Shown here piece by piece: positions 1 through 64,000 of a stretch of DNA of 64,000 nt (positions are counted from its first letter, which is position 1; every line of letters starts with the position of its first letter). The position numbers and the translations under genes were made by a program. The stretch is from the NCBI RefSeq assembly GCF_020662345.1, contig NZ_VMOA01000013.1:1-64000 (forward strand). The letters run 5' to 3'. The notes beneath the pieces are model-generated. The model was not told the DNA's origin. It saw only the letters and a list, made by a program, of their open reading frames with translations, and searched no databases. This DNA comes from Methylobacterium sp. W2. GTDB taxonomy: Bacteria > Pseudomonadota > Alphaproteobacteria > Rhizobiales > Beijerinckiaceae.

Positions 1-143
1 GTCAGGGAGCGAGCCGCATTCCCGGCAGCGAGGCCGCCACGGACTGGGTCCGGCTGATGCTGGAATTCGAGAACGACCGCCTTCTCGAAGGATCCGGAAA
101 ACCGGCGAACCGTGGGGCCAACGATCCATTGGTGCGGACGTGA
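1..143 (+). CDS. bcsA: Cellulose synthase catalytic subunit, C-terminal end (partial)
   Basis: The window opens inside a reading frame (codons start at base 3) that runs 46 residues to a TGA at 141-143. The tail reads ...LMLEFENDRLLEG... and ends in a short hydrophilic stretch, as expected after a PilZ domain. I see no catalytic motif because only the C-terminus is present. The identity is inferred from context: the next gene is bcsB and overlaps this stop through GTGA, the usual bcsA-bcsB coupling. BcsA is the inner-membrane glycosyltransferase that polymerises UDP-glucose into cellulose and is activated by c-di-GMP. The truncation comes from the window edge, not from a mutation. Confidence 0.6.
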   Translation, partial: QGASRIPGSEAATDWVRLMLEFENDRLLEGSGKPANRGANDPLVRT

Positions 144-2695
144 GGGAGATCGCCATGCAGTCCGTCCGCGTCCTCGCCTGCCTCACTGCCCTCGGTCTCG
201 TCGTGCCGACGCCGGCGAGCCAGGCCCAGAGCTTTCTCGGATCGGGGCCGACCGAGCGTTTCTCGGTTCCTCCCGTCGGCGATGCCATGCGCCGGCCCGA
301 TGCCCCACCGCCGCCGCCGCCCCGCGCCAGCGCCCCGCCGGAGGAGGCCCGGCGTGACGCGCCCGCCGCCAGGATCGCCCCGGCGCGGCGTCTGGCGGCC
401 ACCACCGACGGGTTCCGGATGGAGGGCGAGGAGGCGACGCTGCGCTTCCCCGTCTATCTGACGGAAGCGCAGACGCGGGGCCGCCCGCGCCTGCGCATCT
501 CCTACCTGTCGGCGATCTCGGTGGCACCGGAAGCCTCGGAACTGAGCGTGAGCGTCAACGGCGCGGTGGTCGGCCGCACCAGCATCCAGGCGCCGGGCGC
601 GGTGAAGGTGGTGGAGTTCGAGGTCCCCGAGGGGAGCCTCAAGCTCGGCTACAATTCCGTCTCCCTGCAGGCGAGCCAGCGCCACCGGGTCGATTGCTCG
701 CTCAACGCCACCTACGAACTCTGGACGCAGATCGACCCGTCGCGCTCCGGGCTCGTGATCGCGCCGGTCGCGGCCGCCAGCCTCGAACTCAAGGATCTTC
801 CCGCCCTCGAACCCGACGACAGCGGTGCCCTGCCGGTCCGGGTGGTGGCGAACGACAAGCCGAACCTGCCCCGTCTCGAGCGCATGATCCACGCCGTGGA
901 AGCGGTGGGCCTCATCGGCCGCATCGCTCGCCCCGTGGTCGAGTTCGGCCCGCCCATGACCGGCCGGGCCGGCCTCAACCTCATCGTCGGGACGGCGGCG
1001 GAACTGCGGGAGATGCCCGATCTCGAATCGATCGGCGCCACCGGCGGGCCGAGGCTGGTGGTCCTGCCGCCGCGCCCGGACCGGGCGCCGACCCTCGTCG
1101 TCAGCGGCACTAGCTATGCCGAGATCGAGGAGGCCATCGCATCCCTGGCGCGGGGAGGCGAAGTCTACGGCACCCCCGCCGGCCTGAAGGCCGCGTCCCT
1201 GGCGCGCGGCACGGTCATGGAGGGGGACGAGACGGTCTCGCTGCAGAGCCTCGGCGTCTCGACCCGCGAATTCTCGGGGCGGCTCCTGCGCACCGCCTTC
1301 GACGTCTACCTGCCGGCGGATTTCCTGCCCGCCGACTACGGCAAGGTCATGCTGGATCTGGCAGGCGCCTACGCGTCCGGCCTGACCTCGGAAGCCCGCA
1401 TCCTCGTGGATCTCAACGGCAGCAATGCCGCCAGCGTGCCCCTGGCCCAGACCCGTGGCGAGGTGTTCGAAAACAACACGATCCCGCTGCCCCTCGCGAG
1501 ATGGCGTCCGGGCCTCAACCGGGTCGCGATCATGGCCCAGGTTCCCACCCCGGCGGACGAGACCTGCGGACTCAACGCCACGGATTCGAAGCGGGAGCGC
1601 TTCCTGATCCTCGACCGCGCGAGCCTGTCGATCCCCACTCTGGCGCGTGCGGCCAGGATCCCGGACCTTGCCGCGACGACGAGCGGAGCCCTGGCCTTCG
1701 TCAAGTCCGAGCGGCGCCCGCGCCTCGTCCTGCCGACCCTCGATAAGGACACGGTGGCCGCCGCCGCGACCCTCGCCGCCAGGCTGGCGGGCGCCGCCGG
1801 GCGGATGATCGATTTCGAGCTCGCCGGTGACCTGCAGGGCGGCTCCTCCGGGCCGACCCTGGTCGTCGGCCCAGTGCGCTCCCTGTCTCCCTCGACCCTG
1901 TCGGGGCTCGGCCTCGACCCGGAGCAGATCAAGTCGATCTGGCAGGCGCGGGCGGAGACGGCGCGGGCGCCCGGTCAATCGGGCTCGGTGCCGGCGCCGA
2001 CTCTGGACCGGCTTCGCCGCAACCTGCCGCCGCGCTGCAGCCTGCCCGAACTGATCCTGCGCGCGGCGCCGGTCTCGATCCCCTCCGCGGCCCCTCCCGC
2101 CGAGACGCGGCGCACCCCCCAGGCCAGGCTGTCGGACGGTGATCTCGTGACCAAGTGGGACGAGACCCTGCGCACGCGCCATCCCATCCTCGAGGCGGCG
2201 GACGGCATGGTCGAGCGGGCCGGCGCCTTGGTCGGCACCCTCGTCGGCGATCCCCGCGCGTTGTTCAGCGCGGCGCCATCGACGCCGGCCACCGTCACCG
2301 TCCCCCCCGGCGCCAGCCTGCTCATGGCCCAGGGCTTTCCCTCGAAGGCGGCGGTGCAGAGCGGCTTCGACGGGTCGGTGACGGTGGTCACCGCCCCCAA
2401 CGCCCTCCTGCTCAAGGCCTCGACGGCCTGCCTCGTGGATCCCGAGGTCTGGTCGCGGATCGACGGGCGCTTCGCGTTCCTCGATGCGTCCGACGGCTCC
2501 CTCGAGACGGTGGGGCCACGGAACGTCGATCTCATCGAGACGAAGACCCGCTCCCTCTCTAACATCCGCCTCGTCACCGCCGGCTGGCTCTCGATGAACC
2601 CGGCGATCTACGTGGCTCTCACCCTCGGCCTCGCCCTGGTCCTCGGCCTGGCGACGACATCGCTGGTGCGCAATATCGGCCGGAAGAACGGATGA
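140..2695 (+). CDS. bcsB: Cellulose synthase periplasmic subunit BcsB
   Basis: A protein of 851 residues, or 846 if translation starts at the ATG at 155 instead of the GTG at 140. The GTG overlaps the upstream stop, whereas the ATG gives a compact signal peptide (residues MQSVRVLACLTALG, cleavage near SQAQS). The long periplasmic part has the alternating beta-sandwich and flavodoxin-like character of BcsB. Motifs such as VNGAVVGRTSI and LDLAGAYASGLTSEARI fall in its carbohydrate-binding domains. A single C-terminal membrane helix (about residues 822-842) precedes the basic end RNIGRKNG and fits BcsB's anchor, which docks on BcsA and guides the nascent glucan. Length is near the usual 750-850. 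The next gene overlaps by 4 nt, so the operon is tightly coupled. Confidence 0.93.
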   Translation: MREIAMQSVRVLACLTALGLVVPTPASQAQSFLGSGPTERFSVPPVGDAMRRPDAPPPPPPRASAPPEEARRDAPAARIAPARRLAATTDGFRMEGEEATLRFPVYLTEAQTRGRPRLRISYLSAISVAPEASELSVSVNGAVVGRTSIQAPGAVKVVEFEVPEGSLKLGYNSVSLQASQRHRVDCSLNATYELWTQIDPSRSGLVIAPVAAASLELKDLPALEPDDSGALPVRVVANDKPNLPRLERMIHAVEAVGLIGRIARPVVEFGPPMTGRAGLNLIVGTAAELREMPDLESIGATGGPRLVVLPPRPDRAPTLVVSGTSYAEIEEAIASLARGGEVYGTPAGLKAASLARGTVMEGDETVSLQSLGVSTREFSGRLLRTAFDVYLPADFLPADYGKVMLDLAGAYASGLTSEARILVDLNGSNAASVPLAQTRGEVFENNTIPLPLARWRPGLNRVAIMAQVPTPADETCGLNATDSKRERFLILDRASLSIPTLARAARIPDLAATTSGALAFVKSERRPRLVLPTLDKDTVAAAATLAARLAGAAGRMIDFELAGDLQGGSSGPTLVVGPVRSLSPSTLSGLGLDPEQIKSIWQARAETARAPGQSGSVPAPTLDRLRRNLPPRCSLPELILRAAPVSIPSAAPPAETRRTPQARLSDGDLVTKWDETLRTRHPILEAADGMVERAGALVGTLVGDPRALFSAAPSTPATVTVPPGASLLMAQGFPSKAAVQSGFDGSVTVVTAPNALLLKASTACLVDPEVWSRIDGRFAFLDASDGSLETVGPRNVDLIETKTRSLSNIRLVTAGWLSMNPAIYVALTLGLALVLGLATTSLVRNIGRKNG

Positions 2696-3873
2696 CCCGC
2701 ACCATGCTTCCCATCCTCGGCCTGGTGCTCGGCGCCGCTCTGGCCGCCGCGGGCCCCTGGATCGGTCCCGCGAGGGCGCAGGACGGCGCCTCGCCGGTCC
2801 CGCCCGCCACCGCGATCCCCGGCGCCCCCAGCGCGAAAGGCGATGCCATGCCCGGAGCCTCCAGGGCGACGGCCCTCGTCGACTCCCTGAAGAACCCCGA
2901 TGTCTGGCGCTCCTACCGGTCCCGCTTCATCACCGAGGCCGGCCGGGTGGTGGACACCGCCAACGGCATGATCAGCCACAGCGAAGGGCAGGGCTACGGC
3001 ATGCTCCTCGCCGTGGCCGCCAATGACCGGGTCACTTTCGAACGGCTGTGGGGATGGACCCGCGCCAACCTGATGGTCCGCTCCGACGAGCTGATGGCCT
3101 GGCGCTGGGAGCCCGGCAAACGGCCGGCCGTGGCCGATCTGAACAATGCCTCCGATGGCGATGTCCTCGTCGCCTGGGCGCTCACGGAGGCGGCCGAGGC
3201 CTGGGACGAGCCCTCGTACCGGGTGGCCGCGCGGCGCATGGCCGTGGAGGTGGCGCGCAAGACCATCCTGTTCAAGGATAAGAATGGGGCCCTGCTGTTG
3301 CCGGCGGTCTCCGGCTTCTCCGCCGCGGAGCGCGCGGACGGGCCGCTGATCAACCTCTCCTACTGGGTGTTCCCGGCCTTCGCCCGTCTCCCCATCGTGG
3401 CCCCCGAATTCGACTGGACGGCCCTGACCGCCAGCGGCCTCAACCTGATCCGCCGCTCCCGCTTCGGCACGGCGAAACTGCCAACCGAGTGGATTTCCCT
3501 CAAAGGAGAAGAACCGCGTCCGGCGGACGGCTTCCCGCCGCTGTTTTCTTACAACGCCATCCGCATCCCGCTCTACATGGTCTGGGCGGGGGTCGGGCGC
3601 CCGGCCGATTACGAGCCTTTCGTCGCCCTCTGGTCGGGGCCCGACCGCGAGCGTCTGCCCATCGTCGATACCGCCGACGGCCGGACGGTCGAGTCCTTGA
3701 GCGAGAGCGGCTACACTGCTCTCTCGGCGCTGCTCCTGTGCGACCGGAAGGGCACGCCTCTGCCCGACGGGTTCGGACGGCCACAGGCCGGCGAGAACTA
3801 TTACCCGACGACGCTGCACCTCCTGTCGATGGTGGCACTGCAGATGAGGAACCTGTCATGTCCGGCACGGTGA
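2692..3873 (+). CDS. bcsZ: Periplasmic endo-beta-1,4-glucanase BcsZ (GH8)
   Basis: A 393-residue glycoside hydrolase family 8 protein. Residues 1-30 form a signal peptide ending in ARAQ. The hallmark SEGQGYGM lies at residues 97-104 and carries the catalytic acid Glu98. The downstream NNASDGD (about 151-157) supplies the family's conserved substrate-binding and base-side aspartates. The C-terminal YYPTTLHLLS region is typical of BcsZ. The enzyme trims or edits beta-1,4-glucan in the periplasm and is needed for normal cellulose export. It starts on ATGA overlapping the bcsB stop and itself overlaps the next gene by 16 nt, so it belongs to the same transcript. Confidence 0.93.
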   Translation: MTRTMLPILGLVLGAALAAAGPWIGPARAQDGASPVPPATAIPGAPSAKGDAMPGASRATALVDSLKNPDVWRSYRSRFITEAGRVVDTANGMISHSEGQGYGMLLAVAANDRVTFERLWGWTRANLMVRSDELMAWRWEPGKRPAVADLNNASDGDVLVAWALTEAAEAWDEPSYRVAARRMAVEVARKTILFKDKNGALLLPAVSGFSAAERADGPLINLSYWVFPAFARLPIVAPEFDWTALTASGLNLIRRSRFGTAKLPTEWISLKGEEPRPADGFPPLFSYNAIRIPLYMVWAGVGRPADYEPFVALWSGPDRERLPIVDTADGRTVESLSESGYTALSALLLCDRKGTPLPDGFGRPQAGENYYPTTLHLLSMVALQMRNLSCPAR

Positions 3874-5894
3874 TCCGCGTGAGGGAACGGCCGGCCACCG
3901 CCTCTGCGACGGGGCGCGCGCGACGGCTGGCGCTGCTGTGCGGCGCCTCTCTCGCCGGTTTGTGTCTCGTCACTCCGGTGGCGGCGCAGACCGAGAACCC
4001 GGACGAGGCGGCGCGGGCGCCCGCGATCATCGCCGCGCCCGGCAGTTCCGGCGCCGCCGGCATGGTCGACGAGAGCGCTCTGCGCTACTACGCATCGCAG
4101 AAGCAGACGGCACGGATGAAGGCCGAGGCCGCCCGGCTGAAACAGCTCTATCCCGGCTGGGTCGAGCCCACCGACCTCGACACCCTTCAGCCGAGCCCGC
4201 CGGAAGAGGCGCCGCTCTGGGACCTGTTCACCGCCGGGCGTTTCGACGACCTCGATGCGGCGATCGCGGCCCGGCGCGCGGCGGACCCGAACTGGCGCCC
4301 GTCCGACGAACTGTCGCGCAAGCTCCTGCGGGCCAGCTTCCGCAGCCGCCTGAAGGCCCTGACCTCCGCGCGCAAGACGGCGGACATCGTGGCCCTCTAC
4401 CGGGCCGACCCCTCCGCCCTCGATCCCAGCGACGTGGAGAGCTACTGGACGACGGCGGAGGCCCTGGCCTCCGAGGGGGGCACCGCCGAGGCCTTGGCCC
4501 TCTACAAGTCCGTGCTCGACACCAGCAACGACACCGGCGTGCGTCTCGCGACCATCCAGAAGGCGATGTCGACCCTGCCGATGGCCATGGCGGAGAAGCT
4601 CGTCGCCATGGGGCGCAGCGATGCCGAGGGAGGTTCCGAGTTCAAGGCGATTGCCAACGACATCACCCGCGCCCGCATCGTCGCCGATCTCCACGGCGCT
4701 CCGGCCCAGGAGCCGAGCCCGGCGGACATGGCCGCGTTCCAGACCTATGCCCGCGCCTCCGGCGATTCGAGCCAGACCGGATTGCTCGGCTGGTACACCT
4801 ACAACCACCGTCAGTTCCGGGCGGCCCTCGACTGGTTCAAGCTCGCGATCAGCCGTGGCGGCGATGCCATGATCGCCCACGGCCTCGCCCATACCCTGCG
4901 CGAACTCGGGATGCTGCGCGAGGCCGAAGAGGTCGCCTATGCGTGGCGGGACAAGTATGTCGGCAACAGCATCCTGTTCATCGACCTGATGGGCCGCAAG
5001 CTTACCCAGGCCAATCCGAGCTTCATCGACCTCGACCGGATCAACCGCTACGCCAAGGTGACCCTGGCCACGGCATCGGGGGAGGGGGCCGAGGCGCTGG
5101 GCTGGTACGCCTACAATTCCTGCCAGTTCGAGGCCGCCCTGGAGTGGTTTCAGCACGCGGTGGCCTGGCTCCCGAGCGAATCCGCCGTGACCGGCTACGC
5201 CCTGTCGCTGCAGCGCCTCAAGCGGAAGCCTGACTACCTGACCCTCGTCAACCGCTATGACGGCCTGTTCCCGAAGGTGGTGGACCTGCTGTTCCGCGAG
5301 GGACCGGCCGGACCGCCCCTGGCTTGCGCGGCCACCGCGGACGCCTCCCCGCCCCAGGGCGCGCGCCCGGCACCGGGCGCTGCTCCCGCCTCCGCCCCGG
5401 CCCCGGCTGCCCGGAACACCGCCGCCTATGGCCGGGTGCCCAAACCGGATTCGTCGGGGGACGGCCAGGCCAAGCCCCTGCCGGTCCAGCGCAGCGAGTT
5501 CCCCCTCGCTGTGCCGGCGGAGAATCCCCTGCGCTACGCTCCCCCGTCCCTGGCGCGGGTGGTCGCCGATCGGCAGGACGGGGCCTTCTTGGCCGAGCCG
5601 CCCGCATCGAAGACCATGCCGCTGGTGGCGCGCCGGGTCTCCGGAGCGGGGCCGATGCCCTATGAGAGCTATGGCTTCAACCTGATGCCGGGCTATGACG
5701 GTTCCGAGCGGCCCTCCACCCTGTCGGAGCCGGGCGAGGGCACCCTATGGCGAGCGCAGCAGGCCGCGCGAACCCGTGCCCCTCAGGAACGGGCGGCGTC
5801 GGAGACGGACCGCTTCACCTTGCCGAATTCGCAGGCCGTCAACCGCGGCTACGATAACCCCGACACCGCGCCGAGCTCGATGCAACGTCCATGA
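3858..5894 (+). CDS. Cellulose-operon TPR protein, BcsC-like but without a beta-barrel
   Basis: A 678-residue protein. The start at ATG 3858 lies inside the end of bcsZ and gives an Arg-rich N-terminus followed by a hydrophobic signal segment (residues 23-44, ending PVAAQ). The middle is helical repeat sequence. Two units are near copies: GWYTYNHRQFRAALDWF (about residue 307) and GWYAYNSCQFEAALEWF (about 413), so this is a TPR/Sel1-type solenoid. Residues about 490-530 are Pro/Ala-rich. BcsC of enterics joins TPRs to an outer-membrane porin of about 300 residues; no such barrel is visible here and the protein is about 500 residues shorter. It probably acts as a periplasmic scaffold for glucan export. 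The specific role is inferred from position. Confidence 0.75.
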   Translation: MSGTVIRVRERPATASATGRARRLALLCGASLAGLCLVTPVAAQTENPDEAARAPAIIAAPGSSGAAGMVDESALRYYASQKQTARMKAEAARLKQLYPGWVEPTDLDTLQPSPPEEAPLWDLFTAGRFDDLDAAIAARRAADPNWRPSDELSRKLLRASFRSRLKALTSARKTADIVALYRADPSALDPSDVESYWTTAEALASEGGTAEALALYKSVLDTSNDTGVRLATIQKAMSTLPMAMAEKLVAMGRSDAEGGSEFKAIANDITRARIVADLHGAPAQEPSPADMAAFQTYARASGDSSQTGLLGWYTYNHRQFRAALDWFKLAISRGGDAMIAHGLAHTLRELGMLREAEEVAYAWRDKYVGNSILFIDLMGRKLTQANPSFIDLDRINRYAKVTLATASGEGAEALGWYAYNSCQFEAALEWFQHAVAWLPSESAVTGYALSLQRLKRKPDYLTLVNRYDGLFPKVVDLLFREGPAGPPLACAATADASPPQGARPAPGAAPASAPAPAARNTAAYGRVPKPDSSGDGQAKPLPVQRSEFPLAVPAENPLRYAPPSLARVVADRQDGAFLAEPPASKTMPLVARRVSGAGPMPYESYGFNLMPGYDGSERPSTLSEPGEGTLWRAQQAARTRAPQERAASETDRFTLPNSQAVNRGYDNPDTAPSSMQRP

Positions 5895-6895
5895 TCCGCT
5901 CCAATCGGTCCGCAGCCGCCCCGCGATCCGGCGTTTTCGCCGCCATGATCTTGCTGCCGTTGGCATTCACGACGCAGGCGGCCCAGGCGGAGTCCGTGGT
6001 CGAGATCCCCGGCGCGGGCCGCGTCGCGGATGTGGCGCAGACCGCGTTTCGCGATGGCTACGCCCAGCGCGTCACCTATGCCGGGGGGGCGCGCAACTAC
6101 GCCGAGATCAGCGTTCGCAACGGCACCGATACGGGCGCTCGCTTCGGCCCGACCCTCTCCATGGGAAAGCCGACCCGTCTCGGTATCGCCGCGGAACTCC
6201 TGGCGCGATTCCCCGGGGAAAGCATGCGCGTCTCCACCGTGCCGAAGCGGAACGCCTACGGCCCCGTCGGCCTCGCGGTGGGCAGCAACTGCCTCTACGC
6301 TTGGCAATGGATCGACCTCGGTCCACGCTCCGGTGGGCGATCGGCTCCCGACAGCCTGTTCGGCGGCAGTACCGAGCGCGCGGCCTCCCTCCGGGTCAGC
6401 CTGTGCCGGACGGCCACCGCGACCCTGGCGGATCTCGTCTCCGGCATCGAACGCATGCACCTCTCCATCGGCGCCGGACGTGATGGCGGCGGCGCGCGCG
6501 TGTCGACGCGTCCAGCACCGAAGACGCGGCGCGAGCGGCCCTCGGCCCAGGCCGCGAAGGGGGTCGAGAAACCGGCGAAGGCGGATCCGCAGCCCCCGGG
6601 ATCCATGGAGCGGCCGAGCGCGCGAACCCAGAAGGCCGAGGACAACCGGCGCGCGCCACTCTCGCCGAGCCTGGAGCGCAGCGTCCCGACTGTTCCACAG
6701 CCCGCCGCCGGCACCGCCACCGTGCCCCTGCCGGCCGGTCCCGCCTCCGGGGCACCGCGGTACATTACTGATACCGCGCCTGCCCTCGCGCCTACGGTTC
6801 CCGTCGCCGCACCCAAACCTGCGCCCAGAAGCGTGGAGACGGAAGACCGTCTGTCCCCCGACCTGCCTCTGCGAGCCTATCGTCCGCCGCCGTAA
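5891..6895 (+). CDS. BcsN-like secreted cellulose biosynthesis protein
   Basis: A 334-residue protein starting with ATGA over the upstream stop. Residues 1-32 form a signal peptide ending TQAAQAE. Residues about 33-180 form a compact domain with QTAFRDGYAQRVTYAGG and GSNCLYAWQWIDL. That organisation resembles the rhizobial cellulose biosynthesis protein BcsN family (PF17038). From about residue 195 on it is a Pro/Ala/Arg-rich low-complexity tail, probably disordered or wall-spanning. It is the last gene of the bcs operon; an AT-rich gap of about 1 kb follows. The family call rests on context plus resemblance and could be wrong. The signal peptide and operon membership are secure. Confidence 0.55.
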   Translation: MIRSNRSAAAPRSGVFAAMILLPLAFTTQAAQAESVVEIPGAGRVADVAQTAFRDGYAQRVTYAGGARNYAEISVRNGTDTGARFGPTLSMGKPTRLGIAAELLARFPGESMRVSTVPKRNAYGPVGLAVGSNCLYAWQWIDLGPRSGGRSAPDSLFGGSTERAASLRVSLCRTATATLADLVSGIERMHLSIGAGRDGGGARVSTRPAPKTRRERPSAQAAKGVEKPAKADPQPPGSMERPSARTQKAEDNRRAPLSPSLERSVPTVPQPAAGTATVPLPAGPASGAPRYITDTAPALAPTVPVAAPKPAPRSVETEDRLSPDLPLRAYRPPP

Positions 6896-7363
6896 TAGTC
6901 ATTGCGGCCCTCGGATTGTTCCGCGCCCCGTATCCACGGGCAATGCCATCCCGACGACCTCTCGCTGCGTGATATCGGCGGGCCTGAACCGATGGTTCTC
7001 CATTCGAAGTGCGCGCGAATACATTTTTGGCAGATCGCTTCGTCCTGGTAATGGCGTTCGGTCGGCCGCTTGCTGTGCCGGTCGTGTTTATAGTGATAAA
7101 GTGAGTATTAAATATTTGTGCTATATGTTTGTTTATGAACAAATGATCGCGTGTAACCGGTAAAGGTCTCGTGGTGCCGGTGGTGATCCGATGATAAGAG
7201 TGGTGAATTAGCTTCATTCTGAGGGGTCGCTATACACCTTCACAGTGCATAATGTTTGTATTCAACCTCGCCGCGCAGCATCGCCGGACCTTTAAAAGGT
7301 TATGGAATGGTATATGAATTGCTGACATTTAGTCGGTAATTTAGCGTCGGGGCGATATTGGCC
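6896..7363. other. AT-rich intergenic stretch after the bcs operon
   Basis: No convincing gene. A weak hairpin (CCCGT-ATCC-ACGGG, 6927-6940) lies about 30 nt after the last bcs stop and may end transcription, but no T-run follows. Further on, the sequence becomes markedly AT-rich (about 7080-7360) compared with its surroundings. It holds a perfect inverted repeat, TTTGTT-TATG-AACAAA (7128-7143). Such composition suits a regulatory region or acquired DNA; nothing more specific can be read. Confidence 0.5.
7128..7143. promoter_or_regulatory. Inverted repeat, possible operator
   Basis: TTTGTT and AACAAA form perfect 6-base arms around TATG, inside the AT-rich gap and about 220 nt upstream of the small ORF at 7364. 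Its symmetry and AT-rich setting suit a dimeric repressor site. There is no direct evidence of function. Confidence 0.25.
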
Positions 7364-7510
7364 ATGCAGCATTTTGACAAGGGACATTTGCCCGAGCCGG
7401 GCCGTCATTATGTCGATCACTTGGCCAACCAGCTCGTCTTGATCTGTCGAATCGTCATGGAAGCCGTTTTGATCGGAGCAATAGTGTTTGGAATTCTGTC
7501 TTTTGTTTGA
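7364..7510 (+). CDS. Possible 48-residue single-pass membrane peptide
   Basis: A short frame of 48 codons, ATG to TGA. The first 30 residues are polar (MQHFDKGHLPEPGRHYVDHL...). Residues about 32-48 (MEAVLIGAIVFGILSFV) form one clean hydrophobic helix at the very end, a common layout of small tail-anchored proteins. A GGGGCG stretch about 10 nt upstream could serve as ribosome binding site. It is the only plausible gene in roughly 1 kb of AT-rich sequence. I recognise no family, and chance occurrence cannot be excluded. Confidence 0.35.
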   Translation: MQHFDKGHLPEPGRHYVDHLANQLVLICRIVMEAVLIGAIVFGILSFV

Positions 7511-7876
7511 GTGAAGCCCGATTATTGATATATATTATTATAATGCGATGATTTTTCATTGCTGTAAGAGATGTGATACTTGTCCGCATGTTGATCGCAT
7601 TCTGATTGATCGTTGGGCGACTGTTGTACTTCTTGTGAAGAGCAGGAGGCGTCGCTGGCCCGCGGGCGAGGGCTGGGGAAACATTCGTCCGCAAAAGCAC
7701 TGAAATTCAAAAAACTGTTTCCTTGCGAACTCGCAACTCATCTCGCTAAGACATGGCACATCCACGTGATCCCTCAATCGACGGGTTGATGATCCGCAGT
7801 CGAGACCAAGCTTTTGTCCTGGCCTGAGCTGGGTGTCGTTCCGCGCCGGACTGCTTTTCCCGATCTGGAGACGATG
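7511..7876. other. Intergenic stretch without a recognisable gene
   Basis: About 370 nt between the small ORF and the leader ORF of the monooxygenase gene. The first half is AT-rich with several TATA-like runs (for example around 7527-7545); GC content then returns to normal near 7640. I see no long hairpin, no tRNA, and no frame with a ribosome binding site. Confidence 0.4.
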
Positions 7877-8002
7877 ATGACCGACGTCACGCCGCGCGCC
7901 GGGCCGCGCGCCGATTGGCCGCCGCCGGTCCACGCCTTCGTCCGCTGGTGCGACCGGCGTTCAACGACCTCGCCGGTCGAACGGGTGAGGCGAGGCCGAT
8001 GA
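7877..8002 (+). CDS. Possible 41-residue leader ORF upstream of the monooxygenase gene
   Basis: A small frame with ATG at 7877 (or 7874) sits 6 nt after a clear GGAG at 7867-7870. Its TGA (8000-8002) overlaps the ATG of the next gene as ATGA. The peptide is rich in Arg and Pro (MTDVTPRAGPRADWPPP...). The good ribosome binding site and the exact stop-start overlap suggest a leader that couples translation to the downstream gene. It resembles no family I know. The alternative is that it is merely an open frame inside a leader RNA. Confidence 0.4.
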   Translation: MTDVTPRAGPRADWPPPVHAFVRWCDRRSTTSPVERVRRGR

Positions 8003-9042
8003 GTGACGCACCCCGCTTCGGGATCTGGGCGGCCGTCCACGGCTCGCGCGCGTCCCACCACGATCCGGACGAGCCGGACGATGCCAGCTGGACCCGCAAC
8101 CGGGCCCTGGTGCTGGAGGCCGAGGCGCTCGGCTTCGACGCGGTCCTGGTGGCCCAGCACACGGCGAACCCTTACGACGACGAGCGCGACCAGCTGGAAG
8201 CCTGGACGGCCTCCGCTGCGCTCGCCGCCCTGACCCGTCGCATCGAGATCATCGCGGCGATCAAGCCAGGGCTCTACCATCCGGTCGTGCTCGCCAAGAT
8301 GGCCTTGCAGATCGAGCATGTGAGCGAGGGCCGCTTCGCCCTCAACCTCGTGAATGCCTGGAACAAGGCCGAGTTCGAGCGGGCGGGCCTGCCCTTCCCG
8401 GCCCATGACGAACGCTACGCCTATGGCCAGGAATGGATCGGCCTCGTCGACCGCCTGATGCGCGGCGAGCGCGTCACCCATGCGGGCCGGCATTTCCAGG
8501 TCGAGGATTACCAGTTGCGCCCGACTGGGACCTTCCGACCGCGGCCGACGATCTATCTCGGCGGCGAATCCGAGCCGGCCCGCGCCCTGGCGGCGGAGCG
8601 GGCGGATGTGTGGTTTATCAACGGACAGCCCCTCGACGACGTCAAAGCCCTGATCGCGGACGTCGCGCGCCGGCCCGCCGCCAACGCGCCGCTGCGCTAC
8701 GGCCTCTCGGCCTTCGTGATCGCCCGCGGGACGGATGCCGAGGCGCAGGCCGAGCATACCCGGCTCCTGGCCCTGGCCCGGCGCGACGAGGGGCTACGGA
8801 ATGCCACGAGAGCCCGGACCGACGCGGCGAGCGTGATGTTCGCCAAGACCGATGCGGCGGCGACCCACCATGTTGGAACCAATGGCGGCACGGCGGCCGG
8901 GCTCGTGGGCAGCTACGAGACCGTCGCCGCGCGCATCCGCGCCTTCCATGACGCCGGCATCGACCTGTTCATGCTGCAGTTCCAGCCGTTCGAGGCCGAG
9001 ATGCGGCGCTTCGCCGAGCAGATCCTGCCCCGCGTGCGGTAA
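7999..9042 (+). CDS. LLM-class flavin-dependent monooxygenase (SsuD/SfnG-like)
   Basis: A 347-residue bacterial luciferase-like protein. The TIM-barrel features are easy to follow: RFGIWAAVHG at the N-terminus, EALGFDAVLVAQHTANP, the RIEIIAAIKPGLYHP strand, ISEGRF-type VSEGRFALNLVNAWNKAEFERAG (about 106-128), and YLGGESEPARALAAE. These are characteristic of FMNH2-dependent alkanesulfonate and dimethylsulfone monooxygenases that release sulfite under sulfur limitation. The substrate cannot be fixed from sequence, and no ssu transport genes are adjacent. The start MSDAPRF was chosen because it overlaps the leader ORF and follows GAGG motifs. A tetR gene lies 119 nt downstream on the same strand. 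Confidence 0.85.
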   Translation: MSDAPRFGIWAAVHGSRASHHDPDEPDDASWTRNRALVLEAEALGFDAVLVAQHTANPYDDERDQLEAWTASAALAALTRRIEIIAAIKPGLYHPVVLAKMALQIEHVSEGRFALNLVNAWNKAEFERAGLPFPAHDERYAYGQEWIGLVDRLMRGERVTHAGRHFQVEDYQLRPTGTFRPRPTIYLGGESEPARALAAERADVWFINGQPLDDVKALIADVARRPAANAPLRYGLSAFVIARGTDAEAQAEHTRLLALARRDEGLRNATRARTDAASVMFAKTDAAATHHVGTNGGTAAGLVGSYETVAARIRAFHDAGIDLFMLQFQPFEAEMRRFAEQILPRVR

Positions 9043-9161
9043 GTCCGGGGGACGGCGGGTGAGGTCGACTCTCATCGTCCGCCCCGGGGGGGTGTCACGA
9101 TGTCTCTTTTGCATGAGGCCGATCATCTATATATCGGGAGGTCAAGCAGGAGGATCTCACG

Positions 9162-9719
9162 ATGCCGAAGGTGTCACAGGCGCAGGCCAAGCTGAACCGG
9201 GAGCGGGTCGTCGAGGTCGCCGCTGCTCTGTTCCGCGAGCGCGGACTGCACGGCGTCGGCGTCGCCGATATTATGGCCTCGGCGGGTCTGACGCATGGCG
9301 GCTTCTACGGCCAGTTCGCCAGCAAGGAGGCGCTGGCGGTCGAGGCGTTCGACCTCGCCGCCAACCAGAACTGGCGCCCCGACGATCTCGACGGGTGGAT
9401 GGCCCAATACCTGACCCTCGGGCACGTTCGAAATCCAGGCGTCGGCTGTCCGCTGGCGGCGCTGGTCAATGACGTGTCGCGCGAAGCACCCGGTTCTCCG
9501 CTGCGGGTGCGGTTCCTCCACGGTGCCCGCGACCTGATCGAGCGCATGACCGGCCTGCTTCCCACGGCCCTGGCGAAGCGGCGGCGGCAGCGAGCGCTGG
9601 CGAGCCTGTCGCTCATGATCGGAGCTGTCGCCCTGGCCCGCGCCATCGACGACGACGAGCTCAGCGAGGACGTGCTGGCGGCGGCCCGCGGCGTCCTCAC
9701 CACGGGCAAGGTCGGCTGA
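9162..9719 (+). CDS. TetR/AcrR-family transcriptional regulator
   Basis: A 185-residue protein with an N-terminal TetR helix-turn-helix at residues about 12-58: RERVVEVAAALFRERG, GVGVADIMASAGLTHGGFYGQF and SKEALAVEAF. The C-terminal ligand-binding half carries GCPLAALVNDVSRE and looks like the AcrR/YxaF type. AGGAGG precedes the ATG. The AT-rich TATATAT at 9128-9134 just upstream may be its -10 region and autoregulatory site. A likely target is the flavin monooxygenase gene upstream, but that is inference from adjacency. Confidence 0.88.
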   Translation: MPKVSQAQAKLNRERVVEVAAALFRERGLHGVGVADIMASAGLTHGGFYGQFASKEALAVEAFDLAANQNWRPDDLDGWMAQYLTLGHVRNPGVGCPLAALVNDVSREAPGSPLRVRFLHGARDLIERMTGLLPTALAKRRRQRALASLSLMIGAVALARAIDDDELSEDVLAAARGVLTTGKVG

Positions 9720-9730
9720 CGAGGCGCGGT

Positions 9731-10894
9731 TCAGCCCTTCCAGGCCTTGAGCGCCGCGAAGGGGCTGGAAGCCGGATCGGGCTGCGGCGGGTTGAGCACC
9801 GGCTCGACCTGGGAGACGGCATCGGCCAGGGAGAAGGCTGATCCGGCATTCAGCTTGCCGCCGGCCGCATCCTTGTGGCCGCCGCCGCGGAACTTGCGGG
9901 CACCGTCCAGCGCCGTCTCGTTGTTCGAGCGGAACGACAGCGAGCCCGTGCGCTGGACATTGACCACGCGGGTCGCCCTGCCCCCCTCCATCACGAGGTC
10001 GGAGACGCGCTGGAACATGCCGGAATCGAGGCCGAAGGACAGCATCGTCCCATCCGAGAGCCGGTGGAACAGGGCATCCGACCGGGCCAGCGCCCGGGCC
10101 ATCCGCATGCGGGTGGAGAGGGCTGGGTCGTCCTGGGGCTCGTCGACCAGGAGCGCATCCACGAGACGCCGCCGGGTCGCGGCGATCTCGGCCTCGACGC
10201 GGGCCGGCGATGCGCCCTCGCGCAACAGGGCGGAGACCGCCTGCAGCAACGCGCTGATGAAGCGGTCATGCCAGGGATGGCCCACGGGGATCAGGGTCGC
10301 GACGTTGTCCCAGAAGATCTCGTCCAGGGCGAGGCCGCCCCGGAAGGTCGGGCGCTCCTTCTTCCACAGGTCGAGGGCGTCGACGGCGGCCACCAGGGTC
10401 TCGAGTTCCTCGGTCGTCTCGCCCTCCACCTCACGCGAGGCGTAGAGTTCGCGATGCTCGTAGGCGAGGCGGGTGGCGCAGCGGTCCTCGTCGATGAGGA
10501 CGACCACGTTCGGGTCGGAGAGTTCGACCTTGGTGAGGCCGGGTCTCTCCGGCACGAGCGCAAGGGTGAGGCCCTGCTCGCGCAGCTGATCGAGGGACGA
10601 GGCATGGTGGTCGAGCACGATCAGCCGGTGCCGCGTAGCCTCGTCGCGACGCAGGTTCATGGCCGCGAACCGGGTGATGAACGTGACGGCGACGGCCTCC
10701 AGGCCGAGATCCGTCATGATCAGGCATTCGGGCGCCTGGGCGCGCGAGAGCCGCTTCAGTTCCGCATCGACCACCGGGCCGACATCGGCATAGCGCGGGA
10801 TATGGACGATCCGCGACACGTCGAGGAAGGCACCGACGATGGTCGAGGCTCCGTAGCCGTCGAGGTCGTGGTGGGTCAGCTGGGTGACGGTCAA
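9731..10894 (-). CDS. DHH/DHHA1 family phosphoesterase (NrnA/oligoribonuclease-like)
   Basis: A 387-residue protein. The start is taken as TTG at 10894 because GAGGA lies about 7 nt upstream and the DHH domain begins right after it. The frame can be extended to 11104, but that extension is Arg-rich and unlike the family. THHDLDGYGAS (residues 7-17) and VLDHHASS are the metal-binding DHH motifs, and FRGGGHKDAAGG near the C-terminus is the DHHA1 substrate motif. These proteins hydrolyse short oligonucleotides, c-di-nucleotides or pAp with Mn2+. The exact substrate is not decidable here. It converges on the tetR gene. Confidence 0.82.
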   Translation of the reverse strand: MTVTQLTHHDLDGYGASTIVGAFLDVSRIVHIPRYADVGPVVDAELKRLSRAQAPECLIMTDLGLEAVAVTFITRFAAMNLRRDEATRHRLIVLDHHASSLDQLREQGLTLALVPERPGLTKVELSDPNVVVLIDEDRCATRLAYEHRELYASREVEGETTEELETLVAAVDALDLWKKERPTFRGGLALDEIFWDNVATLIPVGHPWHDRFISALLQAVSALLREGASPARVEAEIAATRRRLVDALLVDEPQDDPALSTRMRMARALARSDALFHRLSDGTMLSFGLDSGMFQRVSDLVMEGGRATRVVNVQRTGSLSFRSNNETALDGARKFRGGGHKDAAGGKLNAGSAFSLADAVSQVEPVLNPPQPDPASSPFAALKAWKG

Positions 10895-11374
10895 GATTCG
10901 TCCTCGTGGCTCGGGTCGTCTCCTCGCCTTATGGGGCAGACGGACGGCCTCGGCGAGCCATACCACCGGCGATCGGGTGAAATTCCCCGGCGGCAGGTTA
11001 CGCCGCGCGACGCGGTCTCTGCGTTTCCTGCCGGGTGAGCGCCTGTCTGGCTTGGCAAGCGGCTGGAGCATGCAGGCGCGGACTTCGCGGGCTTTCGCGC
11101 TCACGCTTCGAGGACAACGCGATCCAGCCAGTTGTCCTCTTCACATTACACGCAGGGGGTACCGTCTTCGTTCAGCCGCTGTCCAGCTTCGCAAATGTAA
11201 TGTCGATCAACGGCTCAGCTTGTCCGCGCATGACATGTGAAAAGAACCTCGATCGACGATGCGATTTCGAGGAGCGACGCTGCTTTTGCAAGCTTAAAGG
11301 TTTCTGAATACATTTTTCAGAACGCGTTAAAGCGCTCGTCACTAGGACCGAAACCGACATAACGGTGGAGAGCC
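10895..11374. other. Intergenic region between the DHH gene and nepR
   Basis: About 480 nt separating divergent genes. It holds the promoters of both the DHH gene and the nepR-ecfG operon. I looked for the EcfG signature (GGAAC, 16-17 nt, CGTT) upstream of nepR and found no good match, only AGAAC variants. A short palindrome is listed separately. Open frames here lack ribosome binding sites and recognisable motifs. Confidence 0.5.
11302..11322. promoter_or_regulatory. Inverted repeat upstream of nepR-ecfG
   Basis: TTCTGAA (11302-11308) and TTCAGAA (11316-11322) are perfect 7-base inverted arms around 7 nt, directly followed by the palindrome AACGCGTT. It lies about 55-75 nt before the nepR start, where an operator or a leader hairpin would sit. 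No regulator can be assigned. Confidence 0.3.
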
Positions 11375-11680
11375 ATGACGATCGACGCCAGCGATATCCA
11401 CAGCCCTTTCGAGGTGCTGGACGCGGGGAAGCGGGTCTCCGGCTCCCACGCCGCCGGCGGCGAAGCCTCGTCTCCCGAAACGGGAGACTTGGTCTGCCCC
11501 GCCGCGACCGGGGGACGAGCCGGCATGGACCGAGTCGGCATGGACACGGAGTCCCGCCGCCGGATCGGCCGGAACCTCCGCCTTCTCTACGGCGACGTCC
11601 TCAATCTGCCGCTGCCCGACCGGTTCGAGGCCCTCCTCACCGAACTCTCGGCCAAGCCTGCTTCGCGGGAGACCTCATGA
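11375..11680 (+). CDS. nepR: NepR anti-sigma factor
   Basis: A 101-residue protein. The C-terminal part RRRIGRNLRLLYGDVLNLPLP plus DRFEALLTELS (residues about 60-92) matches the NepR helix pair that grips sigma EcfG. The family pattern is IGxxLRxxYxxVxxEPLPxRFxxLLxxL. NepR holds EcfG inactive until phosphorylated PhyR displaces it during the general stress response. Residues 1-55 form a Gly/Ala-rich, probably disordered extension; the typical protein is about 60 residues, so this is a long version. A GGTGGAG ribosome binding site precedes the ATG. It overlaps ecfG by ATGA. No phyR is present in this window. Confidence 0.88.
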   Translation: MTIDASDIHSPFEVLDAGKRVSGSHAAGGEASSPETGDLVCPAATGGRAGMDRVGMDTESRRRIGRNLRLLYGDVLNLPLPDRFEALLTELSAKPASRETS

Positions 11681-12255
11681 TGACCAGCTTCCTCCATCCT
11701 GTCGGAACGCCCGCCGGCGCCGATTCCGAGATGCGCGATCTGCTGCTCGGCGCGATCCCGGCCCTCAGGGCTTTCGCCTATTCGCTGACCTACGATCTCG
11801 ACCGCAGCGACGACCTAGTTCAGGACACGCTGGTGCGGGCCTGGACCAAGGCGGACAGCTTCGCTCGCGGCACGAACCTTACGGCGTGGCTGTTCACCAT
11901 CCTGCGCAATCTGTTCTATTCCGAGCAGCGCAAGCGGAAGCGCGAGGTCGAGGATGCCGACGGGGCCCATGCGGCGCGGCTGACCAGCCTGCCCGAGCAG
12001 GAGATCCGGGTGGAGATGCGCGAGTTCCAGGCCGCCCTCGACCTCCTGCCGCTCAGCCAGCGCGAGGCCCTCGTTCTCGTGGGCGCGCAGAGCTTCACCT
12101 ACGAGGAGGCCGCCGAGATCTGCGGCGTCGCCGTGGGGACGATGAAGAGCCGTGTCAGCCGCGCCCGTGGCCGGCTGATCGAGACCCTGGGCATGAACGG
12201 CACCGAGGATATCGGGGCCGATGCGCTCACGCGGGCGGCGCTGGGCGGCCCCTGA
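11677..12255 (+). CDS. ecfG: General stress sigma factor EcfG (ECF15 type)
   Basis: A 192-residue ECF sigma factor. Region 2 covers residues about 20-85: IPALRAFAYSLTYDLDRSDDLVQDTLVRAW, then NLTAWLFTILRNLFYSEQRK. Region 4 spans about 115-175 with LPLSQREALVLVGAQSFTYEEAAEICGVAVGTMKSRVSRAR. The sequence fits the alphaproteobacterial EcfG group that transcribes stress genes from GGAAC/CGTT promoters. Translation is coupled to its anti-sigma factor NepR by the ATGA overlap. A strong hairpin follows the stop. Confidence 0.93.
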   Translation: MMTSFLHPVGTPAGADSEMRDLLLGAIPALRAFAYSLTYDLDRSDDLVQDTLVRAWTKADSFARGTNLTAWLFTILRNLFYSEQRKRKREVEDADGAHAARLTSLPEQEIRVEMREFQAALDLLPLSQREALVLVGAQSFTYEEAAEICGVAVGTMKSRVSRARGRLIETLGMNGTEDIGADALTRAALGGP

Positions 12256-12278
12256 CGCCGTCGCTTCGGCTTCACCTG

Positions 12279-12314
12279 AAGGCGACCGCTCCGGATCGCG
12301 GAGTGGTCGCCTTT
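12279..12314. terminator. Bidirectional hairpin terminator between ecfG and the ialB-like gene
   Basis: AAGGCGACC (12279-12287) pairs perfectly with GGTCGCCTT (12305-12313), continued inward by CTCC with GGAG across one mismatch: a stem of about 13 bp with a small loop. It lies between two convergent genes, right at the stop of the minus-strand gene. T-runs are short on both strands, so efficiency is uncertain, but position and stability support a shared terminator. Confidence 0.6.
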
Positions 12315-12978
12315 ACTTGCACTCCTCGCGGGCGCGCTTCATCGCGTCACCGAATCCCGCCAGCGCGTAGTCGTCGCTGGTGGAGGTGCCGCGCATGGAC
12401 ACCGTCTTGACCTGGACCTTGGCCAGCTTGGCCATCTCGCCCACGAGGCGGGCCTCCTCGGATGGGTTCTGCAGCCAGGCGTTCTCGTCCTTCACCACCA
12501 AGCCGTATTGCGAGCTGCCGAGGCTCAGGGTCGGATCGGAGGCGGCGGTGGCGTTGGCCTTCGCCTGGCTGGCGGCGGGCTTGGGCGGGAAGCCGAACAT
12601 CACCGCGACCTCGTTCTGGACGTTGTCGCCCTTGCGGATGGTCACGAACAGGTAGGCGGTATCGCGCTTGAGGGTTTTCGGCGTGCGGGCCTGGGGCTGG
12701 GCGATGGCATAGCAGGTGCGCGACTTGCCCTGTCCGTTGGCGAAGACGTTCCAGTCCCCGAAGATCGCCACCGGAGTCGCCTGCTGCATGCCCGGAGCGC
12801 TCACCGCCTTCCTCTTCTCCCGTCCGCGTCCCCGGGATTTCGCCGGAGCCTCGGTCTCGGCGACGGCCTCCTGCTGCGCCATGGCCGGCGAGGGGCCGGC
12901 GAGATGGGCTGGGCTGAGGATCGGCAGGACAGCCGCCGTGGCGCTGACGACGAGAAGGCGGCGGAGGGGATGCAGCAT
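12313..12978 (-). CDS. IalB-family (invasion-associated locus B) periplasmic protein
   Basis: A 221-residue protein with a signal peptide (residues 1-35, ending SPAMAQ). A short basic linker (SRGRGREKRK) follows, then an IalB-like domain from about residue 66. Recognisable family elements are FGDWNVFAN, RTCYAIAQP, AYLFVTIRKGD, EVAVMFGF and the terminal AMKRAREECK. The domain is widespread in Hyphomicrobiales; in Bartonella it aids invasion, but in free-living relatives its role is unknown. It is monocistronic, with ecfG converging on it. Confidence 0.82.
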   Translation of the reverse strand: MLHPLRRLLVVSATAAVLPILSPAHLAGPSPAMAQQEAVAETEAPAKSRGRGREKRKAVSAPGMQQATPVAIFGDWNVFANGQGKSRTCYAIAQPQARTPKTLKRDTAYLFVTIRKGDNVQNEVAVMFGFPPKPAASQAKANATAASDPTLSLGSSQYGLVVKDENAWLQNPSEEARLVGEMAKLAKVQVKTVSMRGTSTSDDYALAGFGDAMKRAREECK

Positions 12979-13185
12979 CGTGTTCAGGTTCTCGAATACG
13001 AAAGAAAGGCCGCCGGCAGCGCGCGCGGCGGACCTGCGTCGTCAGCGGCGGACCAGCGGCGTTCGTCGTGGTATCGACACATGCCGTAAAATTGTGCGGA
13101 ATTGCGGCGGGATCCCATCATGCGCATCCCGTCGAGCCGGATCGAGCATCGGGTCCGCTCGATGAGCCCCGCATGCCCGGACGGT

Positions 13186-13527
13186 TCAGGCCGGGTGCGC
13201 CTCCGGTCCGAAGGTTGATCCGGCGAGGATGGCACCCATCGCCACCTCTACCTGCGGCGGCTCGGCGATTGCCACGCCAGCCGTCGACAGATCGGCGATG
13301 GAGGCGGCCACATGCGGTGCGGTGGCGGTGGCTTCCATCACGTCACGGACGGGCAGGGCGCGGGGCTTCGGGTCGTTGTAAGGCGTGTTGTAGCATTTGC
13401 GGATCGATGCCCAGAACGCCGCCCGGTCGGCCTCCGGCAGGCGGGCGAGAACGGAATCGATCACGGTGGTGGCTTGCGCCGCGAGGGCGGCGGTCTCTTC
13501 GGGGTTCATCCAACTCTCGACGGGCAT
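13186..13527 (-). CDS. Small protein of unknown function
   Basis: A frame of 113 residues. I prefer the ATG at 13527 to the one at 13533 because GGAG lies about 6-8 nt before the former and almost touches the latter. The sequence has a helical N-terminal half with RLPEADRAAFWASIRKCYN and a C-terminal half rich in Ala/Val. There is no signal peptide and no membrane segment. I recognise no family. Codon bias resembles that of its neighbours, so it is probably a real, lineage-specific gene. Confidence 0.55.
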   Translation of the reverse strand: MPVESWMNPEETAALAAQATTVIDSVLARLPEADRAAFWASIRKCYNTPYNDPKPRALPVRDVMEATATAPHVAASIADLSTAGVAIAEPPQVEVAMGAILAGSTFGPEAHPA

Positions 13528-13622
13528 CGACATCTCCGGCGTGCTTGGTCCGAGTTCTCAGCAGGTTTAGCAAAAGTGGTCACCGGCTTCGCGTCCTCAA
13601 ACCTGTTTAGGCAGGATCACAT

Positions 13623-13662
13623 AGCTCGACCGTGAACGCATCCGCTCCGGCCGAGCTTTTTT
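13623..13662 (+). terminator. Terminator-like hairpin with T-run
   Basis: AGCTCGACCG (13623-13632) pairs with CGGCCGAGCT (13648-13657) with one mismatch, followed at once by six T (13657-13662). It has the shape of a rho-independent terminator for plus-strand transcription. Both flanking genes are on the minus strand, so it may block antisense transcription into argH, or mark the end of an unseen plus-strand RNA. Confidence 0.4.
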
Positions 13663-13675
13663 GTCGCCCTGTGAA

Positions 13676-15073
13676 TCACGCTGCTGCGGAGGGCGCGTCG
13701 AGCAGTGTCAGCCAGCGCGTGGCCTGAGCCCTGACGTTGTCCGGCGCGGTGCCGCCATAGCTGGTGCGGCTGGAGACGGAGTTCTCCACGCCCAGCACCG
13801 CGTAGACCGCGTCGGTGATCCTGGGCTCCGCCTCCTGCATCTCGGAGAGGGACAGTTCCTCCAGCCCGATCCCCTTGGCGGAGGCGGCGCCGACGAGGCG
13901 GCCGGTGACGTGGTGCGCTTCGCGGAACGGCAGGCCGAGTTCGCGCACCAGCCAGTCGGCGAGGTCCGTGGCGGTGGCATAGCCGGAGCCGGCGGCGCGG
14001 GCGAGCACGTCGGCATTGGGCTCCAGATCGCGCACCATGCCGGTCATGGCGGCAAGACACAGGGAGAGCGCCTGGAGCGCGTCGAACGTGCCCTCCTTGT
14101 CCTCCTGCATGTCCTTCGAATAGGCCAGCGGCAGGCCCTTCATCACGATGAGCAGGCCGGTGAGCGCGCCGATGACGCGGCCGGATTTGGCGCGCACGAG
14201 CTCGGCCGCATCCGGGTTGCGCTTCTGCGGCATGATCGACGAGCCGGTGGTGTAGCCGTCCGACAGGCGCACGAAGTTGAACTGGGCCGAGGTCCAGACC
14301 ACGAGTTCCTCGGCGAAGCGCGACAGGTGCACGGCGCAGATCGAGGCGGCGGCGAGCGATTCCAGGGCGAAGTCGCGGTCGGCCACCGAGTCGAGGGAGT
14401 TGGCGGTGGGCCGGTCGAACCCGAGGGCCGCTGCCGTGGCGTGACGATCGATGGGGAAGGAGGTGCCGGCGAGTGCCGCGGCTCCGAGCGGGCATTCGTT
14501 GAGCCGCGCGCGGGCATCGCGGAACCGGCCACGGTCGCGGGCCAGCATTTCGACATAGGCGAGGCAATGGTGCCCGAAGGTGACGGGCTGGGCCGATTGC
14601 AGATGGGTGAAGCCCGGCATCACGGTTGCTGCATGGGCGAGTGCCTTCTCGGCCAGGGCCCGCTGCAGGCCGGCGGCCTGCTCGTCGAGGCTGTCGATGG
14701 TGTCGCGCACCCAGAGCTTCATGTCGGTGGCGACCTGGTCGTTGCGCGAACGGGCCGTGTGCAGGCGCCCGGCGGTGGGGCCGACGATCTCGGTGAGCCG
14801 GCTCTCGACGGACATGTGGATGTCCTCGAGCTCGCGCTTGAACACGAAGCCGCCGCCCTCGATTTCCGCGCGCACGGCCTTGAGACCGTCCTCGATCGCC
14901 GCCACATCGGCCGATGGCAGGATGCCTGACTTGCCCAGCATCGCCACATGCGCCAGCGAGCCGCGGATGTCCTGGGGTGCGAGGCGCTTGTCGAATCCGA
15001 TGGAGGCGTTGATCTCCTCCATGATCTCGGCGGGGCCGCTCGCGAAGCGCCCGCCCCACATCCGGTTGCTCAT
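13676..15073 (-). CDS. argH: Argininosuccinate lyase
   Basis: A 465-residue enzyme of the fumarase/aspartase superfamily. It cleaves argininosuccinate into arginine and fumarate, the last step of arginine synthesis. The start [10 protein letters not shown] is the conserved family beginning. Other landmarks are [11 protein letters not shown] (substrate binding), [16 protein letters not shown] (catalytic His region) and the signature [12 protein letters not shown] with the catalytic Ser on the flexible loop. Length matches the family (about 460). The gene is divergent from tlpA, with 51 nt between the starts, an arrangement common in alphaproteobacteria. Confidence 0.97.
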
Positions 15074-15124
15074 GTCGACACTGTTCCTCTCGGCCGCCCC
15101 ATCCACCCGTCGGGCGACGCAACG

Positions 15125-15769
15125 ATGATGCCCGGAGCCAAGGCGACCCTGGCTGCGGGAGCCGTCGTCGCCGTCCTGATCGCGGGCGGTCTCGCCGTAT
15201 ACGGGACGCGTCCGACCGGCGGCAACAGCGAGACGGTGGCCGAACCGTGCCGTGGCGCTGTCGAGACGATCGCCCGCATCGCCCCCCAGGCAAGCGGCGA
15301 GGTGGCGGCCATGGAAGTCTCCAAGGTTCCGCGCGCCGCACCGGACCTCGTGTTCAAGGGGCCGGACGGCGCCGACCGGACCCTCGCCCAGTTGCAGGGG
15401 CGGCTCGCGCTGGTGAACCTGTGGGCGACATGGTGCGCCCCCTGCAAGGCCGAGATGCCGGCCCTCGACCGGCTCGAGCAGACGCTGGGGGGGACGGACT
15501 TCACCGTCGCCGCGATCAACGTCGATACGCGCAATCTCGAGAAGCCGCCGCAATGGCTGAAGGAGAATGGGATCACGAACCTCGCCTATTATTCCGATCC
15601 CGGCGGGCGGGTGCTGCCGGCCATGCAGAAGGCGACCGGTTCGCTCGGCCTGCCCACGACGATGCTGGTGGACGCCAAGGGCTGTATCCTCGGCGTCATG
15701 AAGGGACCGGCGGATTGGGGCAGCGAGGATGCGAAACGGCTGATACGCAGGGCCCTCGGCCGTGACTGA
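15125..15769 (+). CDS. tlpA: TlpA-family thiol:disulfide interchange protein
   Basis: A 214-residue membrane-anchored thioredoxin-like protein. An N-terminal hydrophobic helix (about residues 4-26) acts as anchor. The thioredoxin fold follows, with [20 protein letters not shown] (active site WCAPC) and the cis-Pro region [11 protein letters not shown]. TlpA reduces copper-chaperone and cytochrome oxidase (CoxB/ScoI) disulfides in related bacteria. Paired ATGs at 15125 and 15128 leave the start ambiguous by one residue. Divergent from argH; the next gene starts 43 nt after its stop, probably on the same transcript. Confidence 0.88.
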
Positions 15770-15812
15770 ACCCGGCATTTCAACGCGCGACCGCCGGCTG
15801 GGAGGAAGAACC

Positions 15813-16997
15813 ATGCGCCTGTTCGGATGTCTTCTGGCGGGGCTGCTCGGCCTGGCGCCCGCCTGCGCCGCCGAGGCCCCGGCCTATCTCCTGGTCGGGC
15901 TCGACGGAAAGACCTTCTTCCTGCCCGAGGGCGGCCGGAACGGCCCCAATGGCCGCGATGCGCTGGCCATCGTCGATGTGAGCGACGAGGCCCGCCCCCG
16001 CCTCGCCCATGTCCTGCCGCTCGACAATGGCTTGCCCCTCGACAATTCGGTCTATGGGCCACCTACCAACCTGCAGATCACCCCGGACGGACGGCTCGGA
16101 CTGGTGGCGAGCTCCGTGCTCATGCGGCAGGAGGGCGAGGCCTGGTACGCCCAGGCGGACGACCGGCTCCACGTGATCGATCTCCTCGCCGATCCTCCGC
16201 GTCTGGTGGAGACGATCCGCGTCGGGCGCCAGCCCTCGGGCCTCGCCATCGCGCGGACGGGAAATGTCGCCCTCGTCGCCAACCGTGAGGGCCGCAGCGT
16301 CACAATCCTGTCGATCACGGGGACGAGCGTGCGCGCGGTGTCCACTGTGGATGTGGGCGACGAGGCGGCGGCGGTGGCCATCGCTCCGGACGGACGCCGC
16401 GCGTTCGTCGCCAAGAACAAGGCCGCCAAGGTGGGTGTCCTCGCCCTCGACGGCACCCAGGCCAGCTACGATCCGACCCTCGACCTTCCCGTCGGCCCCG
16501 GCATCTATGGGTTGGAGGTCACGCCCGACGGGCGTTTGGCGCTGACTGCCAATACCGGGCCTGAGCCCAGCGACGGCCATGCCGACAGCGTCAGCGTGAT
16601 CCGGGCCGATGCGCCGCGCCCGGTGGTGATCGACCATCTTGGCATCGGCGACACGCCCGAAACCCTGGCGATTTCGCCCGATGGCCGGCATGCGGCGGTG
16701 GCCGTGGTGCGCGGATCGAGCGCTCCGGCGAGCGGCCCCGGCTATACTCCCACCGGAACGATGACGCTGCTTACCATCGATCCGTCGGGGCTCGTTCGGC
16801 CCACGGGACAGTCCGAGGCGGGGGCGGTGACGCAGGGCATCGCCTTCAGTCCCTCGGGCGCGCACGTCTATATCGGCAATTACGTGGACCGGACCATCGG
16901 CGTCTACCGCATCGAGGGAGACGCGGTTCACGATACGGGGTTCAGGCTGAGCCTGCCGGGCCAGCCAGCCTCGATGCGGGGGCGGGCAGGGCAGTAA
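15813..16997 (+). CDS. Secreted beta-propeller (YVTN/lactonase-like) protein
   Basis: A 394-residue protein with a signal peptide ([21 protein letters not shown]). Repeated blade motifs follow: [75 protein letters not shown] and [16 protein letters not shown]. That is about seven blades in all, as in YVTN and 6-phosphogluconolactonase-like propellers. GGAGGA at 15801-15806 fixes the start. It is likely periplasmic and may bind a ligand or partner; no catalytic residues can be assigned. Confidence 0.82.
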
Positions 16998-17330
16998 CGT
17001 CGAGGGCCAGTGGGCTCGAGTTTCTCAGCGGATGCTCATGCCAACGTCGCTCATCCGCCAAAGTCGATCATCCCAGCAGACCGCCTCATCCTGGAGGTGC
17101 CCTTTGCTTGAGCAAAGGCCTTTGACGGAGCGCTCCAGACACCAGAGCGATCCCTGGAAGCCTCCTTCGAGGCCGCTACGCGGCGCCTCACGATGAGGAA
17201 AACGCTTTGGGACAACAACGCAAACAGGATCAAAGACTAGCGCAGCCGGACCACCTTGCCGGCCTGAACTGATCCGGCAGACCAGTGGATCGGACGAGAT
17301 TAATCCCTGTATCGATGGCAATTTAATTCT
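16998..17330. other. Intergenic region with a palindromic repeat element
   Basis: About 330 nt without a credible gene. Frames on both strands lack ribosome binding sites and family-like sequence. The stretch 17084-17198 is a palindromic, REP-like element and is listed separately. The last 40 nt become AT-rich and lead into a candidate stress promoter. Confidence 0.5.
17084..17198. repeat. Palindromic extragenic repeat (REP-like, about 115 bp)
   Basis: The ends are imperfect inverted copies of each other: CCTCATCCTGGAGGTGCC at the left and GGCGCCTCACGATGAGG at the right (17182-17198). Inside lie a perfect 8-bp hairpin, CCTTTGCT-TG-AGCAAAGG (17101-17118), and the stretch CCTGGAAGCCTCCTTCGAGG. 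CCTCATCCTGAGG-type ends flanking CTTCGAGG are typical of intergenic palindromic repeats in Hyphomicrobiales genomes. Only one copy is visible in this window, so its dispersed nature is inference. Confidence 0.55.
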
Positions 17331-17356
17331 GGAACTTCCGCGATTTAACGCCGGTT
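17331..17356 (+). promoter_or_regulatory. Candidate EcfG-dependent (general stress) promoter
   Basis: GGAAC at 17331-17335, a 17-nt spacer, then GGTT at 17353-17356. The published EcfG consensus in Methylobacterium and relatives is GGAAC-N16/17-CGTT, so one base of the -10 element differs. It lies about 80 nt upstream of the start of a small secreted protein, as expected for its promoter. Confidence 0.5.
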
Positions 17357-17438
17357 TCGGGTTTCGATGCCAGGTGAGGCACGCAAGCTGGAATCACAGG
17401 CCATGCGAGCGTGCCGGCGATACGATGCGGAGAGGATG

Positions 17439-17717
17439 ATGCAGGGACGATACAAGGGTTCGGCGCGAACAGGACGCACTCTTCGGGTGCTTGCCGCCAT
17501 TCTCGGCCTGTCGTTCCTTATCCTGCCCGAGGCTCGGGCCGCCGTCACCGGAACGGGGGGCGGACCTGAGACCACCGTCACGGCGCCTCATACGTCGACC
17601 ACGGGCCAGACCGTTCCGCCGGGTGCGGCCGGCGCCCCCATCGTCGATCCCAATGAACGGACCGAGCGGCAGAAGCGGCTGGACCGCGTCCTGAACGGGA
17701 TCTGCCAGGGCTGCTGA
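17439..17717 (+). CDS. Small secreted protein of unknown function
   Basis: 92 residues from the ATG at 17439. This start was chosen because GGAG (17429-17432) lies 6 nt upstream; the frame is open further but without such a site. A signal peptide spans residues about 1-35 (RTLRVLAAILGLSFLILP, ending EARA). The mature part is short: a Gly/Thr-rich segment, then DPNERTERQKRLDRVLNGICQGC with two Cys near the end. I recognise no family. The candidate EcfG promoter upstream suggests stress induction. Confidence 0.6.
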   Translation: MQGRYKGSARTGRTLRVLAAILGLSFLILPEARAAVTGTGGGPETTVTAPHTSTTGQTVPPGAAGAPIVDPNERTERQKRLDRVLNGICQGC

Positions 17718-17727
17718 TCCGAGAGGA

Positions 17728-19257
17728 TCAAGCCCGGCGCAAGCGCAGGCCGAAGGCCCGCAGGGTCCCCAGCAGCAGGGCGGCGTAGACGAGGGCCCCG
17801 ACGATCCCGAGAAGCCCGAGCACCACGATCTCGCGGAAATGCGGCAGGGCCGGCACCGAGCGCTCCACGATCGGAAGGCCGTAGATCGCCGTTGCGGCGA
17901 GAGCGGCGCAGGCGACGACCACGCCGATGACGGTGATGCCAAGGCCCCGGCTCGGTGCCGTCCAGCCCCGGCGCCACGCGAGCCCCACGAGCAGCGCAAG
18001 GTTGAGCCACTGGCCGATGGCAGTGGCCAGCGCCAGGCCGGTCACGCCGTAAGGCCCGGTGAGCACGATCTTGAGCGCAACGTTGAGGGCGATGGAGGCG
18101 AGTGATGCGATGAGCGGCGTCATCGTGTCCTGGCGCGCATAGAAGCTCGCCACCGCGCTGCGCACCAGCACCACCGCGGGCAAAGCGAGGCCGTAGGCGG
18201 CGAGCACCGAGGCGGCGCGGGCGGCATCCTCGGCGCCGAAGGCGCCGCGCTGGAACAGGGCCGTCATCATCAGGCCGGGCAGGGTGAGGAAGGCGATGGT
18301 GAAGGGGGCCGACAGGGCGAGCGAGAAGCCCGCCGCCCGGTTCTGCGCCGCATGCGCACCCACGACATCACCCTTGGCGATCCGCCGGCTCATCTCGGGG
18401 AGCAGCACCGTCCCCGCCGCGATGGCAATGACGCCGAAGGGCAGCTGGTAGAGCCGGTCGGCGTAGTAGAGGGCCGAGACCGCGCCGGTGGGCAGGAAGC
18501 TCGCGATGATCGTGTCGGCAAAGGAGGCGATCTGGAACCCGGCCGCGCCGATCACCGCCGGACCGAGCACCTTGAAGAACCGCGTCATTGCCGGATCACG
18601 CAGGGTCGGCGCGCCGAGCGCCGGCGCGATGTCCGCGCGCCGGCAGGCGAGCCAGACGAGGCCGAATTGCAGCACGCCGGAGACCGAAACGCCCCAGGCG
18701 GCGGCGTAGGCGGCGTTCGGGAAGAACCCCGCCAGCGCCAGGGCCACCAGCATCGAGAGGTTGAGGAGGACCGGGGCGCCGGCCGCCACGGCGAAGCGGC
18801 GGTGGGCATTGAGGATGCCCGACAGCAACGTCACCAGGGTGATGAAGAGGAGGTAGGGAAAGGTGATCCGCGTCAGCGCGACGGCGAGATCGAAGCGGAG
18901 GGGATCGTCCGAGAAGCCGGGCGCCAGGGCACGCACCACCCACGGCATCGCCGACCAGGCGAGGGCCAGCAGGACGATCTGCGTCAGCAGCAGCAGGGTG
19001 AAGACGCGGGTGGCAAAACGCCGGGCCGCGCCCGCCTCGCCGGTCTCGGACAGGCCGGCATAGGCTGGTACGAAGGCGGTGTTGAACGCCCCCTCGCCGA
19101 AGATCGCCCGGAAATGGTTTGGCAGCCGGAAGGCGACGACGAAGGCATCGGCCACCGGCCCCGCCCCGAGCACGGCCGCCATCACCACGTCGCGAGCAAA
19201 GCCGGTGACGCGGGAGACCAGCGTCCAGCCGCCGACGGAGAGGATGCTGCGGATCAT
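17728..19257 (-). CDS. murJ: Lipid II flippase MurJ
   Basis: A 509-residue polytopic membrane protein of the MOP superfamily with about 14 helices. The start MIRSILSVGGWTLVSRVTGF is the classic MurJ opening. FRLPNHFRAIFGEGAFNTAFVPAY (about residues 47-70) carries the conserved Arg/Glu cavity residues. QLPFGVIAIAAGTVLLPEMSR and RSAVASFYARQDTMTPL are further family blocks. It flips lipid-linked peptidoglycan precursor across the inner membrane. Length is standard (about 510). Transcribed with the same orientation as sodB, 174 nt downstream of it. Confidence 0.95.
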   Translation of the reverse strand: MIRSILSVGGWTLVSRVTGFARDVVMAAVLGAGPVADAFVVAFRLPNHFRAIFGEGAFNTAFVPAYAGLSETGEAGAARRFATRVFTLLLLTQIVLLALAWSAMPWVVRALAPGFSDDPLRFDLAVALTRITFPYLLFITLVTLLSGILNAHRRFAVAAGAPVLLNLSMLVALALAGFFPNAAYAAAWGVSVSGVLQFGLVWLACRRADIAPALGAPTLRDPAMTRFFKVLGPAVIGAAGFQIASFADTIIASFLPTGAVSALYYADRLYQLPFGVIAIAAGTVLLPEMSRRIAKGDVVGAHAAQNRAAGFSLALSAPFTIAFLTLPGLMMTALFQRGAFGAEDAARAASVLAAYGLALPAVVLVRSAVASFYARQDTMTPLIASLASIALNVALKIVLTGPYGVTGLALATAIGQWLNLALLVGLAWRRGWTAPSRGLGITVIGVVVACAALAATAIYGLPIVERSVPALPHFREIVVLGLLGIVGALVYAALLLGTLRAFGLRLRRA

Positions 19258-19307
19258 GCGAATCGATCGGAGAGAGGGAAACGGAAGGCTTCGTCGATAT
19301 GCGTTCC

Positions 19308-19325
19308 CCCTCCCCACAAGGAGGG
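19308..19325. repeat. Small hairpin in the sodB-murJ gap
   Basis: CCCTCC (19308-19313) and GGAGGG (19320-19325) are perfect 6-base arms around CCACAA. It lies 50 nt upstream of the murJ start. It may be a leader hairpin of murJ or a common GC-rich intergenic element. Confidence 0.25.
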
Positions 19326-19388
19326 AGGAGAGCCGCGCTGCGACGGTCTCGTCAGGCCCCGATGGATGCCGGCGGCTCCGCACGACAA

Positions 19389-19414
19389 CGCCGCGAGTCG
19401 CGAGACCCGCGGCG
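19389..19414 (-). terminator. Hairpin downstream of sodB
   Basis: CGCCGCG (19389-19395) and CGCGGCG (19408-19414) pair perfectly across a 12-nt loop, 18 nt beyond the sodB stop on its transcript. The T-run is weak (TTGTCG on the minus strand), so this is a possible rather than certain terminator. Confidence 0.4.
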
Positions 19415-19431
19415 CGACAGGAACCGAGACG

Positions 19432-20031
19432 TTACTTCGAGGCTTCGCCGTAGAGCTTCTCGACGTATTCCCAGTTCACCAAGTTCTCGATGAACGCCTT
19501 GAGGTAGTCGGGGCGGCGGTTGCGGTAGTCGATGTAGTAGGAGTGCTCCCACACGTCGACGCCGAGGATCGGCTTGGCACCGTGCACCAGTGGGTTCTCA
19601 CCGTTGGGGGTCTTCAGGATCGCGAGCTTGCCGTCCTTGACCGCGAGCCAGGCCCAGCCCGAGCCGAACTGGCCGACGCCCGCCTGGATGAAATCCGCCT
19701 TGAATTTGTCTAAGCCGCCGAGATCCTCGTCGATCTTCGCGGCCAGGGCCGCCGGGGCCGCACCGCCGCCGTTGGGCTTCATCCAGTTCCAGAAGTGGAG
19801 GTGGTTGAAGTGCTGGCCGGCATTGTTGAACAGCGGCTGGTTGGTGCCGTAGGACGCCGTGACGATCTCCTCGACGGTCTTGCCTTCGAGACCCGTGCCT
19901 TCGAGCAGCTTGTTGCCGGTATCGACATAGGCCTTGTGGTGCTTGTCGTGGTGGAACTCGAGGGTCTCCTTCGACATGTAGGGGCCGAGCGCGTCGTAGG
20001 CGTAGGGCAGTTCGGGCAGGGTGAAGGTCAT
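19432..20031 (-). CDS. sodB: Superoxide dismutase, Fe/Mn family (Fe-type features)
   Basis: A 199-residue enzyme that dismutates superoxide in the cytoplasm. The four metal ligands are visible: His27 (in EFHHDKHHKAYVD), His77 (in AGQHFNHLHFW), Asp159 and His163 (in DVWEHSYYIDY). The Gln in AGQHFNH sits where iron-type enzymes carry their active-site Gln, suggesting Fe use, though cambialism cannot be excluded. GGGAG precedes the ATG. It is divergent from the membrane protein gene at 20268, with a 236-nt regulatory gap. Confidence 0.96.
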   Translation of the reverse strand: MTFTLPELPYAYDALGPYMSKETLEFHHDKHHKAYVDTGNKLLEGTGLEGKTVEEIVTASYGTNQPLFNNAGQHFNHLHFWNWMKPNGGGAAPAALAAKIDEDLGGLDKFKADFIQAGVGQFGSGWAWLAVKDGKLAILKTPNGENPLVHGAKPILGVDVWEHSYYIDYRNRRPDYLKAFIENLVNWEYVEKLYGEASK

Positions 20032-20267
20032 AGGCAGGTCTCCCGGGTCTGATGGCGCAGGGGTGAGGCTCGCTCCGAGGGATGCGAGGGGCTCACCGTC
20101 CGCTCTCCAACGCGTTCGTACCTAAGTCGGTCCTCCTCCAAGGGCAACGGGAGTCCGGCATCGAAGGGCGTGGGGGGATTTTCCTGGAGGTCGATTTTGC
20201 AAAACCCGGACCGGGCCTTACTGTGCGCGCCGCACTTCTGATGTGCGGGCGTTGGTTAGAGAGTTCC

Positions 20268-21212
20268 ATGATCCTCGCGCTGTTCGCGCTCGCCGTCGTC
20301 ATGATCGTCGGTGGCATCGCCTCCGTCGTCCAGGGCTTTCCCTATGTCAGGCTGGAAAGCGGTTGGACGATGACCATCGCGGGCGCCGCCACGGCGTCGT
20401 CCGGCGCGCTCCTCCTCGGTCTGGCCGTGGTGGCCACCTACCTGAAGCGCCTGGAGCGGGTCCTGCTGGAGCAGGGAGCTGGGCTCGGCGTCGATCCGTC
20501 GGTATTCGAGGCACGGGGGCGGATCGAGCCGCCGGGGCTCGACACGGCCGATGCGGCGGAGGAGCCGGTCTCCCCCGGGCGGCAGCGCCCGAGCGCGGTC
20601 GGGCTCGCCGAACCGAGGCTCGCGTCGCCGCCGCATTTTGCCGACGAGGCCCCGCTCGGCAGCGACCCGGCATCGCCGCTTCTGCCGGATCTCCTGCCCG
20701 AACCGCCGCCTCCCCCCGTCGAGGACGCCCGGCAGAATCAGCTCCGCGCAGTCGAGCCCGATGCCGAGGCCGCACCGGCGCGCCGGATCAAGCCGAACAA
20801 GCCGCCTCGGGCGGTCAAGCCGACGGCCATGGTCGATACGGTCATCCCGGCACCCGAGCCCGTCCCCCCGGTCGTGGAGGCACCCCCCGCGCCTGTCGCG
20901 CTGCCCCCGGCGCCGCCTCGCGAGGCCGATCGCGAAGAGCCCCTGGGACTGAGATCGTCGGTCGTCGATGAGCCGGAGACTGTGCCGAGCCCGGCACCGC
21001 CCGAGGAAGCCGATCCTGCTGCGAGCCTCCTTAAGGGCGGTCTTGCCGTGGTGGGCACCTACGCGTCCGGGGGCAACACCTACGTGATGTACTCGAACGG
21101 CTCCATCGAGGCGGATACGCCGCGCGGTCAGTTCACCTTCGATTCCCTCGATGAGCTCAAGGCCTTCGTCGAGGCGGGCGGCGAGGAGGGCGCCGCCCGC
21201 GGAGCGGCGTGA
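20268..21212 (+). CDS. Proline-rich inner-membrane protein of unknown function
   Basis: 314 residues from ATG 20268, preceded by AGAGAG. Two hydrophobic helices occupy residues about 1-25 and 38-62. A long Pro/Ala/Glu-rich, probably disordered region (about 80-260) follows. The protein ends in a compact module, GTYASGGNTYVMYSNGSIEA plus TPRGQFTFDSLDELKAFVEAG. The aromatic, strand-like C-terminal module is the conserved-looking part. I recognise similar tails in hyphomicrobial hypothetical proteins but know no function. It may link the membrane to a cytoplasmic or envelope partner. Confidence 0.65.
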   Translation: MILALFALAVVMIVGGIASVVQGFPYVRLESGWTMTIAGAATASSGALLLGLAVVATYLKRLERVLLEQGAGLGVDPSVFEARGRIEPPGLDTADAAEEPVSPGRQRPSAVGLAEPRLASPPHFADEAPLGSDPASPLLPDLLPEPPPPPVEDARQNQLRAVEPDAEAAPARRIKPNKPPRAVKPTAMVDTVIPAPEPVPPVVEAPPAPVALPPAPPREADREEPLGLRSSVVDEPETVPSPAPPEEADPAASLLKGGLAVVGTYASGGNTYVMYSNGSIEADTPRGQFTFDSLDELKAFVEAGGEEGAARGAA

Positions 21213-21219
21213 AGCTCCG

Positions 21220-22980
21220 TCAGGCCAGCGGGTTCAGTCCTTCGGTCCGGGCGGGAAGCGGCGCCGTCATGGTCAGGCGAAACCCTTCGGGGGGATAGCT
21301 CGCCGCGATGTCGGCGCTGACCTGCGCCGTGAGCACCCGCTGCAGCAGGCGTGAGCCGAAGCCCTGACGCGTCGGCGGTCGCACCGGCGGCCCATCGGAT
21401 TCCGACCAGGCGAGATGCAGGGTTTTCCCGGCCGCATCCTCGGTGACGTTCCAGACGATGGCGACCCGGCCCTCCTGCGTCGAGAGCGCGCCGTGCTTTG
21501 CCGCGTTGGTGGTCAGTTCGTGGATCGCCATGCCGATGGGAACCGCGATTTCGGAAGTGAGATCCACCGGCGGCCCGTCGAGGACGATCCGCCTCGCCCC
21601 CGGACCGTCCGACGCGCCGTCGCCATAGGGTCTGAGCTCGTTCTCGAGGAGGTTGCGCAGGGACGCGGTCTGCCAGGTATCCTCGGTGAGGACCGAATGG
21701 GTGTGGGCGAGCGACATGATCCGCCCGACGAAGGCCTCGTAGAAACTCTCGATGCTGGACGCCGTCCGGGCCGTGGAGCCGACGATGGCCTGGACGGTGG
21801 CCAGAGTGTTCTTCACCCGGTGGTGCAACTCGCGGATCAGCAGGGCCTGCCGTTCCTCGGCGATCCTGCGTTCGGTCACGTCGGCGACGACGCCGATGAG
21901 CCTGCGGGGGAGACGATCGGGGGCGTCGCTTTCGAAGCGCCCGGCCATGTCGATGATGCGCCACGCGCCGTCATGCGCGCGCTGGATGCGGCCGCTGGCC
22001 TGCAGGGTGGAATCTTCGCGCAAGGCCGTCGAGATCGCCCGGCGGAACGCGGGGCGGTCGTCGGGATGGAGGACGGTGCTGAGGAACTCGCGCTTGCCGA
22101 GAGCCCCCTCTTCGGAACGACGCCCGAAGATCGCGAACATGCGCTCGTTCTCCCAGACGGCCTGATCGTCGAGCATATGCCATTCGAAGATGCCGAGTTC
22201 GGCCAGCGACGTGGCGATGCGCAGGCGCTCCTCGCTCTCGCGCAGGGCGTCGCGCGCCTCCACCCGCGTCGTCACGTCCTGCAGCACACCCACCACGATT
22301 CCGGATCGGTCGCCCACGGCACCGATCGCCTGCCCCCTCGCGCTGATCCGGATCTCGATGTCGTCGCCCGCGCGACGCAGGCGGGCCTCGATGGCGAAGG
22401 GGGTGCCGTCGCGCATCGCCGCACGAGCGGTCGCCTTCACCCTCTCCACCTCGGGCGCCTCCATCAGGCCGGCGACCTGCGGCCAGGTCAGTAACGTACC
22501 GGGAGGGAAACCGAGGATATGGGCTGCCCGCCGCGACACCCTGAGGAGCCCGTCCGCGAGATCGATCCGCCATTCTCCGAGCCCGGCGGCGGTGAGGGCG
22601 GCGCGGTTCTCCTCCGAGCGCACGATGTCGTCGGCATCGGCCCGTTCGACCACCAAGGTGCGGAGGGCGCCGGTATCGGATGAGGGCGATGTCCGGATGC
22701 GGACGTCGACGGGGCTCCCGCTCGCGGTGCCCCAGCTCCGGATGCCAGCGGAGAGCAGGTCGGGACCGTCTCCGAGCACCGTCACGGGCCGCCCCGTCAG
22801 GCTCCCCGCCTCGTATCCGAGGAGGTTTGTCAGGAACGGGTTGGCGTCGAGGATGCGCTCCGTGCCGCAATCGAGGATGACGAGTCCGATTCCGGCCTCA
22901 TCGAAGCTGCGCCGATAGGGGTCGGCCTGGGGACGCGCATCCCCCAGCACTGGCGATCCTGGATCAGATCCGCTGCCCAC
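21220..22980 (-). CDS. PAS-containing HWE/HisKA_2 sensor histidine kinase
   Basis: A 586-residue soluble kinase. Three PAS-like domains sit at about residues 25-115, 125-238 and 255-372; the second and third end in PAC-like GIVVGVLQDVTTR and LIGVVADVTERR. The kinase core starts with LIRELHHRVKNTLATVQAI, with the phospho-acceptor at His387. The N-box ELTTNAAKHGALS and the diagnostic LAWSESDGPPV Trp-x-Glu motif identify the HWE subfamily. There are no membrane helices, so it senses cytoplasmic cues such as redox, light or metabolites. HWE kinases often phosphorylate PhyR in the general stress response, and nepR-ecfG lie 9 kb away. That link is inference. Confidence 0.87.
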   Translation of the reverse strand: MGSGSDPGSPVLGDARPQADPYRRSFDEAGIGLVILDCGTERILDANPFLTNLLGYEAGSLTGRPVTVLGDGPDLLSAGIRSWGTASGSPVDVRIRTSPSSDTGALRTLVVERADADDIVRSEENRAALTAAGLGEWRIDLADGLLRVSRRAAHILGFPPGTLLTWPQVAGLMEAPEVERVKATARAAMRDGTPFAIEARLRRAGDDIEIRISARGQAIGAVGDRSGIVVGVLQDVTTRVEARDALRESEERLRIATSLAELGIFEWHMLDDQAVWENERMFAIFGRRSEEGALGKREFLSTVLHPDDRPAFRRAISTALREDSTLQASGRIQRAHDGAWRIIDMAGRFESDAPDRLPRRLIGVVADVTERRIAEERQALLIRELHHRVKNTLATVQAIVGSTARTASSIESFYEAFVGRIMSLAHTHSVLTEDTWQTASLRNLLENELRPYGDGASDGPGARRIVLDGPPVDLTSEIAVPIGMAIHELTTNAAKHGALSTQEGRVAIVWNVTEDAAGKTLHLAWSESDGPPVRPPTRQGFGSRLLQRVLTAQVSADIAASYPPEGFRLTMTAPLPARTEGLNPLA

Positions 22981-23131
22981 TCCGCAACCTCATTCGGCGG
23001 CGCCCCGGACTCGTATGGGGCATCATCGCTCGACCCGGTAGCCCCGGATGCTCATTGCCCCGGCATCTGAGGTCGCAACGCTCTGCGCCGCAAGGGCTTA
23101 CGACGAAAAAGCCGTGCCGGAACGCACCCGC

Positions 23132-23869
23132 TCAGCCCAGCCGGCGGAACTCCAGGTAGGTCGGGCCACGGCCGGCCGCGATCGCCTTGGCCTCGTAGCG
23201 GGTGCCCGGCCATTCCGGGAAGGGGCGCTTCCAGTCGGTGACGGCTTCGGCAGTCCAGCTGAGGGCGTCGCATCGCGCGGCCCGCACCAGGGTCCAGCCG
23301 GCATAATCGTCGATGTCGCTGGCAAAGCGGAAGACGCCGCCGGGCCTCAGGACCCGGGCGATCTCAGACAGCGTCTCGTCCGAGACGAATCGCCGCTTGC
23401 GCTGGCGGCGCTTGGGCCAGGGATCGGGATAGAGCAGGTAGACGCGGGCGAGGCTCGCATCGGGAATGGCGGCGAGGAGCTGGGTGGCGTCCTCGTCCCA
23501 GATCCGGACATTGTCGAGGTCGCCGTCATCGACGGCCCACAGCAGCTTGACGACGCCGTTGACGAAAGGCTCCGCGCCGATGATGCCGACCTGCGGGTGA
23601 CGCGTGGCCTGGGCGGCGAGATGCTCGCCGCCGCCGAACCCGATCTCGAGCCAGACCTCGTCCACCGGATTCGGGAAAAGTCCGGGCAGGTCGAGCCGCG
23701 CCCCCTCGGTCGGCAGCGCGACGCGCAGGAGCGGCAACAGGTCGGCCAGCCGCTGTTCCTGTCCGGCCCGCAGGCGTTTGCCCTTGCGCCGGCCGTAGAA
23801 GGCACGGTCCGCGCCCTCGATTGCCGTCCCGCCCTCGTTGGGCGGGAGATCATCCCGCCCGTTCTCCAC
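23132..23869 (-). CDS. trmB: tRNA (guanine-N7-)-methyltransferase
   Basis: A 245-residue SAM-dependent enzyme that methylates G46 in the variable loop of tRNAs. Landmarks are EIGFGGGEHLAAQA (SAM motif I, about residues 74-87), YLLYPDPWPKRRQRKRRF with the TrmB-specific PDPWPK, and DYAGWTLV. The start is GTG at 23869, only 3 nt after the metK stop, so it is translated from the metK transcript. That is functionally apt, because metK makes its cofactor. A perfect 8-bp hairpin lies over codons 3-10. Confidence 0.94.
   Translation of the reverse strand: MENGRDDLPPNEGGTAIEGADRAFYGRRKGKRLRAGQEQRLADLLPLLRVALPTEGARLDLPGLFPNPVDEVWLEIGFGGGEHLAAQATRHPQVGIIGAEPFVNGVVKLLWAVDDGDLDNVRIWDEDATQLLAAIPDASLARVYLLYPDPWPKRRQRKRRFVSDETLSEIARVLRPGGVFRFASDIDDYAGWTLVRAARCDALSWTAEAVTDWKRPFPEWPGTRYEAKAIAAGRGPTYLEFRRLG
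23840..23860 (-). promoter_or_regulatory. Perfect hairpin at the trmB start
   Basis: GGGCGGGA (23840-23847) and TCCCGCCC (23853-23860) are perfect 8-base arms around GATCA, covering trmB codons 3-10 and beginning 13 nt past the metK stop. It could limit trmB translation or attenuate read-through from metK. No T-run follows, so a plain terminator is unlikely. Confidence 0.4.
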
Positions 23870-23872
23870 GGG

Positions 23873-25051
<1,179 letters not shown>

Positions 25052-25189
25052 CTGAGGCCCCCCGTTTCGGGTTCGCCTCGGCAGCGTTCGACCCGGTCTT
25101 CGGAACGGAGAGCTTCTGGCACTCCCTCCCCAGGCGGTCAAGATGACAAACCGAACGTATCCGCTAAAACGAACGAATCATACTTTAGA

Positions 25190-25612
25190 TCATCCGTTCA
25201 GCTTTTCGTCCAGGGCATGGATGGCGGCTGCGAACTCGCGGCGGTTGGCGTCCGAGAAATGCTCTGTCACGTGCTTGGCGACGACATCGACGAGACCGCT
25301 CCACGGAGCCAGCGCTCCGTCCTGGGGCACGAAGGTCTGCTGGGGCGGCTCGCTCAGACCACGGAGCGGGGCGTCGTCGCTACGGTCCATGCCATCGAAG
25401 AAGTAATCGATCGGCATCCCGGTCATGCGACTCAGAATCTCGAGATGGATCGCGCTGATGCGGTTGATGCCCTTCTCGTACTTCTGAAGTTGTGCCGCAG
25501 ACATGCCGAAACTCTGGGCGACACGTTTCTGGGTCAGGGCCGATCTCTTCCTTTGCTCGGCGATGCGCATGCCGACATGGACATCGCGTGCATCGGTCTT
25601 TTGCCCAGCCAT
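25190..25612 (-). CDS. XRE-family transcriptional regulator upstream of metK
   Basis: A 140-residue protein. A Cro/C1-type helix-turn-helix spans residues about 12-66: VHVGMRIAEQRKRSALTQKRVAQS, then MSAAQLQKYEKGINRISAIHLEILSRMTGMPIDYF. The C-terminal part (VDVVAKHVTEHFSDANRREFAAAIHAL) is a helical tail. This type of regulator precedes metK in many Hyphomicrobiales and probably adjusts SAM synthesis, though its targets are not shown here. It ends 138 nt before metK on the same strand. Confidence 0.88.
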   Translation of the reverse strand: MAGQKTDARDVHVGMRIAEQRKRSALTQKRVAQSFGMSAAQLQKYEKGINRISAIHLEILSRMTGMPIDYFFDGMDRSDDAPLRGLSEPPQQTFVPQDGALAPWSGLVDVVAKHVTEHFSDANRREFAAAIHALDEKLNG

Positions 25613-25816
25613 GTCAGATCCCGTCCAGTCTCATGAGCCTTGTCGCGCACCTTGCCCTTGGACAGATCCTCGACGCTCATGGCTCTTATGGTTGCTGTTT
25701 CTTCCACGTTCCCCTGCTCAACCCAACCCGAAAAAGACGGCACGGCCGTACTATTCCACGCCCTTGCCGGGCACGGAGCCCGGGGAAGGGACGATCGGTC
25801 GAGGATGGGGTGGTGG

Positions 25817-26146
25817 TGGCGTCCCCGGCAGGTCTCGAACCTGCGACCCCAGGTTTCATCCCACTTCGGCTTCCGCCGCCGCCCCGTGCCGGAGCGTTCG
25901 TGGTCTGGACTATCCCTTCGCCATGGATCGGTGGGGAATGACCCTTCGCGATCTTTAGGCGCCGCCCGTCTAGTCTCTACACCTTCCCCGGATGGCTCCG
26001 GGGCTTGGCTCGGGATCGGCCGGGCCAGCGCGCATGCGGGCCGTGGGCGTTCCCCGAATTTGAGCGGATCCGCCGCGTGGTTTCCCCTCGCGACGCCCAA
26101 TTGAAGTTTAGGAAACCTGTGCTCTGTCCAGCTGAGCTACGGAGAC
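25817..26146 (-). tRNA. tRNA-Arg(CCU) interrupted by a group I intron
   Basis: The 5' exon is 26146-26110 (37 nt): acceptor GTCTCCG, D-arm GCTC...GAGC, then CAGGT-TT-CCT, which ends in the anticodon. The 3' exon is 25856-25817 (40 nt): AA, anticodon-stem strand ACCTG, variable GGGTC, T-arm GCAGG-TTCGAGA-CCTGC, acceptor CGGGGAC, discriminator G and encoded CCA. Joined, they give a 77-nt tRNA in which GTCTCCG pairs with CGGGGAC (one G-U) and CAGGT pairs with ACCTG around loop TTCCTAA. The anticodon CCU reads AGG arginine codons. The intron lies between positions 36 and 37, the site known for the tRNA-Arg(CCU) intron of Agrobacterium. The host gene depends on splicing to be functional. Confidence 0.95.
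25857..26109 (-). other. Self-splicing group I intron in tRNA-Arg(CCU)
   Basis: 253 nt with no open reading frame of its own, so no homing endonuclease. The internal guide GGGAAACC (26086-26079) pairs with all eight bases of the 5' exon end GGTTTCCT, with the expected U-G wobble at the splice site (P1). All four core elements can be read on the minus strand: P, AATTCGGGGAAC (26060-26049); Q, ATCCCGAGCCAAG (26016-26004); R, GTGTAGAGACTAGACGGG (25982-25965); S, AAGGGATAGTCC (25918-25907). AGACTA of R and TAGTC of S form P7, the guanosine site. The last base is G (25857). Known relatives are the subgroup IC3 introns of bacterial tRNA genes. Self-splicing is inferred. Confidence 0.93.
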
Positions 26147-26208
26147 TCACCAAGCACGTCCCTAGCATCATCGGGCGGGGAGGCCAACCGGCGCTTCGAG
26201 CGGCGATT

Positions 26209-27393
26209 TCAGGCCACCTTGCGCCGGAGCCATCGGCGCGCCTTCTGTGCGCGGGCGAACCATTCCGGATGGCTGCGCAGCCAGATCTTGGCCGCCTCGG
26301 CTGCCGTGATCGTGTGCTTCACCATGTGCCCGCGAAGGGTCACCACCTCCGCGAGCTCGCTCAGGTCCCGGGTCTGGACGCCGAAATCGGATTTGTAGGG
26401 CATCACGCCGACGGTGAAATCGAAGTAGCCGAGCCCCGCGGCACGAGCCCAGCGCAGGGTTTCGGCGACGATGTGCAGGCCTGGCGAGGTGTTGCGCCAG
26501 GTTTCTCCCGCCATCGTCAGCAGGAGGCCATGGAAGGTCCCGCCATGGACGAGGCCGTAGGCGCAGGCGATCCATTCCCCGTCCACCGCCAATCCGAACA
26601 GGCGGACCGGTCCGCCGGCGAGGCCCCGATGGGCGCCTTCACGGTAGAACGCTTCCACATCGGGGCGTGAGAGCAGGTTGAAGCGGCCGATCTCGGCAAA
26701 GCGCGAGCGGCGCTGTTCCACCAGCGCATCGAAGATCCGGTCGATCTCCTCGGCGCTCCTCGCCTCGACGAAGGTGACGGTGCCCGCCCGTTCCAGCCGG
26801 CGGCGCAGCTTGGCCATGTCCTTGAGGGTGCTGGGACGGCACAGGCGCGCGAGCAAAGTCTCGGCGTCGCCCTCGATGGCGACGCCCGAGGCCTGCATGT
26901 CCATCCGGCGGCAGCCGGGCAGGGTGGCGAAGGGGTTGGGCCGGCCGCCCACATCGTCGGGGATCCGGCTGATCTGGATCAGGTCGGCCCGAGGAAGCAC
27001 GCCCCGGATCGCGGTCCAGGCCAGGGCTATCTCGTCGGCCGAGAGGTCGATACCGGGGGCGAGAATCGGCGCCGCATAGTCGCAGACCCCGAGATCGAGC
27101 CAGGTGATCGTCCGGAAGCCGCGATGGCGCAGGCGCGCCAGGGGCACCAGCATGACCGAACGCCCGGTGGCGTCGATCACCTCGACGATGACCGGCTCGG
27201 CCTTGGAGGCGGCGCCCAGGCGCTCGATGACGGCCGTCGCCCAGTCGAGGCGCTGATAGGCCGTGGCGGTCCCGTCGGATTCGAGCCTGCTCCAGAGGTG
27301 GGCGACCGTCGCCATCGTGGTGTGGAGGCGTGCGTCGTACCGGCGGACGGAGGCGGGGCGCGTCGGTGCGGGGACGTCTTGGATCACGCTCAT
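26209..27393 (-). CDS. CelD/BcsL-family GNAT acetyltransferase of the EPS locus
   Basis: A 394-residue protein of the Acetyltransf_6 (FemAB-like, CelD/BcsL) group. LCRPSTLKDMAKLRRRLERAG (about residues 186-206), then EIDRIFDALVEQRRSRF, match the family's helical core. LFGLAVDGEWIACAYGLVHGG and SPGLHIVAETLRWARAAGL with YFDFTVGVMPYKSDFG are the conserved acyl-CoA-fold strands and C-terminal motif. These proteins acylate polysaccharide or its lipid-linked precursor; the substrate is unknown here. Last gene of a minus-strand trio (glycosyltransferase, flippase, acetyltransferase). Confidence 0.82.
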   Translation of the reverse strand: MSVIQDVPAPTRPASVRRYDARLHTTMATVAHLWSRLESDGTATAYQRLDWATAVIERLGAASKAEPVIVEVIDATGRSVMLVPLARLRHRGFRTITWLDLGVCDYAAPILAPGIDLSADEIALAWTAIRGVLPRADLIQISRIPDDVGGRPNPFATLPGCRRMDMQASGVAIEGDAETLLARLCRPSTLKDMAKLRRRLERAGTVTFVEARSAEEIDRIFDALVEQRRSRFAEIGRFNLLSRPDVEAFYREGAHRGLAGGPVRLFGLAVDGEWIACAYGLVHGGTFHGLLLTMAGETWRNTSPGLHIVAETLRWARAAGLGYFDFTVGVMPYKSDFGVQTRDLSELAEVVTLRGHMVKHTITAAEAAKIWLRSHPEWFARAQKARRWLRRKVA

Positions 27394-27496
27394 GACTGGG
27401 ATGTCCTGGCTATCGCCACGCAGCGAGACACATCCGCGCGCGCATCCGACGTGTCGGGATGGATGGTGCGAGAAGTCTCGCGGAGGGTAAAAAGGG

Positions 27497-28789
27497 TCAT
27501 CGGCCGGTCCCCGCCTCGATATCGCGGCCGAGGTCGGGCTGCATCACGGGCATGGCGGCGCGCCAGGGCTTCAGCATCCAGAGGCAGCCCGCCAGCACCA
27601 CCACTTCGGAGATCAGGACGCCGAAGAGCGACCAAGCCGGCTGGGCCATCAGCAGCAGGCCGATCACGGCGACGGCGCCGATTCCCACGCTCACGCCCGC
27701 GATGACCGAGAGGGGACGGAAGTCCTGCATCGTCTCCATCAGAATACGCATCGGTGCGTGGATGAGCGAGACCGTGACGATGGCCCAGGCCGCCACCGCG
27801 ATCAGCATCATCGGCGCTCCCGAGAACTGGCCGGCGAACAGCTTGTGCTCGATGAGTTCGAGCACCGAGAGGATGATGGCGCCGTAGGCGATGCAGCCGA
27901 GCCCGAGGAGGCCGGAGCAGATGAGGGCGAAGCGTCGGGCGAGGGTGAAGTTGCCCCGGGCGAGATGGCCCGCCACCTCGGGCTGGACCATGTTGATCAG
28001 GGCCGATGCCGAGAGCCGCAGGGGCGAGAACAGCACGAAGGTGGCGGCCATCGGCGCATAGGCGGCCGGCCCCGCCATGGCGGCCACGAGAAGGCTCTGC
28101 CCCTGGCCCTGGACGTTGGCGGTGGTGACGTTGACCAGGGACCAGGACAGGGTCGGGATCATCGCCCCGTAGCGGCGGCGCACCGAGCGGCCGAGGCTCA
28201 GTCGGATGGGTTCCCGCAACAGGGCGAGCGAGGCGACGATGCCGAGGCCGTTGGCGCAGGCCAGGGCGAACAGCGTCTCGTCGAGGCCGGGTGCGCCCTG
28301 AAAATGGATCATTGCCACGGTGAAGGCGGTGCCCGAGAGGGCGAAGACCACGTCTCCCATCCCCGAAATCGCCGGCCGGTGCTTGGCGAAGAGTGCGAGG
28401 CGCAGGTAGCTGCGCAGCGACCAGAGGCCGACGAAGAGGCTGCCGGCTAGGGCGTTGATGTCGGAGGTCGCCATCAGCGCCGCGCAGACTCCGGCCGCGA
28501 TCGTCGCGGAGAGGATGACCGCCACCGTACCGAAGGTCACGTCGAACCCGCGCGCCGCGCGTCGTCCGGCGCGCGGCGGAATCGTGATGGTGGCCGGCAC
28601 TCCGGCAAGCGACCGGATGTAGGTAAGCGCCAGCCCACCCACGAGGAAGAGGATGGCGAAGCGCCCGTAATCGTGTGGGCTTAGGCTTCGCGCCAGGACG
28701 ATGTTGATCCCGAAATGGAAGGCGCTCTGGGTGACTTCGCCCCCCAGCATGAGGATGAAGCGGCGCACGAGGCGGCTCAGACCGTTCAT
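27497..28789 (-). CDS. Wzx-type polysaccharide flippase
   Basis: A 430-residue membrane protein with about 12 helices, of the oligosaccharidyl-lipid flippase (MOP) type. The start MNGLSRLVRRFILMLGGEVTQSAFHFG and then VLARSLSPHDYGRFAI is the usual Wzx opening with its GRFA motif. It should move undecaprenyl-linked repeat units across the inner membrane. It starts 6 nt after the glycosyltransferase stop and is followed, 103 nt later, by the acetyltransferase. A polymerase-like and a Wzc-like gene lie in the same locus, completing a Wzx/Wzy-dependent pathway. Confidence 0.82.
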   Translation of the reverse strand: MNGLSRLVRRFILMLGGEVTQSAFHFGINIVLARSLSPHDYGRFAILFLVGGLALTYIRSLAGVPATITIPPRAGRRAARGFDVTFGTVAVILSATIAAGVCAALMATSDINALAGSLFVGLWSLRSYLRLALFAKHRPAISGMGDVVFALSGTAFTVAMIHFQGAPGLDETLFALACANGLGIVASLALLREPIRLSLGRSVRRRYGAMIPTLSWSLVNVTTANVQGQGQSLLVAAMAGPAAYAPMAATFVLFSPLRLSASALINMVQPEVAGHLARGNFTLARRFALICSGLLGLGCIAYGAIILSVLELIEHKLFAGQFSGAPMMLIAVAAWAIVTVSLIHAPMRILMETMQDFRPLSVIAGVSVGIGAVAVIGLLLMAQPAWSLFGVLISEVVVLAGCLWMLKPWRAAMPVMQPDLGRDIEAGTGR

Positions 28790-28795
28790 GGCGCT

Positions 28796-29947
28796 TCAGC
28801 CCGCCACGACGGTGCTGGCATCGGCGCCGGCGCGGCCGCCGATGCGGGCATTGACCATCGCGACCAGCCCCTCCGCCGCGGCGGCTTCTCCGAACAGAGC
28901 CGCGTAGCGGGCACGGGCTGCGGCCGGGAAGCCGTGCCAGGAGGCCGGATCGGTGACGATCCGCTCCAGGGCGGAGGCGAGGCTGCGGGCATCATCGGGC
29001 GCAACGACCCAGCCGCTCGACCCGTCCTCGACCACTTCCGTCAGCCCGCCGATGCGGGAGACGACGGGGGGGCGGCCATAGGCCATGGCCTCGATCGCCA
29101 CCCGGCCGAGGGATTCCGGCAGGCGCGACGGCACCGTGACCACGTCCGCCCAGCGATAGAGATCGGACGGGTCATCGACGAAGGGGGACAGGCGGATGAT
29201 GGAGCCGAGCCCCGCATCGGCGATCTGACGGCCGAGCGCCTCTTCGCGTGCCGTATCCTCGAAGGCGCTGCCGACGATGCGCACGTCGAGCCGCGCGCGC
29301 ACCTCCGGCGGCAGCGAGCGGATCGCCTCGACCAGGATTTCCTGGCCCTTGATGCGGCTGATCCGGCCCAGCATCAGCAGGCGCAAGGGGCGCGCGCCAT
29401 CATAGGTCGAGGGTGGCGGCGTCTCCGGTCCCGCAATGCCGTTATAGACCACCCGCATGGCGACCTTGGAGGTCAGCGAGAAGGCGCTCGCCGTGGCGCG
29501 GGAATTGAACACGATGTCGGCCCCGCTCCAGCGGATCAGCCCCCTGAGCAGCTTCAGGGTGGCCCCTTGCGGAATCTCGTGGACATGCACGATGGCGCGG
29601 CCGGGACAGAGCCGGGCGGCCAGGAGGTAATCCGCCACCACGGAGGTGTTGATGTAGACGAGGTTGCTCGCGCGCAACCGCCGCCAGGCGCGCAGCATCG
29701 CCACCGGCAGCGTCAGCAGACCGAGGGTCGCGAGGCGCGGCAGGTCGCGCCGCCGGAGAATCCAGAGCGGCTCGAACACGATCCGCGAGGCGACCCCTTC
29801 GAGGGCACCCACGATCGGGCCGGTCCGGGGCAGGACCACATCGATGACGGCGCCGGGATAGGCCGCGCGGAAGATCCGCACGCTTTCGACAAAGCTGCGG
29901 TCGGAACCGTAGAGTTCGTATCCCTGGTGGACGCAGGTGATGCGCAT
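28796..29947 (-). CDS. Glycosyltransferase family 4 protein
   Basis: A 383-residue GT-B fold enzyme. The N-terminal half has CVHQGYELYGSDRSFVESV and VHVHEIPQGATLKLLRG. The C-terminal half carries RLLMLGRISRIKGQEILVEAI (GT4 signature), a DLYRWADVVTVPSRLPESLGRVAIEAMAYG block with the retaining-enzyme E(x7)E motif, and PPVVSRIGGLTEVVEDG. The donor and acceptor sugars cannot be read. First gene of the minus-strand trio, divergent from a second glycosyltransferase across 167 nt that must hold both promoters. Confidence 0.88.
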   Translation of the reverse strand: MRITCVHQGYELYGSDRSFVESVRIFRAAYPGAVIDVVLPRTGPIVGALEGVASRIVFEPLWILRRRDLPRLATLGLLTLPVAMLRAWRRLRASNLVYINTSVVADYLLAARLCPGRAIVHVHEIPQGATLKLLRGLIRWSGADIVFNSRATASAFSLTSKVAMRVVYNGIAGPETPPPSTYDGARPLRLLMLGRISRIKGQEILVEAIRSLPPEVRARLDVRIVGSAFEDTAREEALGRQIADAGLGSIIRLSPFVDDPSDLYRWADVVTVPSRLPESLGRVAIEAMAYGRPPVVSRIGGLTEVVEDGSSGWVVAPDDARSLASALERIVTDPASWHGFPAAARARYAALFGEAAAAEGLVAMVNARIGGRAGADASTVVAG

Positions 29948-30114
29948 GCCAATTCGACCTCGATCCCAGTCTTAACTGCCCCAAGATGACATGCCGCCCT
30001 ATTTTCATTCGTTACCGAGCAAGAACCTCACGCGGTGTAATCACGCCGCATGGTTGCCTAGAGATGTTTCTCGTGTCCCGTCTCGGGATCATAGGGGGCT
30101 ACAAGGAGACTCGG

Positions 30115-31374
30115 ATGTCGTCGCACAAGCCCTCGCTTCTGATCCTGGGGACTCGCGGCATTCCCGCATGCCATGGCGGGTTTGAGACCTTCGCCGAGAA
30201 GCTCGCGCTTTTCCTCGTGAATCGCGGCTGGCATGTGGGAGTCTATTGCCAGGACGAGGTCGAGGCGGTGAGCGAGCGCTTCCGCACGACGACCTGGAGG
30301 GGCGTCGAGCTCATCCATGTGGCCGTGTCCACCAGCGGACCGCGGGCGACCCTGGATTTCGACTGGCATTGCGTGCGCGACGCGGCCAAGCGGGGCGGCG
30401 TCAGCCTCGTCCTCGGCTATAACGGGGCGATCTTCCTGCCGTATCTGCGTCTCGCCGGCGCGAAGATCATCACCAACATGGACGGCATCGAGTGGAAGCG
30501 GCCGAAATGGTCGATGGCGGTGCGGGCCTGGTTCTGGACCAACGAGTGGATCGCCGCCTGGGCTTCCCACCGCCTCGTGGCGGACCACCCGGCCATCGCC
30601 GATCACGTCGCCACGCGCCGTCCGAGATCCGCCATCGCGACCATCCCGTATGGCGGCGACCCGATCTCGGCTGCACCGACCGCCCCCATCGAAGCCCTCG
30701 GCCTGAAACCGGGGCGGTACATGACCTCGATCGCCCGCATCGAGCCCGACAACAACATCCTCACGATGGTCGATGCCTTCTCGCGCAAGGTGCGGGGGAT
30801 GCGGCTCGTGGTTCTCGGCACGCTCTCCGACGGCAACCCCTATCACCGCGCGGTGAGGGAGGCGGCCAGCGACGAGGTCCTGTTCCCCGGCGCCATCTAC
30901 GAGGCGGAGACGATCCGATCCCTGCGCTTCCATGCGCGGGCGTACCTGCACGGGCATACGGTCGGGGGGACCAACCCCTCCCTCGTAGAGGCCCTGTGGG
31001 CCGGCAACCCGGTCGTCGCCCACGACAATCCGTTCAACCGCGGCACGGCGGGCGAGGAGCAGTTCTACTTCGCCGATGCGGATGCCTGCGAGCGGCACAT
31101 CGAAACCCTGATCGCCGACGACGGCGCCGCGAGGAAGGCGGGTGTCGCCTCGGTCGCCCGTGCCGCCGACCGTTTCGAATGGTCGGAGATCCTGAAGCAG
31201 TACGAGGCCGAGGCGATGGCGCTCGGGGGCTTCGCGGCACCGGCGGGCCAGGAATCGAACCACCCCGCCACCTCGTCCGTCCATGTCCCCCCGGCTCATG
31301 TCTCTCAGGCGCATGCCTCTCAGGCTCATGCCTCGATGGCGATCGGAGGACGGGGCCGGGATCGCGCTTCGTGA
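30115..31374 (+). CDS. DUF1972-type glycosyltransferase
   Basis: 419 residues from ATG 30115, chosen for the AAGGAG at 30102-30107; an upstream in-frame ATG at 30064 lacks such a site. LLILGTRGIPACHGGFETFAE (residues 8-28) is the DUF1972 hallmark found in rhamnosyltransferase-like enzymes. The C-terminal half has the GT4 core YMTSIARIEPDNNILTMVDAF and VGGTNPSLVEALWAGNPVVAHD. The last 30 residues contain a short His/Ala/Ser repeat encoded by three copies of a 15-nt unit. Its stop overlaps the next start as GTGA. Confidence 0.86.
   Translation: MSSHKPSLLILGTRGIPACHGGFETFAEKLALFLVNRGWHVGVYCQDEVEAVSERFRTTTWRGVELIHVAVSTSGPRATLDFDWHCVRDAAKRGGVSLVLGYNGAIFLPYLRLAGAKIITNMDGIEWKRPKWSMAVRAWFWTNEWIAAWASHRLVADHPAIADHVATRRPRSAIATIPYGGDPISAAPTAPIEALGLKPGRYMTSIARIEPDNNILTMVDAFSRKVRGMRLVVLGTLSDGNPYHRAVREAASDEVLFPGAIYEAETIRSLRFHARAYLHGHTVGGTNPSLVEALWAGNPVVAHDNPFNRGTAGEEQFYFADADACERHIETLIADDGAARKAGVASVARAADRFEWSEILKQYEAEAMALGGFAAPAGQESNHPATSSVHVPPAHVSQAHASQAHASMAIGGRGRDRAS
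31282..31330 (+). repeat. 15-nt tandem repeat at the 3' end of the glycosyltransferase gene
   Basis: About three imperfect copies of CTCATGCCTCTCAGG encode AHVSQ-AHASQ-AHAS. The period keeps the frame, so copy-number change would alter only the length of the protein's tail. The upstream sequence CCACCTCGTCCGTCCATGTC looks like a decayed further unit. Confidence 0.6.
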
Positions 31375-32627
31375 GGCCGCCGCCCACACGTAGGGCGATC
31401 CTGGCGGCTGCGGCGGTGACGGCGGGATTGGTGCCGGCTGCCGCCGCCGCCCCGCCGCCGCTCCGCCTGACGCGCGGCGTCAACACCTGGCCCTGGTTCT
31501 CCCTGACGCGGGAGTTCCCGGCGCCGCGCACGGATTACGGGACGCCGCCGTTCCAGGAGGGCCGGCCCGTCCCGACCGAGCGCGACCTCGCCCGCCTGCG
31601 CGCGGCCGGGTTCGACTTCCTGCGCCTGCCCGTCGATCCCGGCCCCTTCGCCGCCGCCGGGCCGGAGGAGCGCGGGCGCCTCATGGCCGACCTCAGGGCC
31701 GCGGTGGAGGCGGCGTTGCGCGCGGATCTCGCGGTCCTGGTCAACGTGCAGGCCAATGGCGCGACGCATCACTGGAACCCGCAGAATTTCTACGGCGATC
31801 CCGGCGCGCCGCTGTTTCCCGCCTATCGCCACGTCGTCTCAGACCTCGCCCGCCTGCTGGAGGGGATCGCCCCGGAGCGGCTGGCGCTGGAGCCCGTCAA
31901 TGAGCCGCCGCAGGGATGCGGCGCGGCATCGTGGCTGACGATCCAGGACGACCTCCTTGGCGAGGCCCGACGGGTCGCCCCACGCCTGACCCTCGTGGCC
32001 TGTGGCGCCTGCGGCAGCATGATCACCGGGCTCACCGCCCTCGACCCCGCGCCGCTGGCCCGCTCCGCCCCGCTGCTGTTCACGTTCCACTATTACGAGC
32101 CCTACCTGTTCAGCCACCAGGGGGCGCCCTGGATGCGGGAGCCGGTCTACCGCGCCCTCAACGCGGTGCCCTGGCCCGCCTCCGCCGGCAGTCTCGAGAC
32201 GACGCTCGCCGCCGTGCGGGCCAGGATGGCCGGCGACACCGTCCTGTCGGCGGAGGCCAAGCGCGAGGCCTATGCGCTGACCGAGGCCAAGCTCGCCGAG
32301 TACTTCGCCGCCCAGCCCGATAAGGGCTACCTCGCCCGCCACCTCGCCATCGTGGGCGAATGGGGTCGCCGCCACGGCATCGCGCCGCGGAACATCGTGC
32401 TCGGGGAGTTCGGTGCCCTGCGCAGCGATGCGCGCTACGTCGCCTCCCATGCGGAGGATCGGGCGCGCTACGTCCGCGACGTGCGCGAGGCGGCCGAGGC
32501 CGAGGGCTTCCCCTGGGCGTTCTGGAACCTGTTCGACGGGATGGGCCTGATGGACGATGCCACCCGGCGCTTCGATCCGGCCATCGTCACCGCCCTCGGT
32601 CTGCGCGTCCCGGCGGACGATCGCTGA
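31371..32627 (+). CDS. Secreted glycoside hydrolase family 5 (cellulase-like)
   Basis: 418 residues from a GTG that overlaps the upstream stop. The N-terminus MRPPPTRRAILAAAAVTAGL with TRRAIL resembles a Tat signal, with cleavage near AAAAA. The TIM-barrel core shows RGVNTWPWFS, LRAAGFDFLRLPVDP, LALEPVNEPP (acid/base Glu of GH5), FTFHYYEPYLF and IVLGEFGALRSD (nucleophile Glu). It probably trims or cleaves a beta-glucan, either the product of this locus or cellulose. The last 41 nt overlap the end of the convergent polymerase gene. Confidence 0.87.
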   Translation: MRPPPTRRAILAAAAVTAGLVPAAAAAPPPLRLTRGVNTWPWFSLTREFPAPRTDYGTPPFQEGRPVPTERDLARLRAAGFDFLRLPVDPGPFAAAGPEERGRLMADLRAAVEAALRADLAVLVNVQANGATHHWNPQNFYGDPGAPLFPAYRHVVSDLARLLEGIAPERLALEPVNEPPQGCGAASWLTIQDDLLGEARRVAPRLTLVACGACGSMITGLTALDPAPLARSAPLLFTFHYYEPYLFSHQGAPWMREPVYRALNAVPWPASAGSLETTLAAVRARMAGDTVLSAEAKREAYALTEAKLAEYFAAQPDKGYLARHLAIVGEWGRRHGIAPRNIVLGEFGALRSDARYVASHAEDRARYVRDVREAAEAEGFPWAFWNLFDGMGLMDDATRRFDPAIVTALGLRVPADDR

Positions 32628-33888
32628 CCGCGTGGAACAGGCCGAGAAGCAGGATGGCGAACTTGGCGAGCAGCGTGGTCTTGGCGCCGATCCCCTCGAA
32701 CGTGTTCACCAGGATGACGAAGGCGATGACGGGCAGGAACGTGCCGCTGCGGCAATGGCGGACCAGCTCGATCATGTAGAGCGTCACCGCGACGGTGAGC
32801 AGCACCGTCATGAAGATGCCCTGATAGACGAGGGTCCGGACGATGGGGTTCTCGATGCCCCATTCGAGTCCGCTGACGCGCCGTAGCGAATCCACCAGGC
32901 TCATATCCGGGCCGACCAGCAATTCGCGGAAGGGGATGCTGGCGACGAGGTCGAGCATCTCCACGCGGGCATTGGCGCTGCCGCCATCGGCCATGAAGCG
33001 GCTCAGCAGCGCGTCGAAGAACCCGCCGGCCGCGAGTCCTCCGATGCCGAGGGGCACGAGGGTGAACAGGAAGATCCCCGCCGCCGCCGCCAGGAGCGGG
33101 ATCCGGCCCGCACTCAACACCTTGTGCAGGGCGAAGAGGCCGTAGCCGCCGCCGAAGATCAGCGTCACCACCATGGCCGAGCGCCCGCCGAAGGCGACGA
33201 GGGCGGCGAGTTGCAGCCCGATCATCGCGAGGCGCTGCGGAACCGTCATGCGCCCGCCGCCGCCGATGAGGGCGAGGACGTAGCAGGCCGTGAGGGTGGC
33301 GTTGCCGAGGGGGTGTCCCTGAAGTGCGGCCGAACGCGTATCCGTGGCGAAGACCTGCCCGTCGAGCCGGTAGGGAAAGAATAGGGTCTTCGTCGCGAAT
33401 TCCGTGAGGCCGAGCAGGGCGTTGACCAGCAGCACCGCATGAACCGTCAGTTCGAGGCGCCTCCAGGTCAGCGCGTCGCGGTCGGCCAGCAGGACGACGA
33501 AGAGGCCCGGCAGCAGGAACGTGTCCAGCGCCCCCGCCATGCCGGGGCCGCTGCGCAGGACGATGTGCAGGAACAGCCCGATGCTGCATGCGGCCAGCAG
33601 CATCCCCGCCGGCCGCACCTGCACGGCATAAACGAGATACCCCGCCGGGTTGCCGGACCTGAGGGCGGCCCAGCCGAACAGGACGATGACCAGATAGGTC
33701 GAGGGATGGATTTTCTGCGGCGCCGCGCCGGTGAGCCCGTCGTAATTGATGCCGACATTCCACAGCATGCCGCCCGATACGCCGAGGATCAGCACGGTGA
33801 GGGCGATCAGGCCGAACGGCATCGGGCTTCGCGACGCCGCTCCGACCTCGTTCCGTCGTTGGGCCGGGGAGTGGACCGCGCTCCTCAT
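32587..33888 (-). CDS. VpsF/Wzy-like polysaccharide polymerase (O-antigen ligase-like)
   Basis: A 433-residue protein with about 11 membrane helices and a larger periplasmic loop near residues 290-345 (GGSANARVEMLDLVASIPFRE...). This is the layout of Wzy polymerases and O-antigen ligases. GNATLTACYVLALIGGG and FGGRSAMVV are family-like segments. It presumably joins repeat units at the periplasmic face, with the Wzc-like protein as length regulator. Assignment to the VpsF branch is by resemblance. It starts 10 nt after the co-polymerase gene, so they form one transcript. Confidence 0.75.
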   Translation of the reverse strand: MRSAVHSPAQRRNEVGAASRSPMPFGLIALTVLILGVSGGMLWNVGINYDGLTGAAPQKIHPSTYLVIVLFGWAALRSGNPAGYLVYAVQVRPAGMLLAACSIGLFLHIVLRSGPGMAGALDTFLLPGLFVVLLADRDALTWRRLELTVHAVLLVNALLGLTEFATKTLFFPYRLDGQVFATDTRSAALQGHPLGNATLTACYVLALIGGGGRMTVPQRLAMIGLQLAALVAFGGRSAMVVTLIFGGGYGLFALHKVLSAGRIPLLAAAAGIFLFTLVPLGIGGLAAGGFFDALLSRFMADGGSANARVEMLDLVASIPFRELLVGPDMSLVDSLRRVSGLEWGIENPIVRTLVYQGIFMTVLLTVAVTLYMIELVRHCRSGTFLPVIAFVILVNTFEGIGAKTTLLAKFAILLLGLFHAVSDRPPGRADRGR

Positions 33889-33898
33889 GGCCCGCCCG

Positions 33899-36070
33899 TC
33901 ACGCCGCCGCCGCGTAGCGATCGACGAAGAGGCTGCCCGAGACCGGGCGGCCGAGCACTTCCGAGATGTCGAGGATGTCGAGGAGGTCGCGCTGGCGCGT
34001 GGCGCCGTTCTTCGCGACGATCAGGAGCCTGTCGCTGGCTGAGGCGAGGGGCCCGATCCGCAGGTTGCCGGTGAGGACGCCGCCATCGATGAGGATGAGG
34101 TCGAAGCTCGATTTGCCGGCCGCGAGGAACTGCTCGATATTGGCCCGGCTCAGGGCCTCGCGCGAGGCCTTGGCGATATCGCCGATGCCGATCCGCGCGG
34201 CACCGCTCTCCGAATCCGCCTTGGCCGCCGCGGCCATCCCGACCTCGCCGCGCAGGACCTCGATGAGGCCGGGGCCGGAGGCGTCCTGCTCCGGCGTGGC
34301 CTCGAGGTCCGCCTCAACCACGAGCACGCGCTCGCCGCGCGCCGTCGCCACCGCCGCGAGCAGGTGGATCGTCGAGCGCCGGTCCGCCGCATCCGAGGCC
34401 GCCGAGGTGACGAGCACGCTCAAGGCCTGGCCCGGCGGGTGGATCTGGCCGCGCACGCTCGCCAGCCGGTCGAGGGTCAGGCTCGCGGCGACGCTGGCCG
34501 GACGCTCGCTTCCCGCCTTGAACTCCGGATAGGTGGCGACCACGGAGGTGTGCGAGAGCCGCTCCATCTGGCGTCGCGACAGGACGGTGGGGTCGAGATA
34601 TTCGCGCACGAAGGCGAGGCCGGCCCCGAGGCCGAGGCCGCTGACGAGGCCACCGGCGAACAGCAGGAGGCGCAGGGGCCAGCTCCGCTCGGCGGGCGGA
34701 CGGGCCCAGCTGATGACGCGGGCGTTGGTGGTGTCGATGCCCGTCTGTTCCTGGATCTCGCGCGAGCGGTTGAGGAAGTTGCTGTAGACGGCCCGGCTGG
34801 TATCCACCTCGCGGTCGAGCTCACGCAGGCGGACCGAGGCCTCGCCGGTGACGATGGAGCCCCGTTTCAGCTCGTCGAGGTTCGAGGTCAGCGCCTTCTC
34901 GTTGGCGGCGGCGCGCTGGTAATCCGTCTCCGCCGAGCGGGAGATGCGGGCCAGCTCCACCTCGGTCAGGCGTTTCACGTCCTGCATCTGGGTCCGCACC
35001 GCCTCGATATAGGGGTGGCGGTTGCCGAGCTGGGTCCGCAGATCCGCTTCCTTGCTCGCAAGCTCCGCATATTGGCTGCGCAGCCGCTCGATTACCGCGG
35101 ACTGGATCGCCTCCGGGGCCGAATCCGGTCCGAAGGCGGTGCCGCGCGCGTCCTTGATCTGCTGCAGCCGGGTGCGCGCTTCCGCCGTGCGGGCGCGGGC
35201 GGCTACGATCCGGTTGTTGCTCTCGGCCAGTTGCTGCTCGCTGATGAGCTGACCGCTCGCCGTGATCAACCCGTTCTCGGCCTTGAATTTCTCGACCTTG
35301 TTCTCGGCGACGTTGACGCGCTTGCGCAGGTCGTCGAGGCGCGAGGCCATCTCGGCCGAGGCCCGCGAGGCCGCGTCCGCGCGGGCGGTGGTCTGGTCCT
35401 TGAGGTAGGCGCTGGCGATGGCGTTGACGATCCGGGCCGCCTTGTCCGGGTTGCCGGCGGTGACGACGACATCCACCACGAAGACCTTGTCGGCGCGCTT
35501 CACCGCGAGCCTGCGCCGCAGGGCGCGGACAGCCCGGCCCTCGGCGGCGGCGTCCGTGCTCGGGGCGGAGCCTTCGCCCTGGAGGGTACGCAGGGTCCAG
35601 CTGAGGAAGCCGGTGCCGACGCCGCCGAAATCCGGATCGTCGAGCAAACCGGCATCGCGGGCGGCCCGGGTCAGGACGGAATCGGATTCGATCACCCGCG
35701 CCTGGCTTTCGACCTGGATCACGCCGCCATCCGGCGCCATGGCGACGGGATTGACGTCGTTGGTGACGATCTGCTTGTCGCGTGGGTCGATGAGGATCTG
35801 GGCGGTGGCCGCGTAGAGCGGCGGTGCGAGGAACCCGTAGGCCACCCCGATGAAGGTGAGCAGCGCGGCGGTTCCGAGCACCCAGGCCCGGCGCACGGTG
35901 AGGATGCGCCAGAGATCGCCGATCTCGGCGCTCTTGTCGGGCTCGGAGGAGGGCGGCCGGTCGATGCTGGATCGACCGATCCAATCCGCCGCCGCGATGT
36001 GTCTGTCGATCTGTGCCATCGGATGCTCGGGCCGTGGCCGGGATACAGCCCGTCCTTCGGATACAGGCAT
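33899..36070 (-). CDS. Wzc/GumC-like polysaccharide co-polymerase with degenerate kinase domain
   Basis: 723 residues, or 706 if the ATG at 36019 is the start; neither has a clear ribosome binding site. A Wzz domain (IGDLWRILTVRRAWVLGTAALL... and APPLYAATAQILIDP) leads into a long coiled coil (about residues 220-430). A second helix follows near 475-497 and then a cytoplasmic domain. That domain resembles BY-kinases (ERVLVVEADLEA in the Walker A' position). The Walker A segment reads VTSAASDAADRRSTIH and lacks the GxGKS/T lysine. The terminal Tyr cluster is also missing. It should control chain length and export without tyrosine autophosphorylation. Confidence 0.85.
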   Translation of the reverse strand: MPVSEGRAVSRPRPEHPMAQIDRHIAAADWIGRSSIDRPPSSEPDKSAEIGDLWRILTVRRAWVLGTAALLTFIGVAYGFLAPPLYAATAQILIDPRDKQIVTNDVNPVAMAPDGGVIQVESQARVIESDSVLTRAARDAGLLDDPDFGGVGTGFLSWTLRTLQGEGSAPSTDAAAEGRAVRALRRRLAVKRADKVFVVDVVVTAGNPDKAARIVNAIASAYLKDQTTARADAASRASAEMASRLDDLRKRVNVAENKVEKFKAENGLITASGQLISEQQLAESNNRIVAARARTAEARTRLQQIKDARGTAFGPDSAPEAIQSAVIERLRSQYAELASKEADLRTQLGNRHPYIEAVRTQMQDVKRLTEVELARISRSAETDYQRAAANEKALTSNLDELKRGSIVTGEASVRLRELDREVDTSRAVYSNFLNRSREIQEQTGIDTTNARVISWARPPAERSWPLRLLLFAGGLVSGLGLGAGLAFVREYLDPTVLSRRQMERLSHTSVVATYPEFKAGSERPASVAASLTLDRLASVRGQIHPPGQALSVLVTSAASDAADRRSTIHLLAAVATARGERVLVVEADLEATPEQDASGPGLIEVLRGEVGMAAAAKADSESGAARIGIGDIAKASREALSRANIEQFLAAGKSSFDLILIDGGVLTGNLRIGPLASASDRLLIVAKNGATRQRDLLDILDISEVLGRPVSGSLFVDRYAAAA

Positions 36071-36316
36071 GATCCGACTTTACTGACGATTCACCAACAC
36101 CCGGGGATTTGCGCGATCTCGGCCCCCTTCGTGCGGAGCATGGTTAGCGAAACGTTAAGATCGGCCTGCCGCCGACGCTCGGTGCCAGGAGCGGTGAAGG
36201 GTTTCTCAATCGTGATGCTGTAACCGACACACGTAGAGGGGACGTCCCGCGTCGGACCGATCTCAACAGCCCGCGGCTTTCGGCCTCGGCTTTCGACTAT
36301 TCGGGGACCGACGACG

Positions 36317-37828
36317 ATGCGCCTGCGACTGAGGCTGGATGGACGCGCCCCCCGCCGCTGGCATCTGCGTCTTCTGGAACGACTCGCAGCACTTCCCGGG
36401 CTCGAGGTGGAGGTCGACCGCTCGCCGGGGCCGGGCGGCCTGCCCGACAACGCCGTACTGCTGTTCCGCCTCGAAGCCCTGCTGAACCGTCTGTCCCTCG
36501 GCGGTCTGTCCGCTCCCGTGCCGGTGAGCGCTCTCGCTTCCTATCCCGAGCCAACGGCGGCCGCGTGCTGCATCCTCGATCTCTGCGGCGATGCCGAGGG
36601 CGGCCCGGACCTGCCGGTCTGGCGTCTCGGCTTCGACGGGGTGGCGGGCGAGGGCGCGCTTCTCGCCGCGCTTCTCGCCGGCCGCTCCCCCGTGGCGGCC
36701 CTCTCCACGGAGGGCAGGATCATCGCCTCCGGGCGGTTCGGCGCCGAGGATCGCGGGACCATGCTCCTCGCGTTCGAGGATGGGCTGATCCGCAGCATGA
36801 CGCTCATCGTCGGCGCGCTGTCGGGCGCCCGGCCGCTTCTTCGGGATGGCGTCCTCGCATCACCCGAAGCGCCGGCCCTGTCCGTGAAGACGATCGGCAC
36901 CCGCGCCGCGAAGATGGCGGCGCGCCTCGTCGTCCGGCGCCTCTACTACCTCTGCTATCGCGCGCCCCATTGGCGCGTCGGCTGGCGCCGGTTGGCCGGC
37001 CCCGATCTCGTCGACCTGCGCGCGCATCCCTCGTCCGGCTGGCACGACCTGGCGGATGACGGTCTCCGCTTCTACGCCGATCCGTTCGGGATCGAGCACG
37101 AGGGCCGCACCATCCTCTTCGTCGAGGATTTCCCGCACGCGACGGGCAAGGCGCTGATCTCCGCTGTTGCCTTCGATGCGAACGGCCCGATCGGGACGCC
37201 GGTCCCGGTGCTGGAGGAGCCGTATCACCTGTCCTACCCGTTCGTGTTCGAGCGCGACGGTTCGTTCTGGATGATCCCGGAGAGCTGCGCCAACGGCACG
37301 GTCGACCTCTACCGCGCGACCGCTTTTCCGGGCGGCTGGGTTAGGGAAGCGACGCTGCTCAGCGACGTCACCGCCAGCGATCCGACCCTGCTGGAGCGGG
37401 ACGGCCGCTGGTGGATGTTCGCGACGGTCCGCGATCAGGCCGCCGATGTCGGCGGAGGGACGGTGCTCGGCTCCTACCACGACAGCCTGCATCTCTGGTC
37501 GGCCCCGGATTTCCGCGGCCCCTGGACGCCGCATGCGCGCAATCCGGTGCTCATCGACATCGCCTCCGCGCGGCCGGCGGGACGCATCGTGGAGCGGGAC
37601 GGCGCCCTGATCCGTCCGGTCCAGGATTGCCGCCTGGGTTACGGCGAAGCGCTGGCGCTGGCGCGGATCGACCGCCTCGACGACGAGGGCTACGCCCAGA
37701 CCGTCGAGACGATCCTGCGCTCGGGTCCGCTCTTTCCCGGGACCCGTCTCCACACCCTCAACCGGACCTCGGCCTTCGAATTCATCGACGGCTCGGCCCG
37801 CTCCCCCCGCTGGCGCAGGGGGCGATAG
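36317..37828 (+). CDS. GINT1-like sugar transferase/propeller protein of the EPS locus
   Basis: A 503-residue protein. Residues about 1-185 resemble a formyltransferase-like Rossmann domain (LDLCGDAEGG, VWRLGFDGVAGEG). Residues about 240-490 form a five-bladed-propeller-like domain with YADPFGIEHEGRTILFVEDF, EEPYHLSYPFVFERDGSFWMIPES and RDGRWWMFATVRD, where Asp and Glu residues sit in GH43-like positions. This pairing is seen in proteins annotated as glucosamine inositolphosphorylceramide transferase-like. In an EPS locus it may transfer or modify an amino sugar. The function is inferred and the annotation transfer from plants is weak. Converges on the next gene with 6 nt between stops. Confidence 0.62.
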   Translation: MRLRLRLDGRAPRRWHLRLLERLAALPGLEVEVDRSPGPGGLPDNAVLLFRLEALLNRLSLGGLSAPVPVSALASYPEPTAAACCILDLCGDAEGGPDLPVWRLGFDGVAGEGALLAALLAGRSPVAALSTEGRIIASGRFGAEDRGTMLLAFEDGLIRSMTLIVGALSGARPLLRDGVLASPEAPALSVKTIGTRAAKMAARLVVRRLYYLCYRAPHWRVGWRRLAGPDLVDLRAHPSSGWHDLADDGLRFYADPFGIEHEGRTILFVEDFPHATGKALISAVAFDANGPIGTPVPVLEEPYHLSYPFVFERDGSFWMIPESCANGTVDLYRATAFPGGWVREATLLSDVTASDPTLLERDGRWWMFATVRDQAADVGGGTVLGSYHDSLHLWSAPDFRGPWTPHARNPVLIDIASARPAGRIVERDGALIRPVQDCRLGYGEALALARIDRLDDEGYAQTVETILRSGPLFPGTRLHTLNRTSAFEFIDGSARSPRWRRGR

Positions 37829-37834
37829 CCCGGC

Positions 37835-39022
37835 TCAGACGGTCTTGGTTTCCCCGATGGCCGGACGGCGCGGCTTGGCGATCGTCGTCCGCAGCCGATG
37901 GAGGGCGTGCAGGCCGTAGCGGCCGATGCGGTTGCGCAGGCGCCGCAGGGTCCACACGGCGCCACTGCCGACCGTGATGTCGCGGGCATAGAGGCTGGCC
38001 CGGAGGCATTGCTGATCGGAGGCTTGCTTGATTGGGTCGGCGTAGAATGCGGCGATCTTGTCCTTGCCCATTCCCGGGGTGGCGAACCAGCGCGGCAGGT
38101 GCTCGGAGCAGAGCCGGTCGACGTCGGTGAGAACCTTGCCGATCCCGGTTCCGGGGATCGGGCAGGGGGTCAGGAAGGCGTCGCCGAGGAGGACGACCCC
38201 GTCGCGCTCCGCATCGGCCGCATGGACGATATCGATAGGCCGCATCTCTACCGGCCCCGTCACGGTGAGATCCGGGCAGAGGCGGGCGAGGCCGGGCATG
38301 GCCTGCCGCATGAGTGCCTCGGGGGATTTGCGGAATTCCTTCACCCACGGATCGGAGGGCGCACGGTAGACGAAGAGATTGACCCGCATGGTCGCGCCGA
38401 TGGGAAACAGCGTGACATAGGCCACCGCGCTCTCCGCGCTTTCCCCGTAATAGGTCAGGGATTCGAAGCCGAAGGACGAGGGCGGGGCCGCCATGTCGAA
38501 CCCGAAGCACAGGGAGTGCTTCTCACTGATCATGGTCCTGCCGATGCCGACCTTGCGCCGAAGCAGGTCACCGAGGCCGGTGGCCAGAAGCACCAGCCGC
38601 GCGGTGCGCACGCTGCCATCGGCGAGGGTGACCCGCTGCCGGTCCGGTCCGGTCTCGATCTCCGCCACGCGCCCGACCACTAGGGGCGAGGAGGCAGGCA
38701 GGGCGCCGCGCAGGTCGTTGATGAGGGGCGTATAGTGGACGCCGTATTCGCGCACGGCATGGCGTGAGAACAGATGGCCGAAGCGCGTGACGCAGACCTC
38801 GTCCACCGGCGTCGTCACGGCCCGCGCAAGGTCCCCGAAACCGAGCTTCTCGAACAGGTCCATCTGCGGCACGCCGAGCTTCTCCGCCCGAAAATCAGGG
38901 GGATAGACCGCGTGGGTGTCGATGATGGCCGTGTCGTAACCGGCCCTGGCGAGGGCGATGGTCGCGGTGGTCCCGGCGAGGCCTGCCCCGATGACGATGA
39001 CGTCGTGGTCGATCTCAGACAT
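37835..39022 (-). CDS. FAD-dependent oxidoreductase (halogenase/geranylgeranyl reductase-like)
   Basis: 395 residues from ATG 39022, preceded by GGGAGG. The Rossmann dinucleotide motif VIVIGAGLAGTTATIALARAGY starts at residue 9. LVLLATGLGDLLRRKVGIG and the second FAD motif GVVLLGDAFLTPCPIPGTGIGK complete the group A flavoprotein monooxygenase pattern. There are no membrane helices. The substrate is unknown; its place beside the EPS genes suggests a lipid or polyprenol carrier or a sugar, but this is a guess from context. Confidence 0.8.
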   Translation of the reverse strand: MSEIDHDVIVIGAGLAGTTATIALARAGYDTAIIDTHAVYPPDFRAEKLGVPQMDLFEKLGFGDLARAVTTPVDEVCVTRFGHLFSRHAVREYGVHYTPLINDLRGALPASSPLVVGRVAEIETGPDRQRVTLADGSVRTARLVLLATGLGDLLRRKVGIGRTMISEKHSLCFGFDMAAPPSSFGFESLTYYGESAESAVAYVTLFPIGATMRVNLFVYRAPSDPWVKEFRKSPEALMRQAMPGLARLCPDLTVTGPVEMRPIDIVHAADAERDGVVLLGDAFLTPCPIPGTGIGKVLTDVDRLCSEHLPRWFATPGMGKDKIAAFYADPIKQASDQQCLRASLYARDITVGSGAVWTLRRLRNRIGRYGLHALHRLRTTIAKPRRPAIGETKTV

Positions 39023-39230
39023 CCAGAACCTCCCGCCCGAGCCCGAATGAGCCGTCTCTCCTCCGCCTTGTGCCCCCATCGTGCCATCTTGGGACGAATG
39101 CGCGGCCTGAGCGGATCGGGAGGACCCTTCGCAGCAGGGCATATGCCGCCCGCTCCGTCCCGATCAAGGTGCGCCGCCTGTCTAAAGAATTCGTGCGGTT
39201 AACGCTGCCATGTCGAGTCGGGCCGGCAAG

Positions 39231-40631
39231 TTAAGCCGGCAAGTCGAGCCGCGCGCGAAGACCATGGAAGCTTCCGCGGTCGAGGCGGAGCGAGCCGCCA
39301 TAGAGTTCGGCCAGTTCCGTGGTGATCGACAAGCCAAATCCGTGGCCGGGCACGGTCTCGTCCAGGCGTTTGCCGCGTCCGAGAACTCCGGCGGCCGCAT
39401 CCCCGTCGAGGCCCGGCCCGTCATCCTCCACGGTGACGGTGACGCCCCGTTCCGAGAGGGCGGCGGCGATCCGGACCCGCGCCCGGCACCAGCGGCAGGC
39501 ATTGTCGATGAGGTTGCCGAGCATCTCGTCCACATCTTGGCCGTCGCAGGCCACCGCGATGCCGTCCGGCACCTCGACGGTGAAGGCGATGCCCTTCTCG
39601 GCGTAGAGCCGCGCGAAAGTGGAGCGGAGATCGGCCACGGGCGCCTCCAGCGCCGTCCTCTCGCGGGTGGCGCCGTCCAGTGCCGCCGTGCGGGCGCGGC
39701 GCAGATGGTGGCGGATCTGCCCGTCCATGCCCGAGACGAGGGTTGCCAGCCGGCCGTCGGGGTCGCGCTCCCCGTCCTGCAGCGCCATGGTCAGGGTCGC
39801 GAGCGGCGTCTTCAACCCGTGGGCGAGGTTGGCCACATGGGTGCGCGCCCGTTCGAGATTCGCCGCGTTTTCGCTTAGCAGCGCGTTCACCTCGCGCACC
39901 AAGGGGCGGATTTCCGCCGGCTGCTTCTCCGGCACCTGTGCGCGCTGGCCCGCGCGAACCTCGGCGAGGTCCCGGCGCAGGCGTTCCAACGGTCGGAGGC
40001 CGAGGCGCACCTGTACCACGAGGCCGGCGAGGAGGCAGAGGCCGAGCACGGCGAGGATCAGCGCCAGGGTGAGGCTGGCCTCGCGGACGGGGCCGTGCAG
40101 GGCCGCCATGGGCGCGGAGGCGACGATCGTCGCCGGGCCGGCTCCTCCTTCGTTCGGCAGGGCGAGGATGCGCAGGATCACCGGGTTGCCCCAGGGATCG
40201 ACCCCGTCCGCCGGGCGGGGACGGTCGCGGTGGCGGCCCCCGTCATCCCGCCTGTCGTCTTCGGGAACGCTGAGGTCGCGGCCTTCCAGGGAGCCGGAGC
40301 GGAGGACCGCGTCGCCCTGCCGGACCTGCCAGGACCAGCCCGACCGGTCGCGGTCGAAGGGAGGCCCGTCGAGGTTGCGCCCAAGAGCGAGGCGGCCGTC
40401 GCGGCCCCGTTCGAGGCTCGCGGCGATAGCGACGATCTGGCTGTCGAGGCGGCTGTCGAGCTGGCCGCGCACGAAGCGGTGCAGGATGAAGCCGATGGCG
40501 ACCCCCGCCACCACGAGGGCGACGGTGACGAGGACGACAGCAGCGAGGATCAGGCGCCGCTGCAGGGAGCCGCGATGCGCATGAGCCGGTCCGCGGGGAG
40601 TCGGTCCGTGGGGAGGATGTGGCGGGGTCAT
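39231..40631 (-). CDS. Two-component sensor histidine kinase (PhoQ-like)
   Basis: A 466-residue inner-membrane kinase. Membrane helices at residues about 27-50 and 185-208 enclose a periplasmic sensor of about 130 residues rich in Asp and Arg (PEDDRRDDGGRHRDRPRP). That segment could bind divalent cations or cationic peptides. A HAMP-like segment, then ANLAHGLKTPLATL with His271, the N-box MLGNLIDNACRWC, DDGPGL and GHGFGLSI form the kinase. Its ATG overlaps the response regulator's stop by 4 nt. Ligand assignment is inference. Confidence 0.88.
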   Translation of the reverse strand: MTPPHPPHGPTPRGPAHAHRGSLQRRLILAAVVLVTVALVVAGVAIGFILHRFVRGQLDSRLDSQIVAIAASLERGRDGRLALGRNLDGPPFDRDRSGWSWQVRQGDAVLRSGSLEGRDLSVPEDDRRDDGGRHRDRPRPADGVDPWGNPVILRILALPNEGGAGPATIVASAPMAALHGPVREASLTLALILAVLGLCLLAGLVVQVRLGLRPLERLRRDLAEVRAGQRAQVPEKQPAEIRPLVREVNALLSENAANLERARTHVANLAHGLKTPLATLTMALQDGERDPDGRLATLVSGMDGQIRHHLRRARTAALDGATRERTALEAPVADLRSTFARLYAEKGIAFTVEVPDGIAVACDGQDVDEMLGNLIDNACRWCRARVRIAAALSERGVTVTVEDDGPGLDGDAAAGVLGRGKRLDETVPGHGFGLSITTELAELYGGSLRLDRGSFHGLRARLDLPA

Positions 40632-41296
40632 GGCGCCTCCCCCGGCACCAGTTGGTAGCCGTGGCCGCGCACGCCCTCGATCCGGGCCGGGGCGATCTTG
40701 CGGCGCAGGCGCGTGATGATGACCTCCACCGAGTTCGAATCGACCTCCGCGTCGCCGTCATAGACCCGCTCGATCAGCTGGCCACGGGGCACCACCCCGT
40801 CCTTGCGCAGGATCAGGCAGGAGAGCACCCGCCATTCGAGCCCGGTCAGCTTAAGCGGCAAGCCATCCCGCTCGAACGTACCGAGGCCGGCATCGTAGGT
40901 GAGAGGCCCGCAGACGATCCGGTTGGCCCCGTGCGCCGAGGCGCGGCGCACCAAAGCGCGCAGGCGGATGACGAGCTCCTCCACCCGGAACGGTTTGACG
41001 AGATAATCGTCCGCCCCCGCCTTGAAGCCCGCGACCTTGTCGCTCCAGCCATCCCGCGCGGTGAGGATCAGCACCGGCATGGTCCGCTCGGCGGCCCGCC
41101 AGGCCTGGAGCACCGAGACGCCGTCTCGCTTGGGCAGGCCGAGATCGAGCACCACGGCGTCGTAGGTCTCCGTCTCGCCAAGATGCTGGCCGTCCTCGCC
41201 GTTGACCGCGTGGTCGAGGGCGAAGTTCTCGGCGCGCAGGGCCTTGGCGATTTCGGCGGCGAGCGCCGCATCGTCCTCCACCAGAAGGAGCTTCAT
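40628..41296 (-). CDS. OmpR/PhoB-family response regulator (PhoP-like)
   Basis: A 222-residue regulator. The receiver domain has acidic EDD at residues 7-9, phospho-acceptor Asp51 (VVLDLGLPKRDG) and the Lys in DDYLVKPF. The C-terminal winged helix shows LTGLEWRVLSCLILRKDGVV and the recognition region DSNSVEVIITRLRRKIA. Partner of the overlapping kinase gene. The divergent secreted-protein genes at 41460-42613 are natural candidates for control, as PepSY-type proteins often accompany such pairs. Confidence 0.92.
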   Translation of the reverse strand: MKLLLVEDDAALAAEIAKALRAENFALDHAVNGEDGQHLGETETYDAVVLDLGLPKRDGVSVLQAWRAAERTMPVLILTARDGWSDKVAGFKAGADDYLVKPFRVEELVIRLRALVRRASAHGANRIVCGPLTYDAGLGTFERDGLPLKLTGLEWRVLSCLILRKDGVVPRGQLIERVYDGDAEVDSNSVEVIITRLRRKIAPARIEGVRGHGYQLVPGEAP

Positions 41297-41459
41297 CGGA
41301 ATCGGGATCCTTGGGGCGGAGGGGTGGCACGTGGAGCCCCGGCGCCTACGCGCCGCGCTTTAACCGGGGCTGAACCGCGCGGTTCAGATCGGGTTGGAGG
41401 GGCGAGCCTAGAACGGCGTCAACCCGAGAGGGGATACGCTTTTCCAGGACATCGACACC

Positions 41460-42116
41460 ATGACGACCGAGAAGACCATCGACGGAACCGCCACCGAGAT
41501 GCCGCGTCCCGCCGCCCCGCGCCGCTCGCGCCGCGGCTGGATCGTCGGCACCATTGCCGCTCCCCTGGCCTTCGGGGCCGTCGGCCTCTCTCTGGCGCAG
41601 ACTTCCGGCGTGACCCTGACCCCCGTCGCGCCGGTCACCATCGCGCAGCTCTCTCCTTCGGCCGCCATTGCCGCCAAGGGTGACGTCGCCGAGATCTTCG
41701 GCAACAAGTTCATCCTGCAGGACGGGTCCGGCCGTGCCCTGGTCGAGACCGGCAAGCAGGGCGAGGGCGGAACCCTCTTCACCAAGGGCGAGGCGGTCAC
41801 GGTGCAGGGCCGCTTCGAGAACGGCTTCCTCCACGCCACCCTCCTCACCCGGGCCGATGGCAAGACGGTGGTGCTCGGTCCGGCGCGCGGTCCGAAGCCG
41901 GGAGGCCTTGACTGGGCGAAGGACAAGGTCGGCCTTGGCCCCGCCATTGATGCGCCGGCCCTGACCGCGAAGGTCGAGGCGGCCGGTTACTCCGACATCC
42001 GCGTCACTGGACGCGGACCGCGCCATCTCGACATGGCGGCCAAGGGCCAGGACGGGCGCGAGCGCCTGCTCCATGTCGGGTTCGACGGCGACATCCGCGA
42101 GAAGCGCAGCTTCTGA
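41460..42116 (+). CDS. Membrane-anchored OB-fold plus PepSY-like protein, paralogue 1
   Basis: A 218-residue protein with a Tat-like or anchoring N-terminus (PRRSRRGWIVGTIAAPLAFGAVGLSLA). A strand-rich OB-like domain follows: GDVAEIFGNKFILQDGSG, then KGEAVTVQGRFENGFLHA. It ends in a PepSY-like module, LTAKVEAAGYSDIRVTGRGP plus RERLLHVGFDGDIREKRSF. The next gene has the same two-part plan. The pair sits beside, and divergent from, the two-component operon. It is probably periplasmic, and its function is unknown. Confidence 0.7.
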   Translation: MTTEKTIDGTATEMPRPAAPRRSRRGWIVGTIAAPLAFGAVGLSLAQTSGVTLTPVAPVTIAQLSPSAAIAAKGDVAEIFGNKFILQDGSGRALVETGKQGEGGTLFTKGEAVTVQGRFENGFLHATLLTRADGKTVVLGPARGPKPGGLDWAKDKVGLGPAIDAPALTAKVEAAGYSDIRVTGRGPRHLDMAAKGQDGRERLLHVGFDGDIREKRSF

Positions 42117-42124
42117 CGATGACG

Positions 42125-42157
42125 ATTCCCTCCCTCGGACCTCCGGGGGAGGGGAAT
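42125..42157. repeat. GC-rich hairpin between the two paralogous genes
   Basis: ATTCCCTCCC (42125-42134) faces GGGGAGGGGAAT (42146-42157) with the bulges needed to align both, across a loop with CGGACCTCC. It lies 9 nt after the first stop and 34 nt before the second start. It could attenuate transcription between the paralogues or stabilise the first message. Confidence 0.35.
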
Positions 42158-42190
42158 GACCGGCCTTCTCACTCATCGGGATCAACGACA

Positions 42191-42613
42191 ATGCCAAAGA
42201 CCGCGACCGCTACCGGAATCGTCTGGGCCGTGTTCGGCCATCGCCTCGCGCTGGAGGGGAACGGCACGAGGAGCCTTGCCGATCTCGGTCCGAAAATCGC
42301 GACGGAAGAGATGCCCACGGTCGGAGAGACCGTCACCGTCGAGGGCGAACTGACACTCTGCGAGATCAAGGTGTCCCGCCTCGTCCTCGCCGACGGTACG
42401 GTCCGTATCATCGCGCGGCCGGAGAAGGGGCACGGCAAGGGCGATCCGGATGCGGCGGCGCGCCTCGTCCGGGATGCCGGCTACCGCGTCGAAGGACCGC
42501 CGATCCGCAAGCCCAGGCATTTCGAGATTCGCGGCATCCGCGACGGAGCCACCTTCGAAGTCCATGTCCATGACGACGGTGGGATCCGGAAAGAGAAGCG
42601 GATCGCAGCCTAG
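42191..42613 (+). CDS. OB-fold plus PepSY-like protein, paralogue 2
   Basis: 140 residues from ATG 42191. It follows the same plan as its neighbour without the N-terminal anchor: an OB-like part (GIVWAVFGHRLALEGNG and VGETVTVEGELTLCEIKVSRLV), then a C-terminal module (AARLVRDAGYRVEGPPIRKP and FEVHVHDDGGIRKEKRIAA). The closing DGGIRKEKR mirrors FDGDIREKR of paralogue 1. It seems cytoplasmic, so the pair may act on opposite sides of the membrane. No catalytic residues are evident. Confidence 0.65.
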   Translation: MPKTATATGIVWAVFGHRLALEGNGTRSLADLGPKIATEEMPTVGETVTVEGELTLCEIKVSRLVLADGTVRIIARPEKGHGKGDPDAAARLVRDAGYRVEGPPIRKPRHFEIRGIRDGATFEVHVHDDGGIRKEKRIAA

Positions 42614-42620
42614 AGGATTA

Positions 42621-42640
42621 GTATTCCACATACGGAATAC
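42621..42640. promoter_or_regulatory. Perfect palindrome GTATTCC-N6-GGAATAC, possible operator
   Basis: GTATTCC (42621-42627) and GGAATAC (42634-42640) are perfect 7-base arms spaced by 6, about 160 nt upstream of the MFS transporter gene and 8 nt after the preceding stop. The size and symmetry suit a dimeric regulator site; AT-rich compared with its surroundings. Confidence 0.4.
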
Positions 42641-42751
42641 ACTGCTGATCTTGTCGGCCGTGCCCGGGCTTCGATGCTCACGCAGAATTTAATCCCCGCC
42701 GAGGAACCTTCATTTCGGGCCGGGGTTTGCCGCTCCGATCGACCCGAGGCC

Positions 42752-42768
42752 CTGGCTCGTCGAGCCAG
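42752..42768. repeat. Short perfect hairpin upstream of the MFS gene
   Basis: CTGGCTC (42752-42758) and GAGCCAG (42762-42768) pair perfectly around GTC, 30 nt before the transporter's first ATG. It is close enough to affect its translation, or could end transcription from upstream. No T-run follows. Confidence 0.35.
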
Positions 42769-42798
42769 TGAAACGCGCCGATCGGTCCCCTTCATGAC

Positions 42799-44118
42799 AT
42801 GCTTCGAAAGATCGATCGGATGACGAGCGTCGCCGCCGCCGGCCAGGATCGGAGTCGTGCCCCGTCGCAGCGGACGCTGCGCGGGCTCGACGCCCTCAAC
42901 TTCTTCCTCGCCGACGTCCGCGACGGGCTCGGCCCCTACCTCGCCATCTACCTCATCGCCGTACGCGGTCCCGACCAGGGCTGGAACGAGGCGACGACGG
43001 GGATGATCATGACGATTGCCGGCATTGCCGGGCTGATCGCGCAGACGCCGGCCGGGGCCCTGATCGACCGGACCAACCACAAGCGCGCCATCGTCATTGC
43101 CGGGGCGCTGGCGGTCACCGCGAGCTGCCTGCTCTTGCCCTTCGTCACCAATTTCTACCTGGTGGCCGCGACCCAGTCCGTCGCCGGCATCGCCGGGGCG
43201 GTGTTCCCGCCGGCGCTCGCCGCGATCACCCTCGGCGTGGTCGGGCCGAAGATGTTCTCCAAGCGCATCGGCCGCAACGAAGGCTTCAACCATGCGGGCA
43301 ACGCCGTCTCGGCGGCCATCGCCGGGTCGACGGCCTATTTCTTCGGACCCATCGTGGTGTTCTGGCTGATGGCCGTCCTGGCGGTGCTGAGCGTCGGGGC
43401 CATGCTGATGGTGCCGGCCAAGGATATCGACGACGACCTCGCCCGCGGTCTCGACGAGACGGCGGGGGAGGGCGGCGAACAGGCCTCCGGGATCAAGGCC
43501 CTGCTGCAGAACCGCACCCTGATGCTGTTCGCCCTGCTGGCCGCGATCTTCCACCTCTCCAATGCGGCGATGCTCACGTCGGTGGGCCAGTTGCTAACTA
43601 AGCTGTCCGGCAAGGAGAGCGCGACCTCCCTCATCTCGGTCTGCATCGTGGCCGCGCAGTTCGTCATGGTGCCGGTGGCGGTCTTTGTCGGCGCCAAGGC
43701 CGATGCGATCGGGCGCAAGCCGATCTTCCTCGTGGCCTTCGGCGTGCTCGCCATCCGGGGCGTGCTCTACACCTTCTCGGACAACCCCTTCTACCTCGTC
43801 GCCGTGCAACTCCTCGACGGGATCGGCGCCGGAATCTACGGCGCGCTCTTCCCCATCGTCGTCGCCGATCTCACCCGTGGCACCGGACGGTTCAACGTCT
43901 CGCAGGGGGCGGTTGCGACGACGCAGGGGCTCGGTGCTTCGTTCTCGGCGACCCTGGCCGGTCTCATCATCGTGTCGGCGGGCTATTCGACGGCGTTCCT
44001 GGTTCTCGCCGGGATCGCGGCGGCGGGGTTCGTCCTCTACCTCGTGGCCATGCCGGAAACCTACGGGTTCGAGCCACCGAAAACGGCCTCGAAGCCGATG
44101 GCCCCCGCCATCGCCTGA
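42799..44118 (+). CDS. Major facilitator superfamily transporter
   Basis: A 439-residue protein (432 if ATG 42820 is used; neither start has a strong ribosome binding site) with 12 predicted helices. GLDALNFFLADVRDGLGPYLAIYL starts helix 1. LIDRTNHKRAIVIAG is the MFS loop 2-3 motif, and GAKADAIGRKPIFLVAFG repeats it in the second half. The NFFLADVRDGLGP opening resembles a proteobacterial MFS group of unknown substrate, often near stress genes. It is probably monocistronic. Confidence 0.85.
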   Translation: MLRKIDRMTSVAAAGQDRSRAPSQRTLRGLDALNFFLADVRDGLGPYLAIYLIAVRGPDQGWNEATTGMIMTIAGIAGLIAQTPAGALIDRTNHKRAIVIAGALAVTASCLLLPFVTNFYLVAATQSVAGIAGAVFPPALAAITLGVVGPKMFSKRIGRNEGFNHAGNAVSAAIAGSTAYFFGPIVVFWLMAVLAVLSVGAMLMVPAKDIDDDLARGLDETAGEGGEQASGIKALLQNRTLMLFALLAAIFHLSNAAMLTSVGQLLTKLSGKESATSLISVCIVAAQFVMVPVAVFVGAKADAIGRKPIFLVAFGVLAIRGVLYTFSDNPFYLVAVQLLDGIGAGIYGALFPIVVADLTRGTGRFNVSQGAVATTQGLGASFSATLAGLIIVSAGYSTAFLVLAGIAAAGFVLYLVAMPETYGFEPPKTASKPMAPAIA

Positions 44119-44202
44119 CGAAGCCTCCGTACAGCACCCTGAAACATCCGGTTCCTTCCGACGCCCCGCCGGCACTAGGCAGGGCGGCCCTGGAGACCTG
44201 CC

Positions 44203-44223
44203 ATGACACGTGCCAAGCCATGA
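44203..44223 (+). CDS. Six-codon leader ORF overlapping the metallophosphoesterase start
   Basis: ATG ACA CGT GCC AAG CCA TGA (MTRAKP) lies about 9 nt after TGGAGAC, the only good ribosome binding site here. Its TGA overlaps the ATG of the next gene as ATGA. The downstream gene has no site of its own, so its translation probably depends on termination and restart at this mini-ORF. Confidence 0.4.
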   Translation: MTRAKP

Positions 44224-45347
44224 CACACGCCACGAGCGGACGGGACGACATCCTCGCCTTCGCCCATATCGGTGACCTGCACCTCACCGAGGCGCACCTC
44301 GACAACGCCCGCGATTTCCTCGCCATCGTCGCGCAACTCGGCGCGGTCGAGGGTCTCGATTTCGCCTACCTGCCCGGCGACAACGCCGAGAACGGCCTGC
44401 CCGAGCAATATGCCCTCGTCCGCCAGGGCCTGGCCGGCCTTTCGCTTCCCGTCCATGTCGTCACGGGAGACCACGACATGGAGGGTGGCAGCCTCGACGC
44501 GTTCCATGCCGGCCTCGGCGCACCGCGACTTCCCTACGCCACCGACATCTCCGGAATCCGCTGTCTCTTCCTCGATATGTGTGGGCCGGGAACCGGTGGT
44601 CCGGATTTCCGCCTGGGCGACGCACAGCTCGCCTGGCTCGAAGGCGAAATCCAGTCGGCCGAGCGCGACGGCCTCGACTGCGCGCTGTTCATGCACAGCT
44701 ACCCCGCCGACCTGAAAGGCGACGGCGAGGCCGCCCGCGTCGCCCATCTCGTCTCGCGGTCACGTGTGCGCCTCGTGGAGATGGGCCACACCCATTACAA
44801 CGAACTCGCCAATGACGGTCGCACCATCTTCGCGGCCACGCGCTCCACCGGGCAGATCGAGGAGGGGCCGGTCGGCTATGCCATCGCCGCCATCGATGGC
44901 GGCGTCGTCAGCTGGCGCTTCAAGGAGCTGGCCGAGCCCTGGCCCTTCGTTCTCGTCACCGCCCCCGCCGATCGGCGCCTCGCCCATGACGACGGCCACC
45001 GCGTGCGCGACAGGGTGGAGGTGCGGGCGATCGTCCTCGGTGCCTCTCCCGTCACCGCCTGCGAGGTCAGCGTCGATGGCGGGCCGTGGCAGGCGATGAC
45101 CCGCGCCGACGGCGACCGGCGCTACCGCGCGTCGATCCCCTGGGACGCGGCGGCGCGCCGCCTCACCGTGCGGGCCTCGGATGCGGCCGGAGGTACGGGG
45201 CAGGACGTGGTGGAGCCGGCCACCGACCGGTCCCGCCTGCCGGTCTCGAAGGGGACCGGCAGCGACGCGGATTCCGTCGGCGCCTGGCCCGAGAAGGGCC
45301 TCCTCGGTACGCAGCTCGGACCCAACCGAAACGGCCGGCACTGGTAG
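44220..45347 (+). CDS. Metallophosphoesterase (calcineurin-like) with C-terminal beta domain
   Basis: A 375-residue protein. Family metal motifs run in order: FAHIGDLHL (Asp19, His21), YLPGDNAEN, VVTGDHDMEGG (GDHD replacing the usual GNHD/E), MHSYP and MGHTHYNE. Residues about 235-330 form a strand-rich Ig/FN3-like domain (RVRDRVEVRAIVLG, ACEVSVDGGPWQAM). There is no signal peptide, so it is presumably cytoplasmic. The substrate is unknown: phosphodiester, cyclic nucleotide or phospholipid headgroup. Starts by overlap with a six-codon leader. The ArsB-like gene follows 43 nt later. Confidence 0.82.
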   Translation: MTHATSGRDDILAFAHIGDLHLTEAHLDNARDFLAIVAQLGAVEGLDFAYLPGDNAENGLPEQYALVRQGLAGLSLPVHVVTGDHDMEGGSLDAFHAGLGAPRLPYATDISGIRCLFLDMCGPGTGGPDFRLGDAQLAWLEGEIQSAERDGLDCALFMHSYPADLKGDGEAARVAHLVSRSRVRLVEMGHTHYNELANDGRTIFAATRSTGQIEEGPVGYAIAAIDGGVVSWRFKELAEPWPFVLVTAPADRRLAHDDGHRVRDRVEVRAIVLGASPVTACEVSVDGGPWQAMTRADGDRRYRASIPWDAAARRLTVRASDAAGGTGQDVVEPATDRSRLPVSKGTGSDADSVGAWPEKGLLGTQLGPNRNGRHW

Positions 45348-45390
45348 CCGTCGCGTCGCTTCTCCGCCCCTGACAGGATTTCGTCCTCCC

Positions 45391-46659
45391 ATGTTCGCAC
45401 TCCCCGTGACGCCGCATCTGGCGACCTGGATCATCGCCGGACTGGCCACAATCGGGGTCATCACCCGGCCTTTCGCCTGGCCGGAGGCGGTCTGGGCCGT
45501 GCTCGGCGCCGGGGCGCTGCTGGTGCTGGGCCTGATTTCGCCGGAGGCGGCCTGGGACGGCGTGCGCAAGGGGACGGATGTCTACCTGTTCCTCGTCGGC
45601 ATGATGCTGCTTGCCGAGATCGCCAGGAAGGAGGGTCTGTTCGACTGGCTCGCCGGCATCGCCGTGCGCCAGGCGAAGGGGTCGGCGACGCGCCTGTTCC
45701 TGCTGGTCTATCTCGTCGGCACCGTGGTCACGGTGTTCCTCTCCAACGATGCCTGCGCCGTGGTGCTGACGCCGGCGGTCTATGCCGCGGCCAAGGCGGC
45801 GGAGGCCGAGCCGCTGCCCTACCTCTTCATCTGCGCCTTCATCGCCAACGCGGCGAGCTTCGTGCTGCCGATCTCGAATCCGGCCAACCTCGTCGTCTAT
45901 GCCGCCCACATGCCGCCGCTCACCGAATGGCTCGCGCGGTTCGCGCTGCCCTCGGTCCTGGCCATCGTCGCCACCTACATCGTCCTGCGCCTGACCCAGA
46001 ACTCCGTCCTGCGCCAGCAATTGCTCGCCAGAGACGTCGAGGCGACGCCGCTCTCGGGCACCGGTAAGGTCGCCGGTCTCGGCATCGTCGCCACCGCCGG
46101 GGCCCTCATCACCGCCTCGGCCTATGATCTCGAACTCGGCCTGCCGACCTTCATCGCGGGCCTCGCCACCACGCTCCTCGTCCTCGCGATCAAGCGCGGC
46201 GGTGCGGTGGAGGTGGTCAAGGACGTGTCCTGGGGCGTTCTGCCCCTGGTGGCCGGCCTGTTCGTGCTGGTGGAGGCCCTGGAGAAGACCGGTGTCCTGA
46301 CCCTGCTCGCCGATCACCTCAAGCGGGCGGCGCAAGCCTCGCCCGATGCCGCGGCCTGGGGCGGCGGAACCCTGGTGGCGGTGGCCTCCAACCTCGTCAA
46401 CAACCTGCCGGCCGGCCTGATCGCGGGGGCGGCCGTGCAGCAGGCCGATGTCTCCGAAAAGGTCGCCGGGGCGATCCTCATCGGCATCGATCTCGGCCCC
46501 AACCTGTCGGTGACCGGATCCCTCGCCACCATCCTGTGGCTCACCGCCATCCGCCGCGAAGGCGAGGATGTCGGCTTCTGGCGCTTCCTCAAGCTCGGCC
46601 TGCTGGTGATGCCGCCGGCCCTGATCCTCGCCCTGGCCGGCCTGCTCCTTCCGCCCTGA
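45391..46659 (+). CDS. ArsB/NhaD-type ion transporter
   Basis: 422 residues with about 11-12 helices, of the ion transporter superfamily that includes ArsB, NhaD and the citrate carriers. VYLFLVGMMLLAEIARKEGLFDWLA, FLSNDACAVVLTPAVYAAA and SNLVNNLPAGLIAG (Asn-rich substrate loops) are the arsenite-pump signature segments. LGPNLSVTGSLATILWL closes the second half. No arsR or arsC lies nearby, so arsenite export is possible but unproven; anion or sodium transport is an alternative. Confidence 0.85.
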   Translation: MFALPVTPHLATWIIAGLATIGVITRPFAWPEAVWAVLGAGALLVLGLISPEAAWDGVRKGTDVYLFLVGMMLLAEIARKEGLFDWLAGIAVRQAKGSATRLFLLVYLVGTVVTVFLSNDACAVVLTPAVYAAAKAAEAEPLPYLFICAFIANAASFVLPISNPANLVVYAAHMPPLTEWLARFALPSVLAIVATYIVLRLTQNSVLRQQLLARDVEATPLSGTGKVAGLGIVATAGALITASAYDLELGLPTFIAGLATTLLVLAIKRGGAVEVVKDVSWGVLPLVAGLFVLVEALEKTGVLTLLADHLKRAAQASPDAAAWGGGTLVAVASNLVNNLPAGLIAGAAVQQADVSEKVAGAILIGIDLGPNLSVTGSLATILWLTAIRREGEDVGFWRFLKLGLLVMPPALILALAGLLLPP

Positions 46660-46706
46660 TCCCTTTCCATCCTGACTCCCACCGCCATTCCGAGGACGAA
46701 CCCGAC

Positions 46707-47153
46707 ATGAACGCGGCCCTGCTCTATCCCTTCATCCTGGTCGCCGGCGCGCTCCAGGCGGCGGGCAATTCCATGAACGCGCGTCTGCGCGTGGCCCTCG
46801 TCAATCCGTGGCTCGCGGCCTCCGTCTCGTTCTCGCTCATCGTCTTCGTCTTCGTCACGCTGTTCGTGGTGATGCCGACGCCGCTGCCCAGCCTGGAACA
46901 GCTTGGCAGCATGCCGTGGTGGGCGCCGTTGGGCGGGCTCGCCGGAGCGGTGGCGGTGTTCGGCGGCCTCGCCTTTGTCGATAAGGTCGGGGCCGGGCCG
47001 TTCAACGGGCTGCTCATCACCGCCAACATCCTGACGTCGTTGGCCATCGATCATTTCGGCTGGCTCGGCATGCAGGCGAACTCGCAGGGGCTGCTGCACC
47101 TCCTCGGCGGCGGCCTGATGGTGGCCGGCATCGTCTTGATCGCCCGGTTCTGA
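46707..47153 (+). CDS. DUF606/YdcZ-type DMT transporter, copy 1
   Basis: A 148-residue membrane protein with five helices: LLYPFILVAGALQAAGNSMNARLR, NPWLAASVSFSLIVFVFVTL, PWWAPLGGLAGAVAVFGGLAFVDKVGAGPFNGLLI and SLAIDHFGWLGM. These are hallmarks of the DUF606 (YdcZ) family, half-size members of the drug/metabolite transporter group. It is followed 40 nt later by a paralogue of equal length, which suggests a heterodimer. The substrate is unknown. Confidence 0.85.
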   Translation: MNAALLYPFILVAGALQAAGNSMNARLRVALVNPWLAASVSFSLIVFVFVTLFVVMPTPLPSLEQLGSMPWWAPLGGLAGAVAVFGGLAFVDKVGAGPFNGLLITANILTSLAIDHFGWLGMQANSQGLLHLLGGGLMVAGIVLIARF

Positions 47154-47193
47154 ACCTGGCCGGCCCACCGCATCGACGAGAGATCCCACGCTC

Positions 47194-47640
47194 ATGACCG
47201 GTCCCCTGTTCTATCCCTTCATCCTCGTCGCCGGCGCCCTGCAGGCGATCGGCGTCACCATGAATGCGGCGCTTCGCGGCGCGCTCGTTAATCCGTGGCT
47301 CGCGGCGGCGGTCTCGTTCCTGCCCATCGTCTTCGTCTTCGTCGCGATGCTGGCGATCCGTCCGGTCCCGCTCCCGACCCGCGACGATCTCGCAGGCATG
47401 CCGTGGTGGGCGCCTCTCGGCGGCATCGCCGGGGCGGTGGCGGTGTTCGGCGGCCTGCTCTTCGTCGACAAGGTGGGGGCCGGCGCCTTCAACGGGATGC
47501 TCATCACCGCCAATCTGCTGACGTCGCTGGCCATCGATCATTTCGGTTGGCTCGGGATGCCGAAGCACCGCGCCGGCAAGGCACGGATCGCGGGTGCCGG
47601 GCTGATGGTGGCCGGAATCGTCCTCATCGCGGCGTTTTGA
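47194..47640 (+). CDS. DUF606/YdcZ-type DMT transporter, copy 2
   Basis: 148 residues, roughly 70% identical by eye to the preceding gene, with the same GAVAVFGGLLFVDKVGAGAFNG and SLAIDHFGWLGMP blocks. Such tandem half-size transporters usually assemble as antiparallel or heteromeric dimers. A recent tandem duplication is likely, although the two ends diverge (PKHRAGKARIAG here versus QANSQGLLHLLGG). Confidence 0.85.
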   Translation: MTGPLFYPFILVAGALQAIGVTMNAALRGALVNPWLAAAVSFLPIVFVFVAMLAIRPVPLPTRDDLAGMPWWAPLGGIAGAVAVFGGLLFVDKVGAGAFNGMLITANLLTSLAIDHFGWLGMPKHRAGKARIAGAGLMVAGIVLIAAF

Positions 47641-47947
47641 CGGGAACATCCACCGGGATTTGCCCGCACAATCACCGCGAGTCCTTGCCAGGGTTCGCTT
47701 TTTGGTCCCCGGACGTGCTATGTCCCGGCGATCCCGCCCGAAGCCGGTCCCGTGCGAAGGGTGTGTGGATCACCCTTCCTCGCCGCCGATCGCGGATTTT
47801 CAGGTCCGCCGGCACTCGTCTCGATCGTTGACATTAGGCGCCGCGCGAGCGGGCACGGGCGGTTCATCCGCCGCTGCCGCGTCCGCCAGGGCGAATGATG
47901 CGATCGATGCGTGGGCGGCGGGACGAGGGGAGCCAGGAAGGACGACG
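47641..47947. other. Intergenic stretch without a recognisable gene
   Basis: About 307 nt. The frame of the next gene is open upstream, but there is no convincing start or ribosome binding site before GAAGGACGACG at 47936. I see no tRNA, strong hairpin or repeat. It presumably holds the promoter of the small gene at 47948. Confidence 0.4.
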
Positions 47948-48178
47948 ATGAGCGACGAAACCGACGCCAGGACCCGGTCCGAAGAGCGCGCCGAGCGCGC
48001 CGAGCGGATGGCCAAGGAAGGCGCGCAGGCGATGGCGGAGCATTTGCAATCGGTCAAGGAGATCGACGAGCGCACCGTGAAGCTGCGCGCCCTTCGCCTC
48101 GCCAAGGAAGCCGCCGATGCCGCGGAGAAGGCTGCCGCTCCCGCGCCGGCCCCCAAACGCAAGCGCTCCGCGAGCTGA
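47948..48178 (+). CDS. Small charged helical protein of unknown function
   Basis: 76 residues from ATG 47948 (GGAAGGACGACG just upstream). It is almost wholly helical and charged (RSEERAERAERMAKEGAQAMAE) and ends in a Pro/Ala/Lys tail (APAPAPKRKRSAS). There is no membrane segment. Such short, Ala/Glu/Arg-rich proteins are common in Methylobacterium-like genomes, and none has a known role. The BrnA-like gene follows 29 nt later, so the two may be co-transcribed. Confidence 0.55.
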   Translation: MSDETDARTRSEERAERAERMAKEGAQAMAEHLQSVKEIDERTVKLRALRLAKEAADAAEKAAAPAPAPKRKRSAS

Positions 48179-48207
48179 GCCAGACAGCCTTACCAGGAAA
48201 CCGACCC

Positions 48208-48462
48208 ATGGCATTCGATCGGACCCGTCGCGCCAGCGACCCCCGCCAGGCGGCGGAAGCCGCCTTCAAGGCCGCCACCACCAAGGCGCCCGACGCCCCC
48301 AAACCCGCCGAACGCGCTCCCGCCGCGCCGCTCAGCCCGCCCGGCGCCCGCGAAATGGTGTCCCTGCGCCTCGACCGCGCCGTGCTGGAGCATTTCCAGA
48401 AGGACGGCCCCGGCTGGCAGGACCGGATCAACGCGGCGCTGAAGGGCATCGCCGGGATTTGA
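48208..48462 (+). CDS. BrnA-antitoxin-like ribbon-helix-helix protein, no BrnT partner
   Basis: 84 residues. The N-terminal half is an Ala/Pro/Lys-rich linker. The C-terminal half, REMVSLRLDRAVLEHFQKDG plus PGWQDRINAALKGIAGI, matches the DNA-binding strand and helices of BrnA antitoxins (VSLRLDxxVLxxFKxxGxGWQxRIN). A brnT toxin gene would normally lie just upstream; instead there is the charged 76-residue gene. It may be an orphan regulator or part of an unrecognised pair. Confidence 0.7.
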   Translation: MAFDRTRRASDPRQAAEAAFKAATTKAPDAPKPAERAPAAPLSPPGAREMVSLRLDRAVLEHFQKDGPGWQDRINAALKGIAGI

Positions 48463-49236
48463 TCTGGCATTCTCTTCATCATTGCGGGAGGTCGGAATCG
48501 TGCGGCCTCCGAGTGATGCCCGTGCCCGGTATCCAACGTCACCGACCGGATTTCGGATGAGTCGCGCCGCGGTCGACCTAAGGTCACGTCTGTGGTCGTT
48601 CGACGTGGGATGAGGCGTGCAGACCTCGTGCGAGGACGGAGATCCGCGGCGCGTATGACCGTCATCGCGAGATCGAACGCCACAGCACGCTGATGCGCGA
48701 AGACAAATAGGAAGATAATCTTTCTATGATGCAGGCGAGCGGGATTGGTCATCCTTGGACGTCCTGCGTGAGCTGGTAAGATAGATCGTCTGTACGAGCT
48801 CTCGATCGGCGGGGCCTGCGGGAGCCGTAGGCATGCGAGAGATCGTTGTTCAACCAAGCGGCCGCGGTGACCGACCCCGGGAAACGAGCGGTTGCTGTAC
48901 GGGACGCCGGGGATGCCGAACACGCGTATAGGATAAGCGTTGTCAGCAACGATCTCCGAAAATGCCTCTTTCCAAGAAGGCGGTGCCCTGGCGAGCCGGG
49001 CGTGCATTGGCCTTCCGTCCGGGTCGGCACAGGGGAGGGCCCGCGGGGCAACAAGTGCCCGCAATATTCCCGGTAGAGTGAAACGTCCCCCCTTATCCGA
49101 GAGCGATACAAGCATGGGGCCGCACGAGGCACGGCATGTGTCCTCGAATTTTCGTGACTTTTGTCCTAAAACAATCTATATTCCTACTTCCTGATCGAAG
49201 ATCGGGAGACCGTGGATCATAGCAGGGCTCAGCTCA
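48463..49236. other. Long intergenic region preceding the beta-helix gene
   Basis: About 770 nt, of lower GC than the surrounding genes, especially 48700-48740 and 49140-49236. Several frames of 70-130 codons exist on both strands, but none has a ribosome binding site or family-like sequence. Degenerate remains of a former gene are possible. A candidate promoter near 49154-49182 is listed separately. Confidence 0.45.
49154..49182 (+). promoter_or_regulatory. Candidate sigma-70-type promoter of the beta-helix gene
   Basis: GTGACT (49154-49159; four of six -35 bases), a 17-nt spacer and TATATT (49177-49182; five of six -10 bases). It lies about 55 nt before the start codon, in locally AT-rich DNA. 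This is a match by eye only. Confidence 0.4.
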
Positions 49237-50676
49237 ATGCCGAAGATCGAAATCCAAAACGATTTGATCGTATATTCGACGGCTGCAGGCACCGACACTC
49301 TGCAGGCAGCAATCAATCAAGCAATTGCCTCCCAAAAACCTCTCTATATAGGGCCTGGTTCATACAGTGTCACAAGTCTGAGGATCGACGATAAGATCAA
49401 AATTTTCGCTATGAAAGGCTCCGTGACAATCAACTCGTCGGGCGCAAACTGCTTCTATATTACCGTTCAGTCAGGAGTTTCGGGCGCCCGGATTTCCGAT
49501 GTTACCATCGAAGGTCTTGTTCTCGACGGGGAGAACAAGCCTTTTGCGACTGGTATTGCGCGGCCAGGTCTTATCCGATGTGTCAACGCTGACAGGCTGA
49601 TGATCAAGGACTGCTTTATCAGCCGTTCGGACAGGGCCGGCGTGGATCTTATCCAATCGGCTGGGACGATCAGTGGCAATGAGTTCTACGGCTGTAGGAC
49701 TTCAATATATTCCAATAAATCGCTGGGCCTTGATATTTCGGAAAACTATATCCGAGATAGTAAGGATAATGGAATTGTAATTTGGCGGGCTGATCAAGCT
49801 TTCGATGGAACTAGCATCGGTGGAAATCGTATTTACGGTGTTCAGAATGATACGGGTGGATCTGGTGAGTTCGGCAACGGCGTTTTTGTGTATCAAAGCA
49901 ATAGCGTCACGTCCTTCAGCAACGTCATTTCGGGATGTAATTATTCGGCTCTGCGTTACAGTCAAAGTTCAAATGCCATAATTTCAAGTAATCAGATCAG
50001 CTCAACGAGAGAAACTGCTATCTTTGTCGAGGCTCCTGATGATAATGCGGCTCCTTACGAGGGCATAGTTGTCTCGAGTAACGCTATTTTTGATGCTGGC
50101 GACGGTATCAAAATCGTCAATCCAAACCTCGGAAGTCGTCGATCAACAATTTCTTCCAACGTTCTCAAAAACATTAGCCAGAAGACATTTGTCCAATGGG
50201 CGTCGCCCTCTAGGGATCCCGCAACACAATACACAGTGACAACGCCGGGCAATGGCATAACTGTGAGTAGCGATGCCGTCGTACATGCAAACACGATCGA
50301 AAGTTGCGGGTTTGCAGGAATTGCTTTGACTATCGCTGGAACCTACAACGCGACGACCGGTGTCGGAAGGGATCAAAATACAATTGCGGTGCTGGTAAAT
50401 GACAACATCGTAAAAAACTGCCCCGTGGGAGTCGGGTATTCCGACGATGATCCGAGAGGATATGCTGAAGTCAGTGAAAATATGATCGTTGGTGCGAGTA
50501 ACGCTGCAATTACCAGAGTAAGCGTCACTAATTTGCCGAATGTTCCTAATAATCCCAACAATGGTTTTGGCCCCCTGGTCCGCCGGCCTGGCGCGCCGGA
50601 TGTCGGCGGGAACGCCGATCCGATCACGACCCGTTTCTCGTTCTTCAGAAACAAGGTCATTCCCAAGACGGTTTGA
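49237..50676 (+). CDS. AT-rich parallel beta-helix repeat protein, probably acquired
   Basis: A 479-residue protein resembling pectate-lyase-like right-handed beta-helices. TLQAAINQAIASQKPLYIGPG is the usual N-terminal cap. Repeating NxI/V coils follow (ISGNEFYGC, LDISENYIRD, IGGNRIYGV, VHANTIESC, VSENMIVG). It looks like the TIGR03808 hyphomicrobial family but lacks the Tat signal, and an in-frame stop just upstream (TGA at 49192-49194) excludes a longer N-terminus. Base and codon use are strikingly AT-rich except for the last 100 nt. There is no good ribosome binding site. It probably binds or cleaves polysaccharide; function unknown. Confidence 0.75.
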   Translation: MPKIEIQNDLIVYSTAAGTDTLQAAINQAIASQKPLYIGPGSYSVTSLRIDDKIKIFAMKGSVTINSSGANCFYITVQSGVSGARISDVTIEGLVLDGENKPFATGIARPGLIRCVNADRLMIKDCFISRSDRAGVDLIQSAGTISGNEFYGCRTSIYSNKSLGLDISENYIRDSKDNGIVIWRADQAFDGTSIGGNRIYGVQNDTGGSGEFGNGVFVYQSNSVTSFSNVISGCNYSALRYSQSSNAIISSNQISSTRETAIFVEAPDDNAAPYEGIVVSSNAIFDAGDGIKIVNPNLGSRRSTISSNVLKNISQKTFVQWASPSRDPATQYTVTTPGNGITVSSDAVVHANTIESCGFAGIALTIAGTYNATTGVGRDQNTIAVLVNDNIVKNCPVGVGYSDDDPRGYAEVSENMIVGASNAAITRVSVTNLPNVPNNPNNGFGPLVRRPGAPDVGGNADPITTRFSFFRNKVIPKTV

Positions 50677-50707
50677 TAGACGAATGGGGGAGTAGGCGAT
50701 CCAGCGC

Positions 50708-52900
50708 CTATTCCCCTACCCCGAACAGCTTTTCCAGGAAATTCCGGTCGTCCTGGCTCGGCCCGCGGGCGCGCTGGTTGGCGGCGACGCGGGGCGGCGG
50801 GGCTGCGGATTGCGGCTCGCCGAGGAGGGCGCCGATCAGGCCCCCCGGTGCGGTGCCGGTGGTGGCGGGAACCTCCGCCGGGGCGCGGTTGCGCCAATGG
50901 TTCGCGCCGGGCAGCATCGTCGGAGTCTGGCCCTTGAGGGCCACGGTCATGTAGGTCTTCCAGATCTCGCCGGGCAGGTTGCCGCCGGAGACCTTCTTGG
51001 TGGATTCCCCGTCGTCGTTGCCGAGCCAGACGCCGGTGACGAGGGTCGCCGAGTAGCCGATGAACCAAGCATCGCGGAAATCCTGGCTGGTGCCGGTCTT
51101 GCCGGCGAGGTCCCAGCCCGGAACCTCGGCCTTCTTCGCGGTGCCTGAGACGAAGGTCTCGTGCATCATCGCGTTCATCATCGAATCCGTCTCGGCGCTC
51201 ATCACCCGTCCGAGATTGGTGTCCTTGCGCTGGTAGAGCGCCTTGCCCGTCGTGCTCTTCACGTTGGCGATGACATAGGGGTTCACCCCCGTGCCGCCAT
51301 TGGCGAAGGCAGCGTAGGCGCCCACCATCTCCAGCGGTGTCACTTCCGAGGTGCCGAGCGCCAGGGAGCCGTTGGCCTGCAGCGGCGACGAGATGCCGAG
51401 GCGCTGGGCCGCCTGGACCACCGCCTTCGGGCCGACTTCCTGGCCGAGGCGCACGGCCACCGTGTTGAGCGAGAGCGCCAGCGCCTCGCGCAACGGGACC
51501 GGCCCGCGATAGTCGCGCGAGTAGTTCTCCGGGTTCCAGCCCTTGATGCTGATCGGCGCGTCGTCGCGCACGGTGTCCGGGGTCAGGCCGCGCTCCACGG
51601 CGGCGAGGTAGACGAAGGGCTTGAACGAGGAGCCCGGCTGGCGCTTGGCGGTGGTGGCCCGGTTGAACTGGCTCTGGGCGTAGTCGCGCCCGCCGATGAG
51701 CGCCCGGATCGCCCCGTCCGGCCGCATCGAGACCACGGCCCCCTGGGCGACGTTGTAGCGCGCGCCCTTCTGGTTCAGCTCGTCCACCAGCGCCTTCTCG
51801 GCCGCGCCCTGGAGGCGGGTATCGACGGTGGTGGTGACGACGATGTCGGCGTCGAATTTCGGCAGGAAGTCGTCGAGGACGTCCATGACGAGATCGGCCA
51901 CGTAATTGGCCGAACCGCCGCCGCGGCTGCTCGCCGGCCGTGCAGGCGTCGCGAGTGCGAGCTTCACGTCGGCGGGCTTGGCGAAACCGAGTTCCTCCAT
52001 CGCCGCGAGGACCTGGGCCGCCCGCGCCTGGGCAGCGGGCAGGTTGCGGTTGGGGGCGAGACGCGAGGGCGCCTGGACGAGGCCGCCGAGCATGGCGGCT
52101 TCGGCCAGCGTCACCGCCTTGGCGGGCTTGCCGAAATAGCGCTGGGCGGCGGCCTCGATGCCATAGGCGCCGGCGCCGAAATAGACCCGGTTCAGGTAGA
52201 GTTCGAGGATCTCGTCCTTGGTGTAGCGGTGCTCCAGCCACAGGGCGAGGATCGCCTCCTGGATTTTTCGCGATGCGGAGCGCTCGGGCGTCAGGAACAG
52301 GTTCTTGGCGAGCTGCTGCGTCAGGGTCGATCCGCCCTGCGAGACGCCGCGGCGGGTGATGTTCTGGGCGACGGCGCGGGCGATGCCTACCGGGTCGACG
52401 CCGAAATGGCTGTAGAAGCGCCGGTCCTCGATCGCCACGAAGGCACGCGGCAGATAGGGCGGCAACTCGCCGATGCTCACCACCCGTCCGCCGGTCTCGC
52501 CGCGATTGGCCAGAAGCGAGCCGTCGCTGGCGAGGATGGCGATGTTGGGCGGACGCTTCGGGACGGCGAGCTGGTCGATCGGCGGCAGCTGCGAGGCATG
52601 GTAGGCCACCAGCCCCGCGACGGCGATGACGCCCCACAGGCCGAGTACGAGGGTGCCGTAGAAGAGACCGCCCAGGAACGAGCGCCGGCGCGGCTTGCGG
52701 GCCGCCGCCTTGGCCCGCGCCGGGGCGCGCCGGGGGCCATCGTCCTGGCCGTTGCTGCTCGTCGCGCGTCTGCCCACACCGCCTCCGGCGCGATCGTCGC
52801 CGTTGAGCCGCAGGTTGAGGTCGCCGCGACCACCGATGCGCCCTTCGGGCACGTCGAAGTTCGGCTCCTCCCGCCCGCGTCCCTTGCGTCCGTTCGCCAT
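50708..52900 (-). CDS. Class A penicillin-binding protein (PBP1A family)
   Basis: 730 residues. A basic cytoplasmic tail (1-73) precedes one membrane helix (about 78-100). The glycosyltransferase domain has AIEDRRFYSHFGVD with catalytic Glu158, then GGSTLTQQLAKNLFL and RKIQEAILALWLE. The transpeptidase domain has SSFKP (Ser424, Lys427), SLN (477-479) and KTGT (601-604), all intact. It polymerises and cross-links peptidoglycan. Length is in the usual range; only the C-terminus carries a short Pro/Ala tail. Convergent with the beta-helix gene (31 nt between stops). Confidence 0.95.
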   Translation of the reverse strand: MANGRKGRGREEPNFDVPEGRIGGRGDLNLRLNGDDRAGGGVGRRATSSNGQDDGPRRAPARAKAAARKPRRRSFLGGLFYGTLVLGLWGVIAVAGLVAYHASQLPPIDQLAVPKRPPNIAILASDGSLLANRGETGGRVVSIGELPPYLPRAFVAIEDRRFYSHFGVDPVGIARAVAQNITRRGVSQGGSTLTQQLAKNLFLTPERSASRKIQEAILALWLEHRYTKDEILELYLNRVYFGAGAYGIEAAAQRYFGKPAKAVTLAEAAMLGGLVQAPSRLAPNRNLPAAQARAAQVLAAMEELGFAKPADVKLALATPARPASSRGGGSANYVADLVMDVLDDFLPKFDADIVVTTTVDTRLQGAAEKALVDELNQKGARYNVAQGAVVSMRPDGAIRALIGGRDYAQSQFNRATTAKRQPGSSFKPFVYLAAVERGLTPDTVRDDAPISIKGWNPENYSRDYRGPVPLREALALSLNTVAVRLGQEVGPKAVVQAAQRLGISSPLQANGSLALGTSEVTPLEMVGAYAAFANGGTGVNPYVIANVKSTTGKALYQRKDTNLGRVMSAETDSMMNAMMHETFVSGTAKKAEVPGWDLAGKTGTSQDFRDAWFIGYSATLVTGVWLGNDDGESTKKVSGGNLPGEIWKTYMTVALKGQTPTMLPGANHWRNRAPAEVPATTGTAPGGLIGALLGEPQSAAPPPRVAANQRARGPSQDDRNFLEKLFGVGE

Positions 52901-53326
52901 GCGTTTCGTCTGAACCTGTGAGCGTCCCGCGATCCGGGAGGCTCAGGTACCGCACGGTAAATACGGCGGGTTTAAGGGTTCCTAACCCGCTTCTTTTTAA
53001 GGTTCTGACGGACCAACGGAATGTTAACCCGTGGGCCGGGTATCCGGCCAAGCGATATTCATGCGCCCCGCGCCACATGAAGACGATAAGGCGAGGGAGT
53101 GCTCTTGGAAACGATCGGTTTCCATCGTTTCTATTTCATCGCGGTCAGCGATGCCCGATAACCCGGTCGAGGCGGACATGCCGGGTTTCTTCAAGACTTG
53201 GCGCCGGGCACAGGCGTATCTCCCCGGCTGATCACGGGGGCCGTGGGAACGATTCCGCGGATCGGAAAGCCTGCCTCGCAAACCGCAAGAGAACGTCAAT
53301 CGGACCGAGCAGAAGGGAAACGGGCG
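52901..53326. other. Divergent promoter region between the PBP and pirin genes
   Basis: About 426 nt. The PBP side is AT-rich (TTTAAGGGTTCC and TTTTTAAGG near 52970-53000). A conspicuous palindrome at 53108-53131 is listed separately. No frame with a ribosome binding site or motif is visible, and there is no tRNA. Confidence 0.45.
53108..53131. promoter_or_regulatory. Perfect 8-bp inverted repeat, candidate operator upstream of pirin
   Basis: GAAACGAT (53108-53115) and ATCGTTTC (53124-53131) are perfect arms around CGGTTTCC. A second, overlapping inverted repeat (GGAAAC-GATCG-GTTTCC, 53107-53123) shares the same bases. Two nested dyads suggest alternative repressor binding or overlapping sites. 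It lies about 195 nt before the pirin start. Confidence 0.45.
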
Positions 53327-54265
53327 ATGAGCTGGCACAGTGCGGACGACCCGGTTCCGGGCGATCACTTTTCCTGCGACGCGATCAAGACCCTGATCGT
53401 CCCGCGCTCGCGGGATCTTGGCTCGTTCTCCGTCCGTCGCGCCCTGCCGTCGACGGAGTGCCGGATGGTCGGCCCGTTCATCTTCTTCGACCAGATGGGG
53501 CCCTCCGAGTTCCTGCTCGGCCAGGGCATGGACGTGCGGCCCCACCCGCATATCGGCCTCTCTACCGTGACCTACCTGTTCGATGGCGAGATCATGCACC
53601 GGGACAGCCTGGGTACCGAATTGCCGATCCGCCCGGGCGAGCTCAACTGGATGACGGCCGGTCGCGGCATCACCCATTCGGAGCGGACCGGCGCCGGGCT
53701 GCGCCGGACCGGCTCGAAACTGTTTGGCATCCAGAGCTGGGTCGCGCTCAGCGGCAAGGACGAGGAGGCCGCCCCCGCCTTCGAGCATTACGAGGCGGAC
53801 GCGCTGCCGGTCCTCACCGGCGAGGGCAAAACCGTTCGGCTGATCGCCGGCGAGGCCTTCGGCGCCAGATCGCCGGTGCGAACGTCGAGCCCGATGGTCT
53901 ATGCCGACGTGATGCTGGAGGCCGGCGCCGTGCTGCCCCTCGACCCGACCTATGACGAGCGCGCGATCTACACCGTCTCCGGCGCCATCGACATTGCCGG
54001 GGACGGGTTCGGCCCCGGCCAGCTCCTCGTGTTCAATCCCGGCGACCGCATCAGTGTGCGGGCGACCGGGGCCGCGCGCTTCATGGTGCTGGGCGGCGAG
54101 CCGATGGACGGGCCGCGCCATCTCTGGTGGAATTTCGTCTCCTCGCGCCCCGAGCGGATCGAGCAGGCCAAGGAGGATTGGCGCCAGGCCCGCTTCGACA
54201 CCGTGCCCGGCGAATCCGAGTTCATTCCGTTGCCGGAATCACCCCCGCCCGTGCGCTACCCCTGA
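53327..54265 (+). CDS. Pirin-family cupin protein
   Basis: A 312-residue bicupin. The N-terminal domain has the metal-binding set: [37 protein letters not shown] (two of the His plus the Glu-side residue) and [16 protein letters not shown]. The C-terminal domain runs from about residue 195 ([14 protein letters not shown], then [13 protein letters not shown]). Bacterial pirins include quercetinases and redox regulators of pyruvate dehydrogenase; the role here is open. The start follows GAAGGGAAACGGGCG. Confidence 0.88.
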
Positions 54266-54334
54266 TGTGTGAGACCGGGGCGAGGCCGATGGAGCGTCGC
54301 CCGCGAATCCCCTTCAAGAGGAGATGTCGAGATC

Positions 54335-56086
54335 ATGGCTGTTGAAGCATCCGGTGCCGCGAGCGAACTCGTCCAGGTCGTGGCCCTGCTCGCCGCCGGC
54401 GTCGTCGCGGTGCCGGTGTTCAAGCGGATCGGCCTCGGCTCCGTCCTCGGCTACCTCGTGGCGGGGCTCGCCATCGGCCCGTTCGGCCTCGGCCTGTTCT
54501 CGGATGCCCACGCCATCTTGCATGTGGCGGAACTCGGCGTGGTGATGTTCCTGTTCATCATCGGGCTGGAGATGGAGCCGTCCCGGCTCTGGGGCATGCG
54601 GCGCGAGATTTTCGGGCTCGGCCTCGCCCAGGTCGGCGTCTGCATCGCGGCGCTGATGCTCGTCGGCATCGCCATGGGGTTCTCGCCGGCGATCTCGTTC
54701 GTCGCCGGCACCGGCTTCGTCCTCACCTCCACCGCCATCGTGATGCAGCTTCTCGAGGAGCGTGGGTCGATCTCGACGCCGAAGGGCCAGCGCATCGTGG
54801 CGATCCTCCTGCTGGAGGATCTCGCCATCGTGCCGCTCCTCGCCATCGTCGCGCTGCTGGCCCCTGGTGGGCAGGCGACCGGCACGATGGAGCGCCTCTC
54901 CAGCATCGGCATCGCCCTCGGGTCCGTGGCTGCCCTGGTGGCGGCGGGGCGCTGGCTGCTCAACCCGCTGTTCCGCCTGCTGGCCGCGGCCAAGGCCCGC
55001 GAGGTGATGACGGCGGCCGACCTCCTCGTCGTGCTCGGCTCGGCCCTGGCCATGCAGCTCGGCGGGTTGTCCATGGCCATGGGCGCGTTCCTGGCGGGCG
55101 TCCTCCTCTCGGAATCGAGCTTTCGGCACCAGCTGGAAGCCGATATCGAGCCGTTCCGGGGCATCCTGCTCGGCCTGTTCTTCCTCGGCGTGGGCATGTC
55201 CCTCGACCTGACGGTCATCGCCGCGAACGGGGCGCTCATCCTGACGGGCGTCGCCGCTTACATGGTGGTGAAAAGCATCGTCATCTACGCCATCGCCCGT
55301 CTCCTGCGCGCCTCGCATCCCGAGGCAATGGAGCGCGCGGCCCTGATGGCGCAGGGCGGCGAGTTCGCCTTCGTGCTCTATGCCGCCGCCGCAAGCGCGG
55401 GCATCATCGACAGCACCACCAACGCCATCCTGACGGCGACGATCATCCTCTCCATGGCCGTCACGCCGCTGATGGTCATTGCCTTCGACCGCCTCGGCCC
55501 CAAGGCCTCGGTCTCGACGGAGGGCGTCGAGGTGCCGGAGAACCTCGTGGGCAGCGCCCTCATCATCGGCTTCGGCCGCTTCGGGCAGGTGGTGAGCCAG
55601 CCGCTGATCTCGCGCGGCTGCTCGGTGTCGATCATCGACACCAACCCCGCCTATATCCGCGTCGCCGAACAATTCGGCTTCAAGATCTATTACGGCGACG
55701 GCACGCGCCTCGACATCCTGCACGCGGCCGGGGCCGCCACGGCACGGGCGATCCTGATCTGCATCGACGACCGCGAGGCCGCCCGGCGCATCGCCGAACT
55801 GGCCAAGGCCGAGTTCCCCCTGGTGCCCGTCCTCGCCCGCGCCCGCGACCGTGAGCACGCGATCGAGCTCATCCATGCCGGCGTCGCCTACCAGCTCCGG
55901 GAGACACTGGAATCGGCCCTGGCCTTCGGCGAGCAGGCGCTCCTGGCCATCGGCGACGAGCCGGATGCCGCCAGCGCGGTCATGGCCGAAGTCCGCCGCC
56001 GCGATGCCGAGCGGCTCGAGATGGAGACCGTGGGCGGGATCTATGCCGGGCGCGACCTGATCCGGGGGAATGCGGCGGAGGCCTGA
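54335..56086 (+). CDS. CPA2-family cation:proton antiporter with RCK domain (KefB/KefC-type)
   Basis: 583 residues from ATG 54335, preceded by AAGAGGAGA. About 12 membrane helices in the first 390 residues hold LGYLVAGLAIGPFGL, ELGVVMFLFIIGLEM and LLLEDLAIVPLLAI. A cytoplasmic TrkA-N/RCK domain follows, starting at GSALIIGFGRFGQVVSQPL (NAD-binding GxGxxG-like). This layout is KefB/KefC or a related potassium efflux system. No kefF or kefG ancillary gene is adjacent. Converges on the Mrp operon, so the 54-62 kb region is devoted to monovalent cation and pH control. Confidence 0.9.
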   Translation: MAVEASGAASELVQVVALLAAGVVAVPVFKRIGLGSVLGYLVAGLAIGPFGLGLFSDAHAILHVAELGVVMFLFIIGLEMEPSRLWGMRREIFGLGLAQVGVCIAALMLVGIAMGFSPAISFVAGTGFVLTSTAIVMQLLEERGSISTPKGQRIVAILLLEDLAIVPLLAIVALLAPGGQATGTMERLSSIGIALGSVAALVAAGRWLLNPLFRLLAAAKAREVMTAADLLVVLGSALAMQLGGLSMAMGAFLAGVLLSESSFRHQLEADIEPFRGILLGLFFLGVGMSLDLTVIAANGALILTGVAAYMVVKSIVIYAIARLLRASHPEAMERAALMAQGGEFAFVLYAAAASAGIIDSTTNAILTATIILSMAVTPLMVIAFDRLGPKASVSTEGVEVPENLVGSALIIGFGRFGQVVSQPLISRGCSVSIIDTNPAYIRVAEQFGFKIYYGDGTRLDILHAAGAATARAILICIDDREAARRIAELAKAEFPLVPVLARARDREHAIELIHAGVAYQLRETLESALAFGEQALLAIGDEPDAASAVMAEVRRRDAERLEMETVGGIYAGRDLIRGNAAEA

Positions 56087-56110
56087 GGAGCGGCGCCTGC
56101 CGTGCCTCAG
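56083..56110. terminator. Shared hairpin terminator between kefC-like gene and mnhG
   Basis: CTGAGG-AG-CGGC, loop GCCT, GCCG-TG-CCTCAG: ten paired bases with a small symmetric internal loop, spanning both stop codons of two convergent genes. No long T-run, but the location argues for a bidirectional terminator. Confidence 0.55.
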
Positions 56111-56448
56111 ACGTCCGGCGGAGCGTCGGGATTGCCCTCGTGGCGGTCGCGTTGCGCCGCCGCGCGGGCGAGGAGGAGGAGCGTCACCGGCGTCGTCACG
56201 GTGAGGAACACGCCGATCAGGGCGTCGCGCAGGACGAGGCGGCCCTCGATCAGGGAGAGGAGCAGCATCGAGCTCATGAGGATCAGGGCCATGCCCAGGG
56301 TCGCGCCCAGCGTGGGGGCATGGACGCGCTCGTAGAACGTCCGGAGGCGGATGAGGCCGAAGGCGCCAGTGAGCGAGAAACCCGCGCCGACGATGGCGAA
56401 CACCACCACCAACCACGCGGCCCAGACGGGCAGCTCGGTACTGTTCAC
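56107..56448 (-). CDS. mnhG: Mrp/Pha antiporter subunit G
   Basis: 113 residues from GTG 56448, which overlaps the mnhF stop as GTGA. Three helices. GAFGLIRLRTFYERVHAPTLGATLGMALIL is the PhaG/MnhG family signature, and the C-terminal tail is hydrophilic (RDRHEGNPDAPPDV). A small membrane subunit required for assembly of the Na+(K+)/H+ antiporter complex. Last gene of the operon, ending at the shared hairpin. Confidence 0.93.
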   Translation of the reverse strand: MNSTELPVWAAWLVVVFAIVGAGFSLTGAFGLIRLRTFYERVHAPTLGATLGMALILMSSMLLLSLIEGRLVLRDALIGVFLTVTTPVTLLLLARAAAQRDRHEGNPDAPPDV

Positions 56449-56729
56449 TGAATCACCTCGCCCTGCATCAGGAACTTCGCCAGCGCCACCGTGGCGGTGA
56501 AGCCGATCATGCCGAGGATCAGCGCGGCCTCGAAATAGAGGCCGCTGCCGGTGCGCATGCCGTGCACCACCACCGCCAGCATGCCGTTGAGATAGAGGGT
56601 GTCGAGGCCGAGGATCCGGTCCTGGGCGCGGGGACCGCGCAGCATCCGCCATGCGGCGAGCGCCATGGCCAGAACCAGCATCCCCTGGGCGAAGCCGAGC
56701 CCCCAATCGAGAACGGTGGTGGCGCTCAT
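56445..56729 (-). CDS. mnhF: Mrp/Pha antiporter subunit F
   Basis: 94 residues with three helices. RMLRGPRAQDRILGLDTLYLNGM is the conserved MnhF/PhaF block, with the Asp in QDRILGLD important in homologues. It starts 27 nt after mnhE, and its stop overlaps mnhG. Structural subunit of the multi-subunit antiporter in the inner membrane. Confidence 0.93.
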   Translation of the reverse strand: MSATTVLDWGLGFAQGMLVLAMALAAWRMLRGPRAQDRILGLDTLYLNGMLAVVVHGMRTGSGLYFEAALILGMIGFTATVALAKFLMQGEVIQ

Positions 56730-56756
56730 GGAATGAACCTCATCGGCCGAAGAAAA

Positions 56757-57248
56757 TCATGGGGCAAAAATCTGCATCAGCGGGCGCTCGTAGCGGTCCT
56801 TCACCCGCCGCACCCATTCCTCCCCATCTGTGTAGTCGAGCACGTGGATGAGCAGGCAGCCCGTGTTGGAATCGTACTGGACCCAGAGGGTGCCGGGCGT
56901 GCCGGTGAGGATGATCGACAGGATCGCGATGCCGAACGGCTCGCGCAGGTCGAGGGGGATCGTGACGAAACCGGTCCGCCGCTCGCCCCGGCGCAACCCG
57001 AGGATGATGCGGGCCACATCGATGTTCGAGCGCACCATGTCGTAGAGGACGATCACGGCGAGCCGGGCGAGGGTGCCGGGCGCGTGCACGCGCACCGCCT
57101 GAGGCCTCAGCGCCAGCATGACGGTGGGAACCGTGAGGCCGATCGACAACGCCAGCAGGACGTTGCCCGGTGAGAGCGGCGCGTTCAGCAAGAGCCAGGT
57201 CGAGGCGAGGCAGGCCGACAGGATGGGGTAGGGCAGGAGGCGTCTCAC
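56757..57248 (-). CDS. mnhE: Mrp/Pha antiporter subunit E
   Basis: 163 residues from GTG 57248 overlapping the mnhD stop as GTGA. Two N-terminal helices, then IVLYDMVRSNIDVARIIL and a cytoplasmic domain with GFVTIPLDLREPFGIAILSIILTGTPGT and LLIHVLD, all typical of MnhE/PhaE. Start choice rests on the overlap; no ATG is nearby. Confidence 0.92.
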   Translation of the reverse strand: MRRLLPYPILSACLASTWLLLNAPLSPGNVLLALSIGLTVPTVMLALRPQAVRVHAPGTLARLAVIVLYDMVRSNIDVARIILGLRRGERRTGFVTIPLDLREPFGIAILSIILTGTPGTLWVQYDSNTGCLLIHVLDYTDGEEWVRRVKDRYERPLMQIFAP

Positions 57249-58852
57249 GATCCACCGCCTTCCCGGATCGGCCCGAGGACGGCGCGAACATAATCCTGCG
57301 GCTGCGCCAGCCAGCGCACGGTCTCGTCGGCATAGGCGAGGGCCGGGCCGCCCCAGAGCGCCAGCGCTAGGCAGGCGGCGAGCAGGCCGGCGAGAGCGGT
57401 GAATTCCGAGAGGCGCAGGACGGGGGGCGGGTCGTCGCTCGGAACCCAGAGGTTCTTGATCCCGAGCCGCACCATCGGCATCAGCGTGGCGAAGCTCGAG
57501 AGCGTCAGCGCGGCGATGAGCCACCAGGCGGACGCGGTCATCGTACCCGTGGTGAGCCCCGTGAAGATCGCGAGCTTTCCGACGAAACCCGAGAGCGGCG
57601 GAACTCCCGCCAGCATCAGCGTACAGACGAGGAAGCCGCTCCCGAGGAGCGCCACCGCGGCGGGGATCGCCCGGCCGATCTCCGTGGCGTCGGCATCGTC
57701 GAAGGGGTCGCGGTACTCGTCGGCGAAGACGGCCTGTGCGGCCTCCAGCGGGTCGCGCCCGCGCTGCAGGATTTCGGCCAGCAGGAACAGGGCGCCTGCC
57801 GCGAGGGTGGAGCCGAGGAGGTAGTACAAGGCGCCGGAGAGCGCCCCGTCGTTGCCGCTCCCCAAAGCCGCCAGCACCGTGCCCGACGAGATCATCACCG
57901 CATAGCCCGCCGCCCGCGTGAGGTCGCGCGCGGCGAGGATACCGATGGCGCCGTAGGCCATCGTCGCGAGACCGGCGGCGAGGATCCAGGTCTGTCCGAA
58001 CCCCTCCGACAATCCCGCCCCGAACAGCAGCAGGCTCAGGCGCACCACCACGTAGACGCCGACCTTGCTGAGAATCGCGAGGATCGCGGCCGCGGGCGCG
58101 CTCGCCGCCGCGTAGGTGGTGGGCAGCCAGAACCCGAGCGGCCAGGCGCTGCACTTGATGAGGAAGGCGATGCCGAGGATGGCGCAGCCGATCTCGAACA
58201 GGGCGAGCTCCCCCGCCTCCGGCGCCGCGAGCCGCCGGGCGAGGTCGGCCATGTTGAGGGTCCCCATCGTGCCGTAGATGAGGCTGACGCCGACGAGGAA
58301 GAACAGCGAGGCGACGAGATTGACCGCGATGTAGCCGAGGCCGGCCCGGATCCGCGTCTCGCCCGATCCGTGCAGGACGAGACCGTAGGAGGCGGCCAGC
58401 ATCACCTCGAAGAACACGAACAGGTTGAACAGGTCTCCGGTGAGGAAGGCGCCGTTCACGCCCATCAGGAGCAGGAGGAACAGGCCGTGGAAGCGCGGCC
58501 CCGCCCGGCCCCAGCGGGCGAAGGAGAAGACCAGGGCGCACAGGCCCAGCACGCTGCCGAGCGCCAGCATCAGGGCCGAGAGCCGGTCGGCCACCAGTAC
58601 GATCCCGTAGGGCGCGGCCCAGTTGCCGAGGCGGTAGATCTGCGCCGCCTCGCTCGCGCGCCAGACGAGGACGAGGGATATGCCGAGGAGGGCGAGCACC
58701 GTGGCGAGGCTCAGCGCCCCTTTCAGCCGACTCCGGCGCTCGTCCATGAGGAACATCGCCCCGGCCACCGCGATCGGCAGAACGATGGGCAGGACGACGA
58801 GATGGTCGGTCCAGCCACTGACGAGGGGGGCATTCAGAACCGTGGCGTTCAT
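57245..58852 (-). CDS. mnhD: Mrp/Pha antiporter subunit D
   Basis: A 535-residue protein with about 14 helices, homologous to complex I NuoM/N proton-pumping subunits. LLLMGVNGAFLTGDLFNLFVFFEVML and FLIKCSAWPLGFWLPTTYAAASAPAAA hold the conserved Glu and Lys of the proton path, and PLSGFVGKLAIF is the C-terminal antiporter-family motif. Its start overlaps the mnhC stop by 4 nt. With MnhA it forms the ion-translocating core. Confidence 0.95.
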   Translation of the reverse strand: MNATVLNAPLVSGWTDHLVVLPIVLPIAVAGAMFLMDERRSRLKGALSLATVLALLGISLVLVWRASEAAQIYRLGNWAAPYGIVLVADRLSALMLALGSVLGLCALVFSFARWGRAGPRFHGLFLLLLMGVNGAFLTGDLFNLFVFFEVMLAASYGLVLHGSGETRIRAGLGYIAVNLVASLFFLVGVSLIYGTMGTLNMADLARRLAAPEAGELALFEIGCAILGIAFLIKCSAWPLGFWLPTTYAAASAPAAAILAILSKVGVYVVVRLSLLLFGAGLSEGFGQTWILAAGLATMAYGAIGILAARDLTRAAGYAVMISSGTVLAALGSGNDGALSGALYYLLGSTLAAGALFLLAEILQRGRDPLEAAQAVFADEYRDPFDDADATEIGRAIPAAVALLGSGFLVCTLMLAGVPPLSGFVGKLAIFTGLTTGTMTASAWWLIAALTLSSFATLMPMVRLGIKNLWVPSDDPPPVLRLSEFTALAGLLAACLALALWGGPALAYADETVRWLAQPQDYVRAVLGPIREGGGS

Positions 58853-59217
58853 GGATGCGGGTTCTCTGGATTCGGCTCCGCCTGGTGCGGCTCGCGGCCG
58901 TCCACATGGTCGCTGCCGGTGATGCCACGGGCGGCGAGCAGCACGACGAGGAAGAGCGCGGTGAGGGCAAAGCCGATCACCAGGGCGGTGAGGACCAGGG
59001 CCTGCGGCACCGGATCGTCCACGGAGACGATGTCGGCCCCGGCCCCGAGCACCGGCGGCGCGCCCACCGTCAGGCGGCCCATGGCGAAGATGAACAGGTT
59101 GACGGCGTAGCTCAGCAGCGAGATGCCCAGCACCACCTGGAAGGTGCGGGGACGCAGCATCAGCCAGATGCCCGAGGCGGCGAAGACGCCGATCCCCAGG
59201 GACAGCACGATCTCCAT
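58849..59217 (-). CDS. mnhC: Mrp/Pha antiporter subunit C
   Basis: 122 residues, NuoK-like, with three helices. FAASGIWLMLRPRTFQVVLGISLLSYAVNLFIFAMG and DPVPQALVLTALVIGFALTALF contain the conserved Glu/Asp-equivalent membrane segments of MnhC/PhaC. The start (ATG 59217) shares its A with the stop of mnhA as TGATG, so translation is coupled. The C-terminal tail is polar (DGREPHQAEPNPENPHP). Confidence 0.95.
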   Translation of the reverse strand: MEIVLSLGIGVFAASGIWLMLRPRTFQVVLGISLLSYAVNLFIFAMGRLTVGAPPVLGAGADIVSVDDPVPQALVLTALVIGFALTALFLVVLLAARGITGSDHVDGREPHQAEPNPENPHP

Positions 59218-62147
59218 CAGGCGGGTTCCTTCTCGGCGGCCCGCTCCACCCCCGCCTCGGCGGGGCGGGTGCGCCGCAGGGATTGGTGCGCCAGGGCGAC
59301 GAGCATCAGCGCGCTCGCGCCCACCACCAGCACCATGATCCCGAGATCGAACAGCAGCGCGCTCGCCACCGGGACCTTGCCCAGGAGGCGCGGCTCCCAA
59401 TAGGCGAAATAGGCGGTGAGGAACGGACGCCCGAACAGCCAGGAGCCGGCGCCGACCAGGACGGAGACCAGCAGGCCGATGCCGATCCATGAGATCGGCT
59501 GGATCCGCAGTCGTTCTTCGACCCACTGCGCGCCCTGCGCCAAGTATTGCAGCATGAAGGCGATGGTGAGCGCGATGCCGGCCGCGAAGCCGCCGCCCGG
59601 CAGGTCGTGGCCGCGCAGGAACAGGTGCAGGGCGAGGAGAACGATGAAGGGGAACAGCCACGTCATCACCACGCGGGGGACGAGGAGGGCATCGGCCGCG
59701 GTGTCGCCGAGCTCGCGGCCCTCACGGGCATCGTCATAGGCGTCGTGGTTCACCTGCTGCTTCGGAGGCCCGAGACTGTCGGAGGCGGGGCGGAAGCGCC
59801 GAAGGAGGGCGAACACCGTCAGGCCGACGATGCCCAGCACGCAGATTTCGCCGAGCGTGTCGAAGGCCCGGAAATCCACCAGCAGCACGTTGACGACGTT
59901 ACGCCCGCCCGCCAGCGAGTAGGCCTCCTCGATGAACCAGCGGGCGATGCCGTCGACGGCGGGCCGGGTCATCACGGCATAGGCCAGCCCGGCGAGCCCG
60001 AGGCCGGCAAAGGCGGCGAGGCCGAGATCGATCATCCGTCGGCGGCGGGACCGCGCCTTCTCCCAAGCCGGCGCCGGAATCGCCGCGTCGCGCTTGGGCA
60101 GCCAGCGCAGGCCGAGGAGGAGGAGCACGGTGGTGACGATCTCCACCAGGATCTGTGTCACCGCGAGGTCCGGGGCGGAAAGCCAGAGGAAGGTGAGGCT
60201 GCTCACGAGGCCCGCCCCGCCGACGAAGATGGCGGCGGACAGGCGGTGGTACTTCGCCCGCTCCGCCGCGCCGATGGCGCAGGCCGCGCCGACGAGCCAC
60301 ATCAGTGCGAAGGCGGGGTCGAACTCGGTAGTCTTGCCCGGCGCGAACAGATCGAGCCCCCGTGCGGCCCCCGTCACTAATGCGGCCAGGAGCACGGTGA
60401 GGAAGAGAATGCGCAATTGCGCCTGGAGGCGCTCGGCACCGAGCCCGGCTTCCAGCCGGCGCGCACCGTTCACCAGGCCAGTCATCGTCCGCTCGAACAG
60501 CCAGCCACCGTCGATCCGGTCCATCAGCCAGGGGCCGCCGCGGGGGTTGGTGTTGATCCGCCGCCCGAACGCCAAATAGAGCGCGATGCCGCCCAGCAGC
60601 GCCACGACGCTGAGCGCCAGCGGCGCGTTGAAGCCGTGCCAGATGGCGAGGTCGTAATCCGGTGTCCGTTCGCCGAGGACTGCCCGGACCGCGCCTGCGA
60701 GGAGGGGGCCGATCGTGAGATTCGGCACGAGGCCGATGGCGACGCAGACGAGGACGAGCAACTCGATCGGGATCCGCATCCAGCGGACCGGCTCGTGGGG
60801 CGCGTGCGGCAGGTCGTGCGGGGCGGGTCCGAAGAAGGCCTGCCGGATGAAGCGCACGGAGTAGAGCATGGTGAAGGCGCTCGCCAACGTCGCCAGCACC
60901 GGCAAGGCGAGGTTGAGCAGGTGGCCGTCCGCATTGTCGACCGCCTCCGCCAGGAACATCTCCTTCGACAGGAAGCCGTTGAGGAGCGGCACGCCCGCCA
61001 TCGCGGCGGCGGCCACCATCGCCAGGGTGGCGGTATAAGGCATCGCCCGCCACAGGCCGCTGAGACGGCGCATATCGCGCGTCCCGGTCTCGTGGTCGAT
61101 GATGCCCACCGCCATGAACAGCGAGGCCTTGAACGTCGCGTGGTTCACGGTGTGGAAGATCGCCGCCACGACGGCCAGGGGTGAATCGAGGCCGAGGAGC
61201 AGGGTGATCAGCCCGAGATGGCTGATGGTGGAATAGGCGAGCAGGCCCTTGAGGTCGTGCTGGAAGATCGCGCTCCAGGCGCCCACCAGCATCGTGATCA
61301 TGCCGGCGGTGCCGACGATCCAGTACCAGGCCTCGGTATCGGCCAGCACCGGCCAGAACCGGATCATCAGGAAGATGCCTGCCTTCACCATGGTGGCCGA
61401 ATGCAGATAGGCGCTGATCGGCGTCGGTGCCGCCATGGCGCGCGGCAGCCAGATGTGGAACGGGAACTGCGCCGATTTGGTGAGCGCACCGGCCAGGACC
61501 AGGACCAGGGCCGGCAGGTAGAGCGGGCTGTTGCGGATCGCGTCGCCCGAGGCAAGCACCACCGAGAGGTCGTAGCTGCCGACGATCTGCCCAATGAGCA
61601 CCAGACCGACGAACAGGCAGAGGCCCCCCGCCGCCGTGATGGTGAGAGCCATCCGCGCGCCGTCCCGGGCGGAGGCGTTGTCGGACCAGTAGCCGATGAG
61701 CAGGAACGAGACGATGCTCGTCAATTCCCAGAAGACGAAGAGCTGAATCAGGTTGCCCGAGAGCACGATGCCAAGCATCGCGCCGACGAAGGCGAGGAAA
61801 TACGAGAACAGGCGCGGCACCGGGTCCGCTTCCGCCATGTAATAGCGCGCATAGAGCACCACGAGCGCGCCGATCCCGAGCACTAGGACGGCGAACAGCC
61901 AGGACAGGCCGTCGAGCCGCAGCACGAACCGGACGCCGAGCGTCGGCAGCCAGTCCACCGCCCAGATGACAGGGTCCGGGCCGGCGACGGCAGGGTAGAG
62001 GAACCCGATGCAGGCGAGGCAGGTCACCATCACGAAACCGGCGACGATCGCGGCGGCGTTGCGTGCGTGGCCCGGCAGGCAGATCGCTACGACGCTGCCG
62101 AGGAAGGGCAGGATGGCGGCGGTGGCGAGGAGCAGGTGAGGCGGCAT
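59217..62147 (-). CDS. mnhA: Mrp/Pha antiporter subunit A fused to subunit B
   Basis: 976 residues from ATG 62147. The frame is open further upstream, but that part is Arg/Pro-rich and unlike the family, whereas MPPHLLLATAAILPFLGSVV starts helix 1. Residues about 1-700 form the NuoL-like antiporter core: GNLIQLFVFWELTSIVSFLLIGYW, KSAQFPFHIWLPRAMAAPTPISAYLHSATMVKAGIF and LLAYSTISHLGLI. Residues about 810-965 are an MnhB domain (VVMTWLFPFIVLLALHLFLRGHDLPGGGFAAG). The AB fusion matches PhaA of Sinorhizobium. First gene of the operon. Confidence 0.95.
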   Translation of the reverse strand: MPPHLLLATAAILPFLGSVVAICLPGHARNAAAIVAGFVMVTCLACIGFLYPAVAGPDPVIWAVDWLPTLGVRFVLRLDGLSWLFAVLVLGIGALVVLYARYYMAEADPVPRLFSYFLAFVGAMLGIVLSGNLIQLFVFWELTSIVSFLLIGYWSDNASARDGARMALTITAAGGLCLFVGLVLIGQIVGSYDLSVVLASGDAIRNSPLYLPALVLVLAGALTKSAQFPFHIWLPRAMAAPTPISAYLHSATMVKAGIFLMIRFWPVLADTEAWYWIVGTAGMITMLVGAWSAIFQHDLKGLLAYSTISHLGLITLLLGLDSPLAVVAAIFHTVNHATFKASLFMAVGIIDHETGTRDMRRLSGLWRAMPYTATLAMVAAAAMAGVPLLNGFLSKEMFLAEAVDNADGHLLNLALPVLATLASAFTMLYSVRFIRQAFFGPAPHDLPHAPHEPVRWMRIPIELLVLVCVAIGLVPNLTIGPLLAGAVRAVLGERTPDYDLAIWHGFNAPLALSVVALLGGIALYLAFGRRINTNPRGGPWLMDRIDGGWLFERTMTGLVNGARRLEAGLGAERLQAQLRILFLTVLLAALVTGAARGLDLFAPGKTTEFDPAFALMWLVGAACAIGAAERAKYHRLSAAIFVGGAGLVSSLTFLWLSAPDLAVTQILVEIVTTVLLLLGLRWLPKRDAAIPAPAWEKARSRRRRMIDLGLAAFAGLGLAGLAYAVMTRPAVDGIARWFIEEAYSLAGGRNVVNVLLVDFRAFDTLGEICVLGIVGLTVFALLRRFRPASDSLGPPKQQVNHDAYDDAREGRELGDTAADALLVPRVVMTWLFPFIVLLALHLFLRGHDLPGGGFAAGIALTIAFMLQYLAQGAQWVEERLRIQPISWIGIGLLVSVLVGAGSWLFGRPFLTAYFAYWEPRLLGKVPVASALLFDLGIMVLVVGASALMLVALAHQSLRRTRPAEAGVERAAEKEPA

Positions 62148-62343
62148 CGGCTCGGGCAAGACCCTCGTTGGGCGGGACCGCCATCCATCGGGCGCGAAGG
62201 GGAGTCCAGCGAAGCGAAGAGCGGAGCGCTCGCGCGGATAAGCTGCGGTATAGGCTGCAACATCAGGCGTGGCGAGGGTGGAGAGCCGCGAGAATCCGGG
62301 AATTTCCGCGACATCGAAGGCACTTCCGTCTTCTTTGGCCGGC

Positions 62344-62907
62344 TTATTCCCGTCGGCGCGACACCGGCTTGCTGAGATAGGCCGAGCCGGCGAGGAGGAA
62401 GCGCCAGGGGGTATCCGCCCCGCGCGTGATGCCGATGCGGCGGTCGGCCACGATCTCCGGCGTCGCTTGTCCTCGCTCCAGTTCGAAGGGCGGCCGGTCG
62501 AGGGGGAGGCCGTCATGCAGGCTCGTCACCGCCAGGGCCTGACACAGGCGCCCCGGTCCCGCGCAGAGGAGGCGCAGGGCGTCGAGCCCGCGCCGCTTCC
62601 GCATGGTCTCGATTCCCTGCCCCGGCTCGATCGCGCGGATCAGCACCGCGCTCCCCGGTTCGCAGACGAGGTTGAGGCACCAGTGCATGCCGTAGGACCG
62701 ATAGACATAGGCATGGCCCGGCGGTCCGAACATGCTGGCATTGCGCCGGGTCGGGCCGTTGAAACTATGGGAGGCCGGGTCGCCCCGGTCATAGGCTTCC
62801 GTCTCAACGATGAGGCCGCCGATCCCGGAGACGAGGAGGCGGCAGCCGATCAACTCGGCGGCGACGCTCGCCGCCGGCCGCGCGTAGAAATCCGCGCCGA
62901 GGCTCAC
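62344..62907 (-). CDS. DNA-3-methyladenine glycosylase (AAG/MPG family)
   Basis: A 187-residue base-excision repair enzyme. ADFYARPAASVAAELIGCRLLV is the standard opening. LIVETEAYDRGDPASHSF carries the catalytic Glu and the nucleotide-flipping region, MFGPPGHAYVYRSYGMHWCLN is the DNA-binding core, and RAIEPGQGIETMRKRRG follows. It removes alkylated adenine and hypoxanthine. The start overlaps the RNase HI stop by 4 nt, so the two repair-related enzymes are co-translated. Confidence 0.93.
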   Translation of the reverse strand: MSLGADFYARPAASVAAELIGCRLLVSGIGGLIVETEAYDRGDPASHSFNGPTRRNASMFGPPGHAYVYRSYGMHWCLNLVCEPGSAVLIRAIEPGQGIETMRKRRGLDALRLLCAGPGRLCQALAVTSLHDGLPLDRPPFELERGQATPEIVADRRIGITRGADTPWRFLLAGSAYLSKPVSRRRE

Positions 62908-63623
62908 GGCTTGGCGGAACCGCCATCCAGCACCCGGGCGATGCCGTCCGGCCCGAGTTTCAGCGCCACGCGGATCGCGCGTTCGACGAAGGCCTGGGGC
63001 GTGAGGCCGGCGAGCTTGGCGCCACGCGACACGTCGAGGCCGAGGCCGAGATCGATCGCCACCTGCGTCGTGCGGGGAGCAGGAGCCGGCGGTTCCGCCG
63101 CCACGCCCGGCGTCGGCACCACCGCCGGGACGGCGGGAGCCGCCGGCACGGGCTCACTGGCCGGAGCCAGTCCGAGGGCCTGCCGTCGGCCCTGCGCCGC
63201 CAACCGGTCGGCGCGCTCGTTGCCGACATTGCCGGTATGGCCCCGCACCCAGGTCCATTTCACGTCGCGAGCGGCGTTGAGGGCGTCGAGCTCCTGCATC
63301 AACTCGACGTTCTTCACCGGCCCGGTGCTGGTGCGCCAGCCCTTCGCCTTCCAGCCGCGCATCCACTCGGTCACCGACTTGATGACGTACTGGCTGTCGC
63401 AGCGCATCTCGATCGCGGACCCGGCGGGAAAATGCGACAGGGCCTTGATCGCCGCCGTCAGCTCCATCCGGTTATTGGTGGTGGCGCGGTCGCCACCGCA
63501 GAGCTCCACCTTGCCCTCCGAACCCTCGATCACCACGCCCCAGCCTCCCGGGCCGGGATTCGGATCACAGCCGCCATCGGCATAGGCGACGGCGCGGGCG
63601 AGGGCGGGCTTCGTGGTCGTCAT
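62904..63623 (-). CDS. rnhA: Ribonuclease HI with an extra C-terminal domain
   Basis: 239 residues. The first 150 are a complete RNase HI with catalytic Asp16 (YADGGCDPNPG), Glu54 (NNRMELTAAI), Asp76 (RCDSQYVIKSV), His129 (VRGHTGNVGN) and Asp139 (NERADRLA). It cleaves RNA in RNA-DNA hybrids. Typical RNase HI has about 155 residues. The extra 85 residues comprise a Pro/Ala linker (about 155-195) and a small helical module, LGLDVSRGAKLAGLTPQAFV then ERAIRVALKLGPDGIARVL. That tail may be a DNA- or RNA-binding addition. First gene of the rnhA-AAG pair. Confidence 0.95.
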   Translation of the reverse strand: MTTTKPALARAVAYADGGCDPNPGPGGWGVVIEGSEGKVELCGGDRATTNNRMELTAAIKALSHFPAGSAIEMRCDSQYVIKSVTEWMRGWKAKGWRTSTGPVKNVELMQELDALNAARDVKWTWVRGHTGNVGNERADRLAAQGRRQALGLAPASEPVPAAPAVPAVVPTPGVAAEPPAPAPRTTQVAIDLGLGLDVSRGAKLAGLTPQAFVERAIRVALKLGPDGIARVLDGGSAKP

Positions 63624-63674
63624 GACGCTGATCTCGTGTCCGGGGCAGCGGGGCCCCTAGCACGAGCCGCCGGG

Positions 63675-64000
63675 TCAGGGCGATTGCGGCGCCGCACCTG
63701 CGGGCCGGATCTCGTACTGGATCGGCTTGAAGGCATTGTTGTTCGATTGCAGGGCCGAGCAGGCGGTGAGCCCGATGATGAGGTCGGTCTCCGCCTCGAA
63801 CGTCACGTGATCGCCAGCCCGACTCAGGGGCGGCTCGACCTTCAATTCCCCTGTCTCGCCGTTCACCACGACGTTCATGAACACGTTGAAGGCCACCGGG
63901 ATACGGTCAGGCTCGATGCCGTAGGGAGCGAGTGCGGCGGCGAGGTTGCCGAAGCAACCCCGGTGCGGATGCGCGTCGCCATAGATGATGCGGAACGTAT
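63675..64000 (-). CDS. DUF1989 urea-carboxylase-associated protein, C-terminal part (partial)
   Basis: The frame enters from the right edge and runs 108 residues to its stop. GDAHPHRGCFGNLAAALAPYG, then VAFNVFMNVVVNGETGELKV and ETDLIIGLTACSALQSNNNA-FKPIQYEI, are the characteristic C-terminal blocks of DUF1989 proteins (UAAP1/UAAP2). These sit with urea carboxylase and allophanate hydrolase or with aminomethyltransferase genes. The conserved Cys and His probably bind zinc. Partner genes would lie beyond the window. Confidence 0.8.
   Translation of the reverse strand, partial: TFRIIYGDAHPHRGCFGNLAAALAPYGIEPDRIPVAFNVFMNVVVNGETGELKVEPPLSRAGDHVTFEAETDLIIGLTACSALQSNNNAFKPIQYEIRPAGAAPQSP

Follow-up and report, generated by a model that had tools for sequence, protein, structure and literature searches.

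The tRNA-Arg(CCU) gene is an established host of bacterial group I introns. As described in PMC7717549, the Bartonella bacilliformis intron BbgpI self-splices in vitro, interrupts this same host tRNA and is flanked by the anticodon CCT as well, and there too the host tRNA was unannotated; the same paper cites a tRNA-Arg(CCU) group I intron of Agrobacterium tumefaciens. The IC3 subgroup is characterized in PMC11835236 by the absence of P5(a-d), and crystal structures of the IC3 intron of the Azoarcus tRNA-Ile(CAU) gene are cited in PMC3984707.

Here, we analyzed a stretch of 64,000 nucleotides of Methylobacterium sp. W2 (the window, used throughout for this stretch at its full length). It almost certainly contains a compact group I (IC3) ribozyme without an endonuclease, which interrupts the one tRNA-Arg(CCU) gene found, immediately behind its CCU anticodon, and which is spliced as proposed below. 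The intron belongs to the already known tRNA-Arg(CCU) group I intron family, to which it adds a genus-wide case. Likened by description to the introns of Agrobacterium and B. bacilliformis, it differs from them in that it resides in another genus, in which the full-length intron gene is present in 36 of the 36 genomes sampled (25 plus 11 more).

Boundaries, fold and detection of the intron

When introns were permitted, ARAGORN detected a tRNA-Arg(CCU) gene at c[25817,26146]; its intron measures 253 nt and separates positions 37 and 38, and the spliced tRNA has 77 bases. The intron coordinates given in the original prediction (25857–26109) are therefore exact, and its statement that the two halves join into a 77-nt cloverleaf is borne out by the same ARAGORN run; the acceptor stem of the cloverleaf contains one U.G pair. 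The core segments and the terminal G (25857) that it had claimed are also present in the sequence. The features of the gene are as follows:

25817–26146, minus strand: tRNA-Arg(CCU) gene with a group I intron (ARAGORN -i)
26110–26146, minus strand: 5' exon, 37 nt; its 3' end is the anticodon CCU and its final base U
25857–26109, minus strand: group IC3 intron, 253 nt
26096–26098, minus strand: predicted internal guide (IGS) GGG, pairing with the exon CCU at 26110–26112, with U.G at the splice site and a 2-bp P1 extension after it
26071–26095, minus strand: P2, with the GAAA loop L2 at 26081–26084; contains the octamer 26079–26086
26062–26067, minus strand: 5' strand of P3, with its partner inside 25962–25970; four pairs changed on both sides, 100% paired
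26011–26056, minus strand: P4 and P5, short and without a P5abc-like extension; P4 100% and P5 69% paired
25981–26009, minus strand: P6 and P6a; 100% and 89% paired, respectively
25971–25975, minus strand: 5' strand of P7, with its partner at 25908–25912; invariant in 27 of 27 introns
25920–25960, minus strand: P8; five pairs changed on both sides
25861–25903, minus strand: P9 with P9a; the P9b loop is of the GNRA type (alignment of 27)
25857, minus strand: omega-G, the terminal G of the intron (ARAGORN); invariant across the 27 aligned introns
25817–25856, minus strand: 3' exon, 40 nt, with CCA encoded

Covariation in the fold was examined with 27 of the 39 Arg(CCU) introns, aligned together with their exon ends. 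Over these 27 introns, the 62-pair structure (P1–P9) is 94.7% paired, versus 33–42% for slid controls; the derivation of the structure from the sequence of the window itself favors it in this comparison. The number of pairs changed on both sides is 23, as compared to 12.8 +/- 1.7 in column shuffles and 8–15 in the slid controls, and the number of doubly-changed cells is 107, as compared to 31.5 after shuffling, a value that none of 500 shuffles reached. The doubly-changed pairs are found in P2, P3, P6a, P8 and P9a. P3, P4, P6, P7 and P9 are all fully paired in the 27 introns, and the P3/P7 pseudoknot core is present; since P7 never varies, it receives no support from covariation. P5 is weak in the alignment, and in four P2 sequences several pairs are broken as aligned. 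When the sequence is folded singly, its minimum energy is unremarkable (z -1.19), with 13 of 100 shuffled sequences folding equally well. The core 18-mer at 25966–25983 has no second match in the genome at up to three mismatches.

The 5' exon ends in a U that pairs with a G of the internal guide, and the last base of the intron is a G, as in group I introns. The traits of the IC3 subgroup are also found: the intron is small, lacks P5abc (the spacing between the P4 strands is 38 nt) and lies in a tRNA anticodon loop. The boundaries and the covarying fold thus support the predicted identity of the element as an IC3-type group I intron in tRNA-Arg(CCU), and they confirm that this intron is real. 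It is barely conceivable that the insertion belongs to another class (group II, bulge-helix-bulge or IVS): no positive support for this was found beyond the fact that the Rfam match described below is sub-threshold, and the IC3 core, the terminal G, the U.G junction and the covariation all argue against it.

As had been predicted for a standard tRNA scan, ARAGORN run by default, i.e., without the intron option, found no tRNA in the window. An Rfam scan of the window at gathering scores found nothing either. With a relaxed threshold, the covariance model RF00028 gave a match of 26.0 bits (E 1.5e-4 in a search of 601 bases), and a search of the whole genome with this model found nothing at E<=10. 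Hence, the covariance-model match proposed as a check exists, but it falls under Rfam's cut-off, the gathering score of 50 bits, which is an operational limit and not a defining feature. Only 1 of 38 loci with such tRNA introns (25 from Methylobacterium, four from other family members and nine of the at least 120 from a public scan) passed this score, so that the family provides a concrete case of bacterial tRNA introns being overlooked by default tRNA and Rfam annotation. According to PMC6125680, it seemed unlikely that any one alignment, RF00028 for instance, could represent subtypes of such diverse structure.

The prediction that the intron lacks an endonuclease agrees with our analysis: the intron is only 253 nt long, and the six listed open reading frames of at least 60 aa overlapping it showed no Pfam match, which gives no sign of a mobile intron. 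The neighboring genes look ordinary and encode a Methyltransf_4 protein, which we take to be trmB-like, an S-adenosylmethionine synthetase, an HTH regulator and a GNAT protein. The HTH and synthetase genes are located beside the tRNA gene in 16 of the 25 congener loci (about 1.5 kb of flank).

Internal guide, proposed splicing and AGG decoding

The core 20-mer of the intron was found in at least 120 stretches of DNA, and among the matches listed, ARAGORN puts 108 of 121 in an intron-bearing tRNA; some of these placements are implausible (e.g., L045, L061 and L125) and some Leu hosts are misnamed. The guide was compared in 66 of the 108 placed introns, namely those that have a Leu, Arg or Ile exon end free of ambiguity (42 were dropped). 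Among the matches listed, exon CUU is accompanied by the triplet GAG in 42 of 43 Leu introns, exon CCU by GGG in all 14 Arg introns, and exon CAU by GUG in all 9 Ile introns. The middle base of the guide therefore tracks the host exon in 65 of these 66 introns from three tRNA hosts, the middle base being the part tested because the search pattern fixed both outer Gs. In the single exception (L046), a G and not a U comes before the GAG. All 66 introns among the matches listed have a GAAA motif around P2, as judged by a broad motif search of the first 62 intron bases. In the alignment, the guide pairing in P1 forms in 27 of 27 introns and is invariant apart from one extension pair, and UUGGG does not vary among them. 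Judged by this comparison across hosts, the guide is GGG at 26096–26098, directly before P2.

The original prediction had assigned the guide to the octamer GGGAAACC (26079–26086), pairing with all eight bases of the exon end, GGUUUCCU. The complementarity of GGUUUCCU to GGGAAACC is indeed present, with U.G at the junction, and every one of the eight pairs forms in 23–27 of the 27 aligned introns. However, these eight bases form the tip of P2 (GG-GAAA-CC). Among the matches listed, 15 of 43 Leu introns and 2 of 9 Ile introns, whose exon ends are CUU and CAU, carry the octamer as well, and it is present in 9 and missing in 5 of the 14 Arg introns; three beta/gamma Arg introns and L044 have other GAAA hairpins instead. 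It is thus very unlikely that the octamer acts as the guide, and we rejected it on the basis of the cross-host comparison.

With GGG as the guide, splicing would proceed as follows. In the transcript, the intron would fold into the P3-P8/P4-P6 core, with L2 presumably docking into P8 as in Azoarcus, and GGG would hold the exon end CCU, with the U.G marking the 5' splice site. Cleavage there would be made by an external guanosine, and the freed exon would then attack after the terminal G, so that the joined exons would yield a normal tRNA. We infer that splicing occurs in the cell through this two-step chemistry, and probably with little help from proteins.

The genome contains 46 recognized tRNA genes, those for Arg having the anticodons ACG, CCG, TCG and TCT; an intact tRNA-Arg(CCU) gene was not found among these 46 genes of the draft genome. 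Because the draft consists of 125 contigs, a second copy may for this strain lie in a gap. Allowing up to three mismatches, no intact gene was found in the 25 congeners, three of which are single-contig assemblies (G010, G019 and G024), or in four other intron-bearing genomes, and two intronless genomes used as controls gave theirs. Hence, an intact second tRNA-Arg(CCU) gene, which the original prediction had named as evidence against itself, was looked for and not found. Its further claim that AGG decoding would be left unexplained does not hold, because tRNA-Arg(UCU) is present in the genome. As is well established, tRNA-Arg(UCU) can read AGG through wobble.

As far as can be judged from the sequence, the intron is very probably functional and ordinary in kind. 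With tRNA-Arg(UCU) present, the cell can perhaps do without the CCU tRNA, which would fit an intron that is degenerate or protein-dependent, or a gene that is a pseudogene, with AGG being read by tRNA-Arg(UCU). However, the P7-bearing segments are invariant, the exons fold as a tRNA in 25 of 25 aligned congeners, and compensating changes keep the stems paired, which makes such a state of the gene highly improbable.

Relation to other IC3 introns and inheritance

Both the shared core 20-mer and an intron tree place the intron with other tRNA IC3 introns. The tree comprises 74 introns, including those of 13 of the 25 congeners; it excludes L060, L061, L111, L114 and all Leu introns at least 300 nt long, and long branches meet at its root. 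With 98/94 support, the intron clusters with the 20 other Arg(CCU) introns from alphaproteobacteria that were included, and the Arg(CCU) introns of the alphaproteobacteria share a single starred fork (98/100) with 36 of the 41 Leu introns in the tree. The proteobacterial tRNA-Leu(UAA) IC3 introns have the same core 20-mer but differ in exon and guide (CUU/GAG). The Ile(CAU)-type introns, to which the Azoarcus tRNA-Ile(CAU) intron presumably belongs as an IC3 intron, have the core 20-mer, the L2 GAAA motif and a guide triplet before P2 in common with the intron studied here; they differ from it in that they have GUG as the guide for CAU, where the present intron has GGG for CCU, and in that they form a separate tree group (100/97). 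The shape of the tree suggests that Arg(CCU) introns arose independently in the alpha and beta/gamma groups, through jumps out of Leu and Ile introns; we do not claim this, because an AU test does not reject a single clade (p 0.574; the tree constrained to a single clade scored higher).

The core 20-mer also occurs in tRNA genes from records labeled Bacteroidia, Chloroflexi, Acidobacteria, Kaiserbacteria, Elusimicrobia, Gracilibacteria and Omnitrophica (L038, L058, L067, L069, L097, L114 and L142; MAG labels as given). Locus L034 has two core matches less than 500 bases apart, at 5652–5671 (plus strand) and 6129–6148 (minus strand), of which just one was placed, in a tRNA-Leu. For the minus-strand match at L045, the implausible ARAGORN placement (122 nt, Arg GCG) may mean that the intron is longer or located elsewhere. 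A sporadic distribution and horizontal transmission were reportedly the subject, to go by the title, of a study by Paquin et al. in 1999. No title dealing with a group I intron in a Methylobacterium tRNA was found in our literature search, whose coverage took in a minority of subscription papers.

Genomes were searched for the intron by DNA searches and sequence patterns, and ARAGORN reads the gene of all 36 congeners as an intron-bearing tRNA-Arg(CCU). The 25 congeners form one clade in a quick rpoB tree (SH-aLRT 100), and their intron distances are correlated with their rpoB distances (Mantel r 0.82, a value that none of 9999 permutations reached). Because the intron distances follow rpoB and the congeners form one clade, we conclude that the intron has descended vertically within the genus. 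The predicted vertical inheritance therefore holds within Methylobacterium but was put too broadly: outside this genus, the distribution is patchy, and one genus, g48, carries the intron in a different tRNA allele.

Among 232 genomes of the family outside Methylobacterium, the Arg(CCU) intron was confirmed in 3 of the 14 g48 genomes and in G077, the sole genome of g54 in the sample, which gives a lower bound for the occurrence outside Methylobacterium; ten weaker matches (L209–L218) lie in tRNAs that ARAGORN names Leu, Phe, Ser or Thr. At the level of the order, a strict intron pattern was matched by 12 of 397 genomes (all 9 Methylobacterium genomes, G418, and two genomes of 1.5–1.6 Mb from one genus), which is a lower bound because 113 of the 397 match neither this pattern nor the strict pattern for an intact gene, which 272 match. 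G534, congeneric with G418, matches the intact pattern. The 17 sampled genomes of genus g111 (family f44) match neither pattern, which may reflect the limits of the patterns or another form of the tRNA. ARAGORN made no call for the intron-bearing gene of G418 (L282), a genome from another family. Its intron, taken directly from the sequence, was trimmed to 240 nt for inclusion in the intron tree, in which it nests with weak support (97/75) among the Methylobacterium introns, a possible case of transfer.

Two tRNA-Arg(CCU) alleles in genus g48

Of the 14 g48 genomes, 11 carry the tRNA-Arg(CCU) gene intact and 3 carry it with the intron, and no intact gene was found besides the latter in these three genomes. 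The intronless genes differ mutually at no more than 5 of 77 bases, seven being identical, and the three intron-bearing genes at no more than 4 of 77, whereas 13–18 of the 77 bases differ between the two alleles. In the rpoB tree, the intron-bearing G071 is sister to the intronless G138 (support 96).

The flanks of the three intron-bearing genes were compared with those of ten intronless loci as summed BLAST lengths out of 1450. The upstream flank of G267 gave 862–1206 with seven of the ten, 448 with G196, 67 with G209 and 0 with G138; that of G258 gave 225–1097 with all ten; and that of G071 gave 628 with G138, 346, 283 and 73 with three more and 0 with the remaining six. Downstream flanks matched only within the sets G138-G161-G222 and G258-G071. 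The allele distances and the flanks together indicate that the whole allele, and not the intron alone, differs at what seems to be one site in g48.

These data hint at replacement of the whole gene in g48, which we consider the most interesting lead of this analysis. Tentatively, and with somewhat less than even confidence, we propose that the endonuclease-free intron spreads as a cassette, i.e., that it moves along with the tRNA gene that carries it, the two taking the place of the resident gene at one chromosomal site, as opposed to the intron homing into that gene. Fast divergence of the g48 exons is a possible alternative, and an exchange may have run in either direction. With an intron that is present genus-wide in Methylobacterium and perhaps exchanged along with the tRNA allele in g48, the spread of endonuclease-free introns becomes testable. 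As a separate observation, the g48 tRNA-Arg(CCU) loci (L205–L208, L248–L260 and that of genome G109) share their upstream flank in part, and their downstream flanks are mostly unshared.
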